DNA of 64,000 bases, taken from contig CACNUI010000002.1 of NCBI GenBank assembly GCA_902623545.1, forward strand, positions 1-64,000. The letters are read 5' to 3'. The notes below the pieces were generated by a model. That model was not told the DNA's origin, ran no database searches, and saw only the letters and a program-made list of their open reading frames with translations. This document shows, piece after piece, positions 1 through 64,000 of the stretch. The translations under genes were made by a program, and so were the position numbers. The stretch's first letter is position 1. Each line of letters starts with the position of its first letter. This DNA is from an uncultured Alphaproteobacteria bacterium. Lineage in GTDB: Bacteria; Pseudomonadota; Alphaproteobacteria; HIMB59; GCA-002718135.

Positions 1-1561
<1,561 letters not shown>

Positions 1562-1569
1562 GAGTTAAT

Positions 1570-2739
1570 ATGAAAAGATCTTATTTATTTACAAGTGAAT
1601 CAGTTTCTGAAGGCCATCCAGATAAAGTTTGTGATAGAATTTCAGATATGGTTGTGGATACGTATTTATCATCTGGCGATCCACAAACACGCGTAGCCTG
1701 TGAGACTTTGACTACCACTAATAAAGTAGTTTTAGCTGGAGAAGTAAGAGGCCCATCAGTTTCTAAGGATCAGATTATATCTCAAGTTAGAGATTGTATT
1801 AAAGATATTGGTTATGAACAAGATGGTTTTCATTGGCAGAATTGTGATATTGAAAGTTTTCTTCATGAGCAGTCAGCTGATATTGCTATGGGTGTTGATT
1901 CTGCTAGCAATAAAGATGAAGGAGCAGGCGATCAAGGAATCATGTTTGGTTTTGCTTGTAAGGACACTGAATCTTTAATGCCAGCACCGATACATTATTC
2001 TCATCAAATATTGTATAAAATGGCACAAGCGCGTAAAGATGGATCTGCATCTGGTCTAGAACCTGATTCAAAAAGCCAAGTCACAATGCTTTATGAAAAC
2101 GGAAAACCAACAAAAGTTACCTCTTTAGTAATTTCTTCACAACACAAAGAAGGTTTATCTCCTGAGGACGTAAAAGAAATCGTTAAACCTTACGTATATG
2201 AGTGTATACCTAATAACTTATTAGAAGGTCTAAAAGATGAAGAATTTTATGTTAATCCTACAGGAAACTTTGTAATTGGAGGCCCTGATGGTGACTCTGG
2301 TTTAACTGGCCGTAAAATAATAGTTGATACATATGGCGGTGCAGCGCCTCATGGCGGAGGTGCATTTTCAGGAAAGGATCCATCTAAAGTTGATAGGTCT
2401 GCAGCATATGCAGCAAGGTACTTAGCAAAAAATGTTGTAGCAGCGGATCTAGCGGATGAGTGCACTATACAGTTATCTTATGCAATAGGAGTATCGAAAC
2501 CCTTATCGGTATATGTAAATACTAATGGAACAAATAAAATTGATGAACAGAAAATTGAAAAATCTGTGCAAGATTTATTTGATCTAAGCCCAAGAGGAAT
2601 AAGAGAACATTTAAAACTAACAAATGCAATTTATGTTCCAACCTCTGCTTATGGCCATTTTGGTAGAGAACCAAGTAATCAAGGTCATTTCACCTGGGAA
2701 AAAACAGACTTGGTAGATGCGCTTAAAGGGATAGCTTAA
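1570..2739 (+). CDS. metK: S-adenosylmethionine synthetase
   Basis: Makes S-adenosylmethionine from methionine and ATP. The 389-aa length is normal for the family. Signature motifs are [12 protein letters not shown] (15-26, ATP and metal binding), the hexapeptide-type loop [10 protein letters not shown] (118-127) and the glycine-rich [19 protein letters not shown] segment near residues 262-280. A clear Shine-Dalgarno GGAG lies six bases before the ATG. It follows ahcY directly, so the SAM synthesis and SAH disposal steps are co-expressed. No SAM-sensing RNA is visible in the 8-nt gap or in front of ahcY. Confidence 0.98.
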
Positions 2740-2745
2740 TTAGAT

Positions 2746-3192
2746 TTGCTAAATTCAGAGAATCAGGTTTTAGATATCTCTCAGATAGAGGAATTTGCAT
2801 TAACATTTAGTAAGAAACTGCAAATTGGGGATATAGTACTTCTAAAAGGTGAGCTGGGTTCAGGAAAAACAACTATATCACGATTTATTATTAATCATCT
2901 TTATAGCCTAAATAATCTTAAAAGACCTCTAGCAATTTCTAGTCCTTCCTATCCAATACTACTTACTTATGAACTGGGATCATTCGATATTTATCACTAC
3001 GACTTGTTTAGAATAAAGGATATAAAAGAACTATTCGATTTAGATTTTTTGGAAAATATAAACAATTCTATATCTCTAATTGAATGGCCAGAAATTTTAC
3101 TTAATTCATCTTTTCAGCAAAAATATTATCTTTTGGAATTACAAATCAAATCAGATTTAAAAAGAATTATTAATATTAAATATTATGAATAA
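2746..3192 (+). CDS. tsaE: tRNA N6-adenosine threonylcarbamoyltransferase ATPase subunit TsaE
   Basis: Small ATPase of the TsaB-TsaD-TsaE complex that makes the t6A37 modification of ANN-decoding tRNAs. The 148-aa protein has a Walker A loop GELGSGKT (35-42), the conserved SPSYPILLTYE region (about 65-75), HYDLFRI and IEWPE near the C-terminus, all usual for TsaE. The start is TTG at 2746, six bases after the metK stop; no in-frame ATG is nearby. The tsaE - sugar kinase - nucleotidyltransferase order is a known alphaproteobacterial arrangement. Confidence 0.93.
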   Translation: MLNSENQVLDISQIEEFALTFSKKLQIGDIVLLKGELGSGKTTISRFIINHLYSLNNLKRPLAISSPSYPILLTYELGSFDIYHYDLFRIKDIKELFDLDFLENINNSISLIEWPEILLNSSFQQKYYLLELQIKSDLKRIINIKYYE

Positions 3193-3197
3193 TATAT

Positions 3198-4118
3198 ATG
3201 GAATTTGTATCTGATAATATTTTTGAAATTCATCAGGGATTATCAGAGAAAAAAGTTTTTAGAAAATCACAAAATGAAATTTCTAAAATTATTATTGATT
3301 TTTCTAATGATGTAAAAGAATTTACAAATTTTCTTAAAGTTTACCAAATCCTTAAAAAAATTAATATATCTATACCAAAAATCTATGAAGTTTATTTTAC
3401 AAAAAAAATTATTATAATGGAAGATTTTGGCATAAATACATTTGACAAAATATATAAAGAAGAAAATATTTATAAATTATTAAGAATAGCAATAGATAAT
3501 TTAATTATTATTGAAAATTCCTTAATATACAAAGACTTAGAACAATTAGAAAAATATACGTTTAATGATTTAAAAAAAGAAATTAGTGAATTTATTAACT
3601 TTTATATCCCCTATAAAAAAATATCAAATTTTCCCATTAATGATTTTTATGATTCTTGGTTTAGAGTATATAATAACGAAAAATTTGATTTTACTAGTTT
3701 TGTTCACAAGGATTTTGAATTTATTAATTTGATTTTAGTTAACAAAAATCTATCACATCTTAAATGTGGCATAATTGATTTTCAAAGTGCATTTATTGGA
3801 TTTAAGGGTTGGGACTTATTCTCTATTCTTGAAAATCCAAGATTAAATTTTACAAGTAAATACAATGATGATTTAATAAAATACTACTATCTAAATACAA
3901 ATATCACTACAAATTATGAGAAATTTCTAAAACAGTACTACATCTTAAATTTAGCTAGACAAACTAGGTTAATTGGAAGATGGGTAAAATTATTATCTCT
4001 AGGTAATAAACAATTTTCAGATTACATTAATATTACAAAAAAAAGGATTATTTTTTGTTTATCAAAAATTACAGATAAAAAATTAAAACAATTATATGAA
4101 AAAGTTTTTATTAATTAA
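3198..4118 (+). CDS. amgK: APH-family sugar kinase, probable N-acetylmuramate/N-acetylglucosamine kinase AmgK
   Basis: A 306-aa kinase of the aminoglycoside-phosphotransferase fold. The catalytic loop is HKDFEFIN (H170, D172, N177; pattern HxDxxxxN) and the metal-binding loop is DFQ (194-196). In this position, between tsaE and a MurU-like nucleotidyltransferase, the expected role is anomeric phosphorylation of N-acetylmuramic acid in the cell-wall recycling route that bypasses de novo UDP-MurNAc synthesis. The fold is clear from motifs; the substrate is inferred from neighbours and the known AmgK-MurU pairing. It starts 5 nt after tsaE, has no obvious Shine-Dalgarno, and its stop overlaps the next start by one base (TAATG). 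Confidence 0.75.
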   Translation: MEFVSDNIFEIHQGLSEKKVFRKSQNEISKIIIDFSNDVKEFTNFLKVYQILKKINISIPKIYEVYFTKKIIIMEDFGINTFDKIYKEENIYKLLRIAIDNLIIIENSLIYKDLEQLEKYTFNDLKKEISEFINFYIPYKKISNFPINDFYDSWFRVYNNEKFDFTSFVHKDFEFINLILVNKNLSHLKCGIIDFQSAFIGFKGWDLFSILENPRLNFTSKYNDDLIKYYYLNTNITTNYEKFLKQYYILNLARQTRLIGRWVKLLSLGNKQFSDYINITKKRIIFCLSKITDKKLKQLYEKVFIN

Positions 4119-4798
4119 TGACTGATTTTTCTATATTAATTTTAAGTGCAGGTTATGGAAAACGAATGCAAGACTTAACCCTAAAAACTCCAAAACCCTT
4201 ACTTAGAAAAAAGAATAAAACATTATTAGAAAATACTATAAACTTTTTCCATGAAGTTGGTTGTAAAGAATTTTTTATTAACACACATTATTTACATAAA
4301 AACATAGAATTATTTATTTTAAATAATTTTAAAGAATATCCAATTAGTCTGGTTTATGAGCCTAGTATTCTTGGTACAGGAGGCGCTATACAAAATATTT
4401 TTAATTATACAAATATTAAAAAAATATGTGTAGTTAATTCTGATATTTTTTGGAAAAGTGATAATAAATTAGATGTAATAAACTTTTTAAAAAATTATGA
4501 TGAAGTTACTCATTGCAAAATAATGTTATCAAAAGAAAAAAATTTTTTAGGTCTTAAAAAAAATAAAGGTGATTTTAATATTAAAAATGGTAATGTTTCA
4601 AACTGGATAAATGGACAAGATATTAATATTTATTCTGGTCTTCAAATTGTCTCTAAAAAAATTTTCAACAACTCATCAAATAATTTTAGTATGTATAAAA
4701 TTTGGAATGATCTAATCGTTACTAATAATTTACAAGGATCTTTTATAAATTCAAAGGTTTTACATATTGGGGATAAAAGATCATTTGATAATTTTTAA
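4118..4798 (+). CDS. murU: Nucleotidyltransferase, probable N-acetylmuramate-1-phosphate uridylyltransferase MurU
   Basis: A 226-aa sugar-phosphate nucleotidyltransferase. The N-terminal signature is SAGYGKRM (10-17) followed by LTLKTPKPL (20-28), the pyrophosphorylase loop. GTGGA (86-90) contacts the base, and NSD (107-109) supplies a metal-binding Asp. Next to an APH-type kinase this is expected to join UTP and MurNAc-1-phosphate to give UDP-MurNAc in peptidoglycan recycling. The family is certain; the MurU substrate is inferred from context. In related alphaproteobacteria addB-addA often follow here, but a 47-nt gap and then trxA follow in this window. Confidence 0.75.
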   Translation: MTDFSILILSAGYGKRMQDLTLKTPKPLLRKKNKTLLENTINFFHEVGCKEFFINTHYLHKNIELFILNNFKEYPISLVYEPSILGTGGAIQNIFNYTNIKKICVVNSDIFWKSDNKLDVINFLKNYDEVTHCKIMLSKEKNFLGLKKNKGDFNIKNGNVSNWINGQDINIYSGLQIVSKKIFNNSSNNFSMYKIWNDLIVTNNLQGSFINSKVLHIGDKRSFDNF

Positions 4799-4845
4799 AG
4801 TTACTTTGATCTTGATTATCAAATTTAATTCCTTAAATATTCAAT

Positions 4846-5166
4846 ATGTCCACTTTTGTAACAAATGACCAAAAATTTGAAGAAGATATATCTACTCAGA
4901 CTGTACCAGTTGTTGTCGATTTTGGTGCTGAATGGTGTGGCCCATGCAAACAACTTGATCCAATTCTTGAGGAAATAGCAGCTGAAAACAAAGATAAACT
5001 TAAAATATTTAAATTAAATATTGATGAAAATCCAATGACACCTCAGAAATTTGGAGTCAGAGGTATTCCAACAATAATGATTTTTTCTGATGGTAAATTA
5101 ATTGATCAAAAAGTAGGGAGTTTACCTAAATCTGCACTTGAAAACTGGATTAAATCAAACTTATAG
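4846..5166 (+). CDS. trxA: Thioredoxin
   Basis: Cytoplasmic disulfide reductant, 106 aa, the normal length for thioredoxin 1. The active site is WCGPC (W30, C31, C34) and the cis-proline loop GIPT has P75. The start is set by the match to the family N-terminus; the 47-nt leader is AT-rich without a clear ribosome site. Its 3' end overlaps the convergent folC end by 6 nt (5161-5166), so the two transcripts must run into each other. Confidence 0.96.
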   Translation: MSTFVTNDQKFEEDISTQTVPVVVDFGAEWCGPCKQLDPILEEIAAENKDKLKIFKLNIDENPMTPQKFGVRGIPTIMIFSDGKLIDQKVGSLPKSALENWIKSNL

Positions 5167-6420
5167 TAATTTATCTCTAATTTTCCCAACTAAGTATAAT
5201 GAACCTGTTATTAAGAAAATTCTTTGATTTGATTTATTTATATGTTTTATAACTTTATTTAAACTTTGAATTCTCAGACATTGGATTGCAAGAGAGTTAC
5301 ACACATCTAGTATTTCATTGTTTTTAAATGAATGCTTTTCATCAGGAATTTCCACAGCCAGTATATTTTTTATATGATTTTTTATTGTATTAAGGAAAAT
5401 TTTTATTTCTTTATTATTAAGCATTCCAAATACAACACATGGATTTAAATTGTTAGACTTTAAAAATTCACTCAATCTTTTTGCTCCATCGACATTATGT
5501 GAGCCATCTAATATTATTTTTTTATTATTAAAATTTATTATTTCCAGTCTCCCCGGCCAAGCTGTGTCTCTTATTGCTTTATTAATTTTTTTATAATTTA
5601 AATCTAATTTATTTTGTAACATAATTTCTGAAAAAGCTAATGCTACGGCTGCATTTTCTATTTGATGTAAACCATTTAATTTAGGCCTTTTAATTATTCT
5701 TTTGTTTTTTTTGAATTGAAATTGAAAAGTTTTTTTATTAATATTAATTATTTTAAAATCTTTACTATAATAGTAAAAATTCTTTTTCTTCGTTAATTTT
5801 TCTAAAATAAATTTTTTAACTTCTTTTTTTTGCTTACTTATTAAAACATATTCACTTTTTTTAATTATTCCTAATTTTTCTTTAGTAATTTTAAGTATAG
5901 TATTTCCTAAAAACTCCTGATGATCAAAACTTATTGGAGTAATTATACTAAATAATTTTTTCGGAATTATATTAGTGGCATCCAATCTTCCACCTAAACC
6001 TGTTTCAAGGATTAAAAAGTCTGATTTAGATTGTTGAAATAATATGAAAGCAGCAGCTGTTGTTATTTCAAAAAAGGTAATTGGATCATCATTATTTTTT
6101 TTTCTAACAAATTCTAAAGTACTGTATAATTTTTTTGTACTTACATTTTTATTATTTAAAATTATTCTTTCATTAAATTTAGATAAGTGGGGAGATATAT
6201 ATGCATCACATGAATATCCATTTGAAACCAATATATTTCTTATAAAACTTTGAGTAGAGCCTTTACCATTTGTTCCTGCAATATGAATTGTCTTAGGTAA
6301 ACCTAAATGAGGATCACCTATTTTTTTTAGAAGTTTCTCTAATCTATTTAAAGATAAATCTATATATTTTGGATGTAAATTTATGAGTTTATCTAACAGC
6401 CTATCTGTCTTAGATTTCAC
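5161..6420 (-). CDS. folC: Folylpolyglutamate synthase / dihydrofolate synthase
   Basis: Adds glutamate to dihydropteroate and to folates. The 419-aa protein shows the Mur-ligase-type P-loop GTNGKGST (49-56), FDHQEFLG (165-172), the ETGLGGRLDATN region (139-150) and DGSHN (305-309) of the C-terminal glutamate-ligase domain. It is the last gene of the long minus-strand run, beginning 3 nt after accD. AccD-folC adjacency is usual in alphaproteobacteria and other bacteria. No terminator hairpin is visible after its stop, which overlaps convergent trxA. Confidence 0.95.
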   Translation of the reverse strand: MKSKTDRLLDKLINLHPKYIDLSLNRLEKLLKKIGDPHLGLPKTIHIAGTNGKGSTQSFIRNILVSNGYSCDAYISPHLSKFNERIILNNKNVSTKKLYSTLEFVRKKNNDDPITFFEITTAAAFILFQQSKSDFLILETGLGGRLDATNIIPKKLFSIITPISFDHQEFLGNTILKITKEKLGIIKKSEYVLISKQKKEVKKFILEKLTKKKNFYYYSKDFKIININKKTFQFQFKKNKRIIKRPKLNGLHQIENAAVALAFSEIMLQNKLDLNYKKINKAIRDTAWPGRLEIINFNNKKIILDGSHNVDGAKRLSEFLKSNNLNPCVVFGMLNNKEIKIFLNTIKNHIKNILAVEIPDEKHSFKNNEILDVCNSLAIQCLRIQSLNKVIKHINKSNQRIFLITGSLYLVGKIRDKLL

Positions 6421-6423
6421 TTA

Positions 6424-7266
6424 TCAACTAATATGTTTTAGTATTTTGTATAATGTTTCTCTCAAATTTTTTCTGTGCGAAACAATATCAACCATTCCAT
6501 GTTCTTTTAAATACTCAGCTTTCTGAAAATCTATTGGTAATTCTTCTCTGATTGTATCTTGTATTACTCTTTTTCCGGCAAAACCAATTGTTGCTCCTCT
6601 TTCAGCTATAGTAACATCACCCAACATCGCAAATGAGGCAGTTACACCTCCTGTAGTTGGTTCAGTTAATATAACTATATAAGGAATTTTATTTTCATTA
6701 AGCATATCAACAGCAGCTATAGTTCTTGGCATTTGCATTAAACTGATTATTCCCTCTTGCATTCTAGCACCACCAGATGAGGTAACTACAACGTAAGGCA
6801 ATTTTTTTTCGACAGATATTTTGGCACCTTTTACTATTGCACCACCAACAGCTCTTCCCATAGAGCCACCCATGAATTCAAAATTCATTAATCCTATAAT
6901 AAGTTCTTGATCTTTAATTTTACCTTGTATTAATATAAATGCATCGTCTCTATTTGTCTTTTTTCTATACTCTTTAAGCCTATCTTTATATTTTTTTTTA
7001 TCAGTAAAGTTTAGTGGATCATCAGAAATTTTATCTAACTCAATTTCATTATAATTATTATCATTAAAAAATAATTTTATTCTGTCCTCAGCACTCATTC
7101 TAAAATGATAATCACAATTTATACATACTCTTAAGTTTTCATTAAGATCCTTATGATGAATCATATTGCCACAAGACAAACAATTATTCCATAATTTTTC
7201 AGGAACATCACGTCTCTTAACCAGTGAGGTCAATTTTGGTTTTACAAAATTAGTTAACCAATTCAT
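6424..7266 (-). CDS. accD: Acetyl-CoA carboxylase carboxyltransferase subunit beta
   Basis: Beta half of the carboxyltransferase that moves CO2 from biotin to acetyl-CoA in fatty-acid synthesis. The 280-aa protein has an N-terminal four-cysteine zinc ribbon (C29, C32, C48, C51) followed by the crotonase-like carboxyltransferase domain with SSGGARMQEG and LTEPTTGGVTASFA. The ATG overlaps the trpA stop by four bases (ATGA), suggesting translational coupling. The partner accA is not in the window. Confidence 0.97.
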   Translation of the reverse strand: MNWLTNFVKPKLTSLVKRRDVPEKLWNNCLSCGNMIHHKDLNENLRVCINCDYHFRMSAEDRIKLFFNDNNYNEIELDKISDDPLNFTDKKKYKDRLKEYRKKTNRDDAFILIQGKIKDQELIIGLMNFEFMGGSMGRAVGGAIVKGAKISVEKKLPYVVVTSSGGARMQEGIISLMQMPRTIAAVDMLNENKIPYIVILTEPTTGGVTASFAMLGDVTIAERGATIGFAGKRVIQDTIREELPIDFQKAEYLKEHGMVDIVSHRKNLRETLYKILKHIS

Positions 7267-8057
7267 ATTTTTGTACCTTGTTTTAACTCTTTAATAAATT
7301 CATCAATTTTATTTATCATTACATTTTTATTTTCTAAATTGTCTTCAATAATTTTGATTATACTTGAGCCCACTACTGCCCCATCAGCAATCTTACATAC
7401 ATTATTTACATCTTTAGAATCTTTAATACCAAAGCCCGGAACAATAGGTAACTTTGTGAATTTTTTTATAAAATTTATTGACTCTTTAAGTTCATCAATA
7501 TTAGCTGACTTTTGACCTGTTATTCCCATAACACTTACATAATATAAAAACCCACTAGCATTTTTAAGTATTAGTTTTAGTCTACCTTCAGTTGTAGTTG
7601 GTGTAATTAGCCTGATTAAATCAATATCATTTTTCTTTAAGGCTATATTTAGTTCTTCATCTTCTTCAGGTTGCAAATCGACAATTATTAAACCATCCAC
7701 ACCATGAGAAACACAATTTTTTACAAAATTTTCAATCCCATAATGTAAAACAACGTTGTAGTAACCCATTAATATAATTGGTAATTTTTTATTTAAGGAC
7801 TTAGCATTTAAAGCTAATTCAAAAATATTATCTAAAGTTATTCCATTACTAAGAGCTCTGTTACTTGATAATTGAATAGTAGGTCCATCAGCCATTGGGT
7901 CAGAAAAAGGCATACCTATTTCTAAAATATCAATATTATTTTTAATTAATTTACTAATAATTTGATTACTAGTTTCAAAATCAGGATCACATCCAGTAAT
8001 AAAGGTAACTAATTTCTTATCATTTTTTTTGAATATCTGATTTATTAAATCAGTCAT
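7263..8057 (-). CDS. trpA: Tryptophan synthase alpha subunit
   Basis: Splits indole-3-glycerol phosphate to indole, which is channelled to TrpB. The 264-aa TIM barrel keeps both catalytic acids: Glu46 in EIGMPFSDP and Asp57 in DGP. The [10 protein letters not shown] loop and PGFGI phosphate-binding motif are present. It overlaps trpB by four bases and accD by four bases, so trpB-trpA-accD are translated in series. Confidence 0.97.
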
Positions 8058-9265
8058 TTCATACTTATATTAAGTTCATCAGCTATTGCAAAAATATCTT
8101 TATCACCTCTACCGCACATATTCATAACTATGATTTTATTTTTAGAATAATTTTTCGCTATTTTCCTCACAGTAGATAATGCATGAGCAGGTTCAAGAGC
8201 AGGAATAATGCCTTCTAGTTCACAACAATATTTAAAAGCCTCAAGTGCTTCTTTATCAGTTGCTGACATATATTTAACTCTTTTTTCTTCAAATAAAAAT
8301 GAGTGTTCCGGTCCAATACCTGGGTAATCTAATCCAGCAGATATTGAGTGAGCTTCTTGTATCTGACCAGATTCTGATTGTAATAAATATGTTTTATTTC
8401 CATGCAAAACTCCTGGTTTTCCACCAGTTAAACTTGCTGCATGTTTTGATGTATTAATTCCATGCCCAGCTGCTTCAACAGCTATCATTTCTACTTCAGA
8501 GTCATCTAAAAACTCATAAAATAAGCCCAAAGCGTTAGAGCCTCCACCAATACATGCTATTAATAGATCAGGATTTTTACCTTCTGTTTTTTTAAGTTGT
8601 TCTCGAACCTCTTTTCCAATTACAGATTGAAAATCTCTTACCATGGCTGGATATGGATGCGGTCCTGCAGCAGTTCCAATAATATAAAAAGTATCTTTAA
8701 CATTGGTGACCCAGTCTCTTAATGCCTCATTCATTGCATCTTTAAGTGATTTTGAGCCTGTTGAAACACTTCTTATTTCAGCACCAAGCAATTTCATTCT
8801 AAATACGTTTGGAGATTGTCTTTCAATATCTTTTTCACCCATATAAATTACACATGGCAGACCAAATAGTGCACATACGGTAGCTGTTGCAACTCCGTGC
8901 TGACCCGCTCCTGTTTCAGCTATGATTCTTTTTTTACCCATTCTTTTAGCAAGTAATATTTGGCCCATACAATTATTAATTTTATGAGCTCCAGTATGAT
9001 TTAGTTCATCTCTTTTAAAATAAATTTTTGCACCACCTAAATCTTCAGTTATTCTTTTTGCATAAAAAAGAGGACTTGGTCGACCAACATATGTTTCCAA
9101 ATAATAGTTAAATTCATCATTAAATTGTTTATTATTTTTTATTTTTTCATACTCTCTCTCAACTTCTAGTATCAATGGCATTAGAGTTTCAGATACATAT
9201 CTTCCTCCAAATTTACCAAAATACCCTCTTTCATTTGGATAATTTTTATAAGTATTTTTAAGCAT
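8054..9265 (-). CDS. trpB: Tryptophan synthase beta subunit
   Basis: PLP enzyme joining indole and serine to give tryptophan. The protein is 403 aa. The PLP lysine is K95 in HTGAHKINN; the phosphate-binding loop GGGSNALG lies near residue 240, and the HGNKTYLLQ segment is intact. Length and motifs are those of the standard TrpB1 type that works with TrpA. Its start overlaps the trpF end by 8 nt. Confidence 0.98.
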
Positions 9266-9887
9266 AGTTTATTTTGTTCATTAAATTATTTATAATGTCA
9301 TTATCTTTAATGCCAAGCTCTTTTTCCACTCCAGATGATAAATCGACTCCAAAAGGCTTAATATTTTTTGTCAAATGATCAATATTTTTCAAATTTACAC
9401 CTCCAGACAAAAACCAAGGTTTTGAAGTATTTAAGTAGCTTATAATTTCCCAGTCAAAACTTTTAGCATTTCCACCTGGTAATTCATTTTTATTAGGTTT
9501 GTAGTCAAAAAGATAGTAATCTGCATCAGGATACATATTTATTTTATTTAGGTCATATTCTGATTGTATAGAAATTTTTTTAATAACTCTAATTTTATTT
9601 TTTTTTAACTGTCTAATATATTCATTATCCTCATAACCATGTAGTTGTATGTTTGTTAGATTTGTTTCTTTAATAAACGAATTTAAATCATCTATAGCTT
9701 CATTTACAAAAACTCCTACACCCTTAATTTTTAAATTTTTTGAAAGAACCAATAAATCTATCGCATCTTCTTTTGAAATATTTCTAGGGCTGTTATTATA
9801 AAAAATCATCCCAAAAAAATCTACACTATTTTCCTCGCAACAGAATAATGTTGTTTTATCTTTAATGCCACAGATTTTCACTATCAT
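9258..9887 (-). CDS. trpF: Phosphoribosylanthranilate isomerase
   Basis: Carries out the Amadori rearrangement of phosphoribosylanthranilate in tryptophan synthesis. The protein is 209 aa. The N-terminal strand VKICGI supplies the catalytic Cys6; QLHGYE, the glycine loop LSGGV and VDLSSGVE near the C-terminus match the family, with the catalytic Asp in VDLSSG. It directly abuts pyrF (one gene ends at 9888, the next begins at 9887). The trpF-trpB-trpA order is typical of alphaproteobacteria, with trpE/G/D/C elsewhere. Confidence 0.95.
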
Positions 9888-10574
9888 TTATTTTAAAGAG
9901 TTATTTATTTTTTTTATAGTCTTTAGAGGGTCTTTAGATAAAGTAATAGGTCGTCCTATAACTAGTAAACTTGCACCTTTTTCTACTGCTTCTTTGGGTG
10001 TTAGTACTCTTCTTTGATCATCATTTTTGTCTTTATAACTATTTATTCTAATACCTGGGGTGACGATTATAAAATTCTTTGGCAATATATTTCTCAAATA
10101 AATTAATTCTTTAGGACTACAAACTATACCATCAAGTTTTTGTTTAATAGCCTGTTTAACAAATTTTTTAACTAATAATTCAATTTTTTCCTCATTATAA
10201 TATTTCTTTGTTTGGCTTTGATCTAAACTTGTTAAGACTGATACACCTAATATTTTAGTTACTCTATTTTTAATTAAGCTCGACTTCATCATTTGATCAC
10301 CACCAGAAATATGGATGGTTGTTAACATTGGTTTTAATTTCACTAGAGCTTTTAAACCTTGATGAACAGTATTAGGTATATCATGGAGTTTCAAGTCTAG
10401 GAAAATTTTTGGACAAATTTTTTTTATTTTTAAATATCCTTCGATTCCAAAATTGAAAAAAAATTCATAACCAATTTTAAAAGCATATACTTCAGACTTT
10501 AGACTTCTTACTATTTTTTCTATTTTTTTAAAATTGTTGCTATCTAGTGCTACAATTATTTTATTCGATTTCAT
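9888..10574 (-). CDS. pyrF: Orotidine 5'-phosphate decarboxylase
   Basis: Last step of UMP synthesis. The 228-aa TIM barrel has the catalytic array DLKLHDIPNT (D60, K62, D65) and the phosphate-binding GRPIT near the C-terminus. PyrF and trpF use related ribose-phosphate chemistry and are neighbours in several alphaproteobacteria. The start overlaps the end of ihfB by 14 nt. Confidence 0.96.
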   Translation of the reverse strand: MKSNKIIVALDSNNFKKIEKIVRSLKSEVYAFKIGYEFFFNFGIEGYLKIKKICPKIFLDLKLHDIPNTVHQGLKALVKLKPMLTTIHISGGDQMMKSSLIKNRVTKILGVSVLTSLDQSQTKKYYNEEKIELLVKKFVKQAIKQKLDGIVCSPKELIYLRNILPKNFIIVTPGIRINSYKDKNDDQRRVLTPKEAVEKGASLLVIGRPITLSKDPLKTIKKINNSLK

Positions 10575-10860
10575 TATTTAATTTTGTATTTATTCTTTTG
10601 TGAAGAATTTTTCCTATTTTAAAATGTAGTTTATAAGATCTGCCTTTGTAAATTTTTTCATTCGTTTTTGGATTTCTTACGAATTTTTCTTTATTGATCT
10701 TTCTACTGATCGTGCCAAATCCTCTAATTTCAATATTTTGACCATTTTTTAACGAATTAGATATTTTTCCAATGAATATATCAAATATGGTTTCAACATC
10801 TTCTGAACTAAAATTACTATATTTTTTATTAAGATTAATTAATATTTCGGATTTTAACAT
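10561..10860 (-). CDS. ihfB: Integration host factor subunit beta (HU/IHF family)
   Basis: DNA-bending protein, 99 aa. The HU/IHF core is complete, with IEIRGFGTI (about 43-51) and the arm motif RNPKTNE, whose proline intercalates into DNA in this family. The position directly after rpsA is the classical one for ihfB (rpsA-ihfB), which favours IHF-beta over HU. The C-terminal tail is Asn/Lys-rich as expected from the AT-rich base composition. The partner ihfA is not in this window; ihfA often sits near pheT, but here pheT is followed by lepA. Confidence 0.88.
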   Translation of the reverse strand: MLKSEILINLNKKYSNFSSEDVETIFDIFIGKISNSLKNGQNIEIRGFGTISRKINKEKFVRNPKTNEKIYKGRSYKLHFKIGKILHKRINTKLNNEIE

Positions 10861-10865
10861 TAATC

Positions 10866-12566
10866 CTATTTTTTTAGAACCGAACCTAATATATCTCCTA
10901 ATGAGGCCCCGGAGTCACTTGAACCGTATTTAGAAAGCGCATCTTTTTCTTCTTGAATTTCTAATTCTTTTATTGATAAATTTAAATTTCTTGTTTTTTG
11001 ATCAACTGAAATAAAGATAGAGTCGATGTTTTCCCCAACAGCAAATCTTTCATTTCTTTGTTCATTTTTATCTTTTGATAAATTATTTTTTTTAATATAA
11101 CCAAAAATGCTATTTTCTGGATCAAGCTCTACTTTAATGCCTTTATCATCTATTGCGATGATTTTGCCAGTAAGTTTGGATTTTAATGGATTATTGTCTA
11201 TATAGTTTTGGACTGGATCGTCTATTAGATGTTTTACACCAAGACTAATTCGCTCCTTCTCTACGTTAATGTCTAGAATTTTTACTTTTATTTTATCACC
11301 CTTTTTAAAATCTTTGAGTATTTTATCACACTCTTTTTCATCCCAGCTAAGATCAGATACATGAACCATTCCATCGATTTCATCTTGAACCTTAACAAAG
11401 ATACCAAAATCAACTATATTTACGATTTCCGTTTCAAAAGAATCATTAATTTCGTAAGTATCTTTTAGTTTTTCCCAAGGATTATCTTTCATTTGCTTTA
11501 AGCTACAAATCAGTCTTTTTTTATCATCATCTATTTCTAAAACTTTGATACTTACAGTTTCATTAGTATTTACAATTTTAGATGGATGCGGTGGTTTTTT
11601 TAACCATGTTAATTCGCTTAAAGTTATTAAACCATCATATTTTTCATTGATTAAAATATTAACATGATTATCGCTTATATTTATGACTTTTGCTTCAATT
11701 ACTTGATCTACCTTTATATTATCATTTACACTTTCCCATGGATTTTCAGATAGTTGTTTAATTCCTAAACTTAATCTTGATAGTTCTTCGTCAAACTTTA
11801 AAACTTTAACTTTAATATTTTGATTTAATTCTAGTATATCTGATGGATTGTTGATCTTCGTCCAGGATATATCTGTAACATGGACTAAACCGTCTAAACC
11901 GCCTAGGTCAATAAATGCTCCATAGTCTGTTAGATTCTTTACTTTTCCTTCTATTATTGAACCTTCCTGAATTTTACTTAAAAGTTCTTTTCGTTGTTCC
12001 TTCATCTCACTTTCGGTAATTGCTTTTCTAGATACAACAATGTTTCCCCTATATTTATCCATTTTTAATATCAAAAGCTCTAATGGTTTATTTAACAATT
12101 CTTTTGTATCTTTTGTTATTTGTCTCGTATCAATTTGACTACCTGGTAAAAAAGCGGTTACACCATTTAGGTCTACACTCATACCACCTTTAACTCTATT
12201 GTAAGGTATTCCGGTAACAATAGTATTGTTTGTGAAACTTTCTTGTAAATTATGCCATGCTTGTTGTTTAACGGCTTTTTCTCTTGATAGGACGGTTTCC
12301 CCATTAGCGTTATCAACGTTTTCAATATAAACCTCAGTTTCTTCACCTACATTCAGTTCTGGTTTGTACCCCGGTCTAGAGAATTCATTTAAAGGAATTC
12401 TACCTTCACTTTTAAGACCAACGTCAATTGTAACGATATCATTTTCAACTGAAACTATTTTACCTGTAATAATACTATTTTCTTTTATCTTTGTATTTTT
12501 GAACGTTTTTGCAATAAGTTCATCATATTGTGAATTAGAAATTTTGTTATTAGGAACTTTATTCAT
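10866..12566 (-). CDS. rpsA: 30S ribosomal protein S1
   Basis: Largest ribosomal protein, which binds mRNA on the 30S platform. The 566-aa length fits the six-domain form. Repeated S1 (OB-fold) domains can be followed by their GxxV...GAFI/V-type and HVSDLSW/HVTDISW strands, for example near residues 36-104, 190-260, 280-345 and 365-435. The cmk-rpsA-ihfB order is widely conserved. It begins 4 nt inside the cmk end, and an unstructured tail rich in Ser/Gly follows the last domain. Confidence 0.97.
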   Translation of the reverse strand: MNKVPNNKISNSQYDELIAKTFKNTKIKENSIITGKIVSVENDIVTIDVGLKSEGRIPLNEFSRPGYKPELNVGEETEVYIENVDNANGETVLSREKAVKQQAWHNLQESFTNNTIVTGIPYNRVKGGMSVDLNGVTAFLPGSQIDTRQITKDTKELLNKPLELLILKMDKYRGNIVVSRKAITESEMKEQRKELLSKIQEGSIIEGKVKNLTDYGAFIDLGGLDGLVHVTDISWTKINNPSDILELNQNIKVKVLKFDEELSRLSLGIKQLSENPWESVNDNIKVDQVIEAKVINISDNHVNILINEKYDGLITLSELTWLKKPPHPSKIVNTNETVSIKVLEIDDDKKRLICSLKQMKDNPWEKLKDTYEINDSFETEIVNIVDFGIFVKVQDEIDGMVHVSDLSWDEKECDKILKDFKKGDKIKVKILDINVEKERISLGVKHLIDDPVQNYIDNNPLKSKLTGKIIAIDDKGIKVELDPENSIFGYIKKNNLSKDKNEQRNERFAVGENIDSIFISVDQKTRNLNLSIKELEIQEEKDALSKYGSSDSGASLGDILGSVLKK

Positions 12567-13201
12567 GATAACTTTGTTACTAATCTGTTAATTTTTGATA
12601 AAGCTTTTTTTAATTCACCATTATTATCAATTTTAACAGCTCCATTTGGAACAATGAGTGGTGAATTTTTTCTACATTTGTCTTTTATATCTCTCAATTT
12701 TATTTCCTCTAAAATTTTTGGGTATATAGACTTTTCACCAGCATCAATCAACTGTTTATATCTCCTTTTTGCCCTATTTACTTCATTTACCTCAATATAT
12801 AGTTTTAAATCAGCTTCTTTAAAAACAACTGACCCAATATCCCTGCCATCAATCACAAAACCAGTGTTTCTTAAATTTTTGTATACAAATTCTCTTTGAA
12901 ATTTATTTACATAATCTCTTACATATTTGTGTATGGCTATTCGTGAGGCCCAGACACTGATTTTTTCTTTCCTAAGTATTTTATTTTTTCTAAATGATAA
13001 GTTTTTCTCTTTTTTTAAAATTCTTAATATATTTGGCTTATCATCAAAACTAACTCCATTCTTTAAAAGTTTATGAGCTATTCTTCTATATATAATTCCA
13101 GAATCTAAATGTCTTAGTGACCATTTGTTGCTTAAATATTTTGCTATTTCACCTTTTCCAGATCCAGCTGGCCCATCAATTGTAATAATTATGTTCTTCA
13201 A
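12563..13201 (-). CDS. cmk: Cytidylate kinase
   Basis: Phosphorylates CMP and dCMP. The 212-aa P-loop protein has GPAGSGKG (10-17), the substrate-binding HLDSGIIYR segment and VIDGRDIGSVVF in the middle, all standard for Cmk. The usual tyrosine of the LDTGAMYR motif is replaced in a conservative way (DSGIIYR). The gene is embedded between aroA and rpsA with four-base overlaps on both sides, consistent with one transcript. Confidence 0.96.
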   Translation of the reverse strand: MKNIIITIDGPAGSGKGEIAKYLSNKWSLRHLDSGIIYRRIAHKLLKNGVSFDDKPNILRILKKEKNLSFRKNKILRKEKISVWASRIAIHKYVRDYVNKFQREFVYKNLRNTGFVIDGRDIGSVVFKEADLKLYIEVNEVNRAKRRYKQLIDAGEKSIYPKILEEIKLRDIKDKCRKNSPLIVPNGAVKIDNNGELKKALSKINRLVTKLS

Positions 13202-14496
13202 CTAAGTTTTCCACCTATTTTGTTAAACTCCTCTATAAATGAAGGAAAACTAGTATTTATTGAATCAGAGTCTAAAATATTTAGTTCACCAATTTTTGAA
13301 CCCATTACGGAAAAAGCCATTGCAATTCTATGATCATAATCAGTTTGAATACTATTGTTATTAATCTCATATTGATCAGAAGGATATATATATAAGTCGT
13401 CTTCTTCTACTTTACAATTAACACCACACCTTTCTAGATTCGTAGTTATTAATTTTAATCTATCACTTTCTTTGACTCTTAATTCAGATAAGCCTCTAAA
13501 AATACTCGGTGAATTAGCAAAACAAGCAGCAACAGATAAAATTGGATATTCGTCAATCATTAACTTTGCAATTTCCGGACCCAGTTCACATCCATTTAGA
13601 TTACTATAAAATACCTCAATGTCGCATATTTCTTCTTTATTGATTTGTCTTTTATTAAGGAAATTAATTTTTGCTCCCATTTTTTTTAATGCTAATAAGA
13701 TTCCATTTCGAGTTGGATTAACATTTATGTTAGACATTTTTAAATGTGAATTTTTATTTACTAATGCGGCTACTATAAAAAAAGAACTACTTGATAAGTC
13801 TGATGGAACATCAATGTTTACCGATTTTAATTCTTTTTTTCCATTAATACTAATTATTTTTTTATTATCTATTTTTTCTATTCCTATATCAGCATCAAAC
13901 GCTTCCAGCATTATTTCAGTGTGGTCTCTTGATATATTATGCTCAACTATTTTAGATAGTCCATGTGTATTCAAAGCTGCTAGTAATAATCCAGACTTTA
14001 TTTGAGCTGATGGAATAGTAATATCTATTATTGTATTATTCAATTTATTACCTTTTATTATTATCGGTAAATTTCCATTTGATGTCTCAATTGAAGCATT
14101 CATTTTTAACAATGGTTCAGTAATCCTTCTCATAGGCCTTGAAGACAATGATTTATCTCCAGTCAATTTAGAAACAAATTTTTGTGAGGCTAGTAATCCA
14201 GTTAACAACCTTGCGCTTGTACCTGAATTGCCTAAATATATTTCAGTTTGAGGCTTGTTTAGAGAGGTTAAACCTTTCCCAAAAATAATAACTTTATCTT
14301 TATTTTCTTCAATTTCTACACCCATATTTTTAAAAGCATTTAGCGTATGATAAACATCTTCAGATTTTAGAATATTATTAATCTCTGTTATACCGTTTGA
14401 AATAGATGGAATTATAATTGATCTATGAGATATCGACTTATCACCAGGTATTATTGGATTTCCAATTAGACCATTGGTAATTTTATTACTTATCAT
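13198..14496 (-). CDS. aroA: 3-phosphoshikimate 1-carboxyvinyltransferase (EPSP synthase)
   Basis: Sixth step of the shikimate pathway. I choose the ATG at 14494-14496, giving 432 aa, because the open frame upstream runs back over lptB without family similarity and the family N-terminus begins just before GDKSISHRS (18-26, with phosphoshikimate lysine K20). Other signatures are LGNSGTSARLL, ELRVKESDRL and DHRIAMAF. The chosen start leaves one base after the lptB stop. The aroA-cmk-rpsA linkage is conserved in proteobacteria. Confidence 0.95.
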   Translation of the reverse strand: MISNKITNGLIGNPIIPGDKSISHRSIIIPSISNGITEINNILKSEDVYHTLNAFKNMGVEIEENKDKVIIFGKGLTSLNKPQTEIYLGNSGTSARLLTGLLASQKFVSKLTGDKSLSSRPMRRITEPLLKMNASIETSNGNLPIIIKGNKLNNTIIDITIPSAQIKSGLLLAALNTHGLSKIVEHNISRDHTEIMLEAFDADIGIEKIDNKKIISINGKKELKSVNIDVPSDLSSSSFFIVAALVNKNSHLKMSNINVNPTRNGILLALKKMGAKINFLNKRQINKEEICDIEVFYSNLNGCELGPEIAKLMIDEYPILSVAACFANSPSIFRGLSELRVKESDRLKLITTNLERCGVNCKVEEDDLYIYPSDQYEINNNSIQTDYDHRIAMAFSVMGSKIGELNILDSDSINTSFPSFIEEFNKIGGKLS

Positions 14497-14497
14497 T

Positions 14498-15241
14498 TTA
14501 AAGTTCAAATTGAGATCCAAGATAAAATTTCTTAATTCTATCATCATTGACTGCACTTTTTGGGTCACCCTCAAAAAATATTGCTCCTTCATTAACAATA
14601 TAAACTTTATCTATAATTTTTAATGTTTCTCTTACATTGTGATCTGTAATTAATATTCCAATATTTTTGTTTTTTAATTTTCTAATTATGATTTTAATTT
14701 CTTCTATAGAAACTGGATCAATCCCTGTAAGAGGTTCATCCAAAAGCAAGTATTTTGGATTAGAAGCTAAAGTTCTGGCAATTTCTAATCTCCTTCTTTC
14801 ACCTCCTGAAAGTACTATTGATTTTGATTTTCTTACATGATTTAAATCAAATTCATTTAGTAAATTTTGAAGAATGATCTCTTGTATTTGTTTGTCTTTT
14901 TCTACTATTTCTATAATTGACATAATATTGTCTTCTACATTCATTCCTCTAAATATAGATGCTTCTTGGGGTAGGTAGCTGATACCGATTTTGCCTCTAA
15001 TATAAATTGGGAGATTTGAAATCTCAACTTTATCTAAATATATGGAACCAGTATCAGGCTTTACTAACCCAACTATGACATAAAAAGTTGTTGTTTTACC
15101 AGCACCATTTGGACCAAGTAAACCAACAATTTCCCCTCTTTTGATAGATAGACTAATATCTCTAACAACTTCTTTATTTCCATAAGTTTTTGAAATTTTA
15201 TTAATTAATAATCCGTCATCAAGTATTTTAAATTTATTCAT
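14498..15241 (-). CDS. lptB: Lipopolysaccharide export ATP-binding protein LptB
   Basis: ATPase of the LptB2FG transporter that extracts LPS from the inner membrane. The 247-aa ABC protein has Walker A GPNGAGKT (43-50), signature LSGGE (144-148) and Walker B LLLDEP (165-170), followed by the LptB-typical GIDPVSI. The assignment over other ABC ATPases rests on the adjacent lptA and lptC. It overlaps lptA by 8 nt. Confidence 0.95.
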   Translation of the reverse strand: MNKFKILDDGLLINKISKTYGNKEVVRDISLSIKRGEIVGLLGPNGAGKTTTFYVIVGLVKPDTGSIYLDKVEISNLPIYIRGKIGISYLPQEASIFRGMNVEDNIMSIIEIVEKDKQIQEIILQNLLNEFDLNHVRKSKSIVLSGGERRRLEIARTLASNPKYLLLDEPLTGIDPVSIEEIKIIIRKLKNKNIGILITDHNVRETLKIIDKVYIVNEGAIFFEGDPKSAVNDDRIKKFYLGSQFEL

Positions 15242-15998
15242 TTTTATTTGAAATGATGACTTTAACTTTGTTTGAGTTATTTGAATCTACTTTGTAAGAA
15301 TTTGTTTCAGTATTTAGTGTGCCATAATCACCAGTAATTTTCTCTCCATCTCTTATTATTTTCACATTTTGTTTAAGTTCAATTGTAGACTTTAATTTAT
15401 CATAGCTAATATTTTTAGCATACAATTGAGTTGTATTTGTTTCTATAAAAGCAATTTCTGAATCTAAAACATTAAGAAATTTAATTTCTTTATTATTTTC
15501 AATAATTGCAAAAGTTCCATTTATTTTTTCTCCTTCTATTTGAATATCATCATTAACTAATTTAGAGTTTGGTCCTTCTAAAAAAAAATTTCCATTTGTA
15601 TTATTTACTTTAATGATCCCATCTGAATTCATATTTGCATCTTCTGTTGACAAAATAGAATTTATACCATTTATAAATATTTCTTCTGAGTCAACATGAA
15701 AAATAAGATTTTTTCCTGATGCATCTATATTATAATTTTGTGAACTAAAATTTACGTTTCCTAAAGCTTCTATTCTTTTGATATCATACATATCATTATT
15801 AAAAAAAATTTTTATATTATCTCCTGATAGTAAAAAATTATCAGATGTTATTTTGACATTTTTTTTTAAAAGATAGTATTTTTCTTTTTGAAAAACTTCA
15901 ATGCCTTCTTCTGTAATAATTTCAGTTTCACCAATTTCTCTACTAAAAACTGAATTACTTAAAATTAAAAATAATAATAACAAACAACTTAATTTCAT
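15234..15998 (-). CDS. lptA: Periplasmic LPS-bridge protein LptA (OstA-like)
   Basis: Forms the beta-jellyroll bridge that carries LPS across the periplasm. The 254-aa protein has a clear signal peptide (residues 1-19, hydrophobic core, cleavage after SVFS). The body is beta-rich with repeated LSGDNIKIFFN-like strands characteristic of OstA/LptA domains. It is somewhat longer than the E. coli protein (185 aa), as is common in alphaproteobacteria. It lies between lptC and lptB, overlapping both by a few bases. Confidence 0.88.
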   Translation of the reverse strand: MKLSCLLLLFLILSNSVFSREIGETEIITEEGIEVFQKEKYYLLKKNVKITSDNFLLSGDNIKIFFNNDMYDIKRIEALGNVNFSSQNYNIDASGKNLIFHVDSEEIFINGINSILSTEDANMNSDGIIKVNNTNGNFFLEGPNSKLVNDDIQIEGEKINGTFAIIENNKEIKFLNVLDSEIAFIETNTTQLYAKNISYDKLKSTIELKQNVKIIRDGEKITGDYGTLNTETNSYKVDSNNSNKVKVIISNKNE

Positions 15999-16444
15999 TT
16001 CAAAATAATTTTAGTATTGCCATAAAAATTAATTTTATTGCCATTATCATAAATATTAAAACCTTCAGAGGTAATTATTGTATTTTTTGATCTAAATACA
16101 GACTTTTCCATGCTCTGTGCTGTTTGCTGCTTTCTATCAAATGTGACATTGTCTGATTTAATTGTAAATTGATTAGAACTAAACTTTACATTTTCCATAA
16201 GCATTATCTTGTCATTATTTATGAAACTACCTTCATTAGCAGTCACAATTATTTTTTCTTTTTCATTATTTATTGAAAATTTGGGTTGAGTGATATCAGA
16301 TTTTGAAACATTTACTATTTTATCAACTTTATTATTTTTTGAAAATAAATAAAATTCAAATAAAATTAATAATGTAAAGATTAAGATTGTAATTAGTGAT
16401 AATAATAAAATTTTTTTGCTGCTAAATGAAAGTAAAAAATTCAA
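15995..16444 (-). CDS. lptC: LPS export protein LptC
   Basis: Bitopic inner-membrane protein receiving LPS from LptFG and passing it to LptA. The protein is short (149 aa), with one N-terminal membrane segment (about residues 10-32) and a periplasmic beta-jellyroll region ending in FYGNTKIILK. LptC sequences are poorly conserved; the assignment depends on topology, size and its place between kdsD and lptA, the standard order. Only one base separates it from kdsD. Confidence 0.82.
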   Translation of the reverse strand: MNFLLSFSSKKILLLSLITILIFTLLILFEFYLFSKNNKVDKIVNVSKSDITQPKFSINNEKEKIIVTANEGSFINNDKIMLMENVKFSSNQFTIKSDNVTFDRKQQTAQSMEKSVFRSKNTIITSEGFNIYDNGNKINFYGNTKIILK

Positions 16445-16445
16445 A

Positions 16446-17408
16446 CTAACTTGTTAACCTCAGTAAATCATGAATATGAATTATGCCTAGAGGTTTCTTT
16501 TTTGCACATACAAATAAACTAGTAATTTTTTTATTATTCATAATATTTATAGCTTCACCTATTAACATCTTCTTATCAGCTAATGTTGGGTTTTTTGTCA
16601 TTAATTCTGAAGCTTTTTTATCAAAAAATTTAGAGTTTAAATTTCTTCTTAAATCTCCATCTGTAATGATTCCAACTATTTTATTATTCTTATCAACAAC
16701 ACCAATACAACCAAAGCTTTTTTTTGTCATAGTGATAAGTGTTTTAGACATCTTATCATTTAGTTTTGCAATAGGTATGGATTTTTTAATATGCATAATT
16801 TCACCGACTGTTTTTAGATCCTTGCCTAAATTGCCACCTGGATGAATATTTTTAAAATGAGCGCTTTGAAAGCCCCTTAGCTCCAGTAAAGCTACAGCAA
16901 GACAATCGCCTATAATCATAGCTATAGTGGTAGAAGTAGTTGGAGCTAAATTTAATGGACAGGCCTCTAATGGTTTTTTATATAGTATTCCGATAAAAGC
17001 ATTCTTATGTAATGTACTTTTTGAATTACTAGTTATGCTTATCAAATTGATATTGTATCTTTTAGTAAAATGAATAATGTCATTGAGTTCTGATGTTTCA
17101 CCAGAGTTTGATAAAGCAATAACACAATCATTTTTTTGAATACTACCAAGATCTCCATGACTTGCTTCAGTAGCATGCACAAAATACGAAGGAGTTCCAG
17201 TAGATGTCAAAGTCGCTGAAAGTTTTTTGCCTACGTGAGCACTTTTACCAACTCCTGTAACTATTACTCTACCTTTCAGGTTATATATTAGCTCTACAGC
17301 TTTGCAAAAATTATTGTTAAAAGTTGAAGATAAAGTTTTAATACTAGATAATTCGTTTGCAAAAGCTTTTTTAGCACTTCTCAATATTTTATTTTTTCTA
17401 TTCATCAA
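16446..17408 (-). CDS. kdsD: Arabinose-5-phosphate isomerase (KdsD/KpsF family)
   Basis: Makes arabinose 5-phosphate, precursor of KDO. The 320-aa protein has an N-terminal SIS domain with TGVGKSAHVG (51-60), HGDLG (84-88) and SNSGET (100-105), and two C-terminal CBS domains (about 205-320) containing VGIITDGDLRR. The order kdsD-lptC-lptA-lptB ties KDO synthesis to LPS export, and kdsB, the next KDO enzyme, is at 49863. Confidence 0.93.
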   Translation of the reverse strand: MMNRKNKILRSAKKAFANELSSIKTLSSTFNNNFCKAVELIYNLKGRVIVTGVGKSAHVGKKLSATLTSTGTPSYFVHATEASHGDLGSIQKNDCVIALSNSGETSELNDIIHFTKRYNINLISITSNSKSTLHKNAFIGILYKKPLEACPLNLAPTTSTTIAMIIGDCLAVALLELRGFQSAHFKNIHPGGNLGKDLKTVGEIMHIKKSIPIAKLNDKMSKTLITMTKKSFGCIGVVDKNNKIVGIITDGDLRRNLNSKFFDKKASELMTKNPTLADKKMLIGEAINIMNNKKITSLFVCAKKKPLGIIHIHDLLRLTS

Positions 17409-18013
17409 TGTTTAAATATATCTTGATCAATCCAACCATTTATATCTAAATCAGTTCTGTGTTCAATAAAATCAAAACAAGCTTTTGCAAGTTTATCTCT
17501 ATTCTCTCTTACAAGCATTGTATCCAATTTTTTCTTGATTTTATGAAGATAAAGCACGTCAGTTGCTGCATATTTCTGCTGATCTTTTGTTAATTCACCA
17601 CCCCAATCAGATGATTGTTCTACTTTTGAAATATTTTTATTTAATAATTCCTTACAAAGATCTTTATAGCCATGTTTGTCTGTATATGTTCGAACTAATT
17701 TTGAAGCAATTTTAGTACAATAAATATTATTAATATTTATTTTGAAATTATACTTAAATACAGCGACATCAAATCTAGCATAGTGAAAGATTTTTTGTAT
17801 TTTTTTATTTTTAAGTAATTTAATTAGGTTAGTCGGTTTAGTCTTTGTTAAATTAATTTTAATCAAATGGCATATATTATCACCCTTAGATACTTGAACT
17901 AAGCATAATTTGTCTCTTTTTGGATTTAAGCCCATTGTTTCGCTATCGATAGCAACAATATTACCCAAATTTAAATTATCGGGTAAGTCTCCAGCATAAA
18001 GATTTATTTTCAT
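17405..18013 (-). CDS. rnd: Ribonuclease D-like 3'-5' exonuclease
   Basis: DEDDy-family exonuclease. With the ATG at 18011-18013 it has 202 aa; the longer open frame (to 18076) would overlap the divergent gene's start, and the exonuclease fold begins right after this ATG. Catalytic residues are DSE (23-25), HYARFD (D82) and YAATD (Y148, D152). Only the exonuclease domain is present; the HRDC domains of E. coli RNase D are missing, as in the short alphaproteobacterial form. It heads the 15-gene minus-strand run, with a 61-nt divergent spacer before 18075. Confidence 0.86.
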   Translation of the reverse strand: MKINLYAGDLPDNLNLGNIVAIDSETMGLNPKRDKLCLVQVSKGDNICHLIKINLTKTKPTNLIKLLKNKKIQKIFHYARFDVAVFKYNFKININNIYCTKIASKLVRTYTDKHGYKDLCKELLNKNISKVEQSSDWGGELTKDQQKYAATDVLYLHKIKKKLDTMLVRENRDKLAKACFDFIEHRTDLDINGWIDQDIFKH

Positions 18014-18074
18014 TTTGATATTATTACGTATACTATGTATGTTTTTATTTATAACATTTATTTTTTTAAAGGTC

Positions 18075-18980
18075 ATGAAATCAATTGTAATTTTTGGAGG
18101 AGCAGGTTTTGTAGGTAGACATTTGATTAGACGTCTTGCAAAAAATGGCTATAAGGTAATCGTTCCCTATCAGAGATCTGTTCAAGAAGCTAAAATCCGA
18201 CTTTTAGGCGTTACAGGCCAGGTCATTCCATTTCCCTATACAACTTTAGAAGATAAAAGGCTTAAATCTGTTGTTAATAATGCTAATGTGTGCATTAATT
18301 TAAAAACTACTTACGATCAAAAGAAAGGTAATTTTAACAATACAATATATAAGTTTAATCAGAAACTTATTAGAATTTTAAAATCTAGTAAGAATCTAAA
18401 ACAATTCATTCTTTTCTCTGGTCTTGGTGTAGATATTGATAAAAATTCAACGAGAAGCATTGCAGTACATAAATCTGAAAAGGAAGCCTTTAAACAACTA
18501 GACAATGCAATTATTATTAGACCAGGCGTTATTATAGGTGGTGGTGATATTTTTTTGAAAAGACTTTTGCCAATATTTAAAGCTTCATTTTTTGTTCCAC
18601 TTTTTGGAGATGGTTCAACAAAATTCCAACCAGTATTTATTGACGACGTATCCCTAGCTGTTGATGAAATAATCAATTCTAAGATATACGGGAAAAATAT
18701 TTATGAGCTTGCCGGTCCCAGGATTTATTCATACAAAGAATTTTTTAATCATATTTCTAATTTTTTAAACAAAACTAGAGTTTTTGTTCCTGTTCCTATG
18801 GCCGTAATGAAACCTACGATAAAAATTGCTGAAAAAACACCATTTTCACCTCTTACGTCAGAACAGCTAACACTATTTGAAAAAGACAATCTTATTGTAA
18901 ACGTTGATAAATCATTCCAAAATCTTGATATTAATCCACAGGACACTCTACAAATTCTTAAAAATATTGTTGTAAATTAA
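18075..18980 (+). CDS. NAD(P)-binding SDR-type protein, complex I NDUFA9 family
   Basis: A 301-aa extended/atypical short-chain dehydrogenase-reductase. The N-terminal Rossmann motif is GGAGFVG (8-14), which decides the start at 18075: residues before this ATG in the open frame are unlike the family. The sequence resembles the NDUFA9-like proteins common in alphaproteobacteria (VIFGGAGFVGRHLIRRLAKNG type N-terminus, FGDGSTKFQPVFIDDV middle). These are associated with respiratory complex I or act as quinone/NADPH-binding oxidoreductases; the bacterial role is not settled. It diverges from rnd. Confidence 0.78.
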   Translation: MKSIVIFGGAGFVGRHLIRRLAKNGYKVIVPYQRSVQEAKIRLLGVTGQVIPFPYTTLEDKRLKSVVNNANVCINLKTTYDQKKGNFNNTIYKFNQKLIRILKSSKNLKQFILFSGLGVDIDKNSTRSIAVHKSEKEAFKQLDNAIIIRPGVIIGGGDIFLKRLLPIFKASFFVPLFGDGSTKFQPVFIDDVSLAVDEIINSKIYGKNIYELAGPRIYSYKEFFNHISNFLNKTRVFVPVPMAVMKPTIKIAEKTPFSPLTSEQLTLFEKDNLIVNVDKSFQNLDINPQDTLQILKNIVVN

Positions 18981-18995
18981 GGGTTTTCTAAGTTT

Positions 18996-19014
18996 TAGTA
19001 CATTAGTGGTACTA
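18996..19014. repeat. Perfect 6-bp inverted repeat between SDR gene and gltD
   Basis: TAGTAC (18996-19001) and GTACTA (19009-19014) are exact inverted repeats separated by 7 nt, within the 117-nt gap in front of gltD. No U-tract follows directly, so it is a weak terminator candidate at best; an operator or a chance palindrome are alternatives. Confidence 0.3.
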
Positions 19015-19097
19015 TTATTAAAAAATTATTGTTTTCTTTTCATCTTGAATGTGTATTTGGTTAGATCTAGATAAAATAGTAAACAAATGATAACTAA

Positions 19098-20543
19098 ATG
19101 CTAAAATTTACAAAAATTAACAAGGAAAATCCTAGTAAAATATCTGCTAAAGATAGAGTTAAATCATTTGATGAAATTTACGCTAAATATGCCTCTCAAA
19201 AGGCTGAAGAACAAGCTTCCAGATGTTCTCAATGTGGTGTGCCTTTCTGTCAAGTTCATTGTCCATTACACAATAATATTCCAGATTGGTTAAAACTAAC
19301 TGCTGAGGATAGAATGCAGGAGGCATTTGAAATTTCCAGTTCTACAAATAACATGCCTGAAATTTGTGGTCGTATATGTCCCCAAGATCGTTTGTGCGAA
19401 GGTAACTGTGTTATTGAACAATCTGGCCACGGCACTGTTACTATAGGATCGATAGAGAAATATATTACGGATAAAGCTTGGGAAGAAGGTTGGGTTAAAA
19501 ATATAGAACCAGTTGAAGAAAGAAATCAAAGTGTGGGAATTATCGGTTCTGGTCCAGCTGGATTAGCTGCAGCAGAAGAACTTCGTAAAAAAGGATTTCA
19601 AGTTACAATATATGATCGTTACGATAGACCAGGTGGTCTTTTAATTTATGGTATTCCAAATTTTAAACTAGAAAAAGATATTGTTATAAGAAGAACAAAT
19701 CGACTTAAAGAAAGTGGAATTAAGTTTGAATTAAACTGCGATATTGGTAAAGATATTACTTTTGATGATATTAAAATCAAGCATGATGCAGTTCTTATAG
19801 CAACTGGAGTTTACAAATTTAGAGAAATTAATCTAAATATTTCTAATTTTAATAATGTTGTACCTGCCTTAGATTTTCTAATAGCTAGTAACAAGACTGG
19901 TTTGAAAGATAAAGTTGAAGATTTCACAAATGGCAGACTAAATGCTAATGGTAAAAATGTAGTCGTCATTGGTGGTGGTGATACTGCTATGGATTGCGTT
20001 AGAACAGCTGTAAGACAAGGAGCAAAATCTGTTAAGTGTCTTTATAGACGTGATAAAACAAATATGCCTGGTTCACAAAGAGAAGTACAAAATGCAATAG
20101 AAGAGGGTGTTGATTTTCAATGGTTAACGTTACCAACTGCATATTCGGGAAATGGGTCACTAAAAAAAGTCAGAACTGTTTTAATGCAACTTGGATTACC
20201 AGATGAGTCAGGTAGAAGAAAGCCAGAGCCAAAAGAAGGTACAGAAAAAGACCTAGATGTTGACTTAGCTATAGAAGCACTGGGTTTTGAACCTGAAAAT
20301 CTACCTAAGCTTTTTGACAATAATGACCTGACAGTTACAAGATGGGGTACACTAAAAATTAATTATAAAAATATGATGACATCAGTTGATGGTGTATTCG
20401 CTGCAGGTGATATTGTTCGCGGTGCAAGTTTAGTTGTTTGGGGAATCAAAGATGGTCGTGATGCAGCAAAAAATATTAATAAATATTTAGAAAACAATTT
20501 TGCCGAACAAAATAATATTAATAAGAAAGCAGTAAATGCCTAA
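19098..20543 (+). CDS. gltD: Glutamate synthase (NADPH) small subunit
   Basis: Transfers electrons from NADPH through FAD and two Fe-S clusters to GltB. The 481-aa protein has an N-terminal Cys-rich region (C43, C46, C51, C55 and C90, C94, C100, C104), an FAD motif GIIGSGPAG (147-155), an NADPH motif VVVIGGGDTAMD (about 289-300) and a C-terminal FAD contact AAGDIVRG. No Shine-Dalgarno is apparent. It lies before gltB, and its end overlaps the gltB start by 8 nt, so the subunits are coupled. Confidence 0.97.
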   Translation: MLKFTKINKENPSKISAKDRVKSFDEIYAKYASQKAEEQASRCSQCGVPFCQVHCPLHNNIPDWLKLTAEDRMQEAFEISSSTNNMPEICGRICPQDRLCEGNCVIEQSGHGTVTIGSIEKYITDKAWEEGWVKNIEPVEERNQSVGIIGSGPAGLAAAEELRKKGFQVTIYDRYDRPGGLLIYGIPNFKLEKDIVIRRTNRLKESGIKFELNCDIGKDITFDDIKIKHDAVLIATGVYKFREINLNISNFNNVVPALDFLIASNKTGLKDKVEDFTNGRLNANGKNVVVIGGGDTAMDCVRTAVRQGAKSVKCLYRRDKTNMPGSQREVQNAIEEGVDFQWLTLPTAYSGNGSLKKVRTVLMQLGLPDESGRRKPEPKEGTEKDLDVDLAIEALGFEPENLPKLFDNNDLTVTRWGTLKINYKNMMTSVDGVFAAGDIVRGASLVVWGIKDGRDAAKNINKYLENNFAEQNNINKKAVNA

Positions 20544-23500
20544 TCACTTTATTGAAAAGTACAAAAAGGATAAAAAATTCTTAGAAGAAAATTATGTTTA
20601 TAATGAACAAGATGAACATTCGTCATGTGGAGTCGGATTAATAGCATCATTAGATGGTACTGAGACAAGAGAAATAGTCGAGTTAGGAGTTCAAGCTTTA
20701 AGAGTTTTATATCACCGGGGTGCAGTTGATGCCGATGGTAAAACAGGTGATGGTGCAGGAATACAGTTATCTATACCAAAGAATTTTTTTATTCAACAAA
20801 TAGAAAGAACCGGTCATACCCCTAATGATTTCCCTTTTGGGGTTGGTATGATATTTTTACCACGCACTGATTTTGCTGCGCAAGAAAATGCACGCACAAT
20901 TGTTGAGTCTGAAATAATTAAAGAGGGTTTAAAAATATATGGTTGGAGACATGTTCCAATTAATTCATCTATTATAGGTGATAAAGCAAAAGCAACGAGA
21001 CCTGAAATTGAACAAATACTAATTTGTAATGAAGAAATAGAAGACGAAAAGCAATTTGATAATAAACTTTATATAATTAGAAAAAGAATAGAAAAAGAAA
21101 TTAGAAATCAAAATATTTCTGATTTTTATATTTGCTCACTTTCTTGTCAGTCTATTGTTTATAAAGGTATGTTTTTAGCAGAACAGCTTTCCAATTTTTA
21201 TCCAGACATACAAAATGAGAATTTTGTTTCTAGATATGCTGTTTATCACCAGCGTTATTCAACTAATACATTTCCTACATGGTCTTTAGCACAGCCATTT
21301 AGAGTGATTGCACATAATGGTGAAATCAATACACTTAAAGGTAATAAAAACTGGATGGCCGCTCATGAGCCAAGAATGAACCATAAAAATTTTGCCAATA
21401 ATGTAGATGATTTAAAACCTATAATTGATGCTAAAGCGTCTGACTCTGCTGCGTTAGATTCTACGATAGAGTTATTGGTTAAAGCTAATCGCTCTTTACC
21501 TATGGCTAAAATAATAACAATTCCAGAGGCCTGGTCCCATAGAAGAGATTTCCCAAAAAAAATAAAAGATTTATACGCTTATGGTGGAGCAGTTATGGAG
21601 CCATGGGATGGTCCAGCAGCAATATGTGGTGCATACGGTGATTGGGCAATTGCTGGAATGGATAGAAACGGCCTTAGACCAATCAGATATACTCTAACAA
21701 AAAATCTTCTTATTGCTGGCTCTGAAACTGGAATGGTTGATATTAAAGAAAACGAAATAGTAGAAAGAGGTAGGGTAGGACCAGGTCAATTAATAGCAGT
21801 TAACTTTAAAGAGAAAAAATTCTTTAAAGATCATGAGATAAAAAAGTATTTAGCAGAAACAAAACCATTTGGTGATTGGACTAAAAAAATTACTTATATT
21901 GATAAACTTGTTCAATCTGTTGATGAGGAATTTAGAGATTTAGATTCTGGAGATCTTCGAAAAAGAATGGCATGCTTTGCCTGGTCAGTAGAAGACATCG
22001 AATTAATACTTCATCCAATGATTGCTGAAAAAAAAGAAGCAACAGGATCTATGGGAGATGACACTCCATTAGCTGTGCTCTCAAATAAATACAGAGGACT
22101 CCATCACTTTTTTAGACAAAACTTTAGTCAAGTTACAAACCCACCGATTGATTCATTAAGAGAAAGAGTTGTAATGAGTCTTCGAACTAGAATTGGAAAC
22201 TTAAGTAATATTCTTGATGAAGATGAAGACCAATGCAATCACTTACAATTGAATTCTCCTGTTCTTTCCATTGAGCAATTCAAATCTATGCGTAGATATA
22301 TGAAAGATACTGTCAAGATAATTGACACTACAATGGACAAAACAAATCCTGAAAATAATTTTGAGACAGAAATTTCAAGAATAAACCAAGAAGCTGAACA
22401 CGCTGTTAGAGAAGGGTATGTTCATATAATTTTAAGTGACAAAGAAATGTCTAAAACAAGAATAGCCATTCCCATGATTTTAGTTACAAGTTCTGTTCAT
22501 CATCATTTAATTAAACAAAATCTTAGAACTTTTATTTCCTTAAATGTTCAATCTGCAGAATGTTTAGATGTGCAATATTTTGCAGTGCTTATCGGAGTAG
22601 GAGCAACAAGTGTGAATGCGTATATGGCACAACAAGCCATTGCGGAAAGACATAAAAAGGGACTATTCAAAAATCTCACATATGAAGAATGTGTAGAAAG
22701 ATTCATTAATTCCATAAATAATGGTTTGCTTAAGACTATGAGTAAGATGGGAATATCAGTAATTAATTCATATCGAGGTGGTTGTAACTTTGAAGCGATT
22801 GGACTCAGTAGAAATTTAATGAGTAAATATTTTCCTTCTATGAGTTCTAAAATATCTGGTATCGGAATCAGCGGTATTGAAAGAAGATCAAGATTAGCTC
22901 ATGATAACGCTTATGAAGAAAGTGTTATTACACTGCCGATTGGAGGAAACTATCGCTACAGATTTGGCGGTGAGAAACATGCTTTTGAAGCAAGATCAAT
23001 TCACATGCTTCAAACTGCGGTAACTTCTAATAATTATTCTTTATTTAAAAAATATTCTTCGATGATTGACGAAATGGACCCTATAAATATTCGTGATCTA
23101 CTAGACTTCAAAAAGAACAACAATAACAATAACTCAAACACAGTAGAACCTTCTCAAGAAATTAGAAAAAGACTAGTTGCGCCAGGGATATCACTTGGAG
23201 CCTTAAGTCCAGAAGCGCACGAAACTCTTTCTATAGCAATGAACAGAATAGGAGCTAAATCAGATTCAGGTGAAGGTGGTGAAGATCCAATTAGATTCAA
23301 ACCTAAGTCAAATGGAGATAATGCATCATCAAAAATTAAACAAATTGCAAGTGGACGATTTGGTGTAACAGCAGAGTATCTAAATAATTGTGAAGAAATT
23401 GAAATCAAAGTTGCACAAGGTGCAAAACCTGGTGAGGGTGGACAACTGCCAGGAGGAAAAGTTACAGAATTAATTGCTAAACTAAGACATTCAACTGAAG

Positions 23501-25053
23501 GTGTTACGCTTATTAGTCCTCCTCCTCATCATGATATTTATTCTATTGAAGATTTAGCCCAGCTTATTTACGATTTGAAGCAAATAAACCCAAGAGCTAA
23601 AGTATGTGTTAAGTTAGTTGCTCAGTCAGGTATTGGGACAGTCGCAGCTGGTGTTGCAAAAGCAAAAGCTGATACGATACTCATCTCAGGTCACAATGGT
23701 GGAACTGGAGCAAGCCCACAAACAAGTATTAAGTATGCAGGACTTCCTTGGGAACTTGGATTAAGTGAAGTACATCAAGTCCTTTCTCTAAATAACTTAA
23801 GGGATAAAGTTGTTCTTAGAACTGACGGAGGTTTGAAAACAGGAAAAGATATTGTTATTGCGGCAATGCTTGGGGCAGAAGAATATGGAATTGGGACAGC
23901 AAGTTTAGTTGCTATGGGTTGTATCATGGTTAGACAATGTCATTCAAATACTTGCCCTGTTGGAGTTTGCTCACAGGATGAAAAACTTAGAGAAAAATTT
24001 ACCGGCACACCAGAAAAAGTAATTAATCTTTTTAGTTTTATTGCTGATGAAGTAAGAGAAATTCTAGGATCACTAGGCTTTTCTTCTCTTGATGAAGTAG
24101 TTGGAAGATCTGATCTTTTATATCAAGTCAGTAGAGGAAGTTCTGATCTTGACGATTTAGATTTAAATCCAATCATTCAAACCATTGATTCATCAGTTGG
24201 AGAATTTGATACAAAGAAAAAAACCATTAATAAGGTTAGTGATAGTCTTGATATTAAAATCATAGAGGATGCTAAGTCTTTCTTTGAAACAGATCAAAAA
24301 ATTGAACTAAACTATAATATTAAAAATACTGATAGAGCCATAGGTACAAGACTTGCATCAGAAATTACTACTACAAAAGGAATGAGTTTTCTTCCAGAGG
24401 ATTTTGTTACTGTTAATTTTCATGGTTCTGCTGGACAATCTTTTGGAGCATGGAGTGTGCAAGGAACTTCTCTTAAAGTTTTTGGTGACGCTAACGATTA
24501 TGTTGCAAAAGGATTATCAGGAGGTAAAATTGTTATTCAACCTAGCTCATCTTCTCAACTAAAAACAAACAAAAATGTTATTATTGGGAATACTGTCCTA
24601 TATGGAGCAACACGGGGTAAACTTTTTGCAGCTGGAACTGCTGGTGATAGATTTGCTGTTAGAAACTCTGGGGCACATGCTGTTATTGAAGGATGTGGTG
24701 ATAATGGATGTGAATATATGACTGGTGGAAGTGCAGTTATTCTTGGCGAAGTAGGAAATAATTTTGGAGCTGGAATGACAGGAGGTATGGCATTTGTGTA
24801 CGATAAAGAAGGAACACTACCACTTCGAATCAATCTTGAAGATATTTTCTATCAACAACAAATGACAAATTATTGGGAAAAAATTTTATATCAAAAAATT
24901 GAAGAACATATCAAGGAAACAAATTCAATGTACGCAAATAATTTACTCGAAAATTGGGAAAATGAGAAATTGCTCTTCTGGCAGATTGTACCAAAAGAAA
25001 TGATAAATAAATTTGATCAACCTGTATTAATTCAAGAAGAAAAATCTGCTTAG
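20536..25053 (+). CDS. gltB: Glutamate synthase (NADPH) large subunit
   Basis: Uses glutamine and 2-oxoglutarate to make two glutamates. The 1505-aa length is standard. Cys31 in SSCGVG is the amidotransferase nucleophile, exposed after removal of a 30-residue propeptide. The FMN half begins near residue 880 with ISLGALSPEAHETL, and the 3Fe-4S ligands fit C1129, C1135 and C1140. The C-terminal GXGXG helix region (GGSAVILGEVGNNFGAGMTGG type) is complete. A run of six Asn sits in the linker before the FMN domain (near 23115-23135). The 3' end overlaps the convergent hydrolase by four bases. Confidence 0.98.
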   Translation: MPNHFIEKYKKDKKFLEENYVYNEQDEHSSCGVGLIASLDGTETREIVELGVQALRVLYHRGAVDADGKTGDGAGIQLSIPKNFFIQQIERTGHTPNDFPFGVGMIFLPRTDFAAQENARTIVESEIIKEGLKIYGWRHVPINSSIIGDKAKATRPEIEQILICNEEIEDEKQFDNKLYIIRKRIEKEIRNQNISDFYICSLSCQSIVYKGMFLAEQLSNFYPDIQNENFVSRYAVYHQRYSTNTFPTWSLAQPFRVIAHNGEINTLKGNKNWMAAHEPRMNHKNFANNVDDLKPIIDAKASDSAALDSTIELLVKANRSLPMAKIITIPEAWSHRRDFPKKIKDLYAYGGAVMEPWDGPAAICGAYGDWAIAGMDRNGLRPIRYTLTKNLLIAGSETGMVDIKENEIVERGRVGPGQLIAVNFKEKKFFKDHEIKKYLAETKPFGDWTKKITYIDKLVQSVDEEFRDLDSGDLRKRMACFAWSVEDIELILHPMIAEKKEATGSMGDDTPLAVLSNKYRGLHHFFRQNFSQVTNPPIDSLRERVVMSLRTRIGNLSNILDEDEDQCNHLQLNSPVLSIEQFKSMRRYMKDTVKIIDTTMDKTNPENNFETEISRINQEAEHAVREGYVHIILSDKEMSKTRIAIPMILVTSSVHHHLIKQNLRTFISLNVQSAECLDVQYFAVLIGVGATSVNAYMAQQAIAERHKKGLFKNLTYEECVERFINSINNGLLKTMSKMGISVINSYRGGCNFEAIGLSRNLMSKYFPSMSSKISGIGISGIERRSRLAHDNAYEESVITLPIGGNYRYRFGGEKHAFEARSIHMLQTAVTSNNYSLFKKYSSMIDEMDPINIRDLLDFKKNNNNNNSNTVEPSQEIRKRLVAPGISLGALSPEAHETLSIAMNRIGAKSDSGEGGEDPIRFKPKSNGDNASSKIKQIASGRFGVTAEYLNNCEEIEIKVAQGAKPGEGGQLPGGKVTELIAKLRHSTEGVTLISPPPHHDIYSIEDLAQLIYDLKQINPRAKVCVKLVAQSGIGTVAAGVAKAKADTILISGHNGGTGASPQTSIKYAGLPWELGLSEVHQVLSLNNLRDKVVLRTDGGLKTGKDIVIAAMLGAEEYGIGTASLVAMGCIMVRQCHSNTCPVGVCSQDEKLREKFTGTPEKVINLFSFIADEVREILGSLGFSSLDEVVGRSDLLYQVSRGSSDLDDLDLNPIIQTIDSSVGEFDTKKKTINKVSDSLDIKIIEDAKSFFETDQKIELNYNIKNTDRAIGTRLASEITTTKGMSFLPEDFVTVNFHGSAGQSFGAWSVQGTSLKVFGDANDYVAKGLSGGKIVIQPSSSSQLKTNKNVIIGNTVLYGATRGKLFAAGTAGDRFAVRNSGAHAVIEGCGDNGCEYMTGGSAVILGEVGNNFGAGMTGGMAFVYDKEGTLPLRINLEDIFYQQQMTNYWEKILYQKIEEHIKETNSMYANNLLENWENEKLLFWQIVPKEMINKFDQPVLIQEEKSA

Positions 25054-25781
25054 TTTTTTATTATTGATTGAATAGAATCATTTATTATTTTTAAATCAAA
25101 TGGATCAGATAATCGATGATCACTATTTTTTAATAATTTAATTTGTATTTGATTGCCTTTAATTTTTTTTACTATTCTTTCTGGAATATTTGGAGTGACA
25201 ACTTTATCTTTTAAACCTTGTATTAAAATTAAAGGTTTATTCCATTTGAATTCTTTATTTAAAATTTTATTTTTTCTACCGTCAACAATATATTTCTTTT
25301 TTATAAGATAATTAAAGCCATAGGAGGAATATTTAATAATTCCCCTTTTTTTCATTTCTTGTTTTTTCTTTAAAGGCAATTTTTTATAAAACCCATCGAT
25401 ATAATCAGGTGCTGCTGCTAGACCTACTAATCCCACAATTCTTCTTGATCTTGCTTTGGCAGCTAAAAACATTAACCACCCACCCATACTACTACCAACT
25501 AGTATTTGTGGACCTTTGGCAATATTATCAATGATATCAATTAAATCTTTCTTCCAATCTGAAATTGTAAAATCTTCAAATTTTCCATCAGATTTACCAT
25601 GACCACGGCATTCAAAACGGATAAACTGCAATTTATTTTTTCGAGCAAATCTTTCTAAAGACAAAGCTTTTTGACCACTCATATCTGAGTTAAGGCCATG
25701 GATAAAGATGATACCAGGTTCTTTACCGTTTATAGATTTATAGTGAATTCTTTCTTTTTTCTTATTAATAAAGTAAGGCAT
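25050..25781 (-). CDS. Alpha/beta hydrolase (ABHD10-like serine hydrolase)
   Basis: A 243-aa alpha/beta-hydrolase. Visible are the oxyanion loop HGL (28-30), the ECRGHGKSDG segment (57-66), nucleophile elbow GSSMG with Ser98, a GLKDKVV strand carrying the probable catalytic Asp, and SDHR near the C-terminus with the probable catalytic His. The short, lid-poor form resembles alphaproteobacterial relatives of mitochondrial ABHD10, a thioesterase/glucuronide esterase. The natural substrate cannot be told. It is a single gene, convergent with gltB and divergent from the glycosyltransferase at 25812. Confidence 0.8.
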   Translation of the reverse strand: MPYFINKKKERIHYKSINGKEPGIIFIHGLNSDMSGQKALSLERFARKNKLQFIRFECRGHGKSDGKFEDFTISDWKKDLIDIIDNIAKGPQILVGSSMGGWLMFLAAKARSRRIVGLVGLAAAPDYIDGFYKKLPLKKKQEMKKRGIIKYSSYGFNYLIKKKYIVDGRKNKILNKEFKWNKPLILIQGLKDKVVTPNIPERIVKKIKGNQIQIKLLKNSDHRLSDPFDLKIINDSIQSIIKN

Positions 25782-25811
25782 TTTTGATACAAATACTTAT
25801 ATTTTAATAAA

Positions 25812-26939
25812 ATGTCATCATTTAATGTAGCTCAAATTCTTCCCTCTTTAGATTCTGGTGGTGTCGAAAGAGGTACTATTGAAGTTGCAAATTATTTATC
25901 TGAATTAAATTTAAAAAATAATATTATCTCAAATGGAGGGCGTTTAATTAAGGAAATTGATAAAAATTATACTAATCATTATCAATTACCAGTTCATTCA
26001 AAAAATTTTTTTATTTATCCATTAATTGCTAATCAATTAAAAAAATTAATTATTAATCAAAATATCAATGTTGTTCATGTACGATCAAGAGCACCAGCAT
26101 GGATTTTAAGTTTTATAAAAAATAGAAACTTCAAAACAATATCTACATTTCATAATGTATATAGTGGTAATTCTTATTTTAAAAAAATCTATAATAAGCA
26201 ATTATCTAAAGTTGACCAGATTGTTGCAATTTCAAATTATGTTAAAAATGAAATTAGTAAAAAATACAATTTAGATTCAAATACAATTAAAGTGATCAAT
26301 AGAGGAGTTGATGTTAAATATTTTGAAAAACCAATTCTAGATTCTCAAATAGGTAATATAATAAATAAGTATCAAATTGATACATCAAAAGATATTATTT
26401 TATATCCAGCAAGGTTAACAAAATGGAAAGGTCAAATTGAGTTTTTAGATATATTTAAAAAGATACAAAATGATAATTATATATTATATTTTGCAGGTGA
26501 TACAAAAAATCAATCTTATACAGAAAAATTACAGAAAAAAATTCAAAGTTTTAATCTTAGTCATAAATGTAAAATTATAGGTAATCTACTTAGGGATGAT
26601 TTGAAAATTTTATATCACCTGTCATCAATTATTACTTCATTTCCTTTACAAGCTGAAGGCTTTGGTAGAGTTATAAGTGAAGCTTTAATAATGAGAAAAA
26701 AGATCCTAGCCTTTAACTATGGCGGTGTTAAAGATCAGCTCGATACATTAGATGATATCTATAAAGTAGATCCTCATAAATATAATGATATAGATATAAA
26801 GCTTCAAAATATTCTGAAATTAGAAGTTGAAAAATTTTCTCATATTTCTTTAAATAGTAAAGATTATATAACAAAAAAATTTTCAAAATACCAAATGGTG
26901 CAAAATTATTTAAACTTATATGAACAGCAATCAATTTAA
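25812..26939 (+). CDS. Glycosyltransferase family 4
   Basis: A 375-aa GT-B enzyme. The N-terminus ILPSLDSGGVERG and the C-terminal donor-binding stretch SFPLQAEGFGRVISEAL are typical of GT4 lipopolysaccharide glycosyltransferases. It is followed with a 20-nt overlap by a GT9 gene and faces another GT9 gene, so a role in LPS core or surface glycan assembly is likely. Donor and acceptor sugars are not determinable from sequence alone. Confidence 0.85.
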   Translation: MSSFNVAQILPSLDSGGVERGTIEVANYLSELNLKNNIISNGGRLIKEIDKNYTNHYQLPVHSKNFFIYPLIANQLKKLIINQNINVVHVRSRAPAWILSFIKNRNFKTISTFHNVYSGNSYFKKIYNKQLSKVDQIVAISNYVKNEISKKYNLDSNTIKVINRGVDVKYFEKPILDSQIGNIINKYQIDTSKDIILYPARLTKWKGQIEFLDIFKKIQNDNYILYFAGDTKNQSYTEKLQKKIQSFNLSHKCKIIGNLLRDDLKILYHLSSIITSFPLQAEGFGRVISEALIMRKKILAFNYGGVKDQLDTLDDIYKVDPHKYNDIDIKLQNILKLEVEKFSHISLNSKDYITKKFSKYQMVQNYLNLYEQQSI

Positions 26940-27855
26940 CAAAATACTAGTTGTTAAGCATGGATCACTTGGTGATATTGCCTTTTCTATATTTGCCATG
27001 GCATCAATTAAGCAATTTTTTAGTAACGCCACTATCGACTTACTGACTGAAGAAAAATACACAAATTTTTTAAAAAATTCTAATTATTTTAGTTCAATTT
27101 TTAAAGATAATAGAAAAGGCATAATAGATTCACTAAAGGTCATATTAAAAATAAATCAAAATAAGTATGATCTAATCATAGATTTACAAAATTCTAAAAG
27201 GACAAATAACTACTGGTCATTTTTAAAATTTATTTCAAAAGTAAAAGTTAATGGATCTAGGCCTAGTTGCGATATTCAGTATTTAATCCCTCCCCAAGGA
27301 ACTGAGTCTCCTCAACAAGGTTTATACAATCAATTAAAGTTAATAGGCATAAATGAAATAAATCAAAACATTGATTGGTTGTCCAAAAATATTCCAGAAA
27401 TTAATGAAAACAAAATAATCTTAATGATACCTGGTGTTTCTAAATCAGGTAAAGATAAACAATGGCCGTCTGATAATTTCGCATTACTTGCTAGTTCTCT
27501 AGAAAAAAAAGGATATCAAATTTATATTGTTGGTCAAAAATCAGATAAAGAAATATTAGAGACTATTAGTAATAAATGTCAAAAGGTTATTGATTTAACT
27601 GATAAATCTCCTCCAGAGATAATTTACTCCATAGCTAAAAAAAGTAATTTTGTAATTAGCAACGATACCGGTCCAGGTCATATAGCAGCTTTAAGTAACT
27701 CACCTATTCTTTTTTTAGCTAAAGATAATGCTATTTCAAAATCAAATTTGTCTGAGTATAAAAATGGATACACAATCCTAGGCGATACAATGAAGTCAAT
27801 ATCTGTAAAAAAAGTTTTAGATTTTTTAAATAAAAAAAAATTAATTGATAAATGA
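26920..27855 (+). CDS. Glycosyltransferase family 9 (heptosyltransferase-like)
   Basis: A 311-aa protein with the GT9 N-terminal signature KHGSLGDIAFS and the C-terminal donor-site motif SNDTGPGHIAAL. GT9 enzymes such as WaaC and WaaF usually transfer heptose to the inner core of LPS; in organisms lacking heptose they can use other sugars. The ATG at 26920 lies inside the end of the GT4 gene, so the two are translated together. Its 3' end overlaps the convergent GT9 gene by 15 nt. Confidence 0.85.
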   Translation: MNSNQFNKILVVKHGSLGDIAFSIFAMASIKQFFSNATIDLLTEEKYTNFLKNSNYFSSIFKDNRKGIIDSLKVILKINQNKYDLIIDLQNSKRTNNYWSFLKFISKVKVNGSRPSCDIQYLIPPQGTESPQQGLYNQLKLIGINEINQNIDWLSKNIPEINENKIILMIPGVSKSGKDKQWPSDNFALLASSLEKKGYQIYIVGQKSDKEILETISNKCQKVIDLTDKSPPEIIYSIAKKSNFVISNDTGPGHIAALSNSPILFLAKDNAISKSNLSEYKNGYTILGDTMKSISVKKVLDFLNKKKLIDK

Positions 27856-28857
27856 AATTAACTTTTCTTCTAAATATTGATCATTTGACTGAATTTTAGT
27901 ATATTTTTTTTTCCATGGTGCATATTCTTTTGCGATCATGTCTGGAAAATTATCAGCATCATAAATAACACAAAGTTCCGTTTTCGAAAGTGATGCAATA
28001 TGTGTACACCCACATTCAGGGGTAATCACATATGATGATGAACTCGTTATTGATGTCCAATTATCAAAGTCTAGTTGATCTAAGATTAAAATATTTTTTA
28101 TGTTTTTAAAATTTTTAAATTCTTTATTTGTGATCATCTTATATTTTTGAAAGATCTTATAAAAAACATTTTTTGATGTACTATCAGTTGTCATTACAAT
28201 ATTAATCTTTAAATTTTTTAGGCTTTCCAATAAATTAATAAACCTATCTTCTGAAAAATATTTATTGATCCATTTTGAAGACAAATGAATTAAGCATAAT
28301 TTTTCAGAATTTAGGTTTACTTTATCAAATTCAAATAAATTCTTAATTTCTGCATTATTATTTAAATTTAATCCATTTTTAGTAATCAATTCCATCATAA
28401 CTTCTGTTTGATGAATTGATGTATTTTGTGAATATCTTAATTGTCGATCAATTATTATGAAGTGATCATAAAAGATTTTACCCAAAATTATATCGAAAAA
28501 TTTACTTAAGTAATTATTCTTGTATCTGGATTTAAAAATTAATACTGATTTTGTTCTACTTCTAGAAAAAATTGATATTAACATACTAATTATACCAGGG
28601 CTAAATGTAAAAATATAATCATATTTTTCATTTCTTAATTTTAAAATTGTTTTTAAGATTTGAATAAATTTATTTTGAATTAAAAAAATTTTGTTAATTG
28701 ATTTAAATTTTTTACATATTTTTTGATTAGTTTTAGAACATACAACATCAATTTGATTATCTGCATTTAATTCTTTTAATCCCTGAACAACTGGAAGTGT
28801 AAGGATCATGTCTCCCATTTTGTCGATTCTAACTAAACAAATTCTCATAAATCGCAT
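27841..28857 (-). CDS. Glycosyltransferase family 9 (heptosyltransferase-like)
   Basis: A 338-aa GT9 protein. The N-terminal VRIDKMGDMILTLPVV and C-terminal TPECGCTHIASLS match the family's acceptor- and donor-side loops. The typical TGPxH is replaced by ECGCTH, a variant seen in ADP-heptose:LPS heptosyltransferase relatives. Two ATG starts are possible, at 28857 and 28848; neither has a clear ribosome site, and the second fits the family start better. It lies tail-to-tail with the other GT9 gene, so it is a separately expressed partner in the same LPS locus. Confidence 0.82.
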   Translation of the reverse strand: MRFMRICLVRIDKMGDMILTLPVVQGLKELNADNQIDVVCSKTNQKICKKFKSINKIFLIQNKFIQILKTILKLRNEKYDYIFTFSPGIISMLISIFSRSRTKSVLIFKSRYKNNYLSKFFDIILGKIFYDHFIIIDRQLRYSQNTSIHQTEVMMELITKNGLNLNNNAEIKNLFEFDKVNLNSEKLCLIHLSSKWINKYFSEDRFINLLESLKNLKINIVMTTDSTSKNVFYKIFQKYKMITNKEFKNFKNIKNILILDQLDFDNWTSITSSSSYVITPECGCTHIASLSKTELCVIYDADNFPDMIAKEYAPWKKKYTKIQSNDQYLEEKLISFIN

Positions 28858-28939
28858 TTAATAACTTAAAAACAAATAATGTTTTTTTTAAAATCAGGTC
28901 TTGAATTTAATTTCATTTAAGATTATATCCTACCAAAAT

Positions 28940-28969
28940 ATGACAAAACACATAATATCTTAATATGCT
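28940..28969 (+). promoter_or_regulatory. Candidate sigma-70 promoter for infC operon
   Basis: ATGACA (28940-28945), 18-bp spacer, TATGCT (28964-28969): five and four matches to the consensus hexamers. Transcription would start about 30 nt before the infC start at 29006. It lies in the 148-nt gap between the divergent GT9 gene and infC. In a 70% AT sequence such matches are frequent, so this is tentative. Confidence 0.35.
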
Positions 28970-29005
28970 ATTTAATAATAGCTATAACATAATCTCTATA
29001 TAATT

Positions 29006-29545
29006 TTGGCCGTTAACTTTAAAACAAAAAAAGATATTGGTCCTAGAATCAACGAGCAAATCACTGCAAGTGAAGTTAGACTTATATCAAGTAATGGAAA
29101 ACAGTTAGGAATACTAAGTATTCGTGAAGCTCTTATTCAAGCAGAAGATGAAGGATTTGATCTAGTTGAAGTTTCTCCAGAAGCAAATCCGCCGGTGTGT
29201 AAGATCATTGATTATGGAAAATTAAAATATAGAGAACAAAAAAGTAAAAAAGAAGCCAAAAAAAAGCAAAAAACAATTGAAGTAAAAGAAATTAAAATGA
29301 GACCTGGAATAGATACACACGATTATAATGTTAAAGTAAAAGCTCTTTCAAAATTTATTGGAGGGGGAAATAAGGTTAAGGTCTCGATGCGTTTTAAGGG
29401 CAGAGAGATGGAACATCAAAATTTAGGTTTTGATCTACTAAAAAAACTCACTACAGAAGTTGAGGAATATGCAAAGGTAGAAGTAGCGCCAAAATTTGAG
29501 GGTAAACAAATAATGATGATTTTAGTCCCTCAAATCGTCAAATAA
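29006..29545 (+). CDS. infC: Translation initiation factor IF-3
   Basis: Binds the 30S subunit and checks start-codon and initiator-tRNA pairing. The 179-aa protein has the family N-terminus GPRINEQI, the SREAL-type linker helix and the C-terminal domain with MRFKGREMEHQ. There is no ATG near the family start: the frame begins TTG (29006), preceded directly by ATT (29003). Non-AUG starts are the known autoregulatory device of infC, since IF-3 rejects such codons. No clear Shine-Dalgarno is visible. It is followed by rpmI-rplT, the universal order. Confidence 0.95.
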   Translation: MAVNFKTKKDIGPRINEQITASEVRLISSNGKQLGILSIREALIQAEDEGFDLVEVSPEANPPVCKIIDYGKLKYREQKSKKEAKKKQKTIEVKEIKMRPGIDTHDYNVKVKALSKFIGGGNKVKVSMRFKGREMEHQNLGFDLLKKLTTEVEEYAKVEVAPKFEGKQIMMILVPQIVK

Positions 29546-29594
29546 CTGTAAATATTGCAAAAGATCAATTAATCAGTATAAACCCATCAAACTT

Positions 29595-29619
29595 GTTGTG
29601 GCCTGCGGGGCAGCCCAAC
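29595..29619 (+). ncRNA. GC-rich leader hairpin before rpmI (candidate r-protein control element)
   Basis: GTTG...CAAC closes a stem of ten pairs with two single-base bulges on the 5' side, capped by a GGG loop (29607-29609). It sits 26 nt upstream of the rpmI ATG, in a 100-nt infC-rpmI gap. The stem is strikingly GC-rich compared with the surroundings. No U-run follows, so it is not an intrinsic terminator. The position is where L20-binding or L35/L20 leader elements are found in other bacteria; its identity here is inference. Confidence 0.55.
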
Positions 29620-29645
29620 GGTAAACTTAAATAAAGGAGATTTCA

Positions 29646-29846
29646 ATGCCCAAGCTTAAAACTAAGAGCAGTTTGAAAAAAAGATTTTCAAGAACAGGAA
29701 CTGGAAAGATTAAATTTAAACCTGCTGGAAAAAGACACGGAATGAGTAAACGTTCCAACAAATTCATTCGTAACACTAAAAGATCAGCAATTATGTCATC
29801 AGGTGACGCTGCTTTGATAGATCATATGTTACCATACAATAAGTAG
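29646..29846 (+). CDS. rpmI: 50S ribosomal protein L35
   Basis: A 66-aa bL35, the normal length, with the family start [20 protein letters not shown] and the [12 protein letters not shown] middle. A strong AAGGAG lies seven bases before the ATG. It is followed by rplT after 11 nt. Confidence 0.97.
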
Positions 29847-29857
29847 GGGGATTAATT

Positions 29858-30211
29858 ATGGCAAGAGTATCAAGAGGTGTTACAGCAAGAGCTAGACACA
29901 AAAAGGTTATCAAAAAAGCAAAAGGTTATTACGGTAGAAGAAAAAATGTATTTAGAGTAGCAGTTCAAGCTGTTGAAAGAGGAATGCAGTATGCTTACAG
30001 AGATCGTAAAAAAAGAAAAAGTGATTTTAGAGGTCTCTGGATACAGCGGATCAATGCTGGCGTGAGAATGCATGGATTAACATATTCTCAATTTATTTCA
30101 GGTTTAAAAAAGTCATCCATTGAAATTGATAGAAAGATTTTAGCGGATCTTGCAGTTAACCAGCCAGAGGCTTTTAAAGCTTTAGTTGATAAAGCTCAAT
30201 CTGCTAGATAA
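29858..30211 (+). CDS. rplT: 50S ribosomal protein L20
   Basis: bL20 of 117 aa, with the basic N-terminal extension ([15 protein letters not shown]) that enters the 23S rRNA and the globular C-terminal domain ending in VDKAQSA. In many bacteria L20 represses the rpmI-rplT mRNA; the hairpin before rpmI is a candidate target. GGGGG lies 6-10 nt before the ATG as ribosome site. Confidence 0.98.
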
Positions 30212-30240
30212 TTTTAATTAATAAAATATAATAGATATTG

Positions 30241-31299
30241 ATGGCATTTGCTGAAAATAAAATTGATGTTCTAAAAAAAATTAAAGCTTCAAAATCCTTC
30301 GAAGATTTAGAAAAACTTCGACTATATTATCTAGGTAAAAAAGGATTAATACCTGAAGCTTTAAAAGGATTAGGCTCTTTGTCGATTGAAGAAAAAAAAT
30401 CGAAAGGACAGGAATTAAATATTATTAAAAAAGAAATTGAAGAAGGTATTAAAAACCAAAGAACAGAAATTGAAAATATTGAAATTTCAAACAAGATTAA
30501 TTTAGAATCAATTGATGTTACTCTACCACCTAATATTTCTGAAAAAGGAAAAATACACCCAATTAGTCAAACAATATTTAATATTATAGAAATTTTTGGA
30601 AATTTAAATTATGCAGTGGAAACAGGTCCAGATATAGAAACAGATTTTAATAATTTTACAGCTTTAAATATCCCAGAACATCATCCAGCAAGAGAAATGC
30701 AGGATACTTTTTATGTTCAGGATAATGGAGACAAAAATGTTCTTCGAACCCATACCAGTCCTGTTCAAGTGAGAACTATGCTTAACACAAAACCACCTAT
30801 TAAAATTATTGTGCCTGGCAGAACTTATAGAAGTGACTCAGATGCTACACATGCTCCTATGTTTCATCAGGTAGAAGGTTTAGTCGTTGATACAAGTTCT
30901 ACTATGGTTGATTTAAAATCAACACTCGTTTCATTCTTAGAAGAATTTTTCGAAGTGAAAAACTTACAATACCGTTTTCGCCCTAGTTACTTTCCTTTTA
31001 CCGAGCCTAGTGCAGAAATGGATGTAGCTTATACCAAAGTAAATAATAAAATTAAAATTGGTGAAGGGGATAAATGGTTAGAAATATTGGGTTGTGGAAT
31101 GGTCAATCCTATAGTTTTAGATAATTGTAATATCAATTCAAAACAGTTTCAGGGTTTTGCTTTTGGTATGGGAATTGAGCGTTTGTCGATGCTTAAATAT
31201 GGCATTACAGATTTAAGAAGTTTTTTTGATCCAAATTATAGATGGCTGGATCATTATGGTTTTAGTATTTTGGATAACCAAACACGATCAGGGCTATAA
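30241..31299 (+). CDS. pheS: Phenylalanine-tRNA ligase alpha subunit
   Basis: Catalytic subunit of the alpha2beta2 enzyme. The protein is 352 aa from the ATG at 30241; a TTG immediately before could add one residue. Class II motifs are MFHQVEGLVVD (motif 2 region) and GMGIERLSMLKYG (motif 3, near residue 310). An N-terminal coiled coil (about 1-90) for tRNA contact is evident from its Lys/Glu/Leu pattern. No Phe-rich leader peptide precedes it, so classical attenuation is not seen. The stop is directly followed by pheT. Confidence 0.97.
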   Translation: MAFAENKIDVLKKIKASKSFEDLEKLRLYYLGKKGLIPEALKGLGSLSIEEKKSKGQELNIIKKEIEEGIKNQRTEIENIEISNKINLESIDVTLPPNISEKGKIHPISQTIFNIIEIFGNLNYAVETGPDIETDFNNFTALNIPEHHPAREMQDTFYVQDNGDKNVLRTHTSPVQVRTMLNTKPPIKIIVPGRTYRSDSDATHAPMFHQVEGLVVDTSSTMVDLKSTLVSFLEEFFEVKNLQYRFRPSYFPFTEPSAEMDVAYTKVNNKIKIGEGDKWLEILGCGMVNPIVLDNCNINSKQFQGFAFGMGIERLSMLKYGITDLRSFFDPNYRWLDHYGFSILDNQTRSGL

Positions 31300-33690
31300 A
31301 TGAAATTTACACTAGACTGGCTAAAAGATCATTTAGATACTTCTGAAAATTTAAATACCATTACAGATACTTTAACCAATATTGGTTTAGAGATTGAAAG
31401 TGTAGAAGATAAATCAGAAATATTTAAGAATTTTACAGTAGCTAAAGTTTTAAAAGCAGAAAAACATCCAGATGCAGATAAGCTTAAAGTATGCCAGGTT
31501 GAAACAATAAATGGAAATTATCAAGTTGTGTGTGGTGCTCCAAATGCAAAAGAAGGCATGCTTGGAATTTTTGCGCCAGAAAATAGTTATATTCCTGGAA
31601 CTGACTTACATTTAAAAAAAACTAAAATTAGAGGAGTTGAGTCTTGCGGAATGCTTGTATCAGAAAGAGAGATGGGTATTTCTGATGAACATGATGGAAT
31701 TATTGAAGTAAAAGATAATTATAAAATTGGTGATTTATTTAGTAAAATTTTTGCAATAGATGAACCTATTATTGAAATTAATTTAACTCCAAATAGATCT
31801 GACTGTTTATCGGTCAGAGGTATCGCAAGAGATTTAGCGGCAGCAGGAATTGGTAAATTAAAAGACATAAATTATAAAAAATCAAAAGAATCATTCAAAA
31901 GTCCAATTACGTGGAAAAAAGAATTTCAAAATAATAATTTATGTCCTGGAGTAGCAGGTCGATATTTTAAAAATGTCAAAAATGCAGAAAGCCCTAAATG
32001 GCTTCAAGATAGATTGACTGCAATCGGATTAAGGCCTATTTCAGCTCTTGTTGACATTACAAATTACATTACTTTTGACTTGGGAAGACCGCTACATGTT
32101 TATGATGCTGACAAAGTTTCAGGCAATTTAAAAATGCGACTAGCCAATAAAAATGAACAGTGTTTAGCACTAAATGAAGTTAATTATAAATGTGATAGTG
32201 ATATGATAGTAATTTCTGATGATGAAAATAAACTTCATGGAATTGGCGGGGTCATGGGTGGCTTTGATAGTGGTTGTAGTATGGAAACCAAAAATGTTTT
32301 TCTAGAAGTTGCGTTATTTGATCCAGTTTCTGTCACTAAAACTGGAAGAAAACTTAATCTTCAAAGTGATGCACGTTACCGTTTTGAAAGAGGGATAGAT
32401 ACTGATTCCATCTATTGGGGTGTAGACGCTGCAACTCAAATGATTTTAGAATTATGTGGTGGTGAAGTTAGTGAATTTGTCTCTTCAGAAATTAATATAG
32501 AAAAAAGTAAACCATTTATGTTTGATACAAATAAAGTGAAGACTTTCGGTGGAATAGAAATCAATAATGAGGAACAAGAAAAAATTTTAGTTTCACTTGG
32601 TTTTTCTGTTAATGAAAAAAAATCAAAATTTGAAATTCAAAGTCCTACTTTTAGACCAGATATTGTTGGTGAGGCAGATATCGTCGAAGAAATAATTAGA
32701 ATTTATGGTTATAATAAAATTCCTCTTAAAAAAGTAACTAATCAAGAAGAAAAAAAGCATATTTTAAATACCAAAACAAAAACTTTTTATAAAAGTAAAA
32801 AAATTATGGCTCTGAATGGATATTCTGAAGTCGTAACTTGGTCTTTTATGGATGAAGATAATGCAAAAATTATATCAGATGAAATAATTAGTTTAAAAAA
32901 TCCTATAAGTACCGATTTAAATACGATGAGACCATCTACGCTTCCAAATTTATTAGAAGCAATAAATCAAAATAAAGCAAGAATGTACTTGAGGGCTAAA
33001 ATATTTGAAGTAGGTCCAAACTTTTCTAAATCACTACCTGACCAACAAGAAAATGTTGCCACTGCTATAGCTTATGGCTCATCTGATGAACAAAATTGGT
33101 TATCAAATAAAAAAAATATTGATGTCTTTAGTATAAAAGCTGATTTGTTTTCTATTTTAGCTGATTTAAATGTACCTATAGATAATTTGCTATATGAAAA
33201 ATTAGAAGGTAAAATTTATCATCCTGGCAAATCATCTTCTTTGAGGCTTGGTAAAAACAAAATAGCTAATTTTGGAGAATTACATCCAGTTCTATTAAAA
33301 ACAATGGATGTTAATTTCAAGGTGTGCGGTTTTGAAATATATTTGGACAATATTTCACAATTTCAAGAGAATAAATCTTCTTCAAAAGGAGGTTTTACTA
33401 ACAATCCCTATCAAATGGTTGAAAGAGACTTTGCTTTTCTTTTTCCAAAAGAAGTAAAGGCTGGTGAGATAATTAAAAAAGTAAAAAAAATAGATAAAAA
33501 TATAATTCAAAATGTAACGATATTTGATGTTTATGAGGGTGATAAACTTCCAGAAAATAAAAAAAGTATTGCTTTTAGGGTTTTACTACAACCTCAAGAT
33601 AAAACCTTCAACGATCAAGAAATTGAAGAATTATCTCAAAAAATAATAGATGAAATATCTCAATCGCTTGATGCATCTATAAGAAAATAA
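31300..33690 (+). CDS. pheT: Phenylalanine-tRNA ligase beta subunit
   Basis: A 796-aa beta subunit, the normal size. From N to C it has an EMAP-II-like tRNA-binding domain ([18 protein letters not shown], near 45-62), B3/B4 editing region ([11 protein letters not shown]), B5, the catalytic-like core with PTFRPDI, and the C-terminal FDX-ACB domain (about 700-796). The ATG abuts the pheS TAA; the pheT stop shares a base with the lepA start (TAATG). Confidence 0.97.
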
Positions 33691-35492
33691 TGACAGAACT
33701 TAGTTCTATTCGTAATTTCTCAATTGTTGCTCATATAGATCATGGAAAATCAACGTTAGCCGATAGACTTATACAGTTTTGTGGTGGTTTAACTGATAGG
33801 GAGATGAAAGAGCAGGTTCTAGATTCAATGGAATTAGAGAGAGAAAGAGGTATTACAATAAAAGCTCAAACAGTTAGACTTTCGTACAAATCAAATGATG
33901 GCAAAACTTACATACTTAATATTATGGATACCCCAGGTCATGTTGATTTCTCATATGAGGTATCAAGATCTCTAGCAGCATGTGAGGGATCTTTATTAAT
34001 AGTTGATTCTACACAGGGTGTTGAGGCACAAACATTAGCTAATGCCTATCAGGCGATTAACAATGATCATGAAATATTACCTGTTTTAAATAAAATTGAT
34101 CTTCCCTCTTCTGAGCCAGATAAAATTAAATTACAAATTGAAGATGTTTTAGGTATTGAAACAGAAAATGCTTCGCTAGTTTCTGCAAAAACAGGTGATG
34201 GCATAGAAGATTTATTGAATAAAATTGTAACATTATTACCTTCACCATCTGGTCAAAAAAATAAAGAACTAAAATGTATGCTAGTTGATAGTTGGTATGA
34301 CAGTTATCTTGGAGTAGTTGTATTAGTAAGAGTAATTAATGGAGAGTTAAAAAAAGGACAAAAAATTAGATTTATGGCAACAGGAGCAACATATACCATT
34401 GATCGAGTAGGAATATTTTCTCCTAAAGCAACTGAAGTTAATTCTTTAGGTCCTGGAGAAATAGGTTTTATTAACTCAGGAATAAAAAGTGTTTCTGATT
34501 GTAAAGTAGGTGATACAATAACTGACGATAAAATACCTACTAATGAAGTGCTTCCAGGATTTAAACCTTCACAACCCGTAGTTTTTTGTGGAATGTTTCC
34601 AGTTGATTCTGATGATTATGAACACATGAGAGACAGTATGGCTAAATTAGCATTAAATGATTCAAGTTTTTCTTATGAACCAGAAGTTAGTCCAGCATTA
34701 GGATACGGTTTTCGATGTGGTTTTTTGGGATTGTTACATTTAGAAATTATAAGAGATCGCTTTGAAAGAGAATTCAATTTGGAATTAGTGACTACAGCGC
34801 CTTCAGTAGTTTATAAAATATTATTAAAAGATGGACAAACCATAAATCTACATAATCCAACTGATATGCCTGATCCTGTTAAGGTAGAAAATATATCTGA
34901 ACCTTGGATTAAAGCTACTATAATTGTTCCAGAACAATTTCTTGGTTCTGTTTTAGAGCTTTGTACTTCTAAACGAGGAATTCAGCTTAATATGAGTTAT
35001 GCTGGGACTAGGCCACTAGTTGAATATAAACTTCCATTAAATGAAGTAGTATTTGATTTTTACGATCGTTTGAAATCCATAACTAAGGGATATGCAAGTT
35101 TTGATTATGAGATAACTGGATATGAAGTAAATAATTTAGTCAAGGTAGGAATACTTATTAATGGAGATGTGGTAGATGCTCTTTCTTTAATTGTTCACAA
35201 AGATAGATCAGAGCAAAGAGGTAGGGCTCTTTGTGAAAGACTTAAGGATCTTATTCCAAGACAACAATTTAAAGTAGCAATTCAAGCAGCCATTGGTGGA
35301 AAGATCATTGCTAGAGAAACAGTTGCCTCATTTAGAAAAGATGTAACTCAAAAATTATATGGTGGTGATGTAACAAGGAAAAATAAATTACTAGACAAAC
35401 AAAAAAAAGGAAAAAAAAGAATGAGACAATTTGGAAAAGTTGATATTCCTCAAAACACTTTTTTAAATGCTTTAAAAATGAAAGATAGTTAG
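33690..35492 (+). CDS. lepA: Elongation factor 4 (LepA)
   Basis: A 600-aa ribosome-dependent GTPase that helps 30S assembly and back-translocation. The G1 motif is AHIDHGKST (14-22); [10 protein letters not shown] and NKIDLPS supply G3 and G4, and the LepA-specific C-terminal domain ends with [14 protein letters not shown]. Placement after pheT is not the commonest arrangement, but overlap by one base argues for co-transcription. Confidence 0.98.
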
Positions 35493-35518
35493 TAGTTGTT
35501 TTTTGACGAATTTGTAGA

Positions 35519-36358
35519 TTAAATGTATTTAAAATATTTTAGTGTTTGTTCAAATTCCTTTTTAATTTTATCATTTTGACGTTTTGATAATGAACCTAAC
35601 CATTGACCAGATTCACCTTTTCTAAAGAACTTACCTTTATATACTTCGTCAAATCCAAATTTATTTTCAATTTCTTGCATTTTTTCAAAAGAGGTATTTT
35701 TAACTATATTATTAAATTTTTCAGAATTTACTTCAAAATTGACATTTAATTCCTCTTTTAGAAAATTAATAATTTCTGAAAAGTACAAATCTGTATTTTG
35801 AATTAGATCTTCATACCTTATTATATATTTTGGAACATTTAAAAATGACCATGATTTAATATGAGTATCCCACCTTGAAAGTGGTATCTTAATTCTTCCA
35901 TTTGAATTTGTCATAGTAGTTCTATTATTAAATAAACTATCAATGTTATAATCGATGCTTGTGCCTGTATGGTGTGAGTACGAAATTACTATGTCTCTGG
36001 GATCTCGAACAATATATATTAGTCCTAAAACCCTATTTTCATTTGTGTAATTAAAACTATTTACTCTTAAGTTTGCAGCATGAGTTTTAAATATAAATTT
36101 ATTTTCTACTTCAAAAAATCGTCTTTGAGCTTCAGACCAGTATTTAGAAACTATATTAAGTTTATCAAGGTTTTTAGAATCTTCTAAATTAATTTTTTCA
36201 ACAAATCTAAAATATTTATAGATATCAAATTGTTTAATATGCTTAATTATATCTAAATCAAAATTACCATCTTTAGAATATAATAAAGAAGATATTAAAA
36301 ATCTTAAAAAAGTATTCCCACTTTTTGGATAAGAAGCAATCCAAATTATTTTCTTCAT
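35519..36358 (-). CDS. Sulfotransferase domain protein
   Basis: A 279-aa PAPS-dependent sulfotransferase. The 5'-phosphosulfate loop YPKSGNT (9-15) and the 3'-phosphate motif IVRDPRDIVISY (about 124-135) are intact, and the C-terminal RKGESGQW resembles the family RKGxxGDW signature. Such enzymes sulfate carbohydrates, lipids or small molecules. The gene is alone, convergent with lepA, and lies immediately outside the left boundary of the tRNA-Ser-flanked element. The substrate is unknown; surface glycans are plausible given the three glycosyltransferases at 25.8-28.9 kb. Confidence 0.85.
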   Translation of the reverse strand: MKKIIWIASYPKSGNTFLRFLISSLLYSKDGNFDLDIIKHIKQFDIYKYFRFVEKINLEDSKNLDKLNIVSKYWSEAQRRFFEVENKFIFKTHAANLRVNSFNYTNENRVLGLIYIVRDPRDIVISYSHHTGTSIDYNIDSLFNNRTTMTNSNGRIKIPLSRWDTHIKSWSFLNVPKYIIRYEDLIQNTDLYFSEIINFLKEELNVNFEVNSEKFNNIVKNTSFEKMQEIENKFGFDEVYKGKFFRKGESGQWLGSLSKRQNDKIKKEFEQTLKYFKYI

Positions 36359-36468
36359 TTATATTTTTATAATAACATATAACAATAAAATATTATAATT
36401 TGATTTTTTTTGATTATTTAAATTACTATTGTAGAAATAAATAATATGTTAGTATTTCAGCTTTAATG

Positions 36469-36507
36469 GGAGAGATGTGAGAGCGGTTTAATCAGCACGC
36501 TTGGAAA
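36469..36507 (+). repeat. Partial tRNA-Ser copy, candidate attachment-site junction
   Basis: Thirty-nine bases identical to the 5' end of the tRNA-Ser(GGA) gene at 40611-40649: acceptor 5' strand, D arm, anticodon 5' strand and the full anticodon loop TTGGAAA. Identity stops exactly where the anticodon 3' strand would begin. The remaining tRNA half is absent, so it cannot form a tRNA. Sharing that ends at the anticodon loop is what a tyrosine-recombinase crossover leaves. Confidence 0.85.
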
Positions 36508-36578
36508 CCTCGTCTTGTAGCGTGACTAAAGTAACTTAATAGCTATAAATTCTATATTTCTATAACGTTAATAAGAAA

Positions 36579-36598
36579 GTGATCACAAATTGATCACA
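36579..36598 (+). repeat. Paired direct repeats (candidate integrase arm-type site, left)
   Basis: TGATCACA occurs at 36580-36587 and 36591-36598, 11 bp apart (one helical turn). The 20-bp unit starting with G at 36579 matches 17 of 20 positions with 40526-40545 in the same orientation. The two units lie 71 nt inside the left tRNA fragment and 65 nt inside the right tRNA copy. Arm-type binding sites of lambda-like integrases are short direct repeats flanking the core in this way. Confidence 0.5.
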
Positions 36599-36615
36599 CT
36601 TAGAAAGGATAAAAT

Positions 36616-36753
36616 ATGGCTACGATTAGAAAATTACGAAAACGCTGGCAAGCTATCGTTAGACGAAAGAGGATACATGTCAGTAAAACTTTCTGGAAAA
36701 AATCAGACACACGCCTTTGGTCAGATAAAACAGAAGCACAAATTAAATTTTAG
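36616..36753 (+). pseudogene. Truncated tyrosine-recombinase (phage integrase) N-terminus
   Basis: A 45-codon frame opens at ATG 36616 with a strong AAAGGA (36604-36609) six bases before. It encodes MATIRKLRKRWQAIVRR, then SKTFWKKSD and TEAQI, which is the recognisable start of tyrosine recombinases of genomic islands (arm-binding domain and beginning of the core-binding domain). The frame ends at TAG 36751, overlapping the stop of the cargo gene on the other strand. The SAM-like and catalytic (R...HxxR...Y) domains are missing, so it cannot recombine DNA. Truncation probably followed a deletion joining it to the cargo. Confidence 0.8.
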
Positions 36754-37349
36754 CTTTTTCCTACTTCATTATGAAGCCATCTATCAACATCCTCTGTAAA
36801 GAAATCAAGTATTAGTGCATCATTTGTTCCACTGTGAGCCTGCATATCATAACAAGCAATTCTTATAAAACCATTGGGAAATTTAATATCTGTATGTTCG
36901 TAGGTGCTTTTGCCAGTTAAATCAGAAGGGTGAGGTTTAATTGCAGTATTTATATCAATCAATTTTTTATTTATCTCCTCCTTATAAATATTGATTATTT
37001 GCTTAAAAAAATAATCTTTTTGATCAAAACATTTTTGTATATCCTGTTTAAAATCAATAAAAGCAGACATTCCTTCAATAGGAAATAAAACATTATCGGT
37101 AGAGGGATTAATAACGAAATATATTTGATCAAACTGACTAAAACTCTCGTGTTTATTAAAGTGAGCAACATAAAATTCATCTGTCAGATCAGCTTGTTTG
37201 ACTATATTTTTAGTAATTTCTCTTCCAGGAAAATAATCAGCTACTGAGTCTCCTATACTTATTCCTTCAATTGAGAATTTTTTTAGGTTTACTTCAGCTA
37301 ACGCGATAGGAGATAAAAATAATATAATTAAAAAAAGTATTTTGTTCAT
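36750..37349 (-). CDS. Secreted protein of unknown function
   Basis: A 199-aa protein with a clear signal peptide (hydrophobic residues 4-15, cleavage after ALA at 18). The mature part starts with KKFSIEGISIGDSVADYF, a beta-alpha opening seen in several uncharacterised periplasmic proteins of marine alphaproteobacteria; I do not recognise a named domain. There are two cysteines (in QKCFD and IACYD), which could form a disulfide in the periplasm. It is the last gene of the island cargo, 59 nt after the protease gene, and its stop overlaps the truncated integrase stop. Confidence 0.7.
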   Translation of the reverse strand: MNKILFLIILFLSPIALAEVNLKKFSIEGISIGDSVADYFPGREITKNIVKQADLTDEFYVAHFNKHESFSQFDQIYFVINPSTDNVLFPIEGMSAFIDFKQDIQKCFDQKDYFFKQIINIYKEEINKKLIDINTAIKPHPSDLTGKSTYEHTDIKFPNGFIRIACYDMQAHSGTNDALILDFFTEDVDRWLHNEVGKS

Positions 37350-37408
37350 ACTTTTAAATTAATGAATAAATTTGTAATTTATTTGTTGAAAATAAGGTTT
37401 AAAAAAGG

Positions 37409-38170
37409 TTATTCAAAAAACTTATCAATTGCTTCATCAATATTTTCCAAACACGTTATATCACAGTCATCATATGTTTTATATTCCCATATTAGATCAG
37501 TTACATAATCAATTGGAATAAATAGTGGTTCAAAATAATAATCATAAAGTAGGTCTTTCCCAATTAAGCTTGGTAAAACAAATATCAAACCAATTAAAAT
37601 AAAAATATTATATTTTGCATTTTCCATTAAAAAATCTGCTAATTTATTTGGAAGAAATATTCCTAAAACTCTTCCACCATCTAGAGGATTTAAGGGGATC
37701 ATATTAAAAATTGCTAGGAGCATATTAAGAATAATTAAGTTGTTCAACATATCATAAACCCATACACCTACTGGCGAATAAAACAAAATTTCAGTTGGTA
37801 AATATTTAATAAATAAAAAAAGAAGAGCTAAAAAAAATATTACTAAAATTATATTTATTAAAGGACCAGCTAAAGCAATAATTCCAAAATCTCGTTTGTA
37901 ATTCTTAAGTTTATTTAAAGCAATTGGAACTGGTTTGGCCCAGCCAATTATAAATGAGGGATTAATAAAATATAATACTAAAGGTACTAGAATTGTACCA
38001 TATTTATCAATATGCCTAAACGGATTTAGCGTAACTCTTCCTAGTTTTTTTGCGGTATCATCTCCAAAATAAAAAGCAGTATACGCATGTGCTGCTTCAT
38101 GAAAGCCCACTGCTAATAAAATTGGTAAAACCCAAACTGACAAACCATAAATAAACTCAGTTGTGAGCAT
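37409..38170 (-). CDS. Site-2-type zinc metalloprotease (peptidase M50)
   Basis: A 253-aa integral membrane protease. The zinc site is HEAAH (24-28) within the first membrane segment, and the third ligand motif NPLDGGR is near residue 162. Between them are several hydrophobic segments (about 80-120 and 140-160), and another follows near 190-203. This is the short M50B/YwhC-like form without a PDZ domain. Such proteases cut membrane-anchored substrates such as anti-sigma factors. The C-terminus (after 225) is acidic with two Cys. It overlaps the Sel1-like gene by 14 nt, so it belongs to the same cargo operon. Confidence 0.85.
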   Translation of the reverse strand: MLTTEFIYGLSVWVLPILLAVGFHEAAHAYTAFYFGDDTAKKLGRVTLNPFRHIDKYGTILVPLVLYFINPSFIIGWAKPVPIALNKLKNYKRDFGIIALAGPLINIILVIFFLALLFLFIKYLPTEILFYSPVGVWVYDMLNNLIILNMLLAIFNMIPLNPLDGGRVLGIFLPNKLADFLMENAKYNIFILIGLIFVLPSLIGKDLLYDYYFEPLFIPIDYVTDLIWEYKTYDDCDITCLENIDEAIDKFFE

Positions 38171-38501
38171 TTAATTCTTGAAAATAAATAGATCCGTTAG
38201 ATTTAGCTTTTTCTAAATAAAAATAAGCTCTTAAAAATTCATCAGGTTTTTTTGCGTTTTGTAAAAAACTTAAACCATAAAAAAATTGTGAGTCGGCATG
38301 ATTTTGATCAGCACCTATTTTTAACCAGTATTTTCCCTTGTCTAAATCTTTAGCTATTTTATATTTTTTATTTCCGTTAATAAATAAACAACCTAAATAA
38401 CATGACGCATCAAAATTATAATCAGTTTTATATAAAATTTCTGCACGTTTTATAGCCTCTTTAGTTTGACCAATATGCATTAAATATCCTACTTTACGCA
38501 T
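38157..38501 (-). CDS. Small Sel1/TPR-like repeat protein
   Basis: A 114-aa helical-repeat protein. I choose the ATG at 38501 because GAGGA lies seven bases upstream; a longer start at 38516 exists. The repeats are visible as DASCYLGCLFINGN...KGKYWLKIGADQ and ADSQFFYGLSFLQNA...AYFYLEKAK, the alternating Sel1 pattern. No signal peptide is evident. Sel1 proteins act as protein-binding scaffolds. It overlaps both the unknown gene upstream and the protease gene downstream. Confidence 0.7.
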   Translation of the reverse strand: MRKVGYLMHIGQTKEAIKRAEILYKTDYNFDASCYLGCLFINGNKKYKIAKDLDKGKYWLKIGADQNHADSQFFYGLSFLQNAKKPDEFLRAYFYLEKAKSNGSIYFQELNAHN

Positions 38502-39180
38502 TTTGTTCCTCTTCATTAGTTCTAATTTCTTTCATTAATTCTTTAATATCATTTTTTGTTATTTTATTATCTGGTTCTAATTCTACTAGAGTTCCTAATA
38601 ATTGTTCTCCAAGGAAATCTTCTTTGAACTTTAAGCTTATGTTAAATATATGATATTTTTCATTATCATTCGGACAATCAAATTCTAATATTGGTTTTAC
38701 AAAACCTTTGTTATCATGATTATTAGGTTCATCAATTCCTATAATTCCAGAGTAAATATCAATTGAACATTCATTAGTTTTTTTTATTTCAAAATCATTT
38801 TCATATTCTGTATTATCGTAACCAGAAGCATAAATTAAAATATTAGTAATCTTATTTTCAAAAAATCTTCCCCATAGACTGAAGGTTCCATCTCCATCAA
38901 GCCATGGAACGGAATAACCTGAGTATTTTCCAATTTTTAAACAAGTATCATGAGCAAGAATATCTATAAAACCATTTCCTTGATCATATTCACCTAGATC
39001 TATTTTTTCCATTTCAGGATATTTTTTATTTCTAAGTAATTTAGCATTAGCAGGACCTTCAGGATTTTCATGAGTATAAAAATGTGGTGGATCAAAATAT
39101 CTTGGAAAATTTTCAGCATCGGAGACAATCATTATTCCTCCATCAACACCAACCTCACCAATTTTTTTCCAATTAAACAT
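38494..39180 (-). CDS. Unknown cytoplasmic protein (acidic, beta-rich)
   Basis: A 228-aa protein without signal peptide or membrane segment. I do not recognise the family. Conspicuous features are the N-terminal WKKIGEVGVDGGIMIVSD, with a GGIMI strand, and the DGDGTFSLWGRF stretch near residue 95, and a strongly acidic C-terminal tail. The GEVGVDGG opening resembles uncharacterised proteins that sometimes neighbour polymorphic-toxin immunity genes, but I would not assign that. It lies 13 nt after the MORN gene and overlaps the Sel1-like gene. Confidence 0.6.
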   Translation of the reverse strand: MFNWKKIGEVGVDGGIMIVSDAENFPRYFDPPHFYTHENPEGPANAKLLRNKKYPEMEKIDLGEYDQGNGFIDILAHDTCLKIGKYSGYSVPWLDGDGTFSLWGRFFENKITNILIYASGYDNTEYENDFEIKKTNECSIDIYSGIIGIDEPNNHDNKGFVKPILEFDCPNDNEKYHIFNISLKFKEDFLGEQLLGTLVELEPDNKITKNDIKELMKEIRTNEEEQNA

Positions 39181-39193
39181 ATTTATCCATATT

Positions 39194-40123
39194 TCAATTA
39201 ATCAATTTTCTTAATTCTTTTGGTAATTGATTATATTTATATTTTTCAAAACTTAAAATATCTATAGCTTGATCATAGTAATCTTTATAAAATTCTTTTA
39301 TCTGTTTTTTATTCATTTTGTAAGTTATGACATCTAAAATTTTATTATCTTTGCATTTTACTTCATGAAGGTGATCAAAAGGCTCTTGAATAGATTTCCC
39401 CTTACCATATGCTTTACCATTTTTAAACTTACCAAAATAAAACCAAGTTGGTTTCTTTAAGTTTTGATCTTTATATTGTATTGTTCTTCCCTCTCCTTCT
39501 AAAAGTCCTTCTTTAAATTTACCTATACTAATTTTGTAAAAAGTTTTTTTTGATTTTTTAGTTTCTATTTTTGCCCCTTTTCCTAATAGAAACTTTTTCT
39601 TTCCATTTATGAATTCACCATGAAACTGAATTTTGTGTTTCTTTTTTTTATCAAGATAAAAGGAATAGGAATATATTATTTCATCTAACCCATCTCTTAT
39701 TTTCCATTCTCCAATTATTTCAGTTCCATCTTTGTGTTTCTTTCTCCCTCTTATTAACTTACCAAAATGAAAAACCCCTTCCTCTGTTGTACCACTATGA
39801 AGTCTTCTAATACCTTTTCCATTTGGTAATCCTATGTTTTCTTTATCCCACTCTCCTTCATAGCTGTAGGGTAATGATGAGATACTTTTACCAGATATAC
39901 CAATACCATTTTTCCAAATACCTTTATATTTGTCTCCACTAGCTTCGAACTCAATTCTGCCTTTACCGTGGAATTTACCATTTTTAAACTCACCTATATA
40001 AATATCTTTTCCAGCACCCTCATTTAAATCAATTGTCATTTTTCCTTTTCCATGAGGTTTCCCATTTTTAACTTCACCAAAATATGACCAATTCTTCTTT
40101 ATTAGTTTTTGATTTTTAATCAT
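39194..40123 (-). CDS. MORN-repeat protein
   Basis: A 309-aa protein built of about nine MORN repeats (YxGxxxxGxxxGxG): clear copies at about 14-31, 42-58, 88-107, 167-186, 198-216 and 229-246, with degenerate ones between. The C-terminal 50 residues are a Lys/Tyr-rich helical region. No signal peptide is present. MORN repeats bind lipid or protein surfaces; in bacteria they occur in variable effector-like proteins and cell-envelope proteins. It overlaps the membrane-protein gene by four bases (ATGA), indicating translational coupling. Confidence 0.82.
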   Translation of the reverse strand: MIKNQKLIKKNWSYFGEVKNGKPHGKGKMTIDLNEGAGKDIYIGEFKNGKFHGKGRIEFEASGDKYKGIWKNGIGISGKSISSLPYSYEGEWDKENIGLPNGKGIRRLHSGTTEEGVFHFGKLIRGRKKHKDGTEIIGEWKIRDGLDEIIYSYSFYLDKKKKHKIQFHGEFINGKKKFLLGKGAKIETKKSKKTFYKISIGKFKEGLLEGEGRTIQYKDQNLKKPTWFYFGKFKNGKAYGKGKSIQEPFDHLHEVKCKDNKILDVITYKMNKKQIKEFYKDYYDQAIDILSFEKYKYNQLPKELRKLIN

Positions 40124-40494
40124 TTATTTGGAGGAAAAAATTTATCTATTGTTTCAAAACATTTAATTGGAATATAAAATATATATTTTTTAAATATTTT
40201 ACTTATTGATTTTTGATTATTTTGAATTGATAATTTTATAATTTTATAAATGAAATAGTGAGATAAAACAAAAAATATATAAGCTAACTCTCTCCAAAAC
40301 TGTTTAAAACTTAAAAACTCAATATTAATCATTTCCTTATATAGGTTTACCCAAACGTTAAGATACATAAAATAAAAATATCCATTATTGTAATCAATTA
40401 GTTTTTCGACAGGCCATAAAACAATTCTAAATAAAATAAATAAATATATATAAAAAAAGATTATCCAAAAAATTACTTTAAGAACATTATTCAT
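40120..40494 (-). CDS. Small membrane protein of unknown function
   Basis: A 124-aa, aromatic-rich protein with two probable membrane segments (about 5-27 and 67-90) and a basic C-terminal tail. I recognise no family. It is the first gene of the six-gene minus-strand cargo and starts 31 nt inside the right-hand paired repeats (40526-40545). Its coupling to the MORN gene suggests it may anchor the MORN protein at the membrane, which is inference. Confidence 0.55.
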   Translation of the reverse strand: MNNVLKVIFWIIFFYIYLFILFRIVLWPVEKLIDYNNGYFYFMYLNVWVNLYKEMINIEFLSFKQFWRELAYIFFVLSHYFIYKIIKLSIQNNQKSISKIFKKYIFYIPIKCFETIDKFFPPNK

Positions 40495-40525
40495 AATTAT
40501 ATTTTCAATATTATACTAAATATCT

Positions 40526-40545
40526 GTGACTACAATTTGATCACA
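40526..40545 (+). repeat. Paired direct repeats (candidate integrase arm-type site, right)
   Basis: TGACTACA (40527-40534) and TGATCACA (40538-40545) have the same 11-bp spacing as the left site at 36579-36598, and the whole 20-bp unit differs at three positions. It lies 65 nt before the intact tRNA-Ser, in the same orientation as the left site. It was found by eye; its significance against this base composition was not calculated. Confidence 0.5.
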
Positions 40546-40610
40546 ATATATATCTTAAGAACTTCTATTATTAACTTATTTATTGTGATAAATCATAGGA
40601 AATAGAAACT

Positions 40611-40700
40611 GGAGAGATGTGAGAGCGGTTTAATCAGCACGCTTGGAAAGCGTGTGTAGTAGCAATACTACCGAGGGTTCGAATCCCTCTCTCTCCGCCA
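40611..40700 (+). tRNA. tRNA-Ser (anticodon GGA)
   Basis: A 90-nt tRNA gene with encoded CCA (40698-40700). Acceptor GGAGAGA pairs with TCTCTCC; anticodon stem CACGC/GCGTG encloses loop TTGGAAA with anticodon GGA, reading UCC/UCU serine codons; the long variable arm GTAGTA/TACTAC is class II, as in tRNA-Ser; the T arm is GAGGG-TTCGAAT-CCCTC. The first 39 nt are duplicated at 36469-36507. If the duplication is an integration scar, the promoter and 5' half of this gene came with the element. Confidence 0.96.
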
Positions 40701-40773
40701 TAAATTAGAAGTTTCATTAGTTTAACAATATGAAAATTGTCTTTATATACAGACAGATCAAGATTATTTTTAT

Positions 40774-40932
40774 TTAGTTTCCACTTTCATCAGATATGGG
40801 GTTACCTGTAAATGCATCTCTGGTATACACTGTTGCAGCTTTAAAGTCTCTTCCAACACCTTTAACTGAACCTACAATGGTATTACAACCAAATAAAAAT
40901 AAAGAAATTGATAATATTATTACTTTGATCAT
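40774..40932 (-). CDS. Entericidin-like small lipoprotein (second of tandem pair)
   Basis: A 52-aa frame with a lipobox: hydrophobic leader MIKVIILSISLFLF then GC (Cys16), and a mature part NTIVGSVKGVGRDFKAA that matches the entericidin EcnA/EcnB pattern (CNTxxGxGxDxxxxG type, amphipathic). It begins directly at the stop of the first copy (TAA then ATG). Entericidins are small envelope lipoproteins; EcnB has been linked to stationary-phase lysis in enterobacteria, while the role in alphaproteobacteria is unclear. The C-terminal tail (about 35-52) is longer than usual. Confidence 0.72.
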   Translation of the reverse strand: MIKVIILSISLFLFGCNTIVGSVKGVGRDFKAATVYTRDAFTGNPISDESGN

Positions 40933-41058
40933 TTAAAGGCCTGGTATAACACTTCTTACATCTTCAACAATCCCTTTTGCAGTTCCAGCGATTGTATTAC
41001 AACCATAATTAAAAGAGCAAAATAAAAAGACAAGAGAAATGACAATAGTTTTTTTCAC
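40933..41058 (-). CDS. Entericidin-like small lipoprotein (first of tandem pair, GTG start)
   Basis: A 41-aa frame starting at GTG 41056-41058, decided by AAGGAG seven bases upstream. The leader is KKTIVISLVFLFCSFNYG, with lipobox Cys20, then NTIAGTAKGIVEDVRSV, the typical entericidin amphipathic stretch. The lipobox (NYGC) is acceptable but not ideal. A second copy follows without a spacer. Together they are the first genes downstream of tRNA-Ser and read towards it. Confidence 0.75.
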   Translation of the reverse strand: MKKTIVISLVFLFCSFNYGCNTIAGTAKGIVEDVRSVIPGL

Positions 41059-41308
41059 TATTACTCCTTACAATTTTTAATTCGTTACTGTCTATTTAAT
41101 ATTATTTATAAATTAGTCGCAGTTATAAATTTAAAATAACAAATAAATATTAAATAAATGTATTATTTCCTAGATATCTTATCATTGCTATCAACTTATT
41201 GTATATAATAGAAATTAATCAGAATGATTATAATTTTATCTAAATCAAAAACTCTAATATTAGATTTATATTATGTATATTTTAAATATCAAAATTAATA
41301 ATATCAAA
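41059..41308. other. Intergenic region without recognised features
   Basis: About 250 nt of very AT-rich sequence between the entericidin pair and the next minus-strand gene. It must hold the entericidin promoter (ribosome site AAGGAG at its left edge), but no convincing -35/-10 pair, hairpin or further small frame stands out. Confidence 0.5.
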
Positions 41309-41995
41309 TTATCTAGTGTTAGCTCTTAACAAAACTGTTCCAGACGAATCACTTTCAGTATAAGTTATAATTACTTCACCAACTATTTTTTCTTTTTTAA
41401 ATTCACCTTTGAAATCATATCTTATTCCAACTGATGGTTCTGCTAAATAAATCGCATTTGATTTTATAGTAAATTTATTATCTTTTAGATATCTTATTCT
41501 AGGTTTATTTAATTTTATTAAATCAATATTTTCTGAGTCTTTGAAAGAAATTTCAGTAATTTTATTATCAACAATAACAAACATATGATTCCATATTTCT
41601 CCATAACTAAAGTCTGAATTAATAAAATTATGTATAATAGTAATCTCAGTTTGAAATTCATACTTCTTAATATCAGATTCATGTGTATGACTAATATTTT
41701 GTTCAATCTTATTATTTACATTATCTATATTAGTTATTACTTTTTTCACTCCATCTATAAAATCATTTTTAGAAATAATATTTTTTTTTCTGAGTGAAAT
41801 CAAATTTATAATATTTTCATTGTTTAAATTCATTTTATCTAGACCAGAGCTAACTTGATCAATATTTAGAATATTTTTTGAGTATAAATCATATAATTTC
41901 TCAACTTCTAAATATTTTTCAGCCAAGGCAGAATTTAAATTAAATAAAGATAATATAAAAAAGATAAAAAAATATCTTATACTATTTTTGTTCAT
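41309..41995 (-). CDS. Secreted protein of unknown function
   Basis: A 228-aa protein with a strong signal peptide (core 9-22, cleavage after ALA at 25). The mature N-terminal half is helical, with two short repeats of the kind ILNIDQVSSGLDKM and IISKNDFIDGVKKV; the C-terminal half is beta-rich. No domain is recognised. Isolated gene, probably periplasmic, between entericidins and the outer-membrane barrel gene. Composition and codon use look like the neighbours. Confidence 0.65.
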   Translation of the reverse strand: MNKNSIRYFFIFFILSLFNLNSALAEKYLEVEKLYDLYSKNILNIDQVSSGLDKMNLNNENIINLISLRKKNIISKNDFIDGVKKVITNIDNVNNKIEQNISHTHESDIKKYEFQTEITIIHNFINSDFSYGEIWNHMFVIVDNKITEISFKDSENIDLIKLNKPRIRYLKDNKFTIKSNAIYLAEPSVGIRYDFKGEFKKEKIVGEVIITYTESDSSGTVLLRANTR

Positions 41996-42222
41996 AAAAT
42001 TTTACTTAGATAATGTATCAAAATGTATTTAATATTAAATAAATAAATTAAAAAACAAAATAATAACCCAACTGAAATTAGTATCTAAATTTGATGTTTT
42101 AAGTACTGTATTTTAAAATAATTGTAGTAAATATAAGCTAAAAACCTCTATTTATTAATAAATAAACTAATATAATTTAAATGATATATTGACTATGAAT
42201 AATAATCTGAGTAATAAAAATC
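41996..42222. other. Divergent intergenic region (secreted protein / barrel protein)
   Basis: This 227-nt region separates two divergent genes and should carry both promoters. TATAAT occurs at 42171-42176, but no good -35 lies at the right distance; other matches are weak. Nothing else is supported. Confidence 0.4.
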
Positions 42223-42807
42223 ATGATTTATAGATTTATAACAGTTATTTGTTTTCTTTTTTTAAGTTCAAAGACATTCGCTGAAATCGGATATGGTGTC
42301 GAAGTTGGAGCTGCTTATGCTTTAGATAGTAGGGTAGACGCAGTAATTGAACAACGAAATAATGCAGGAATGCAAAATATAACTTCATCATATGATGATG
42401 GGGCTATTTTCGTTCGTGGTTATGTGTCTCAATCTCAAGATACTGATTCATCATTAGAAATTGGTTTATTTCAGGCTACAGGTTTTTCTACGGATTATAC
42501 AGTAGCGAACGAAACTGGTTCTGATGACTACAATATAGCCGGTGTTGACTTCACATTTAATCTTAACGCGATTTATGATATTTCAATAAAGTTCGGTGGT
42601 CATTACTCATTTATATATGGAGACGATGAACTAATTATTGGAAGTACTTCACATGATATTGAAAGCACTAATGTTGATGGAGCAGGAATTGTATTTGGTA
42701 CAGGATATAATTTTGGTGATATTAGAACTAGTGTAACATATTATGGAAGTATCGCTGGTGACGGTGACTCACACATGACTGTTGGAACGATTGGATATTC
42801 ATTTTAA
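42223..42807 (+). CDS. Small outer-membrane beta-barrel protein
   Basis: A 194-aa protein with a signal peptide (cleavage after TFA at 20) and alternating hydrophobic/polar strands, roughly eight, ending in the C-terminal phenylalanine GTIGYSF recognised by the BAM complex. Loops are acidic and glycine/aspartate-rich. It resembles the OmpA/OmpW-like 8-strand barrels (outer membrane protein beta-barrel domain). Function unknown; it could be a minor porin or adhesin. Convergent with the Yej transporter genes. Confidence 0.72.
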   Translation: MIYRFITVICFLFLSSKTFAEIGYGVEVGAAYALDSRVDAVIEQRNNAGMQNITSSYDDGAIFVRGYVSQSQDTDSSLEIGLFQATGFSTDYTVANETGSDDYNIAGVDFTFNLNAIYDISIKFGGHYSFIYGDDELIIGSTSHDIESTNVDGAGIVFGTGYNFGDIRTSVTYYGSIAGDGDSHMTVGTIGYSF

Positions 42808-42831
42808 ATTAATTAAATTTAACTGATTAAT

Positions 42832-44409
42832 TTAAATGACAGAAGATACTAGATTTCTAGTATACTCACTAATTGGTTTATCTAGTACTTCTTTAGAGGT
42901 TCCGCTCTCTACAATAATTCCACTACGTAATACCACTATCTTGTCTGATATAGATCTAATAACTCCAATATCATGACTAATAAATATTAAACTTAAGTTT
43001 AATTCAATTTGTAATTTAATTAATAATTCAATAATTTGATTTTGAATAGTAACATCTAGAGCGGATGTTGGTTCATCTAAAACCAAAATTTTTGGTTCTA
43101 AAATTAAGGCTCTAGCAATAGCTATTCTTTGTCTTTGACCTCCTGAAAATTCATGAGGATATTTATTTATACAATCATCATAATCCAAACCAACTTTAAA
43201 TAAAATATTTCTTAATTTTTTTGTTTTTTCATTTTCTGAAATATTTGGAAAATGAATATTTAATCCCTCAGAAATGATTTGTTCAACATTCATTCTTGGA
43301 CTTAATGAAGAAAATGGATCTTGGAATACTATCTGAATATCTTTTCTCAATTTCAATATTTTATTATTGTTAAGTAAATTTAAATTTCTATTATTAATTC
43401 TAATTATACCCTGAGATTTTACCAATTTAAGAATTGCTAATATTAGTGAAGTTTTTCCTGAACCAGATTCTCCAACAATCCCAACACATTCACCTTCATT
43501 TAAAATAAAACTAAAATCTTTTACTGCTTTTACATAATCTACTGTTTTTTTAAATAAACCCTTCTTAATTGGATACCAAACGTTAAGATTTTTAATACTT
43601 AATACTTCTTTTTTATTCAACTTAGTTTTTATTTTTATTTTACTATGTGATAGTATTAACTTCTTTGTATAATCGTTTTTTGGTTCATTAAAAATTTTAT
43701 CTTTTGTGTCATTTTCTATAACAATACCCTCTTTCATTACGTAAACATAATCTGCCATTTTTTTTACGACTGAAAGATCATGACTAATAAAAAGCATAGA
43801 CATTTCTAATTTATCTTGAAGTTGTTTAAGTAAATCTAATATTTGTAATTGGACCGTAACATCTAAGGCAGTCGTAGGCTCATCTGCTATTAAAAGTTCT
43901 GGACTATTTGCTATGCTCATAGCAATCATAGCTCTTTGCCTTTGTCCACCTGATAGTTCATATGGATATACCTTTGGTCTATTAACAATATCTTCTAAAC
44001 CTACTTCATGTAGTAAACTTAATGTTTTTCTATAGGCATCTTTTTTATTAATCTTTTTATGAGTAAGTATAATTTCAGATATTTGTTTATTAATTGTATG
44101 CAGCGGGTTTAAACTGCTCATTGGTTCTTGAAAAATAGTAGAAATTTTATTTCCTCTCAATTTTTGTATTTCACCATTTGATAAGTTTAAAATATTTTTA
44201 TTATTGTAAATAATTTCACCTTTTTTAATTTTTGCACTACTAGGTAGTAATTTAAGTATACTCAATGCGGATAATGTTTTTCCAGAACCAGATTCTCCAA
44301 CAATTGCTGTAGTTTTACCTTTTACAATTTCAATATTTACATTTTTGACTACTTCTTTATTTTTATCAAAAGCTATACATAAATCCTTTATTGTAATTAA
44401 TTTATTCAT
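42832..44409 (-). CDS. yejF: Peptide/microcin C ABC transporter, duplicated ATP-binding protein (YejF-like)
   Basis: A 525-aa protein with two fused ABC ATPase domains. I choose the ATG at 44407-44409: the open frame upstream lies inside yejE. Domain 1 (about 5-255) has GESGSGKT and LSGGQRQRAMIA; domain 2 (about 270-525) has GESGSGKT and FSGGQRQRIAIA; both have D-E-P-T Walker B motifs. Fused double ATPases are typical of YejF, energising uptake of oligopeptides and microcin C-like compounds. One base separates it from yejE. Confidence 0.92.
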   Translation of the reverse strand: MNKLITIKDLCIAFDKNKEVVKNVNIEIVKGKTTAIVGESGSGKTLSALSILKLLPSSAKIKKGEIIYNNKNILNLSNGEIQKLRGNKISTIFQEPMSSLNPLHTINKQISEIILTHKKINKKDAYRKTLSLLHEVGLEDIVNRPKVYPYELSGGQRQRAMIAMSIANSPELLIADEPTTALDVTVQLQILDLLKQLQDKLEMSMLFISHDLSVVKKMADYVYVMKEGIVIENDTKDKIFNEPKNDYTKKLILSHSKIKIKTKLNKKEVLSIKNLNVWYPIKKGLFKKTVDYVKAVKDFSFILNEGECVGIVGESGSGKTSLILAILKLVKSQGIIRINNRNLNLLNNNKILKLRKDIQIVFQDPFSSLSPRMNVEQIISEGLNIHFPNISENEKTKKLRNILFKVGLDYDDCINKYPHEFSGGQRQRIAIARALILEPKILVLDEPTSALDVTIQNQIIELLIKLQIELNLSLIFISHDIGVIRSISDKIVVLRSGIIVESGTSKEVLDKPISEYTRNLVSSVI

Positions 44410-44410
44410 C

Positions 44411-45439
44411 TTAGTAAAAAGTTTTTCTTGGATCCAAAGAATCTCTAATAGCTTCCCCAACAAAAACAAGCAAACCAAGAAGTAAGCCTAATGTAAAAAA
44501 ACTAGTTAAGCCCAACCATGGTGCTTGTAAATTATTTCTTCCTTGATTTACCATTTCTCCTAAGGATGCAGATCCTGGTGGTAAACCAAAACCTAAAAAA
44601 TCAAGACCTGATAATGCAGTTACAGATGCGCTTAAACTGAATGGTAGAAAAGTAACAGTAGCAATAGTAGCATTAGGTAACATGTGCCTAATCATTATTC
44701 TTGTGTTTGACACACCTAGTGCTTTTGCAGCTCTTATATAGTCAAAATTCCTTGCTCTTAAAAATTCTGCACGAACTACACCAACATATCCCATCCAACT
44801 AAAAAGTAATAAGATAATCAAAAGCCACCAAAAATTTGGTTGAATTACACTAGCTAATATTATTAAGACATACAAAGTTGGAATAGCTGACCAGACTTCC
44901 ATGAATCTTTGGAAGAATAAATCAGTCTTTCCACCAAAATAACCCTGTATTGCTCCTGCAGATACTCCTATAATCATTGAAAAAAATGTTAAAGTAAATC
45001 CAAATAATACGGATATTCGGAAACCATAAATTAATCTTGATAGTACATCTCTTGCCTGATCATCAGTACCAAGCCAATTTTTATTTGAAGGTGGTGAAGG
45101 GGCTGGAGCAGATAAATCTCTTATTATAGTATTATATGAATATGGAATTATAGGCATAATCATCCATCCATTTTCCTCAATTAAGTTTTTAACATATGGA
45201 TCTTTGTAATCTGCCTCTGTTTCAAAATCTCCTCCAAATGTTGTTTCTGAATAGAAAGAAAATATTGGGTAATAAAAGTTTGAGTTATATTTTACTAATA
45301 AGGGTTTTTCGTTTGCTATAAAATTAGCAAACAAAGAAATAATAAATAAAAAACTGAATAGCCAAAAAGAATAATAACCTCTTTTATTCTTCTTAAAATT
45401 TTTTAGTCTTCTTTGATTTAATTTTGATAATTTCTTCAT
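44411..45439 (-). CDS. yejE: Peptide ABC transporter permease (YejE-like)
   Basis: A 342-aa inner-membrane permease of the DppC/OppC type. The N-terminal membrane segment (about 22-44) is followed by a long periplasmic insert ending NWLGTDDQARDVLSRLIYG, the family signature, and the EAA loop (RAAKALGVSNTRIMIRHMLPN). The C-terminus RDSLDPRKTF is also characteristic. The start overlaps the yejB stop by four bases (ATGA). Confidence 0.93.
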   Translation of the reverse strand: MKKLSKLNQRRLKNFKKNKRGYYSFWLFSFLFIISLFANFIANEKPLLVKYNSNFYYPIFSFYSETTFGGDFETEADYKDPYVKNLIEENGWMIMPIIPYSYNTIIRDLSAPAPSPPSNKNWLGTDDQARDVLSRLIYGFRISVLFGFTLTFFSMIIGVSAGAIQGYFGGKTDLFFQRFMEVWSAIPTLYVLIILASVIQPNFWWLLIILLLFSWMGYVGVVRAEFLRARNFDYIRAAKALGVSNTRIMIRHMLPNATIATVTFLPFSLSASVTALSGLDFLGFGLPPGSASLGEMVNQGRNNLQAPWLGLTSFFTLGLLLGLLVFVGEAIRDSLDPRKTFY

Positions 45440-46539
45440 TGTCTTGATTCAAAATCTATACGTGGATCAATAATTGAGTACATAAAATCACCAATTATTC
45501 CCATAACCAAACCCAGTAGTGAGAAAAAATAAAGTGTTGCAAATATAATTGGATAATCTCTAGTTAGAGCAGCTTCGTATCCTAGTAAACCTAAACCATC
45601 CAAAGAAAAAATAACCTCAATAAACAGAGAACTTGAAAAAAGAATTCCAATAAATGCTGACGGAAAACCAGCAATTACTATTAACATTGCATTTCTAAAT
45701 ACATGACCATAAAGAACCTTTTTTTCAGTTAAACCTTTAGAGCGGGCTGTAATTACATACTGTTGATTTACTTGATCAAGAAATGAATTTTTTGTTAAAA
45801 AAGTCAATCCAGCAAACCCACTTACAAGCATCGCAGTTAAAGGTAGTGCTAAATGCCAGAAGTAATCTATTATTTTTTGAAATAATGTTAACTCATCAAA
45901 ATTTTCAGAAAATAAGCCTCTTAGAGGAAAAATATCATAAAACCTTCCTCCTGCAAAAAATACAATTAGTATTACAGCAAATAAAAAATTTGGAATTGCA
46001 TAACCAATTGTCACAATAGAACTTGAAATAATATCAAATTTAGTACCATCATTAATAGCTTTCCTAATGCCAAGAGGTATGGAAATCAAATATACTAGTA
46101 AAGTAGTCCATAAACCAAGTGATATTGAAACAGGCATTTTATCTAAGACAATTGAAGTAACCTTTTGGTCCTTAAAAAAACTTTCACCAAAATCAAATGT
46201 TAAATAATCTATTAACATATTAAAAAAACGTTGATGCGCAGGTTTATCCATCCCATACATTTTCTCTATTTCTTTTATTATGTCAGGGTCTAAACCTTGT
46301 GCTCCTCTATACTTACTATCGTTAACTGAATTAGAATTATCAGTGTTAAACTCTACAGTCTCACCTTCACCACCACCAGAAAACCTAGCAGTTGACTCAA
46401 TAGCTGTACCAGTCATTTGCGCAATCATTTGTTCTACAGGTCCACCAGGTACAATTTGAATGATTGCAAAATTAATCACCATTATCCCAAAAAGTGTGGG
46501 GATTATTAAAAGAAGTCTTTTTAACAAGTAATTACCCAT
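45436..46539 (-). CDS. yejB: Peptide ABC transporter permease (YejB-like)
   Basis: A 367-aa DppB/OppB-type permease. The N-terminus LLKRLLLIIPTLFGIMVINF and VPGGPVEQM are diagnostic of YejB. The periplasmic insert (about 40-95) and EAA loop (TARSKGLTEKKVLYGHVFRN) are visible. It forms the membrane channel with YejE. A 40-nt gap separates it from yejA. Confidence 0.93.
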   Translation of the reverse strand: MGNYLLKRLLLIIPTLFGIMVINFAIIQIVPGGPVEQMIAQMTGTAIESTARFSGGGEGETVEFNTDNSNSVNDSKYRGAQGLDPDIIKEIEKMYGMDKPAHQRFFNMLIDYLTFDFGESFFKDQKVTSIVLDKMPVSISLGLWTTLLVYLISIPLGIRKAINDGTKFDIISSSIVTIGYAIPNFLFAVILIVFFAGGRFYDIFPLRGLFSENFDELTLFQKIIDYFWHLALPLTAMLVSGFAGLTFLTKNSFLDQVNQQYVITARSKGLTEKKVLYGHVFRNAMLIVIAGFPSAFIGILFSSSLFIEVIFSLDGLGLLGYEAALTRDYPIIFATLYFFSLLGLVMGIIGDFMYSIIDPRIDFESRQ

Positions 46540-46579
46540 GCTTGGATTATTTTATATTATTTCTAAAAAACTTTAATAA

Positions 46580-48406
46580 TTAGTTTGATGTTCTATTTGA
46601 TTGGATTGTTTCAAATTTATTCTGATTAATCCACCATGTATCGAAGCCTAAAGAATATTTTGGTTTTATTTTTGGTTGATCAAAAAAATCCCAATATAGA
46701 ACTCTGTATGAGGAGATATGCCATTGTGGAATAACATAATAATTCCATAGAAGAACACGATCTAGGGCTTTGGTTATTGTAATTAAATCTTCTCTATCAC
46801 TAGCATTAATTAGGCTTTCAATTAATCCATCTACAGCATAATTTTTTATTCCAATAACATTTCTAGAGCCATCAGTATCTGCTGCATCGGACCCCCAAAA
46901 ATTTCTTTGCTCGTTACCTGGAGATAAAGATTGACCAAAGGTTTGAACAACCATATCAAAATCAAATGTTTCCATTCTTTTTTGATACTGAGCACTATCA
47001 ATTGTTCTTACTTCAGCAATTATTCCTAATTTTTCAAGGTTATCTTTAAATGGGAAAACTATTCTCTCAAAAGCTGGTGATCGTAATAAGATTTCAAATT
47101 CAAAAGGTTCTTGTGTACTAGAATGTAGAAGTTTTCCATCAACTAATTCCCATCCAGATTCTTCTAAAAGTTTTGAAGCTTCTTGTAATTGCATTCTCAT
47201 ATAACCAGAACCATCTGTAACTGGATTTGTATATTCTTTTGTAAATATTTCTTTTGGTAGTACATCAAAATATGGATTTAAATAATTTAATTCACTTTTT
47301 GAAGGAAGACCAGAGGAAGCAAGTTCTGAATTTTCAAAAAAGCTATCTGTTCTTTTATATGCATCAAAGAATAAATTTTTATTAGACCATTCAAAATCAA
47401 AAGCATACGAAAGAGCTTTTCTTACTCTTCTATCTTTAAATTTATCTTTTCTAATATTGAAAGCAAAACCCTGCATACCTTGTGGATTTTCATGACTAAT
47501 TAATTCTTTTTTAATTAAGCCTTCATTTACAGCGTTTATATCATACGCAGTTGCCCATTCTTTTGATGAATTTTCAGAGAAGAAATCAATCTCACCAGAT
47601 TTAAAAGCTTCTCTTTCAATGCCTCTGTCTTTGTAGTAATCATATCTAATTGTGCCGTAGTTGTCTTTTCCTATTTTAATTGGTATTGATGCATCAAAAC
47701 CCCAATAATTTTGATCTAATTCGTAAGTAATTGATCTTCCGCTATCAAATGATTTAATTTTATATGGACCACTCCCAATTGGTATTTCTAGAGATGTTTC
47801 TTCAAAGTTTTTATTTTTCCAATAATGTTTTGGTAGTACAGGTAATTGACCAACAATTAATACTAATTCTTTATTTGTGTTTGTTGTAAAATTAAATCTC
47901 ACTTTATTTTCTTGTTCTTTAATTACTTCTTTTACATCTCCATAGTAGTATTTATAAAATGGGTGACCTTTCTCCATTAGGGTATTAAATGTCCAAACAA
48001 CATCATCGGCTGTAATTTTTTTCCCATCGTGCCAATATGCTTCCTTTCTCAATGTAAATGAAACCCAAGATCTATCATCTGGCCATTCAATCGTTTCTGC
48101 TAATAATCCGTATTCCGTAAATGCTTCATCGCTAGATCCCGTTGTTAATGTTTCATACAATACTCCAATTCCAGCTGCTGCAGTACCTTTTAAAATAAAT
48201 GGATTGAAACTATCATAGGTACCAATGGCGCTTCTAACTATTGAACCACCTTTAATTGAATCTGGATTAGTATATTCAACATTTTCAAAATCGTTTGAAT
48301 ATTTTGGCTCACCATGCATTGCAATTGCATGAGATATATTTGTATTTGCTTTTGCTTCTAGTTGAAAAATTAGAGTAAACGTAAAGATCAAAGTGAATAT
48401 TTTCAT
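46580..48406 (-). CDS. yejA: Extracellular solute-binding protein, family 5 (YejA-like)
   Basis: A 608-aa periplasmic binding protein that delivers peptides to YejBEF. Signal peptide: core 4-16, cleavage after AKA near 20. Family features include AIAMHGEPKYSNDF (YejA group), SWVSFTLRKEAYWHDGKKITADDVVWTF (SBP_bac_5 signature) and SGPYKI. It is the first gene of the operon, so the binding protein is made in excess of the permease, as is usual. Confidence 0.93.
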   Translation of the reverse strand: MKIFTLIFTFTLIFQLEAKANTNISHAIAMHGEPKYSNDFENVEYTNPDSIKGGSIVRSAIGTYDSFNPFILKGTAAAGIGVLYETLTTGSSDEAFTEYGLLAETIEWPDDRSWVSFTLRKEAYWHDGKKITADDVVWTFNTLMEKGHPFYKYYYGDVKEVIKEQENKVRFNFTTNTNKELVLIVGQLPVLPKHYWKNKNFEETSLEIPIGSGPYKIKSFDSGRSITYELDQNYWGFDASIPIKIGKDNYGTIRYDYYKDRGIEREAFKSGEIDFFSENSSKEWATAYDINAVNEGLIKKELISHENPQGMQGFAFNIRKDKFKDRRVRKALSYAFDFEWSNKNLFFDAYKRTDSFFENSELASSGLPSKSELNYLNPYFDVLPKEIFTKEYTNPVTDGSGYMRMQLQEASKLLEESGWELVDGKLLHSSTQEPFEFEILLRSPAFERIVFPFKDNLEKLGIIAEVRTIDSAQYQKRMETFDFDMVVQTFGQSLSPGNEQRNFWGSDAADTDGSRNVIGIKNYAVDGLIESLINASDREDLITITKALDRVLLWNYYVIPQWHISSYRVLYWDFFDQPKIKPKYSLGFDTWWINQNKFETIQSNRTSN

Positions 48407-48447
48407 ACTTGTAATATATGTCTATTTATTAAAAATTAAAATGAATT

Positions 48448-49221
48448 TTAGTTTATTAATTTAATTATTTCTTCATGAAGAGAGCTTGTACTGGACGCAA
48501 CTAAACTGCCATCAGACTCTAATGATATATCTTGCCCAAACTTATCAGTAATTATTCCACCAGCTCCTTCAATTACATTTACTAGAGCCATATAATCATG
48601 AACTTTTAATGTATCTTCTAAAACAATATCAATTAAACCAGAAGATAACATTCCATACATGTAACAGTCACCACCAAATCTGAAGTATCGTGATTTTTCT
48701 TTTAGTAATTCCAATCCTTTTCTAATTTGGGGCTCATTGAAATATAATCCAGATGTAAATAGATAGGCATCTTTAATTTTTTGGGTTGTACTAGTTTGGA
48801 CGTCTTTTCCATTACACTTTGTTTTTTTGTTTTTTATACCTGTCCATCTTTCATTGTGGGCTGGACAATTAATAATTCCCAACATTGGTTTTCTGTTATG
48901 TAGTAGAGCAATTAAATTACCAAAATCTTTATGACCTGCTACATAACTTCTTGTACCATCTATAGGATCTATCACCCATAAAAATTCTGAGTCAATTTTT
49001 TCTGTTTCATACTCTTCACCTAATATACCATGTTCAGGATATTCTTTTCTAATTTTTTCTCTTAATATTTGTTCTGTTTCTTTATCTGCTAAAGTAACAG
49101 GACTTTCATCATCTTTATTTTCTATATTTAATTTTTTCCTAAAGTACTGCATTGATTTTTTTGATGCTAAATCTGCTAGTAAGTTCGCAAAATTTACAAA
49201 CTCATCAATATTATTTAGCAT
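48448..49221 (-). CDS. hisN: Inositol-monophosphatase family phosphatase, probable histidinol-phosphatase
   Basis: A 257-aa Mg-dependent phosphatase. Metal-binding motifs are GEEYE (about 67-71) and WVIDPIDGTRSY (about 81-92), with the C-terminal DTLKVHDYMALVNVIEGAGG. The LWVIDPIDGT followed by RSYVAG and the late KVHDY motif fit the alphaproteobacterial HisN group, which supplies histidinol-phosphate phosphatase; 3'-phosphoadenosine or inositol phosphatase are alternatives. It follows the cytochrome c gene by 4 nt. Confidence 0.8.
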   Translation of the reverse strand: MLNNIDEFVNFANLLADLASKKSMQYFRKKLNIENKDDESPVTLADKETEQILREKIRKEYPEHGILGEEYETEKIDSEFLWVIDPIDGTRSYVAGHKDFGNLIALLHNRKPMLGIINCPAHNERWTGIKNKKTKCNGKDVQTSTTQKIKDAYLFTSGLYFNEPQIRKGLELLKEKSRYFRFGGDCYMYGMLSSGLIDIVLEDTLKVHDYMALVNVIEGAGGIITDKFGQDISLESDGSLVASSTSSLHEEIIKLIN

Positions 49222-49225
49222 TAGA

Positions 49226-49771
49226 TTATGGTAATGGTGCAGGATTATCTGATTGGGCTCTTAAAAAATATACAATGTCAGCACGATCTTTAACTTTTTT
49301 TAAGCCTACAAAATTCATTTTTGTTCCTTTAATATATTTCTTAGGTTTATATAAAAACTCGGCAAGTTCTTCATAACCCCACTCACCACCATATTCTGCA
49401 AGTGCTTTTGAATAAGCAAATCCTTCTACATTAGCTTTTGGACGATTAATTAGGTTCCAAAGTTGTGGACCAACTTTATTTGCACCACCTTTTTCATAGT
49501 TATGACATGCAGCACATTTTTTGAACAGTTTTTCTCCATTTTCCATTGATGCATTTGCTAACAAAATAGAAATTGGCTCTATAATTTCCTCTTTTTTTGC
49601 AGATATTCCATCACTTGCTGGCACTTCTTCCACATCAATTTTGTAAGCTGTTTCTTTTTGATCGTGATGTTCTGTATCAATAATTAAGTCACCAAAATGA
49701 CCAATCAGTGTTACTATTAAAACGGCAAATATAATCGATGCTAATATTTTATTAACTTCAAGCCCAGACAT
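49226..49771 (-). CDS. Membrane-anchored cytochrome c (CycM-like)
   Basis: A 181-aa c-type cytochrome. The ATG at 49769-49771 is chosen because MSGLEVNKI directly precedes the membrane anchor (about 8-27), as in CycM/cytochrome c552 proteins. Haem motif CAACH (86-90) and the axial Met in GTKMNFVG are present. An Ala/Glu-rich linker (about 30-70) extends from the membrane. It shuttles electrons between the bc1 complex and an aa3 oxidase in related alphaproteobacteria. It is divergent from kdsB. Confidence 0.88.
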   Translation of the reverse strand: MSGLEVNKILASIIFAVLIVTLIGHFGDLIIDTEHHDQKETAYKIDVEEVPASDGISAKKEEIIEPISILLANASMENGEKLFKKCAACHNYEKGGANKVGPQLWNLINRPKANVEGFAYSKALAEYGGEWGYEELAEFLYKPKKYIKGTKMNFVGLKKVKDRADIVYFLRAQSDNPAPLP

Positions 49772-49862
49772 GTATAAGTACATATACAGATTTTTTTTAT
49801 GAATGAACATAGTTGTAATGATGACCATTTTTAAAACTGTTAGCCTAATTGTCGCATAATTT

Positions 49863-50597
49863 ATGAAAACTATTATTTTAATTCCTTCAAGAATGGCATC
49901 AACAAGACTGCCAGGTAAGCCATTAGCAATAATTGGTGGAAAAACAATGATTCAAAGAGTATGGGAACAAGCTGTTGACTCAAACATTGGAGATGTTGTC
50001 GTAGCCTGTTCAGAACCTAAAATATATGACTTAATAATTAATTTGGGTGGAAAAGCTGTAATTACTGATCCTAATTTACCCTCTGGTACAGATAGAATTT
50101 ACTCAGCTCTTCGAGTGATTGAACAAAGCATTGATTTTGATTACATCATTAATTTGCAAGGTGATATGCCTTTTATCAAACCAAATCAAATTAAAAGAGT
50201 TTTAGAACCTTTAAAAAATAAATATTCTATTGGAACAATTGCAACTACATTAAAAAAAAATGAATTCTTAAATCCCAATGTAACTAAAGTTATGATTGAA
50301 TGGGAAAAAAATTCTATTGGCAAAGTTAAAGAATTTTATAGGATTAAAAAAAATTTAGAGGAAAATACTTATCATCATGTAGGAATATACAGTTTTACAA
50401 AGAACGCTTTAATGAATTTTGTAAAACTACCCAAATCCAAAAATGAAATATTATTAAATCTTGAACAGTATAGAGTTCTAGATGCAGGTATATCCATTGG
50501 TGTAATATTTGAAAAAAATATCCCAGCAAGCATTGATACAAAAGATGATTTAATTAATGCACAAAATATTATAAGATCAAATAATGAAAAAAATTAA
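49863..50597 (+). CDS. kdsB: 3-deoxy-manno-octulosonate cytidylyltransferase (CMP-KDO synthetase)
   Basis: Activates KDO for lipid A glycosylation. The 244-aa protein has IPSRMASTRLPGKPL (7-21) for CTP binding, NLQGDMPFI for the metal site, and HHVGIYSF. It complements kdsD at 16446, confirming that the organism makes KDO-containing LPS. Its end overlaps pheA by 14 nt. Confidence 0.95.
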   Translation: MKTIILIPSRMASTRLPGKPLAIIGGKTMIQRVWEQAVDSNIGDVVVACSEPKIYDLIINLGGKAVITDPNLPSGTDRIYSALRVIEQSIDFDYIINLQGDMPFIKPNQIKRVLEPLKNKYSIGTIATTLKKNEFLNPNVTKVMIEWEKNSIGKVKEFYRIKKNLEENTYHHVGIYSFTKNALMNFVKLPKSKNEILLNLEQYRVLDAGISIGVIFEKNIPASIDTKDDLINAQNIIRSNNEKN

Positions 50598-51426
50598 ATC
50601 ATTCTCCTTTCAAGGGGTTAATGGAGCATACAGCGAACAGGCAGGTAAAGAACTTTATCCTGAAGCTATGAGTATGCCTTGTTCAACTTTTGAAGAAATG
50701 TTTGAAAAAGTTAGGCAAGGATATGTTGATGCAGCTATGGTTCCTATTGAAAATTCATTAGCTGGCAGAGTTGCTGATACTCAAAGATTAATTCCAGAAT
50801 CAAATTTAAAAATTACTTCTGAATACTTTTTAGAAGTTAATCATAATTTGATGGCTATTAAAGGTGCAAAAATGTCTGATGTTAAAAGAATACATAGTCA
50901 CGAACAAGGTATTGCTCAATGCAGAAATAATATTATTAAAATTGATAAAAAAATGGTAATTGAGGCTGACACAGCTGGTTCTGCTAAATTAGTTGCTGAA
51001 TTAAATAATACTGAAGATGCAGCTATTGCCTCGGAACTAGCATCTAAAATATATAATCTAGAAATTTTGCAAAAAAAATTTCAAGATACAGAAAACAATG
51101 TGACTCGTTTTTTAGTAATGCAAAAAGAATTTAGAGATTTTGATATACTATCAAATAAGTTATTAACTACACTAGTTTTTAATGTTAGAAGTATACCGGC
51201 TGCTCTATATAAGTGCTTAGGAGGATTTGCTAGCAACGGCGTCAATATTACTAAATTGGAAAGCTATATTCATCCACAAGGGTTTGACGTTGCCCAGTTT
51301 TATATTGATTTTGAAGGACATCCTAAGAATCCATCAGTAAAACTTGCACTTGAAGAGATGAAATTTTTTTCTAAACATTTAAAAATCCTTGGTGTTTATG
51401 AAAAATCACCTTTTAGAAAAAAATAG
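50584..51426 (+). CDS. pheA: Prephenate dehydratase
   Basis: Converts prephenate to phenylpyruvate for Phe synthesis. The 280-aa monofunctional form has the PDT domain with FQGVNGAYSEQA (9-20), PIENSLAGRV and the catalytic NVTRFLVM, then an ACT regulatory domain (about 195-275; GGFASNGVNITKLESY, ESYIHP) that should bind Phe for feedback inhibition. No chorismate mutase domain is fused. The kdsB-pheA pairing is common in alphaproteobacteria. Confidence 0.95.
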   Translation: MKKIKSFSFQGVNGAYSEQAGKELYPEAMSMPCSTFEEMFEKVRQGYVDAAMVPIENSLAGRVADTQRLIPESNLKITSEYFLEVNHNLMAIKGAKMSDVKRIHSHEQGIAQCRNNIIKIDKKMVIEADTAGSAKLVAELNNTEDAAIASELASKIYNLEILQKKFQDTENNVTRFLVMQKEFRDFDILSNKLLTTLVFNVRSIPAALYKCLGGFASNGVNITKLESYIHPQGFDVAQFYIDFEGHPKNPSVKLALEEMKFFSKHLKILGVYEKSPFRKK

Positions 51427-51466
51427 ATATTTTTTTAAAAGTCTACTTAGGTTTTTTTTCCAATAA

Positions 51467-51475
51467 TGTTATATT
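51467..51475 (+). promoter_or_regulatory. Extended -10 element for the SRP RNA
   Basis: TGTTATATT is an extended -10 (TGnTATATT) seven bases before G51482, the first base of the folded SRP RNA. No good -35 is visible 17 bases upstream, as is common with extended -10 promoters. Confidence 0.5.
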
Positions 51476-51481
51476 AGATGA

Positions 51482-51572
51482 GGAAGGTTGGTGGGCAAAT
51501 AAATTGGTAATCCAGTCAGGTCTGAAAAGAAGCAGCTGTAACAATTCTATTTGGGTCACTAAGCCTTCCATT
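51482..51572 (+). ncRNA. ffs: Signal recognition particle RNA (4.5S, small type)
   Basis: The 151-nt gap before dnaX holds an RNA whose ends pair as GGAAGG (51482-51487) with CCTTCC (51564-51569). In the middle is the universal Ffh-binding hairpin: GTCAGGTC, a GAAA-type apical loop closed by U-A, and GAAGCAGC. The RNA is about 90 nt, matching the bacterial small SRP class. Placement directly upstream of dnaX is typical of alphaproteobacteria. The 3' end lies only a few bases before the dnaX ATG, so processing or readthrough is implied. Confidence 0.93.
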
Positions 51573-51577
51573 TAATT

Positions 51578-53251
51578 ATGGAAATTATAAAAGAGTATAA
51601 AGTTTTAGCAAGGAAATATAGGCCTAAAAAGTTCAAAGATCTTGTCGGTCAGGATTTGCTTATCCAAATAATTTCAAATGCAATAATTAATGAAAGACTA
51701 GCACATGCTTATGTTCTTACTGGAGTAAGAGGAGTAGGAAAAACTACAACCGCTAGATTAATTGCTATGAGTATAAACTGTCAAAAAAGACAGACTGAAA
51801 GTTCTGAACCTTGTGGTGATTGTGATTCTTGTACATCTACTGGCATAGATAGCAACCTTGATGTAATTGAAATGGATGCTGCCTCAAATACTGGTGTAGA
51901 TGATGTAAGAGAAATTATAGAAAATGTTAAATACAAACCTATAATAGGAAATTATAAAATTTTTATTATTGATGAGGTTCATATGCTCTCAAAAAGTGCT
52001 TTTAATGCACTTCTAAAAACATTAGAAGAGCCACCAGAACATGTAAAATTTATTTTTGCAACTACGGAAGTAAAAAAAATTCCCATAACGGTTTTATCAA
52101 GATGTCAAAGATTTGATTTACTTAGAATTGAAAATAATGTTTTAACAAAACATTTATTAAAAATTGTTGAACTAGAAAATATTGATATAGAAAAAGATGC
52201 TATATCATTGATAGTTAGAGCTGCTGATGGATCAATTAGAGATGGATTAAGTCTTTTAGATCAAGCAATTACAAATCAAAATATTAAAATTGATACTACT
52301 ATAATATCTAAAATGTTAGGCTTAGCTGATCGTGAAACAATTTTTGATTTACTTGAAAAAATTTTAGAGGGTAATTCCACAGGTGCTCTCAATATATATA
52401 AAAATTTGTATGATTTAGGATCTGATGTAATTATGATTTTTGACGAATTGATAAATGTTGTTCATTTCTTAACTCAAATAAAAATTTTTTCAGATATTAA
52501 AAATGATCCTTTTATACCTGAAATTGAAAGAACAAGAGGTTATGAAATATCATCAAAATTAAGTTTAAATAATTTAAATATCATATGGCAAATACTTTTT
52601 AAAGGTTATCAGGAATTACAAACTGGTTTTCATCTTTTTCAGCATGGTGAAATGATAATTATAAGAATAATTTATTTATTTGATGGTTCAAGTCCAGATG
52701 ATTTATTAGTTAAATTAGAAAAAAAAGATAAGAATTTATTTAATAATAATATTGATAAAAATCATAAATCTGAAGGTGATGAAAAAAACAAAGTAGTAAA
52801 TTTAAATACAAAAACAATTAGTCAATCAAACAATAATAATAAAATAAAAAACTTTAGAGAATTTGTAGATATGTTTTTTATAAATAAAGAAGGAATTCTT
52901 CATTCAAAACTTTATAATGAAGTATCTCTAATTTCTTTTAAAGATAGTTCGGTAACAATAAACACAGAAAAATTATCAGACAAATCTTTCAATAGAACGA
53001 TAGCTAAATTAATATCAAAATGGACTGGAAGAATTTGGCAAATTAATTCTTCTACAAGTAACCTTGGAAAAAGTTTATATGAAGAAGATATAATTAATCA
53101 ACAAAAAGAAATAGAGATCATGAAAAATCATTCAAAGATTAAAACTATTTTGAAAGAATTCCCAAATAGTAAAATACATTCAATTACTGAACTTACAGAA
53201 GTCAATAAAGATGATGAGATAAAAAATTTAAATATATCAAAGGAGAAATAA
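51578..53251 (+). CDS. dnaX: DNA polymerase III subunit gamma/tau
   Basis: Clamp-loader ATPase, 557 aa. Walker A GVRGVGKT (49-56), zinc-module Cys (C68, C79, C82, C85), DEVH (132-135) and the SRC motif near 180 are present; the C-terminal tau region (after about 380) is Asn/Lys-rich and poorly conserved. An A8 run at 52719-52726 (codons 381-383) is followed by a TAA in the -1 frame at 52729, so slippage there would give a gamma-like 384-aa product. The stop overlaps ybaB (TAATG). Confidence 0.95.
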   Translation: MEIIKEYKVLARKYRPKKFKDLVGQDLLIQIISNAIINERLAHAYVLTGVRGVGKTTTARLIAMSINCQKRQTESSEPCGDCDSCTSTGIDSNLDVIEMDAASNTGVDDVREIIENVKYKPIIGNYKIFIIDEVHMLSKSAFNALLKTLEEPPEHVKFIFATTEVKKIPITVLSRCQRFDLLRIENNVLTKHLLKIVELENIDIEKDAISLIVRAADGSIRDGLSLLDQAITNQNIKIDTTIISKMLGLADRETIFDLLEKILEGNSTGALNIYKNLYDLGSDVIMIFDELINVVHFLTQIKIFSDIKNDPFIPEIERTRGYEISSKLSLNNLNIIWQILFKGYQELQTGFHLFQHGEMIIIRIIYLFDGSSPDDLLVKLEKKDKNLFNNNIDKNHKSEGDEKNKVVNLNTKTISQSNNNNKIKNFREFVDMFFINKEGILHSKLYNEVSLISFKDSSVTINTEKLSDKSFNRTIAKLISKWTGRIWQINSSTSNLGKSLYEEDIINQQKEIEIMKNHSKIKTILKEFPNSKIHSITELTEVNKDDEIKNLNISKEK

Positions 53252-53574
53252 TGGTAAATTTTGGTAATATGATGAAACAAGCTCAGCAATTACAAAAAAA
53301 AATGGCTGAAGCGCAAGAAAAACTTAATGAAATAGAGGTTACGGGCTCTTCTGGTGGTGATTTAGTTAGAGTTACTGCAACTGCTAAAGGAGTTTTTAAA
53401 TCAGTCTACATAGATGAAACATTATTAAAAAAAGATGAGAAGGAAATATTAGAAGATCTGATAATAGCTGCAATTAATGATGCAAAAACTAAAGGTGAAC
53501 AAGCTGCACAAGAAGAAATGAAAAATTTGACAGGTGGTTTACCTTTACCACCTGGAATGAAACTACCCTTTTAG
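53251..53574 (+). CDS. ybaB: Nucleoid-associated protein YbaB/EbfC
   Basis: A 107-aa DNA-binding protein forming tweezer-like dimers. Typical features: MMKQAQQLQKKMAEAQEKL coiled coil (6-24), the central GxxxVxVTATAKG strand, and the C-terminal GGLPLPPGMKLPF tail. It lies in the universal dnaX-ybaB-recR order. GGAG lies six bases upstream of the ATG. Confidence 0.96.
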   Translation: MVNFGNMMKQAQQLQKKMAEAQEKLNEIEVTGSSGGDLVRVTATAKGVFKSVYIDETLLKKDEKEILEDLIIAAINDAKTKGEQAAQEEMKNLTGGLPLPPGMKLPF

Positions 53575-53576
53575 AT

Positions 53577-54176
53577 ATGGAGCAAACACCAATTGATAAA
53601 TTAATAAATGACATTTCCAAATTACCGGGTTTAGGTAGACGTTCTGCGCAAAGAATTGCGTTATTTTTATTAAAGAATAAAGATAAAAACCTCTTTCCAT
53701 TAATAGAAAGTTTAAATCTATCTTATAATAAAATTATTGAGTGTGATAATTGTGGAAATATTGATCTTCAAAATCCATGTAATATTTGTTCAAATAAAAC
53801 AAGAGATAAATTTACTATTTGTGTAGTTGAAGATATTTCTGATTTATGGACTTTTGAAAAAATTGGATTTTATAGAGGCTTGTACCATGTATTAGGTGGA
53901 TCTCTTTCCGCATTGCAAGGTATAGGCACTGATGAATTAAAAATACAAAATCTTCTAGTTAGAATTGAAAAAAATAAAACTAAAGAAATAATAATAGCAC
54001 TTAGTACAACAATGGAAGGCCAAACTACATCTTTTGTACTTGCTGATAAACTAGAAAAATTTAATAATTTAAATGTTACGCGCTTAGCTCAAGGAATACC
54101 TATTGGTGGTGAATTACATTATTTAGACGAAAATACCTTAAATACAGCTTTTCAAGCTAGAAAAAAAATTACATAA
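53577..54176 (+). CDS. recR: Recombination protein RecR
   Basis: Works with RecO and RecF to load RecA at gaps. The 199-aa protein has the helix-hairpin-helix LPGLGRRSAQRIALF (16-30), zinc finger CDNCGN...CNIC (about 56-71) and the Toprim domain starting ICVVEDISDLW. It is normal in length and starts two bases after ybaB. Confidence 0.97.
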   Translation: MEQTPIDKLINDISKLPGLGRRSAQRIALFLLKNKDKNLFPLIESLNLSYNKIIECDNCGNIDLQNPCNICSNKTRDKFTICVVEDISDLWTFEKIGFYRGLYHVLGGSLSALQGIGTDELKIQNLLVRIEKNKTKEIIIALSTTMEGQTTSFVLADKLEKFNNLNVTRLAQGIPIGGELHYLDENTLNTAFQARKKIT

Positions 54177-54182
54177 ATTTAA

Positions 54183-54698
54183 ATGGCTAAATTACTTTAT
54201 GTTCCAAATCCACTGCTACGTCAAAAAGCAGATAAAATTCAATCTGTTGGAACTAATGAAATAGAAGTTGCAAAAAAAATGATGCAAATAATGTTAAAAG
54301 CACCAGGAGTAGGTCTTGCAGCAAATCAAATTGGAATTCTAAAACAAATAGTCACTATATTTTTCGTAAATCAAGAGACAAAAAAAGAAACACAATACAC
54401 ATTATTTAACCCTAATATTATTTCTTATTCTCAAGAAAAAATTGTTATGGAAGAAGGTTGTTTATCAATTCCTGAACAATTTGCAGAAATAGAGAGGCCT
54501 CAAAATATAATAGTTGAGTACTTAGATGAAAATAATAAACTAATAAAAAAAGAAGTTAGTGGAGTAGAATCAAGAATTTTACAACATGAAATTGATCACC
54601 TTTCTGGTAAATTATTCATAGATTATCTTTCTTCATTAAAAAGAAATATAATGCTTAAAAAAGTACAAAAATATTTAAAAAATAAAAATAATGAATAA
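54183..54698 (+). CDS. def: Peptide deformylase
   Basis: Removes the formyl group from nascent proteins. All three metal-site motifs are intact: GVGLAANQIG (42-51), EGCLS (91-95, Cys93) and HEIDH (135-139). The protein is 171 aa. Its end overlaps fmt by 8 nt, so the formylating and deformylating enzymes are co-expressed. Confidence 0.97.
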   Translation: MAKLLYVPNPLLRQKADKIQSVGTNEIEVAKKMMQIMLKAPGVGLAANQIGILKQIVTIFFVNQETKKETQYTLFNPNIISYSQEKIVMEEGCLSIPEQFAEIERPQNIIVEYLDENNKLIKKEVSGVESRILQHEIDHLSGKLFIDYLSSLKRNIMLKKVQKYLKNKNNE

Positions 54699-55614
54699 TA
54701 AAAAAATAATTTTTATGGGTTCGCCAAAAATAGCTTCTGAATATCTTGAGGCTTTAATTCAAAATAATTTTATGATTTCAGCTGTATTTTCGCAACCCCC
54801 AAAAAAACAATCTAGAGGAATGAAAATAATTGAATCTGAGGTCCATCAGCTTGCTAATAAAAATAAAATTGAGGTTTTTTGTCCAAATACGTTTGATAAT
54901 CATACGATTGAGAAAGTAAAAAAATTAAATCCTGATTTAATTATTGTTATGGCATATGGTAAAATATTACCAAAAAATATTTTGGATCTACCACCATTTG
55001 GTTGTATCAATATCCATGTTTCTTTGTTGCCTAGATGGAGGGGTGCAGCTCCAATAGAGCATTCTTTAATGAATGGTGATAAAGAGACTGGTATATCAAT
55101 AATACAGCTAATCGAAAAATTAGATGCTGGACCAATTATCAATCAAAAAAAAGTAGAAATAGAAGACAGTTGTAATAAAAATGAATTAAGTCAAAAATTA
55201 ACAGAGGTTGGAATCAAATTATTAGTGGAAACTATTCCTCTTATATTTGATAAAAAAATCTCTTATTCTAACCAGAATGATAATGATGCAACATATGCAA
55301 GTAAAATTTCTTCAGAAAAAAGAAAAATAAATTTTAATAAATCAGTAGATGAAGTTTTAAATCTTATAAGAGCACATTCACCCAAACCTGGTGCTTGGTT
55401 TACTATACAAAATGAAAGAATTAAAATCATTAAAGCAAGAAAATCATACTCTAACGGTAATGCATCGACAATTCTTAACGAGACCTTTGATATTGGGTGT
55501 AATAACGGAAGTATTGAACCACTAATTTTACAAAGAGAAGGCAAAAATGCTATTTCTAAAGATGATTTTCTTCGCGGTTATAGCTTTAAGATTAATGATA
55601 TAATAAATGCCTAA
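54691..55614 (+). CDS. fmt: Methionyl-tRNA formyltransferase
   Basis: Formylates initiator Met-tRNA using 10-formyl-THF. The 307-aa protein carries the folate-binding signature HVSLLPRWRGAAPIE (109-123 region), the N-terminal FMGSPKIASEYLEAL and a C-terminal OB-like tRNA-binding domain (about 205-307, with HSPKPGAWF). It sits in the order def-fmt-truA. It overlaps both neighbours by 8 nt. Confidence 0.97.
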   Translation: MNNKKIIFMGSPKIASEYLEALIQNNFMISAVFSQPPKKQSRGMKIIESEVHQLANKNKIEVFCPNTFDNHTIEKVKKLNPDLIIVMAYGKILPKNILDLPPFGCINIHVSLLPRWRGAAPIEHSLMNGDKETGISIIQLIEKLDAGPIINQKKVEIEDSCNKNELSQKLTEVGIKLLVETIPLIFDKKISYSNQNDNDATYASKISSEKRKINFNKSVDEVLNLIRAHSPKPGAWFTIQNERIKIIKARKSYSNGNASTILNETFDIGCNNGSIEPLILQREGKNAISKDDFLRGYSFKINDIINA

Positions 55615-56341
55615 CTACAAGATAATATTAGAATACGACGGGACTAATTATGTAGGTTGGCAACGTCAAGAAAATGGTCCTTCAGTTCAGCAATTGGTTG
55701 AAGAGGCGGTAGAAAAACTATCTAAACAAAAAATAACACTTTTTGGAGCTGGTCGAACAGATGCAGGTGTACATGCAAGAGGACAGGTAGCTAATTTTGA
55801 ATTAGAGCAACATTTTGATACTGATACTATTAGAGATGGTATTAATCATTATCTAAGACCCCAACCAATATCTATTTTACATGCTGAAGAAGTAGATAAA
55901 GATTTTAATTCTAGATTTTCAGCAAAATTGAGATGGTATGAATACAAGATCGTAAATAGAAGATCACCAATTACGATAGAACAAAACAAAGTTTGGTGTG
56001 TACATAAAAAAATAGATACTGAAAAAATAATAAAACAATCACAACAATTTATAGGTAAATTTGATTTGTCTGCTTTTAGATCAATAAATTGCCAATCGAA
56101 ATCACCAATTAAATCTATTAATTCACTAGATATAAATTTTAATCATGATGAAATAAATTTTTTAATATCAGCTAAATCTTTTTTACATTCTCAAGTTAGA
56201 ATCATGGTCGGCACACTAATCGACATAGGATTAAATAAAATAGAAAAATCCATTTCAGAAATTATTCAATCCAAAAAAAGAGAATTTGCGGGAGTTACTG
56301 CACCACCTGAAGGATTATATTTATTGAAAATAGATTATTAA
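55607..56341 (+). CDS. truA: tRNA pseudouridine synthase A
   Basis: Makes pseudouridine at positions 38-40 of tRNA. The 244-aa protein has the catalytic Asp52 in GRTDAGVHA (49-57), the N-terminal LEYDGTNYVGWQRQ, and the SFLHSQVRIMVGTLID motif. The stop overlaps the stop of the convergent CIA30-like gene by four bases. Confidence 0.97.
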   Translation: MPNYKIILEYDGTNYVGWQRQENGPSVQQLVEEAVEKLSKQKITLFGAGRTDAGVHARGQVANFELEQHFDTDTIRDGINHYLRPQPISILHAEEVDKDFNSRFSAKLRWYEYKIVNRRSPITIEQNKVWCVHKKIDTEKIIKQSQQFIGKFDLSAFRSINCQSKSPIKSINSLDINFNHDEINFLISAKSFLHSQVRIMVGTLIDIGLNKIEKSISEIIQSKKREFAGVTAPPEGLYLLKIDY

Positions 56342-56901
56342 TAAAAGCCAATTTCTGATAAGCAAATATCTGCTTGAAAATCTTTAAATCCAGCAACCAG
56401 CCCTAACGTCTTTATATTCTGACCAACTAGTTTTTTAGGTTGATAAGCATTTGATTTTTTAAATTCACTAAAGGGCGCTTTTATTATTGCCCACTCAGAG
56501 TTAGTTTTAAAACTATATTTATAATATTGCCATGGAGCCATCGTAAGAGCAGTTCTTACATGAATTGAATACTCTTCATTATTACCAAATACTTTAAAAT
56601 AAATACCCTCAAACTCCTCTGTTGATATTGAAGGTTTTAATTGATTTCTTATTTGTATAAAGCCACCGTTATTTTCAGTCGTTACATCTCCTGTCATATG
56701 ATAACAATTAACATCATTAACTTTTGATATAATTGCTTTACCCTGTGATAATCCACCCATTACTCCATCAGTGAAAAAAGCCCAATTTTGACCTTGAGAA
56801 GAAATTCCAGGTGTCTCTAAGTTATCGAGTATCATTTTATTCTGAGAGTGAAGATTGAATGAAAAAAATAAAATAAGAACAAAAATTATTAAACTTTTCA
56901 A
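56338..56901 (-). CDS. CIA30-like protein (complex I intermediate-associated family)
   Basis: A 187-aa protein with a signal peptide (core 4-16) and a single NADH:ubiquinone oxidoreductase intermediate-associated (CIA30/NDUFAF1-like) beta-jellyroll: DGVMGGLSQGKA near residue 46-57, GGFIQIR, and GLVAGFKDFQADICL near the end. In eukaryotes the family assists complex I assembly; bacterial secreted members have no settled role and may bind carbohydrate. It overlaps the DUF1289 gene by four bases. Confidence 0.8.
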   Translation of the reverse strand: MKSLIIFVLILFFSFNLHSQNKMILDNLETPGISSQGQNWAFFTDGVMGGLSQGKAIISKVNDVNCYHMTGDVTTENNGGFIQIRNQLKPSISTEEFEGIYFKVFGNNEEYSIHVRTALTMAPWQYYKYSFKTNSEWAIIKAPFSEFKKSNAYQPKKLVGQNIKTLGLVAGFKDFQADICLSEIGFY

Positions 56902-57170
56902 TTTTTACGATTTTCTGCTAATTTTTTTTTAATAAGAGATAAACCAGTTTCAACTTTGGATTTATACGATTCTTCAAATGCCTTTAGCTGCCAATCTGAA
57001 AATCTAGATTTTAGTTCAGATAAATTATTTTGTTTCCATTCATTTGAAGTATTTTCATCTTTCCAAATATCTTTCTCTTCGTTAGTTCTTCCACAACCAT
57101 AGCAATACCCTGAGATTGGGTCAGTTTTACATACGCTAATGCAAGGCGAAATTACTTTGTTCTGTTCCAT
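56898..57170 (-). CDS. DUF1289 domain protein
   Basis: A 90-aa protein with the DUF1289 cysteine cluster SPCISVCKTDPISGYCYGCG (8-27; four Cys), then a helical Lys-rich tail. DUF1289 proteins are small, probably metal- or Fe-S-binding, and of unknown function. Two ATGs are possible (57182 and 57170); the nearer one leaves the usual short N-terminus before SPC. It is translated together with the CIA30-like gene and diverges from the dehydratase at 57232. Confidence 0.78.
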   Translation of the reverse strand: MEQNKVISPCISVCKTDPISGYCYGCGRTNEEKDIWKDENTSNEWKQNNLSELKSRFSDWQLKAFEESYKSKVETGLSLIKKKLAENRKN

Positions 57171-57231
57171 GGTGATATACATATATTTTTTTTTAGTTTA
57201 TTCCATTAAAACGATGTAAAACTTTAAAATT

Positions 57232-58197
57232 ATGACTGATTTTAGCTATTTAAATGTTGATAACGCTTATAAATTAATCAATCAAAAGGTAACAAAAACT
57301 CCCTTGATAACTAATGATTACATAAATAATCTTTTAGAAGCTGAAATTTATTTTAAACTTGAAAATTTACAAAATACTGGATCATTTAAACTACGTGGAG
57401 CGACACATAAAATTACAAAATTAAAAGAAAGTGTAAAAGACTCAGGTGTAGTAGCATATTCATCAGGCAATCATGCACAAGCTGTTGCCTATGCATCTAT
57501 GATTAATAGCATTAGTGCAAAAATAATAATGCCTAAAACTGCACCTAAAATAAAAATTGAAAATACAAAAAAATACGGAGCAGAGGTAATATTATATGAC
57601 ACTTATTTTCAAAATAGAGAAGAGATAGGAAATGAAATTCAAAAGAAGGATAATAGAGCTCTAATTAAACCCTATGATGATGAAGATATAATTGCTGGTC
57701 AGGGAACTGCAGCTATCGAAATTGTAAATGATTTGAAAGAGCAATCAATTGAACCTGATCTGTATTTATGTTGTTGTGGAGGTGGAGGGCTAATTGCAGG
57801 AACATCAACATACTTAAAACATATTTATCCAGATATGAAATCATATTCTGTAGAGCCCGATGAATTTGATGATACAAAAAAATCTTTAGAAGCTGGTAAA
57901 ATTATAGAAAATAAAAAAAATGCTAAATCTTTTTGTGATGCACTGTTAGCACCTCAACCAGGAAATATAACCTTTCAAATTAATTCAAATAATCTTGAAG
58001 GAGGATTAAGTGTTTCTGATGAAGAAGTAACAAAGACCATAATTTTACTAGCTGAACAACTTAAAATAGTAGTGGAACCAGGCGGGGCAGTTGCGGCAGC
58101 TGCAGTATTAAATAATAAAATTGATGTCAAAAATAAAAAAATTATAGTTATGATTTCTGGTGGTAATATTGATTTAAGTTTATTTAATAAGTTATGA
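57232..58197 (+). CDS. Threonine/serine dehydratase, PLP-dependent (serine racemase-like)
   Basis: A 321-aa fold-type II PLP enzyme without a regulatory ACT domain. The PLP lysine is K53 in GSFKLRGATH, and the phosphate loop is CCGGGGLIAG (near 184-193). The MISGGNIDL C-terminus is typical of catabolic threonine dehydratase and serine racemase. It likely deaminates Thr/Ser or racemises Ser; no gene symbol is assigned because members cannot be separated by eye. It overlaps the aminopeptidase gene by four bases. Confidence 0.88.
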   Translation: MTDFSYLNVDNAYKLINQKVTKTPLITNDYINNLLEAEIYFKLENLQNTGSFKLRGATHKITKLKESVKDSGVVAYSSGNHAQAVAYASMINSISAKIIMPKTAPKIKIENTKKYGAEVILYDTYFQNREEIGNEIQKKDNRALIKPYDDEDIIAGQGTAAIEIVNDLKEQSIEPDLYLCCCGGGGLIAGTSTYLKHIYPDMKSYSVEPDEFDDTKKSLEAGKIIENKKNAKSFCDALLAPQPGNITFQINSNNLEGGLSVSDEEVTKTIILLAEQLKIVVEPGGAVAAAAVLNNKIDVKNKKIIVMISGGNIDLSLFNKL

Positions 58198-59960
58198 TCA
58201 ATCAATCAAATTTAAAAAAATTACAAATTCTCTTAAAAGAAAAAGATACTGATATATTTGTCATTAACAGAAGTGATGAATATTTAAATGAGTATATTTC
58301 TCCAAGTGCAGAAAGATTAAATTTTATAACAAACTTTTCTGGTTCAGCAGGAAGAGCAATTATAACACCAACAGATGCCTTATTGTATGTTGATGGGCGA
58401 TATACTTTTCAAGCAAATACTCAAATTAATACTAAAGAGATTCAAGCAAAACACTTAAATAGCTTTTGGACAGATTTAGAAAAAATTTTATTAGAAAAAA
58501 AATTTAAAATTGCATTAGATCCAACTCTTCATTCAATTATAGAAATTGAAAAAGTAATTAAAATGTTAGAGAATTCAACATCTCAACTTCAATTAATAGA
58601 TAAAAATTTTGTTGATTTAATATGGGAAAATCAACCAAAAACGCAGTATACAGATATATTTGATCACCCAACAAGTTTTGCTGGTCAGGGCAGACGTGAA
58701 AAATTAGATATTTTAAAAAAATTTTTAGATAAAAATGAAATTGATCATTACTTCGTGTCTGGGCTTGATAATATTGCTTGGCTATTAAATTTAAGAGCAG
58801 ATGATATTAAATATACACCGTTGCTTTATTCTTATCTTCTAATTTCAAAAAATAATAAACACTCTTTGTATATTAAAGAGTCTGCAATGCCAGAAATACT
58901 AAAAAAGGAAATCAAAACACTAATAAATATTAATAATATTGATAATATCGGATCAATTTTTAATAACATCAATTCATCTGAGTCAATTGGTTTAGATTTT
59001 AATTCCACTACTTATTATTTTTTAGATCTTTTAAGAAAACAAAAAATAAATACTAAAAATTTAGCAAATCCATGTATTTTGTTAAAAGCTATCAAAAATG
59101 AAACTGAACTAGATGGGGCCAAAAAAGCACATATAAGAGATGGAGTTAGTATTACCAAATATATTTATTGGTTAAAAAATATTATGGATCCTAAATCAAA
59201 TGATGAAATAAGTGTTGCAAATCATTTAGAAAATCTGCGAATAAAAAATGAATTATTTCACTCTCTATCTTTTGATACAATATCTGCAATTGACAAAAAT
59301 GCAGCCCTTCCTCATTACCGTGTTACTGAAGAAGGAAAATTATCTTTCTCAGATAATAATATCTATCTTGTTGACTCAGGGGGTCAATATTTTGATGGAA
59401 CAACGGATATAACAAGAACTATAATTTTAGGTAAACCAACAAGAGAACAAAAAGATAGATTTACGAGAGTTCTTAAGGGTCATATTGCTCTATCAAATCA
59501 TGTTTTTAACAAAGGAACAAAAGGAACTGATATTGATTATCTGGCAAGAAAAAGTTTGCAAGAAATTAATTTAGATTATGATCATGGTACCGGTCACGGT
59601 ATTGGAAGTTTTTTGAGTGTTCATGAAGCCCCACAACGTATTGCAAAAAAATCAATGTTTAATAGCGTTGAGTTGTTTCCAGGAATGATTTTATCCAATG
59701 AACCTGGATACTATAAAGAAAATGAATATGGTATAAGAATAGAAAATTTAGTCATGATAAAAGAGAATAATGAAAAAAAATTATATTTTGAAAACATCTC
59801 GTGGTGTCCAATAGATTTGGATCTCATTGACAGTAGTATGCTTGATCAAATTGAGAAATATTGGCTGAATAAATACCATAAAAAAGTGTATGAAACATTG
59901 GAGAAGTACCTTGAGAATGAAGAGAGAGATTGGCTTAAAAAGGTAACATCTCAAGTTTAA
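58194..59960 (+). CDS. pepP: Xaa-Pro aminopeptidase (M24B family, PepP-like)
   Basis: A 588-aa metallopeptidase of the large XPNPEP1-like type: two creatinase-like N-terminal domains (about 5-140 and 155-310) and a C-terminal pita-bread domain. Metal ligands are readable as VDSGGQYFDGTTDITRT (two Asp), HGTGHGIG (His), NEPGYY (Glu) and the later YGIRIEN (Glu). It removes N-terminal residues before proline and probably serves peptide use; the Yej peptide transporter is elsewhere in the window. Confidence 0.92.
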   Translation: MINQSNLKKLQILLKEKDTDIFVINRSDEYLNEYISPSAERLNFITNFSGSAGRAIITPTDALLYVDGRYTFQANTQINTKEIQAKHLNSFWTDLEKILLEKKFKIALDPTLHSIIEIEKVIKMLENSTSQLQLIDKNFVDLIWENQPKTQYTDIFDHPTSFAGQGRREKLDILKKFLDKNEIDHYFVSGLDNIAWLLNLRADDIKYTPLLYSYLLISKNNKHSLYIKESAMPEILKKEIKTLININNIDNIGSIFNNINSSESIGLDFNSTTYYFLDLLRKQKINTKNLANPCILLKAIKNETELDGAKKAHIRDGVSITKYIYWLKNIMDPKSNDEISVANHLENLRIKNELFHSLSFDTISAIDKNAALPHYRVTEEGKLSFSDNNIYLVDSGGQYFDGTTDITRTIILGKPTREQKDRFTRVLKGHIALSNHVFNKGTKGTDIDYLARKSLQEINLDYDHGTGHGIGSFLSVHEAPQRIAKKSMFNSVELFPGMILSNEPGYYKENEYGIRIENLVMIKENNEKKLYFENISWCPIDLDLIDSSMLDQIEKYWLNKYHKKVYETLEKYLENEERDWLKKVTSQV

Positions 59961-59973
59961 CTAAAGCTACTAA

Positions 59974-60141
59974 TTATGCAGCTTTTTCATTAATTGCAAA
60001 TTCAGTTCTCAAGAGATGTTTATCTAATTCAATTTTCCATTCTTCTCTATATTCAGACTTGAAATATTTAACTAAATCATCATCATTATTATAGTTTTTG
60101 TCACTAAAATCTTCTAAATCATTATTAAAAACATTAATCAT
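59974..60141 (-). CDS. Small acidic hypothetical protein (55 aa)
   Basis: A 55-codon frame in the 393-nt gap between the aminopeptidase and the next glycosyltransferase. The product is acidic in its first half (DLEDFSDKN...NNDDD) and helical in its second (YFKSEYREEWKIELDKHLL). GGGAA lies about eight bases before the ATG. I recognise no family. It lies tail-to-tail with the aminopeptidase gene. It could be a genuine small protein; the alternative is a chance frame in AT-rich DNA. Confidence 0.5.
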   Translation of the reverse strand: MINVFNNDLEDFSDKNYNNDDDLVKYFKSEYREEWKIELDKHLLRTEFAINEKAA

Positions 60142-60208
60142 TATTTTTTCCCATCATAATAAAATAGTTATTATTCCATGCAATCAAAGTATAAATATAT
60201 AAATATTA

Positions 60209-60227
60209 ATATGCAAAAAATGCATAT
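60209..60227. repeat. 7-bp inverted repeat in the 60.1-60.35 kb gap
   Basis: ATATGCA (60209-60215) and TGCATAT (60221-60227) flank AAAAA. The symmetric sequence could be an operator upstream of the small ORF or the glycosyltransferase at 60354. The rest of the 60142-60353 gap holds nothing else I can support except the weak promoter at 60304. Confidence 0.35.
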
Positions 60228-60303
60228 ATACTTGTATAAGAATATAAAAATTTCAAATAAACATTAGTTTTATTTAATAATGATTAAAATTAATTGTTCC
60301 TAA

Positions 60304-60332
60304 TTGACTTTGTGCATTAATACTTCATAAAT
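60304..60332 (+). promoter_or_regulatory. Weak promoter candidate for the GT4 gene at 60354
   Basis: TTGACT (60304-60309), 17-bp spacer, ATAAAT (60327-60332). The -35 is good, the -10 is poor. It would start transcription about 15 nt before the ATG. Confidence 0.25.
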
Positions 60333-60353
60333 TTCATAATATTATAACCTTCA

Positions 60354-61457
60354 ATGATAATAATTTTAACACAATGCTTTCCATCTAAAGTAGGTGGAAT
60401 TGAAACTCTGATGTATGATTTAGCATTTAATCTAAGTCTTAAACACGATGTAAAAGTCTTAGCTGATCAACAAAATATATCAAGAGATTTAGAATTTGAT
60501 AAAAATAATAAAAACTTTTCAATACTAAGATTTAAAGGTTTAAAATTTTTAAGAAATAGGAAAAAATTTAATCAACTTAAAGATATTTGTTCTTCAAATA
60601 ATATTGATGCAGTTATAACTGATAGTTGGAAAAGTCTTGAGTTACCAATTAATTTTTTAAAAGAGAAACAAATACCAATTATTAGTCTTGTTCATGGAAA
60701 TGAAATAATAATCAAAAATAATAATCATCATAATCGAATAAAGAAAGTTTTGGAATCAGCAAATGCATTAGTGGTCAATTCTTCATATACTAAAAAATTA
60801 CTTTCAAAAATAAGTGAAAACTTTAAAAAAATTGAGGTTATTTATCCAGGTGTAAGATCTACTAAGCATATTATAGAGCAAGCTATAGATTTAGATGATA
60901 GTTATCCAACGTTGCTTACTCTTGCTAGACTAGAAAAAAGAAAAGGACATTCATTTATTCTTAAATCTGTTTGTAATTTAAAAAAAATTTATCCAGATAT
61001 TCAATATATAATTGCTGGTGAAGGTGATCAGTTAGAGAATATAAAGAAAGAAATAAAAAACTATAATCTAGAAGCAAATGTAAAGTTAGTTGGAACAATA
61101 AATGAAAATCAAAAAAAATTCATTTTTTCTAAAACTGATATTATGATCATGACAACTATAGATGAAACTCATGCAAATTCTATTGAAGGTTTTGGAATTG
61201 TATACATTGAAGCAGCACAATATGGAATTCCATCAATTGCTTCAAATGTTGGAGGCACTCCTGAAGCTGTATTGCATAATAAAACAGGTTTAATTATTAA
61301 TAATTTTAATGAATTAGATGAATCAATTAAGAATTTAGTTAAGAACCAACAAAATAGGATTGAATTAGGACAAAATGCAAAAAATAGAGCAGATAATGAA
61401 TTAAACTGGGAAAAACAAATATTAAAATACAATAAGTTGATAGATGATATTCAATGA
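60354..61457 (+). CDS. Glycosyltransferase family 4
   Basis: A 367-aa GT4 enzyme. N-terminal acceptor-side motif QCFPSKVGGIETLMYDLA (7-24 region) and the C-terminal donor-side stretch EGFGIVYIEAAQYGIPSIASNVGG (E-F-G-I...E of the EX7E motif) are clear. It has no glycosyltransferase neighbour, but a GhrA-like reductase overlaps its end by four bases. Likely part of surface glycan or lipid glycosylation; substrates unknown. Confidence 0.87.
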   Translation: MIIILTQCFPSKVGGIETLMYDLAFNLSLKHDVKVLADQQNISRDLEFDKNNKNFSILRFKGLKFLRNRKKFNQLKDICSSNNIDAVITDSWKSLELPINFLKEKQIPIISLVHGNEIIIKNNNHHNRIKKVLESANALVVNSSYTKKLLSKISENFKKIEVIYPGVRSTKHIIEQAIDLDDSYPTLLTLARLEKRKGHSFILKSVCNLKKIYPDIQYIIAGEGDQLENIKKEIKNYNLEANVKLVGTINENQKKFIFSKTDIMIMTTIDETHANSIEGFGIVYIEAAQYGIPSIASNVGGTPEAVLHNKTGLIINNFNELDESIKNLVKNQQNRIELGQNAKNRADNELNWEKQILKYNKLIDDIQ

Positions 61458-62386
61458 CTATTTTATTTCATAATACAACTTTTGATAAAATTGATGTTTG
61501 GAAAAAAACAATAAAAAAATATTTTAAAAATGAAAAAATAATCTCTATTAAAGATTATAAAAATTTTAATGATGTAAATTGTGCAATTATTTGGAATTTA
61601 CCAGACAACATTCTTACAAGACTAAAAAATCTCCAAGTTATTTTCTCTATGGGAGCTGGAGTAGATCACATTCTAAAACTTAAAAATTATAATAAAAAAA
61701 TTCCCATAATCAGAATAAAAGATGAAGAAATGGGGGAGAGAATTGCCAATTATTCTCTAGCTCAAATACTAAATTATCAATTAAATTTTAAAATTTTTCA
61801 AAATTCTCAAAGCAAACAATACTGGTCTGGTGAAAGGACACCAATTGATAATAAAAATTTAACAGTAGGTATTCTAGGTTTAGGCTTTCTTGGTAATCAT
61901 ATTGCAAAATTACTAAATAAATTAAATTATAATGTTATTGCATATAAAAAAAATCGAACAAAAGTAAAAAATGTAAAAATATATACCGGTAAAAATATTA
62001 TAAGTTTTATCAAAAGCTCTGATGTTATTATTTCTATTCTACCATCAACGGCTCAAACAAATAATATAATAGATAAAAAGTTTTTAAAGAATATGAGAAA
62101 AAATTCTTGTTTAATAAATATCGGCAGAGGAAATGCAATTGAAGAGAAAGACCTTCTTAATCATTTAAAGAAAAACAAAAATTTTTATGCTTATTTGGAT
62201 GTCTTTAAAGATGAACCTTTAAAATCAAGTAGTCAATTTTGGAAACTGCCAAATGTAACCATTACTCCACACGTGGCAGGTGTAACAGCTATAGAGCCAT
62301 CTGTTAAATATATGCACTCCAAATATAAAAAGCTAAGAAAAAATAAAAATGTAAAATCAGATGTTAATCCATTTGATGGATATTAA
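61454..62386 (+). CDS. ghrA: Glyoxylate/hydroxypyruvate reductase A-like D-2-hydroxyacid dehydrogenase
   Basis: A 310-aa D-isomer-specific 2-hydroxyacid dehydrogenase. Rossmann motif GILGLGFLG (about 138-146), catalytic Arg in INIGRGNAI, Glu in FKDEPL and His in ITPHVAGVT are all present. GMGAGVDH near residue 74 (SMGAGVDHIL) is typical of the GhrA branch. It is expected to reduce glyoxylate or hydroxypyruvate. Coupled to the upstream GT4 gene by a four-base overlap; the two need not share a pathway. Confidence 0.85.
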   Translation: MTILFHNTTFDKIDVWKKTIKKYFKNEKIISIKDYKNFNDVNCAIIWNLPDNILTRLKNLQVIFSMGAGVDHILKLKNYNKKIPIIRIKDEEMGERIANYSLAQILNYQLNFKIFQNSQSKQYWSGERTPIDNKNLTVGILGLGFLGNHIAKLLNKLNYNVIAYKKNRTKVKNVKIYTGKNIISFIKSSDVIISILPSTAQTNNIIDKKFLKNMRKNSCLINIGRGNAIEEKDLLNHLKKNKNFYAYLDVFKDEPLKSSSQFWKLPNVTITPHVAGVTAIEPSVKYMHSKYKKLRKNKNVKSDVNPFDGY

Positions 62387-63561
62387 TTGACATCAAAATA
62401 ATTTTCTAAAATTCTAAAATAAATACTTTCTAATCTAATAATATCTTCAACTAAAACAAATTCATCTACTTTATGAAGCGTTTGATTTCTAAGGCCTAAT
62501 TCTACTACTTCACAATAGTTCTTTATATATCTAGCATCAGAGGTACCACCATCGGTTGCTTGCTCAGGTGGGCTATTTCTGCCTGTAACATCAGAAATTG
62601 ATTTTGAAATAATATTATATAAATCTCCGGCTTTATTCAAAAATGACTCAGCAGTTGCATCATATGTATAAGTGCAACTAGCGTTTTCCAGTTTAGAGAA
62701 AATCTTTTCTATTTTATTATCAATCCATTTTATAAGTGAGTCAGATGAGTGCATATCATTAAATCTAATATTAACTGTTGCTTTAGCTAATTCTGGAATT
62801 ACGTTTTGCACAGGATTGCCAATATCAATAGTAGCGATTTGAACTGATGTTGGTAAAAAATTTTCATTACCTTCATCTAGCGGCTCTTCCAATATACTAT
62901 TTAATAAATTTACTAAGTGATGTGAAGAATTTTCAGCTAAATGAGAATTCGCTGTATGTCCCTGAATACCTTTTACCTTAAAAAAGAAACTAACTGATCC
63001 TCTTCTTCCAATTTTTACTTTATCGCCGACCTCATTTTTAGAAGTTGGTTCACCAACAAGACAATGATCAAATTTATAATTTTGTTTACTTGCCCATTCT
63101 AGAATTCTTGGTGTGCCGTTTACAGAATCTCTTTCTTCGTCTCCTGTAATAATAAATGAAATCTTACCTGGAATATTTTTATATTTATCTACAAATCTTT
63201 TAGCGGCACTGATGAAACAAGCAACACTGCTTTTCATATCTTCACTACCTCTTCCATAAAGTTTACCTTCATCTATTTTTGCAGAAAAAGGAGGATATTT
63301 CCAAGAACTTTCATTTCCTACAGGAACTACATCTGTGTGACCAGCATAAGCAAAATGCTTTCCCTCATTTCCTATCGTTGCAAATAAATTTTTTACTTCA
63401 TAAGAATTGTTTCCAGAGAAAGTTAATGGATGACAGTCACATCCTATAGCATTTAGATGATTTGCAACGACTGTTAAAGCTCCCTCATCTTTTGGAGTCA
63501 CACTTGCACATTTAACTAAGGATTGTGTAAGAGTAACTGGATCAAAATTAATTTCTGACAT
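62383..63561 (-). CDS. dapE: Succinyl-diaminopimelate desuccinylase
   Basis: Zinc enzyme of lysine and cell-wall diaminopimelate synthesis. The 392-aa protein shows metal ligands GHTDVVP (H75, D77), the bridging-acid TGDEERDS, and GGTSDARY with the closing region. It directly follows dapD with a one-base overlap (TAATG), so the succinylation and desuccinylation steps are co-expressed. Convergent overlap of four bases with ghrA at its 3' end. Confidence 0.96.
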   Translation of the reverse strand: MSEINFDPVTLTQSLVKCASVTPKDEGALTVVANHLNAIGCDCHPLTFSGNNSYEVKNLFATIGNEGKHFAYAGHTDVVPVGNESSWKYPPFSAKIDEGKLYGRGSEDMKSSVACFISAAKRFVDKYKNIPGKISFIITGDEERDSVNGTPRILEWASKQNYKFDHCLVGEPTSKNEVGDKVKIGRRGSVSFFFKVKGIQGHTANSHLAENSSHHLVNLLNSILEEPLDEGNENFLPTSVQIATIDIGNPVQNVIPELAKATVNIRFNDMHSSDSLIKWIDNKIEKIFSKLENASCTYTYDATAESFLNKAGDLYNIISKSISDVTGRNSPPEQATDGGTSDARYIKNYCEVVELGLRNQTLHKVDEFVLVEDIIRLESIYFRILENYFDVN

Positions 63562-64000
63562 TAATCTCTTAAAAGATCATTGATTGATGTTTTGCTTCTT
63601 GTTTTTTCATCAACTCTTTTAACAATAACAGCACAGTATAAAGAAGGATTAATATCTCCCTCTTTTTTTCCTGGTAATGTGCCTGGTACAACAACAGAAT
63701 AAGCTGGAACCTTTCCCATATGAATTTCACCAGTTGATCGATCAACTATTTTTGTAGATGCCCCAATAAAAACACCCATTGATAACACTGCACCTTCACC
63801 AACAATCACACCTTCTGCTACTTCACTTCTTGCTCCAATAAAACAATTGTCTTCAATAATTACAGGATTTGCTTGAAGTGGCTCAAGAACGCCACCAATA
63901 CCAGCGCCTCCAGAAATATGACAGTTCCTACCTATTTGTGCGCAAGAACCAACTGTAGCCCAAGTATCAATCATTGTTCCTTCGTCAACGTATGCACCAA
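63561..64000 (-). CDS. dapD: Tetrahydrodipicolinate N-succinyltransferase, C-terminal part, cut by window end
   Basis: The last 146 codons are in the window; the frame is open through 64000 and reads [18 protein letters not shown] at the edge, which is the start of the left-handed beta-helix. Hexapeptide repeats follow ([32 protein letters not shown]), then the C-terminal [13 protein letters not shown] typical of DapD. An internal ATG at 63974 is not the true start. It succinylates tetrahydrodipicolinate, the step before DapC and DapE. Confidence 0.95.

Follow-up and report, generated by a model that had tools for sequence, protein, structure and literature searches.

What does the single hairpin in the 100-nt gap between infC and rpmI do? 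The question comes from a 64,000-nt stretch of alphaproteobacterial DNA (the window), in which the forward strand carries infC (IF3, 29006-29545), rpmI (L35, 29646-29846), rplT (L20, 29858-30211) and, after short gaps that make co-transcription probable, pheS and pheT (30241-33690). The hairpin, GTTGTGGCCTGCGGGGCAGCCCAAC, occupies positions 29595-29619 of the same strand, and its 3' end lies 26 nt upstream of the rpmI ATG at 29646. All features described below are on this strand.

The hairpin and its promoter

A sequence-only reading of this locus had described a GC-rich hairpin in front of rpmI that stands out from a low-GC background. Both points are confirmed: the hairpin is 64% GC as compared to 28.5% for the window, a value equalled or exceeded by only 81 of the 63,976 25-mers of the window. 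The lack of a U-tract, also noted there, is evident in the sequence 3' of the hairpin, and a site scan of the window finds no terminator-like site at this position. In ViennaRNA, nucleotides 29590-29624 fold with -12.2 kcal/mol into a structure that resembles the ten-pair stem of the sequence-only reading. This energy is ordinary for the composition, with z = -0.42 for the hairpin alone and z = +1.64 in a context of 101 nt. As the hairpin folds no better than shuffled sequences, folding energy is no sign of function, and function is argued here from conservation and compensatory changes.

Relatives were compared through the regions upstream of their L20 genes. The sequence GGGCAGCC is found at the same place in all 72 genus loci that reach the infC-rpmI gap, some of which are duplicate records of one genome. 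Column identity in the genus is 0.97 in the hairpin, as compared to 0.79 and 0.72 in its two flanks. All seven consensus pairs are kept in each of the 29 distinct genus sequences, with both-sided changes at two pairs. Helix P1 joins GUUG (29595-29598) to CAAC (29616-29619) and is paired in every distinct sequence. In this helix, the window itself has G-C in place of an A-U pair, L133 having the G-U intermediate, and a U-A pair has become C-G in one genus subclade, with one-sided intermediates elsewhere. Helix P2, set off from the 5' arm of P1 by a bulged U (29599), joins GGC (29600-29602) to GCC (29613-29615) and does not vary in the genus. P2 encloses CUGCG (29603-29607), termed L1, and a loop strand, GGGCA (29608-29612), which lies directly 5' of the GCC arm. 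The 29595-29619 hairpin is a genuine conserved RNA element. The ten-pair stem can still be drawn, but its inner four pairs (CUGC/GCAG) did not stand: they show no compensatory change, are broken in two sequences and would occupy bases needed for the pseudoknot described below.

A putative promoter lies just upstream. It combines a -35-like TTGCAA (29555-29560), kept in the genus, with a -10-like TATAAA (29577-29582) after a 16-nt spacer; the latter follows a class-wide TATA pattern. A promoter scan skipped this combination, as its rule requires T as the last -10 base. Transcription would start at about 29589, just 5' of the hairpin, and the leader would thus open the transcript, with the Shine-Dalgarno sequence AAGGAG at 29634-29639. 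Among 108 class-wide leaders, TATA[AGT] occurs at most 60 nt 5' of P1 in 83, mostly 9-20 nt from P1, as compared to 16 expected from shuffling; TTG[CA] is present within 26 nt before the TATA box in 64 of the 108.

The region upstream of infC has features of its own. At 28967-28982 and 28996-29010, a short inverted repeat, GCTATTTAATAATAGC, and, immediately 5' of the TTG start, a -10-like TATATAAT are recurrent in the genus, with no Shine-Dalgarno sequence. This start may be misplaced, or infC may be leaderless.

Occurrence across the Alphaproteobacteria

Across the class, in upstream regions from 88 loci and numerous named contigs, the leader has the layout P1, short internal loop, GGC, a loop variable in sequence and in length (L1, 1 to 47 nt), GGGCAU or a one-base-shorter form, GCC and P1'. 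With this pattern and a P1 requirement, a leader is found before rpmI in 75 of 88 class loci. The sister family has it in 18 of 19 loci, or in 19 of 19 by the core alone. Among the named carriers are Parvibaculum sedimenti, Nitratireductor aquimarinus, Thalassospira and Azospirillum soli, and leaders are also present in contigs labelled Caulobacterales, Sphingomonadales and PS1 clade. The suggestion in the sequence-only reading that the element may be lineage-specific is not borne out, as most Alphaproteobacteria tested have a form before rpmI. None of 43 Pelagibacteraceae loci has the leader by pattern and P1 requirement, which makes it dispensable. L20 loci were also sought in viral contigs, where none was found.

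The sequence-only reading had made its proposal depend on a stem that is conserved and covaries in relatives. Beyond conservation in all 72 genus loci, compensatory P1 changes are found in both the genus and the class. The mean P1 pairing score is 13.5; exchange of 3' flanks among sequences lowers it to 8.2 (s.d. 0.31), and 0 of 500 such swaps reach the original value; these leaders were pre-selected for at least four P1 pairs, and the parser picks the P1 offset in favour of pairing, a freedom also given to the swapped flanks. In the class alignment, 95.7% of P1 cells are paired, as compared to 30-55% for slid partners. Among 46 unaltered sequences the value is 91.1%, with both-sided changes at all six P1 pairs. 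P2 is invariant in the class alignments; a MAFFT alignment of the raw leaders (A1), in which P2 was misaligned, was set aside.

Covariance models give a more restricted picture. A first model, R1, was built on N-padded rows (two HIMB59-family rows were short of one internal-loop base); it was too weak and was used solely to recruit R2. R3 was built on the 46 unaltered matches. R2 and R3 recover the leader in most other members, the sister family included (L101, E = 6e-4), and match none of 34 loci judged leader-free. In a search of 249 genomes from across the phylum, the hits with E up to 0.02 number 17, and each of them precedes rpmI in a member of the Alphaproteobacteria. Hits with E of at least 0.02 are mixed, and every hit away from rpmI is among them.

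The short version of the leader in the window itself is not recovered by R2 or R3, even with filters off, and here the case for homology is at its weakest. A separate genus-specific element, not homologous to the class-wide leader, would account for this miss, as it would for a loop with one base fewer (GGGCA-GCC) and the one-base internal bulge. Such an origin is distinctly unlikely given that the hairpin has the same location after the same promoter type and the same P1-P2-GGGC-GCC order. Moreover, the genus member L131 (GGCCUGUAGGGCAGCC) is almost identical to the class core, one-base-shorter cores occur elsewhere (GGGCUGCC), and the sister family has the canonical leader. Position, layout, P1 covariation and loop-start complementarity identify the window hairpin as the apparent local form of a leader that precedes rpmI-rplT in most of the class.

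Leaders also differ between lineages in L1 and spacing. In some, L1 is replaced by an extra small hairpin (L045, L049, L081, L154 and L214 are among the examples of L1 or spacing variants); in others, the leader is separated from rpmI by about 60-115 nt that may form additional hairpins. In the 43 Pelagibacteraceae-titled loci (L054-L110 range), the infC-rpmI gap is mostly about 50 nt and ends in a TTGTAA...TATAAC-like promoter near the rpmI ATG, which suggests a very short or absent 5' UTR.

Pairing of the loop with the rpmI start

The key feature of the leader, as judged from sequence comparison, is a short hairpin with a loop that pairs with the rpmI start codon, rather than a long stem. 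Most alphaproteobacterial rpmI genes begin with AUGCCC, and the loop strand GGGCAU matches these two codons as their exact reverse complement. Each of the 90 leaders that have a full-length core can form at least five of the six loop-start pairs in register, and none can do so when the register is shifted by one base in either direction.

As AUGCCC hardly varies, the comparison was extended to genomes in which rpmI starts differently. In the five parsed leaders with starts of the form AUGUC, loop position 3 is always A; in the 110 with AUGCC, it is always G. By the parser, AUGUCC or AUGUCG starts occur with GGACAU, GGACA or CGACAU loops in L041, L282, L283, L286 and L287. By eye, two further AUGUC starts, L284 (loop GGACAU) and L285 (loop GGAUUU), also have A at this position. 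AUGCCG is accompanied by a CGGC loop in L062, L196, L267, L273, L274, L305, L309 and L314; in the last three, which were later finds by the model alone, CGGCAU again matches AUGCCG. The start AUGCCU occurs with AGGCAU (L223, L250), and AUGCCA with UGGCAU (L170, and L275 by eye).

Both variable positions are Watson-Crick in 13 of the 25 leaders with non-AUGCCC starts, as compared to 5.1 expected (2 of 20,000 shuffles); the shuffles ignore relatedness, and the AUGUC cases span several families of the genome sample. The outermost pair is missed in about nine leaders (AGGCAU with AUGCCG, UGGCAU with AUGCCU), and exceptions are limited to that pair. Class-wide covariation of the loop with rpmI codon 2 shows that loop and start pair. 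A second pairing site at +35 in rpmI (66 of 90) was rejected, as it ignores loop changes and leans partly on G-U pairs.

Five such pairs are possible in the window, between GGGCA (29608-29612) and UGCCC of AUG-CCC (29647-29651), with -7.5 kcal/mol as a free duplex. The predicted pseudoknot helix continues P2 without a gap and leaves a linker of 27 nt to the start codon, a distance that an H-type pseudoknot can span. The shortest L1 among the leaders, one nucleotide, is likewise compatible with a pseudoknot. As neither strand varies in the genus, the pairing in the window is proposed on the basis of complementarity and the class-wide pattern.

A candidate L20 leader

We consider it probable, at roughly three chances in four, that the element is a 5' leader of rpmI-rplT in which the P1/P2 hairpin and a start-codon pseudoknot, stabilised by L20, repress rpmI and, by coupling, L20 itself. 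Transcription would begin just 5' of the hairpin; P1 and the invariant P2 would present the loop strand GGGCA(U); and this strand would pair with (A)UGCCC of the rpmI start to form an H-type pseudoknot. P2 and the new helix would abut, and hence should stack. L20 in excess of its free 23S rRNA sites would bind and stabilise this structure. The rpmI start codon would then be blocked, such that translation of L35, and by coupling that of L20, would fall.

We infer L20 as the ligand, with repression on binding and coupling of the downstream genes. Since the loop is directed at a start codon, the natural effect of pairing would be to repress initiation. The case for L20 as the likely binder draws on precedent: it represses rpmI-rplT in E. 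coli via a pseudoknot plus a hairpin, and its target operon in B. subtilis via attenuation (PMC10931766). Operon content and a loose likeness to helix 40 of 23S rRNA point to the same protein. In a by-eye comparison with the helix 40-41 segment, the genome's own 23S near helix 40 contains GGC-UAAG ... CGGGGCUUAA-GCC, also written GGC-UAA ... GGGGCUUAA-GCC. This loosely resembles the leader form GGC-UAAA-GGGCAU-GCC, a similarity that is suggestive only. Many L1 sequences end in A or AA; an r-leader survey states that known L20 leaders have two G-C pairs and an AA dimer in common with rRNA (PMC7247131).

The pseudoknot might be real and serve another ligand, such as L35, IF3 or some other factor, or tune rpmI initiation without a protein. 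The likeness to helix 40 is loose, and masking of the start codon without any protein would yield the same covariation. This reading is possible but unlikely, as these genes are known to be repressed by L20 in both E. coli and B. subtilis, and class-wide retention with an invariant P2 and a variable P1 suggests a specific binder. IF3 fits poorly in particular: the leader goes with rpmI-rplT even where infC is not adjacent, such that infC is not required next door. A plain 5'-end hairpin, serving mRNA protection or spacing of the ribosome-binding site with an incidental start-codon complementarity, would suit the location at the inferred transcript 5' end and the conservation of P1 as a helix. 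It is very unlikely, as the loop changes along with rpmI codon 2 and a stability role needs neither an invariant GGC/GCC stem nor a start-matched loop. An intrinsic terminator or attenuator is a further reading, suggested by the location of a GC-rich hairpin in the infC-rpmI gap of an operon and by the attenuation that the B. subtilis L20 leader uses; with no U-tract, no terminator-like site and a promoter upstream of the hairpin, this is scarcely credible.

The proposed L20-stabilised pseudoknot has clear relatives in function. The E. coli L20 operator of rpmI-rplT has the same genes, its own promoter, a pseudoknot and a nearby hairpin, and acts by translational repression by L20 (PMC10931766), as proposed here. 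The rpmI start region is involved in the pseudoknot in both, at short range here. In E. coli, a long-range pseudoknot is joined by a separate second L20 site, an irregular hairpin, whereas in the alphaproteobacterial leader one compact hairpin would pair directly with the AUG and codon 2, over a span of no more than about 60 nt in the window. Two separate L20 sites of the E. coli type are absent from the 100-nt gap, and no sequence match to the E. coli operator was seen. The Rfam L20_leader of Firmicutes (B. subtilis infC operon) likewise mediates L20 feedback on the infC-rpmI-rplT genes, but it lies before infC and acts by transcription attenuation with a terminator, whereas the alphaproteobacterial element lies before rpmI and has no terminator. 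The comparison with Rfam leader models that the sequence-only reading had called for gave no match of the Rfam 15 L20 families to the window stretch or to 12 class members, up to E = 10 for L20_leader. Its description of a candidate L20 feedback leader that does not obviously copy known L20 leaders holds up, with L20 as the putative binder.

In the available portion of the r-leader survey, L20 leaders are listed from Gammaproteobacteria, Firmicutes and, newly, Deltaproteobacteria (PMC7247131). The deltaproteobacterial candidate is also a proposed L20 leader, with its own scaffold, and its two G-C pairs and AA dimer are proposed there as rRNA mimicry. By that partial description it is set apart, belonging to another class and having no start-codon pairing described. 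The leader is not mentioned in the Pelagibacter and other structured-RNA surveys found in the open literature, which cover the relevant literature in part. In the infC-rpmI region of E. coli K-12 (L316), the Phe leader is the sole Rfam 15 match and the E. coli L20 operator is itself missed, so absence from Rfam is a weak sign of novelty. With this and the partial literature coverage, novelty is probable, not certain. We think it reasonably likely that the element represents an undescribed class-wide r-protein leader family in which the loop pairs with rpmI codons 1 and 2, hiding the AUG in the repressed state, and codon 2 of L35 co-evolves with the operator.

E. coli and B. subtilis provide well-documented cases of L20 control, each with a different RNA fold. 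If correct, the present proposal would extend L20 control of rpmI-rplT to Alphaproteobacteria with a third, very small fold. It would also explain the frequent AUG-CCC starts of rpmI in the class, tying the coding choice at codon 2 to regulation. The fold is easy to test, as loop and start codon can be swapped together. Apparent loss in Pelagibacteraceae and retention in another streamlined marine group would offer a natural comparison.

Other Rfam matches in the window are a small SRP RNA (51480-51574) and a tRNA (40611-40697).
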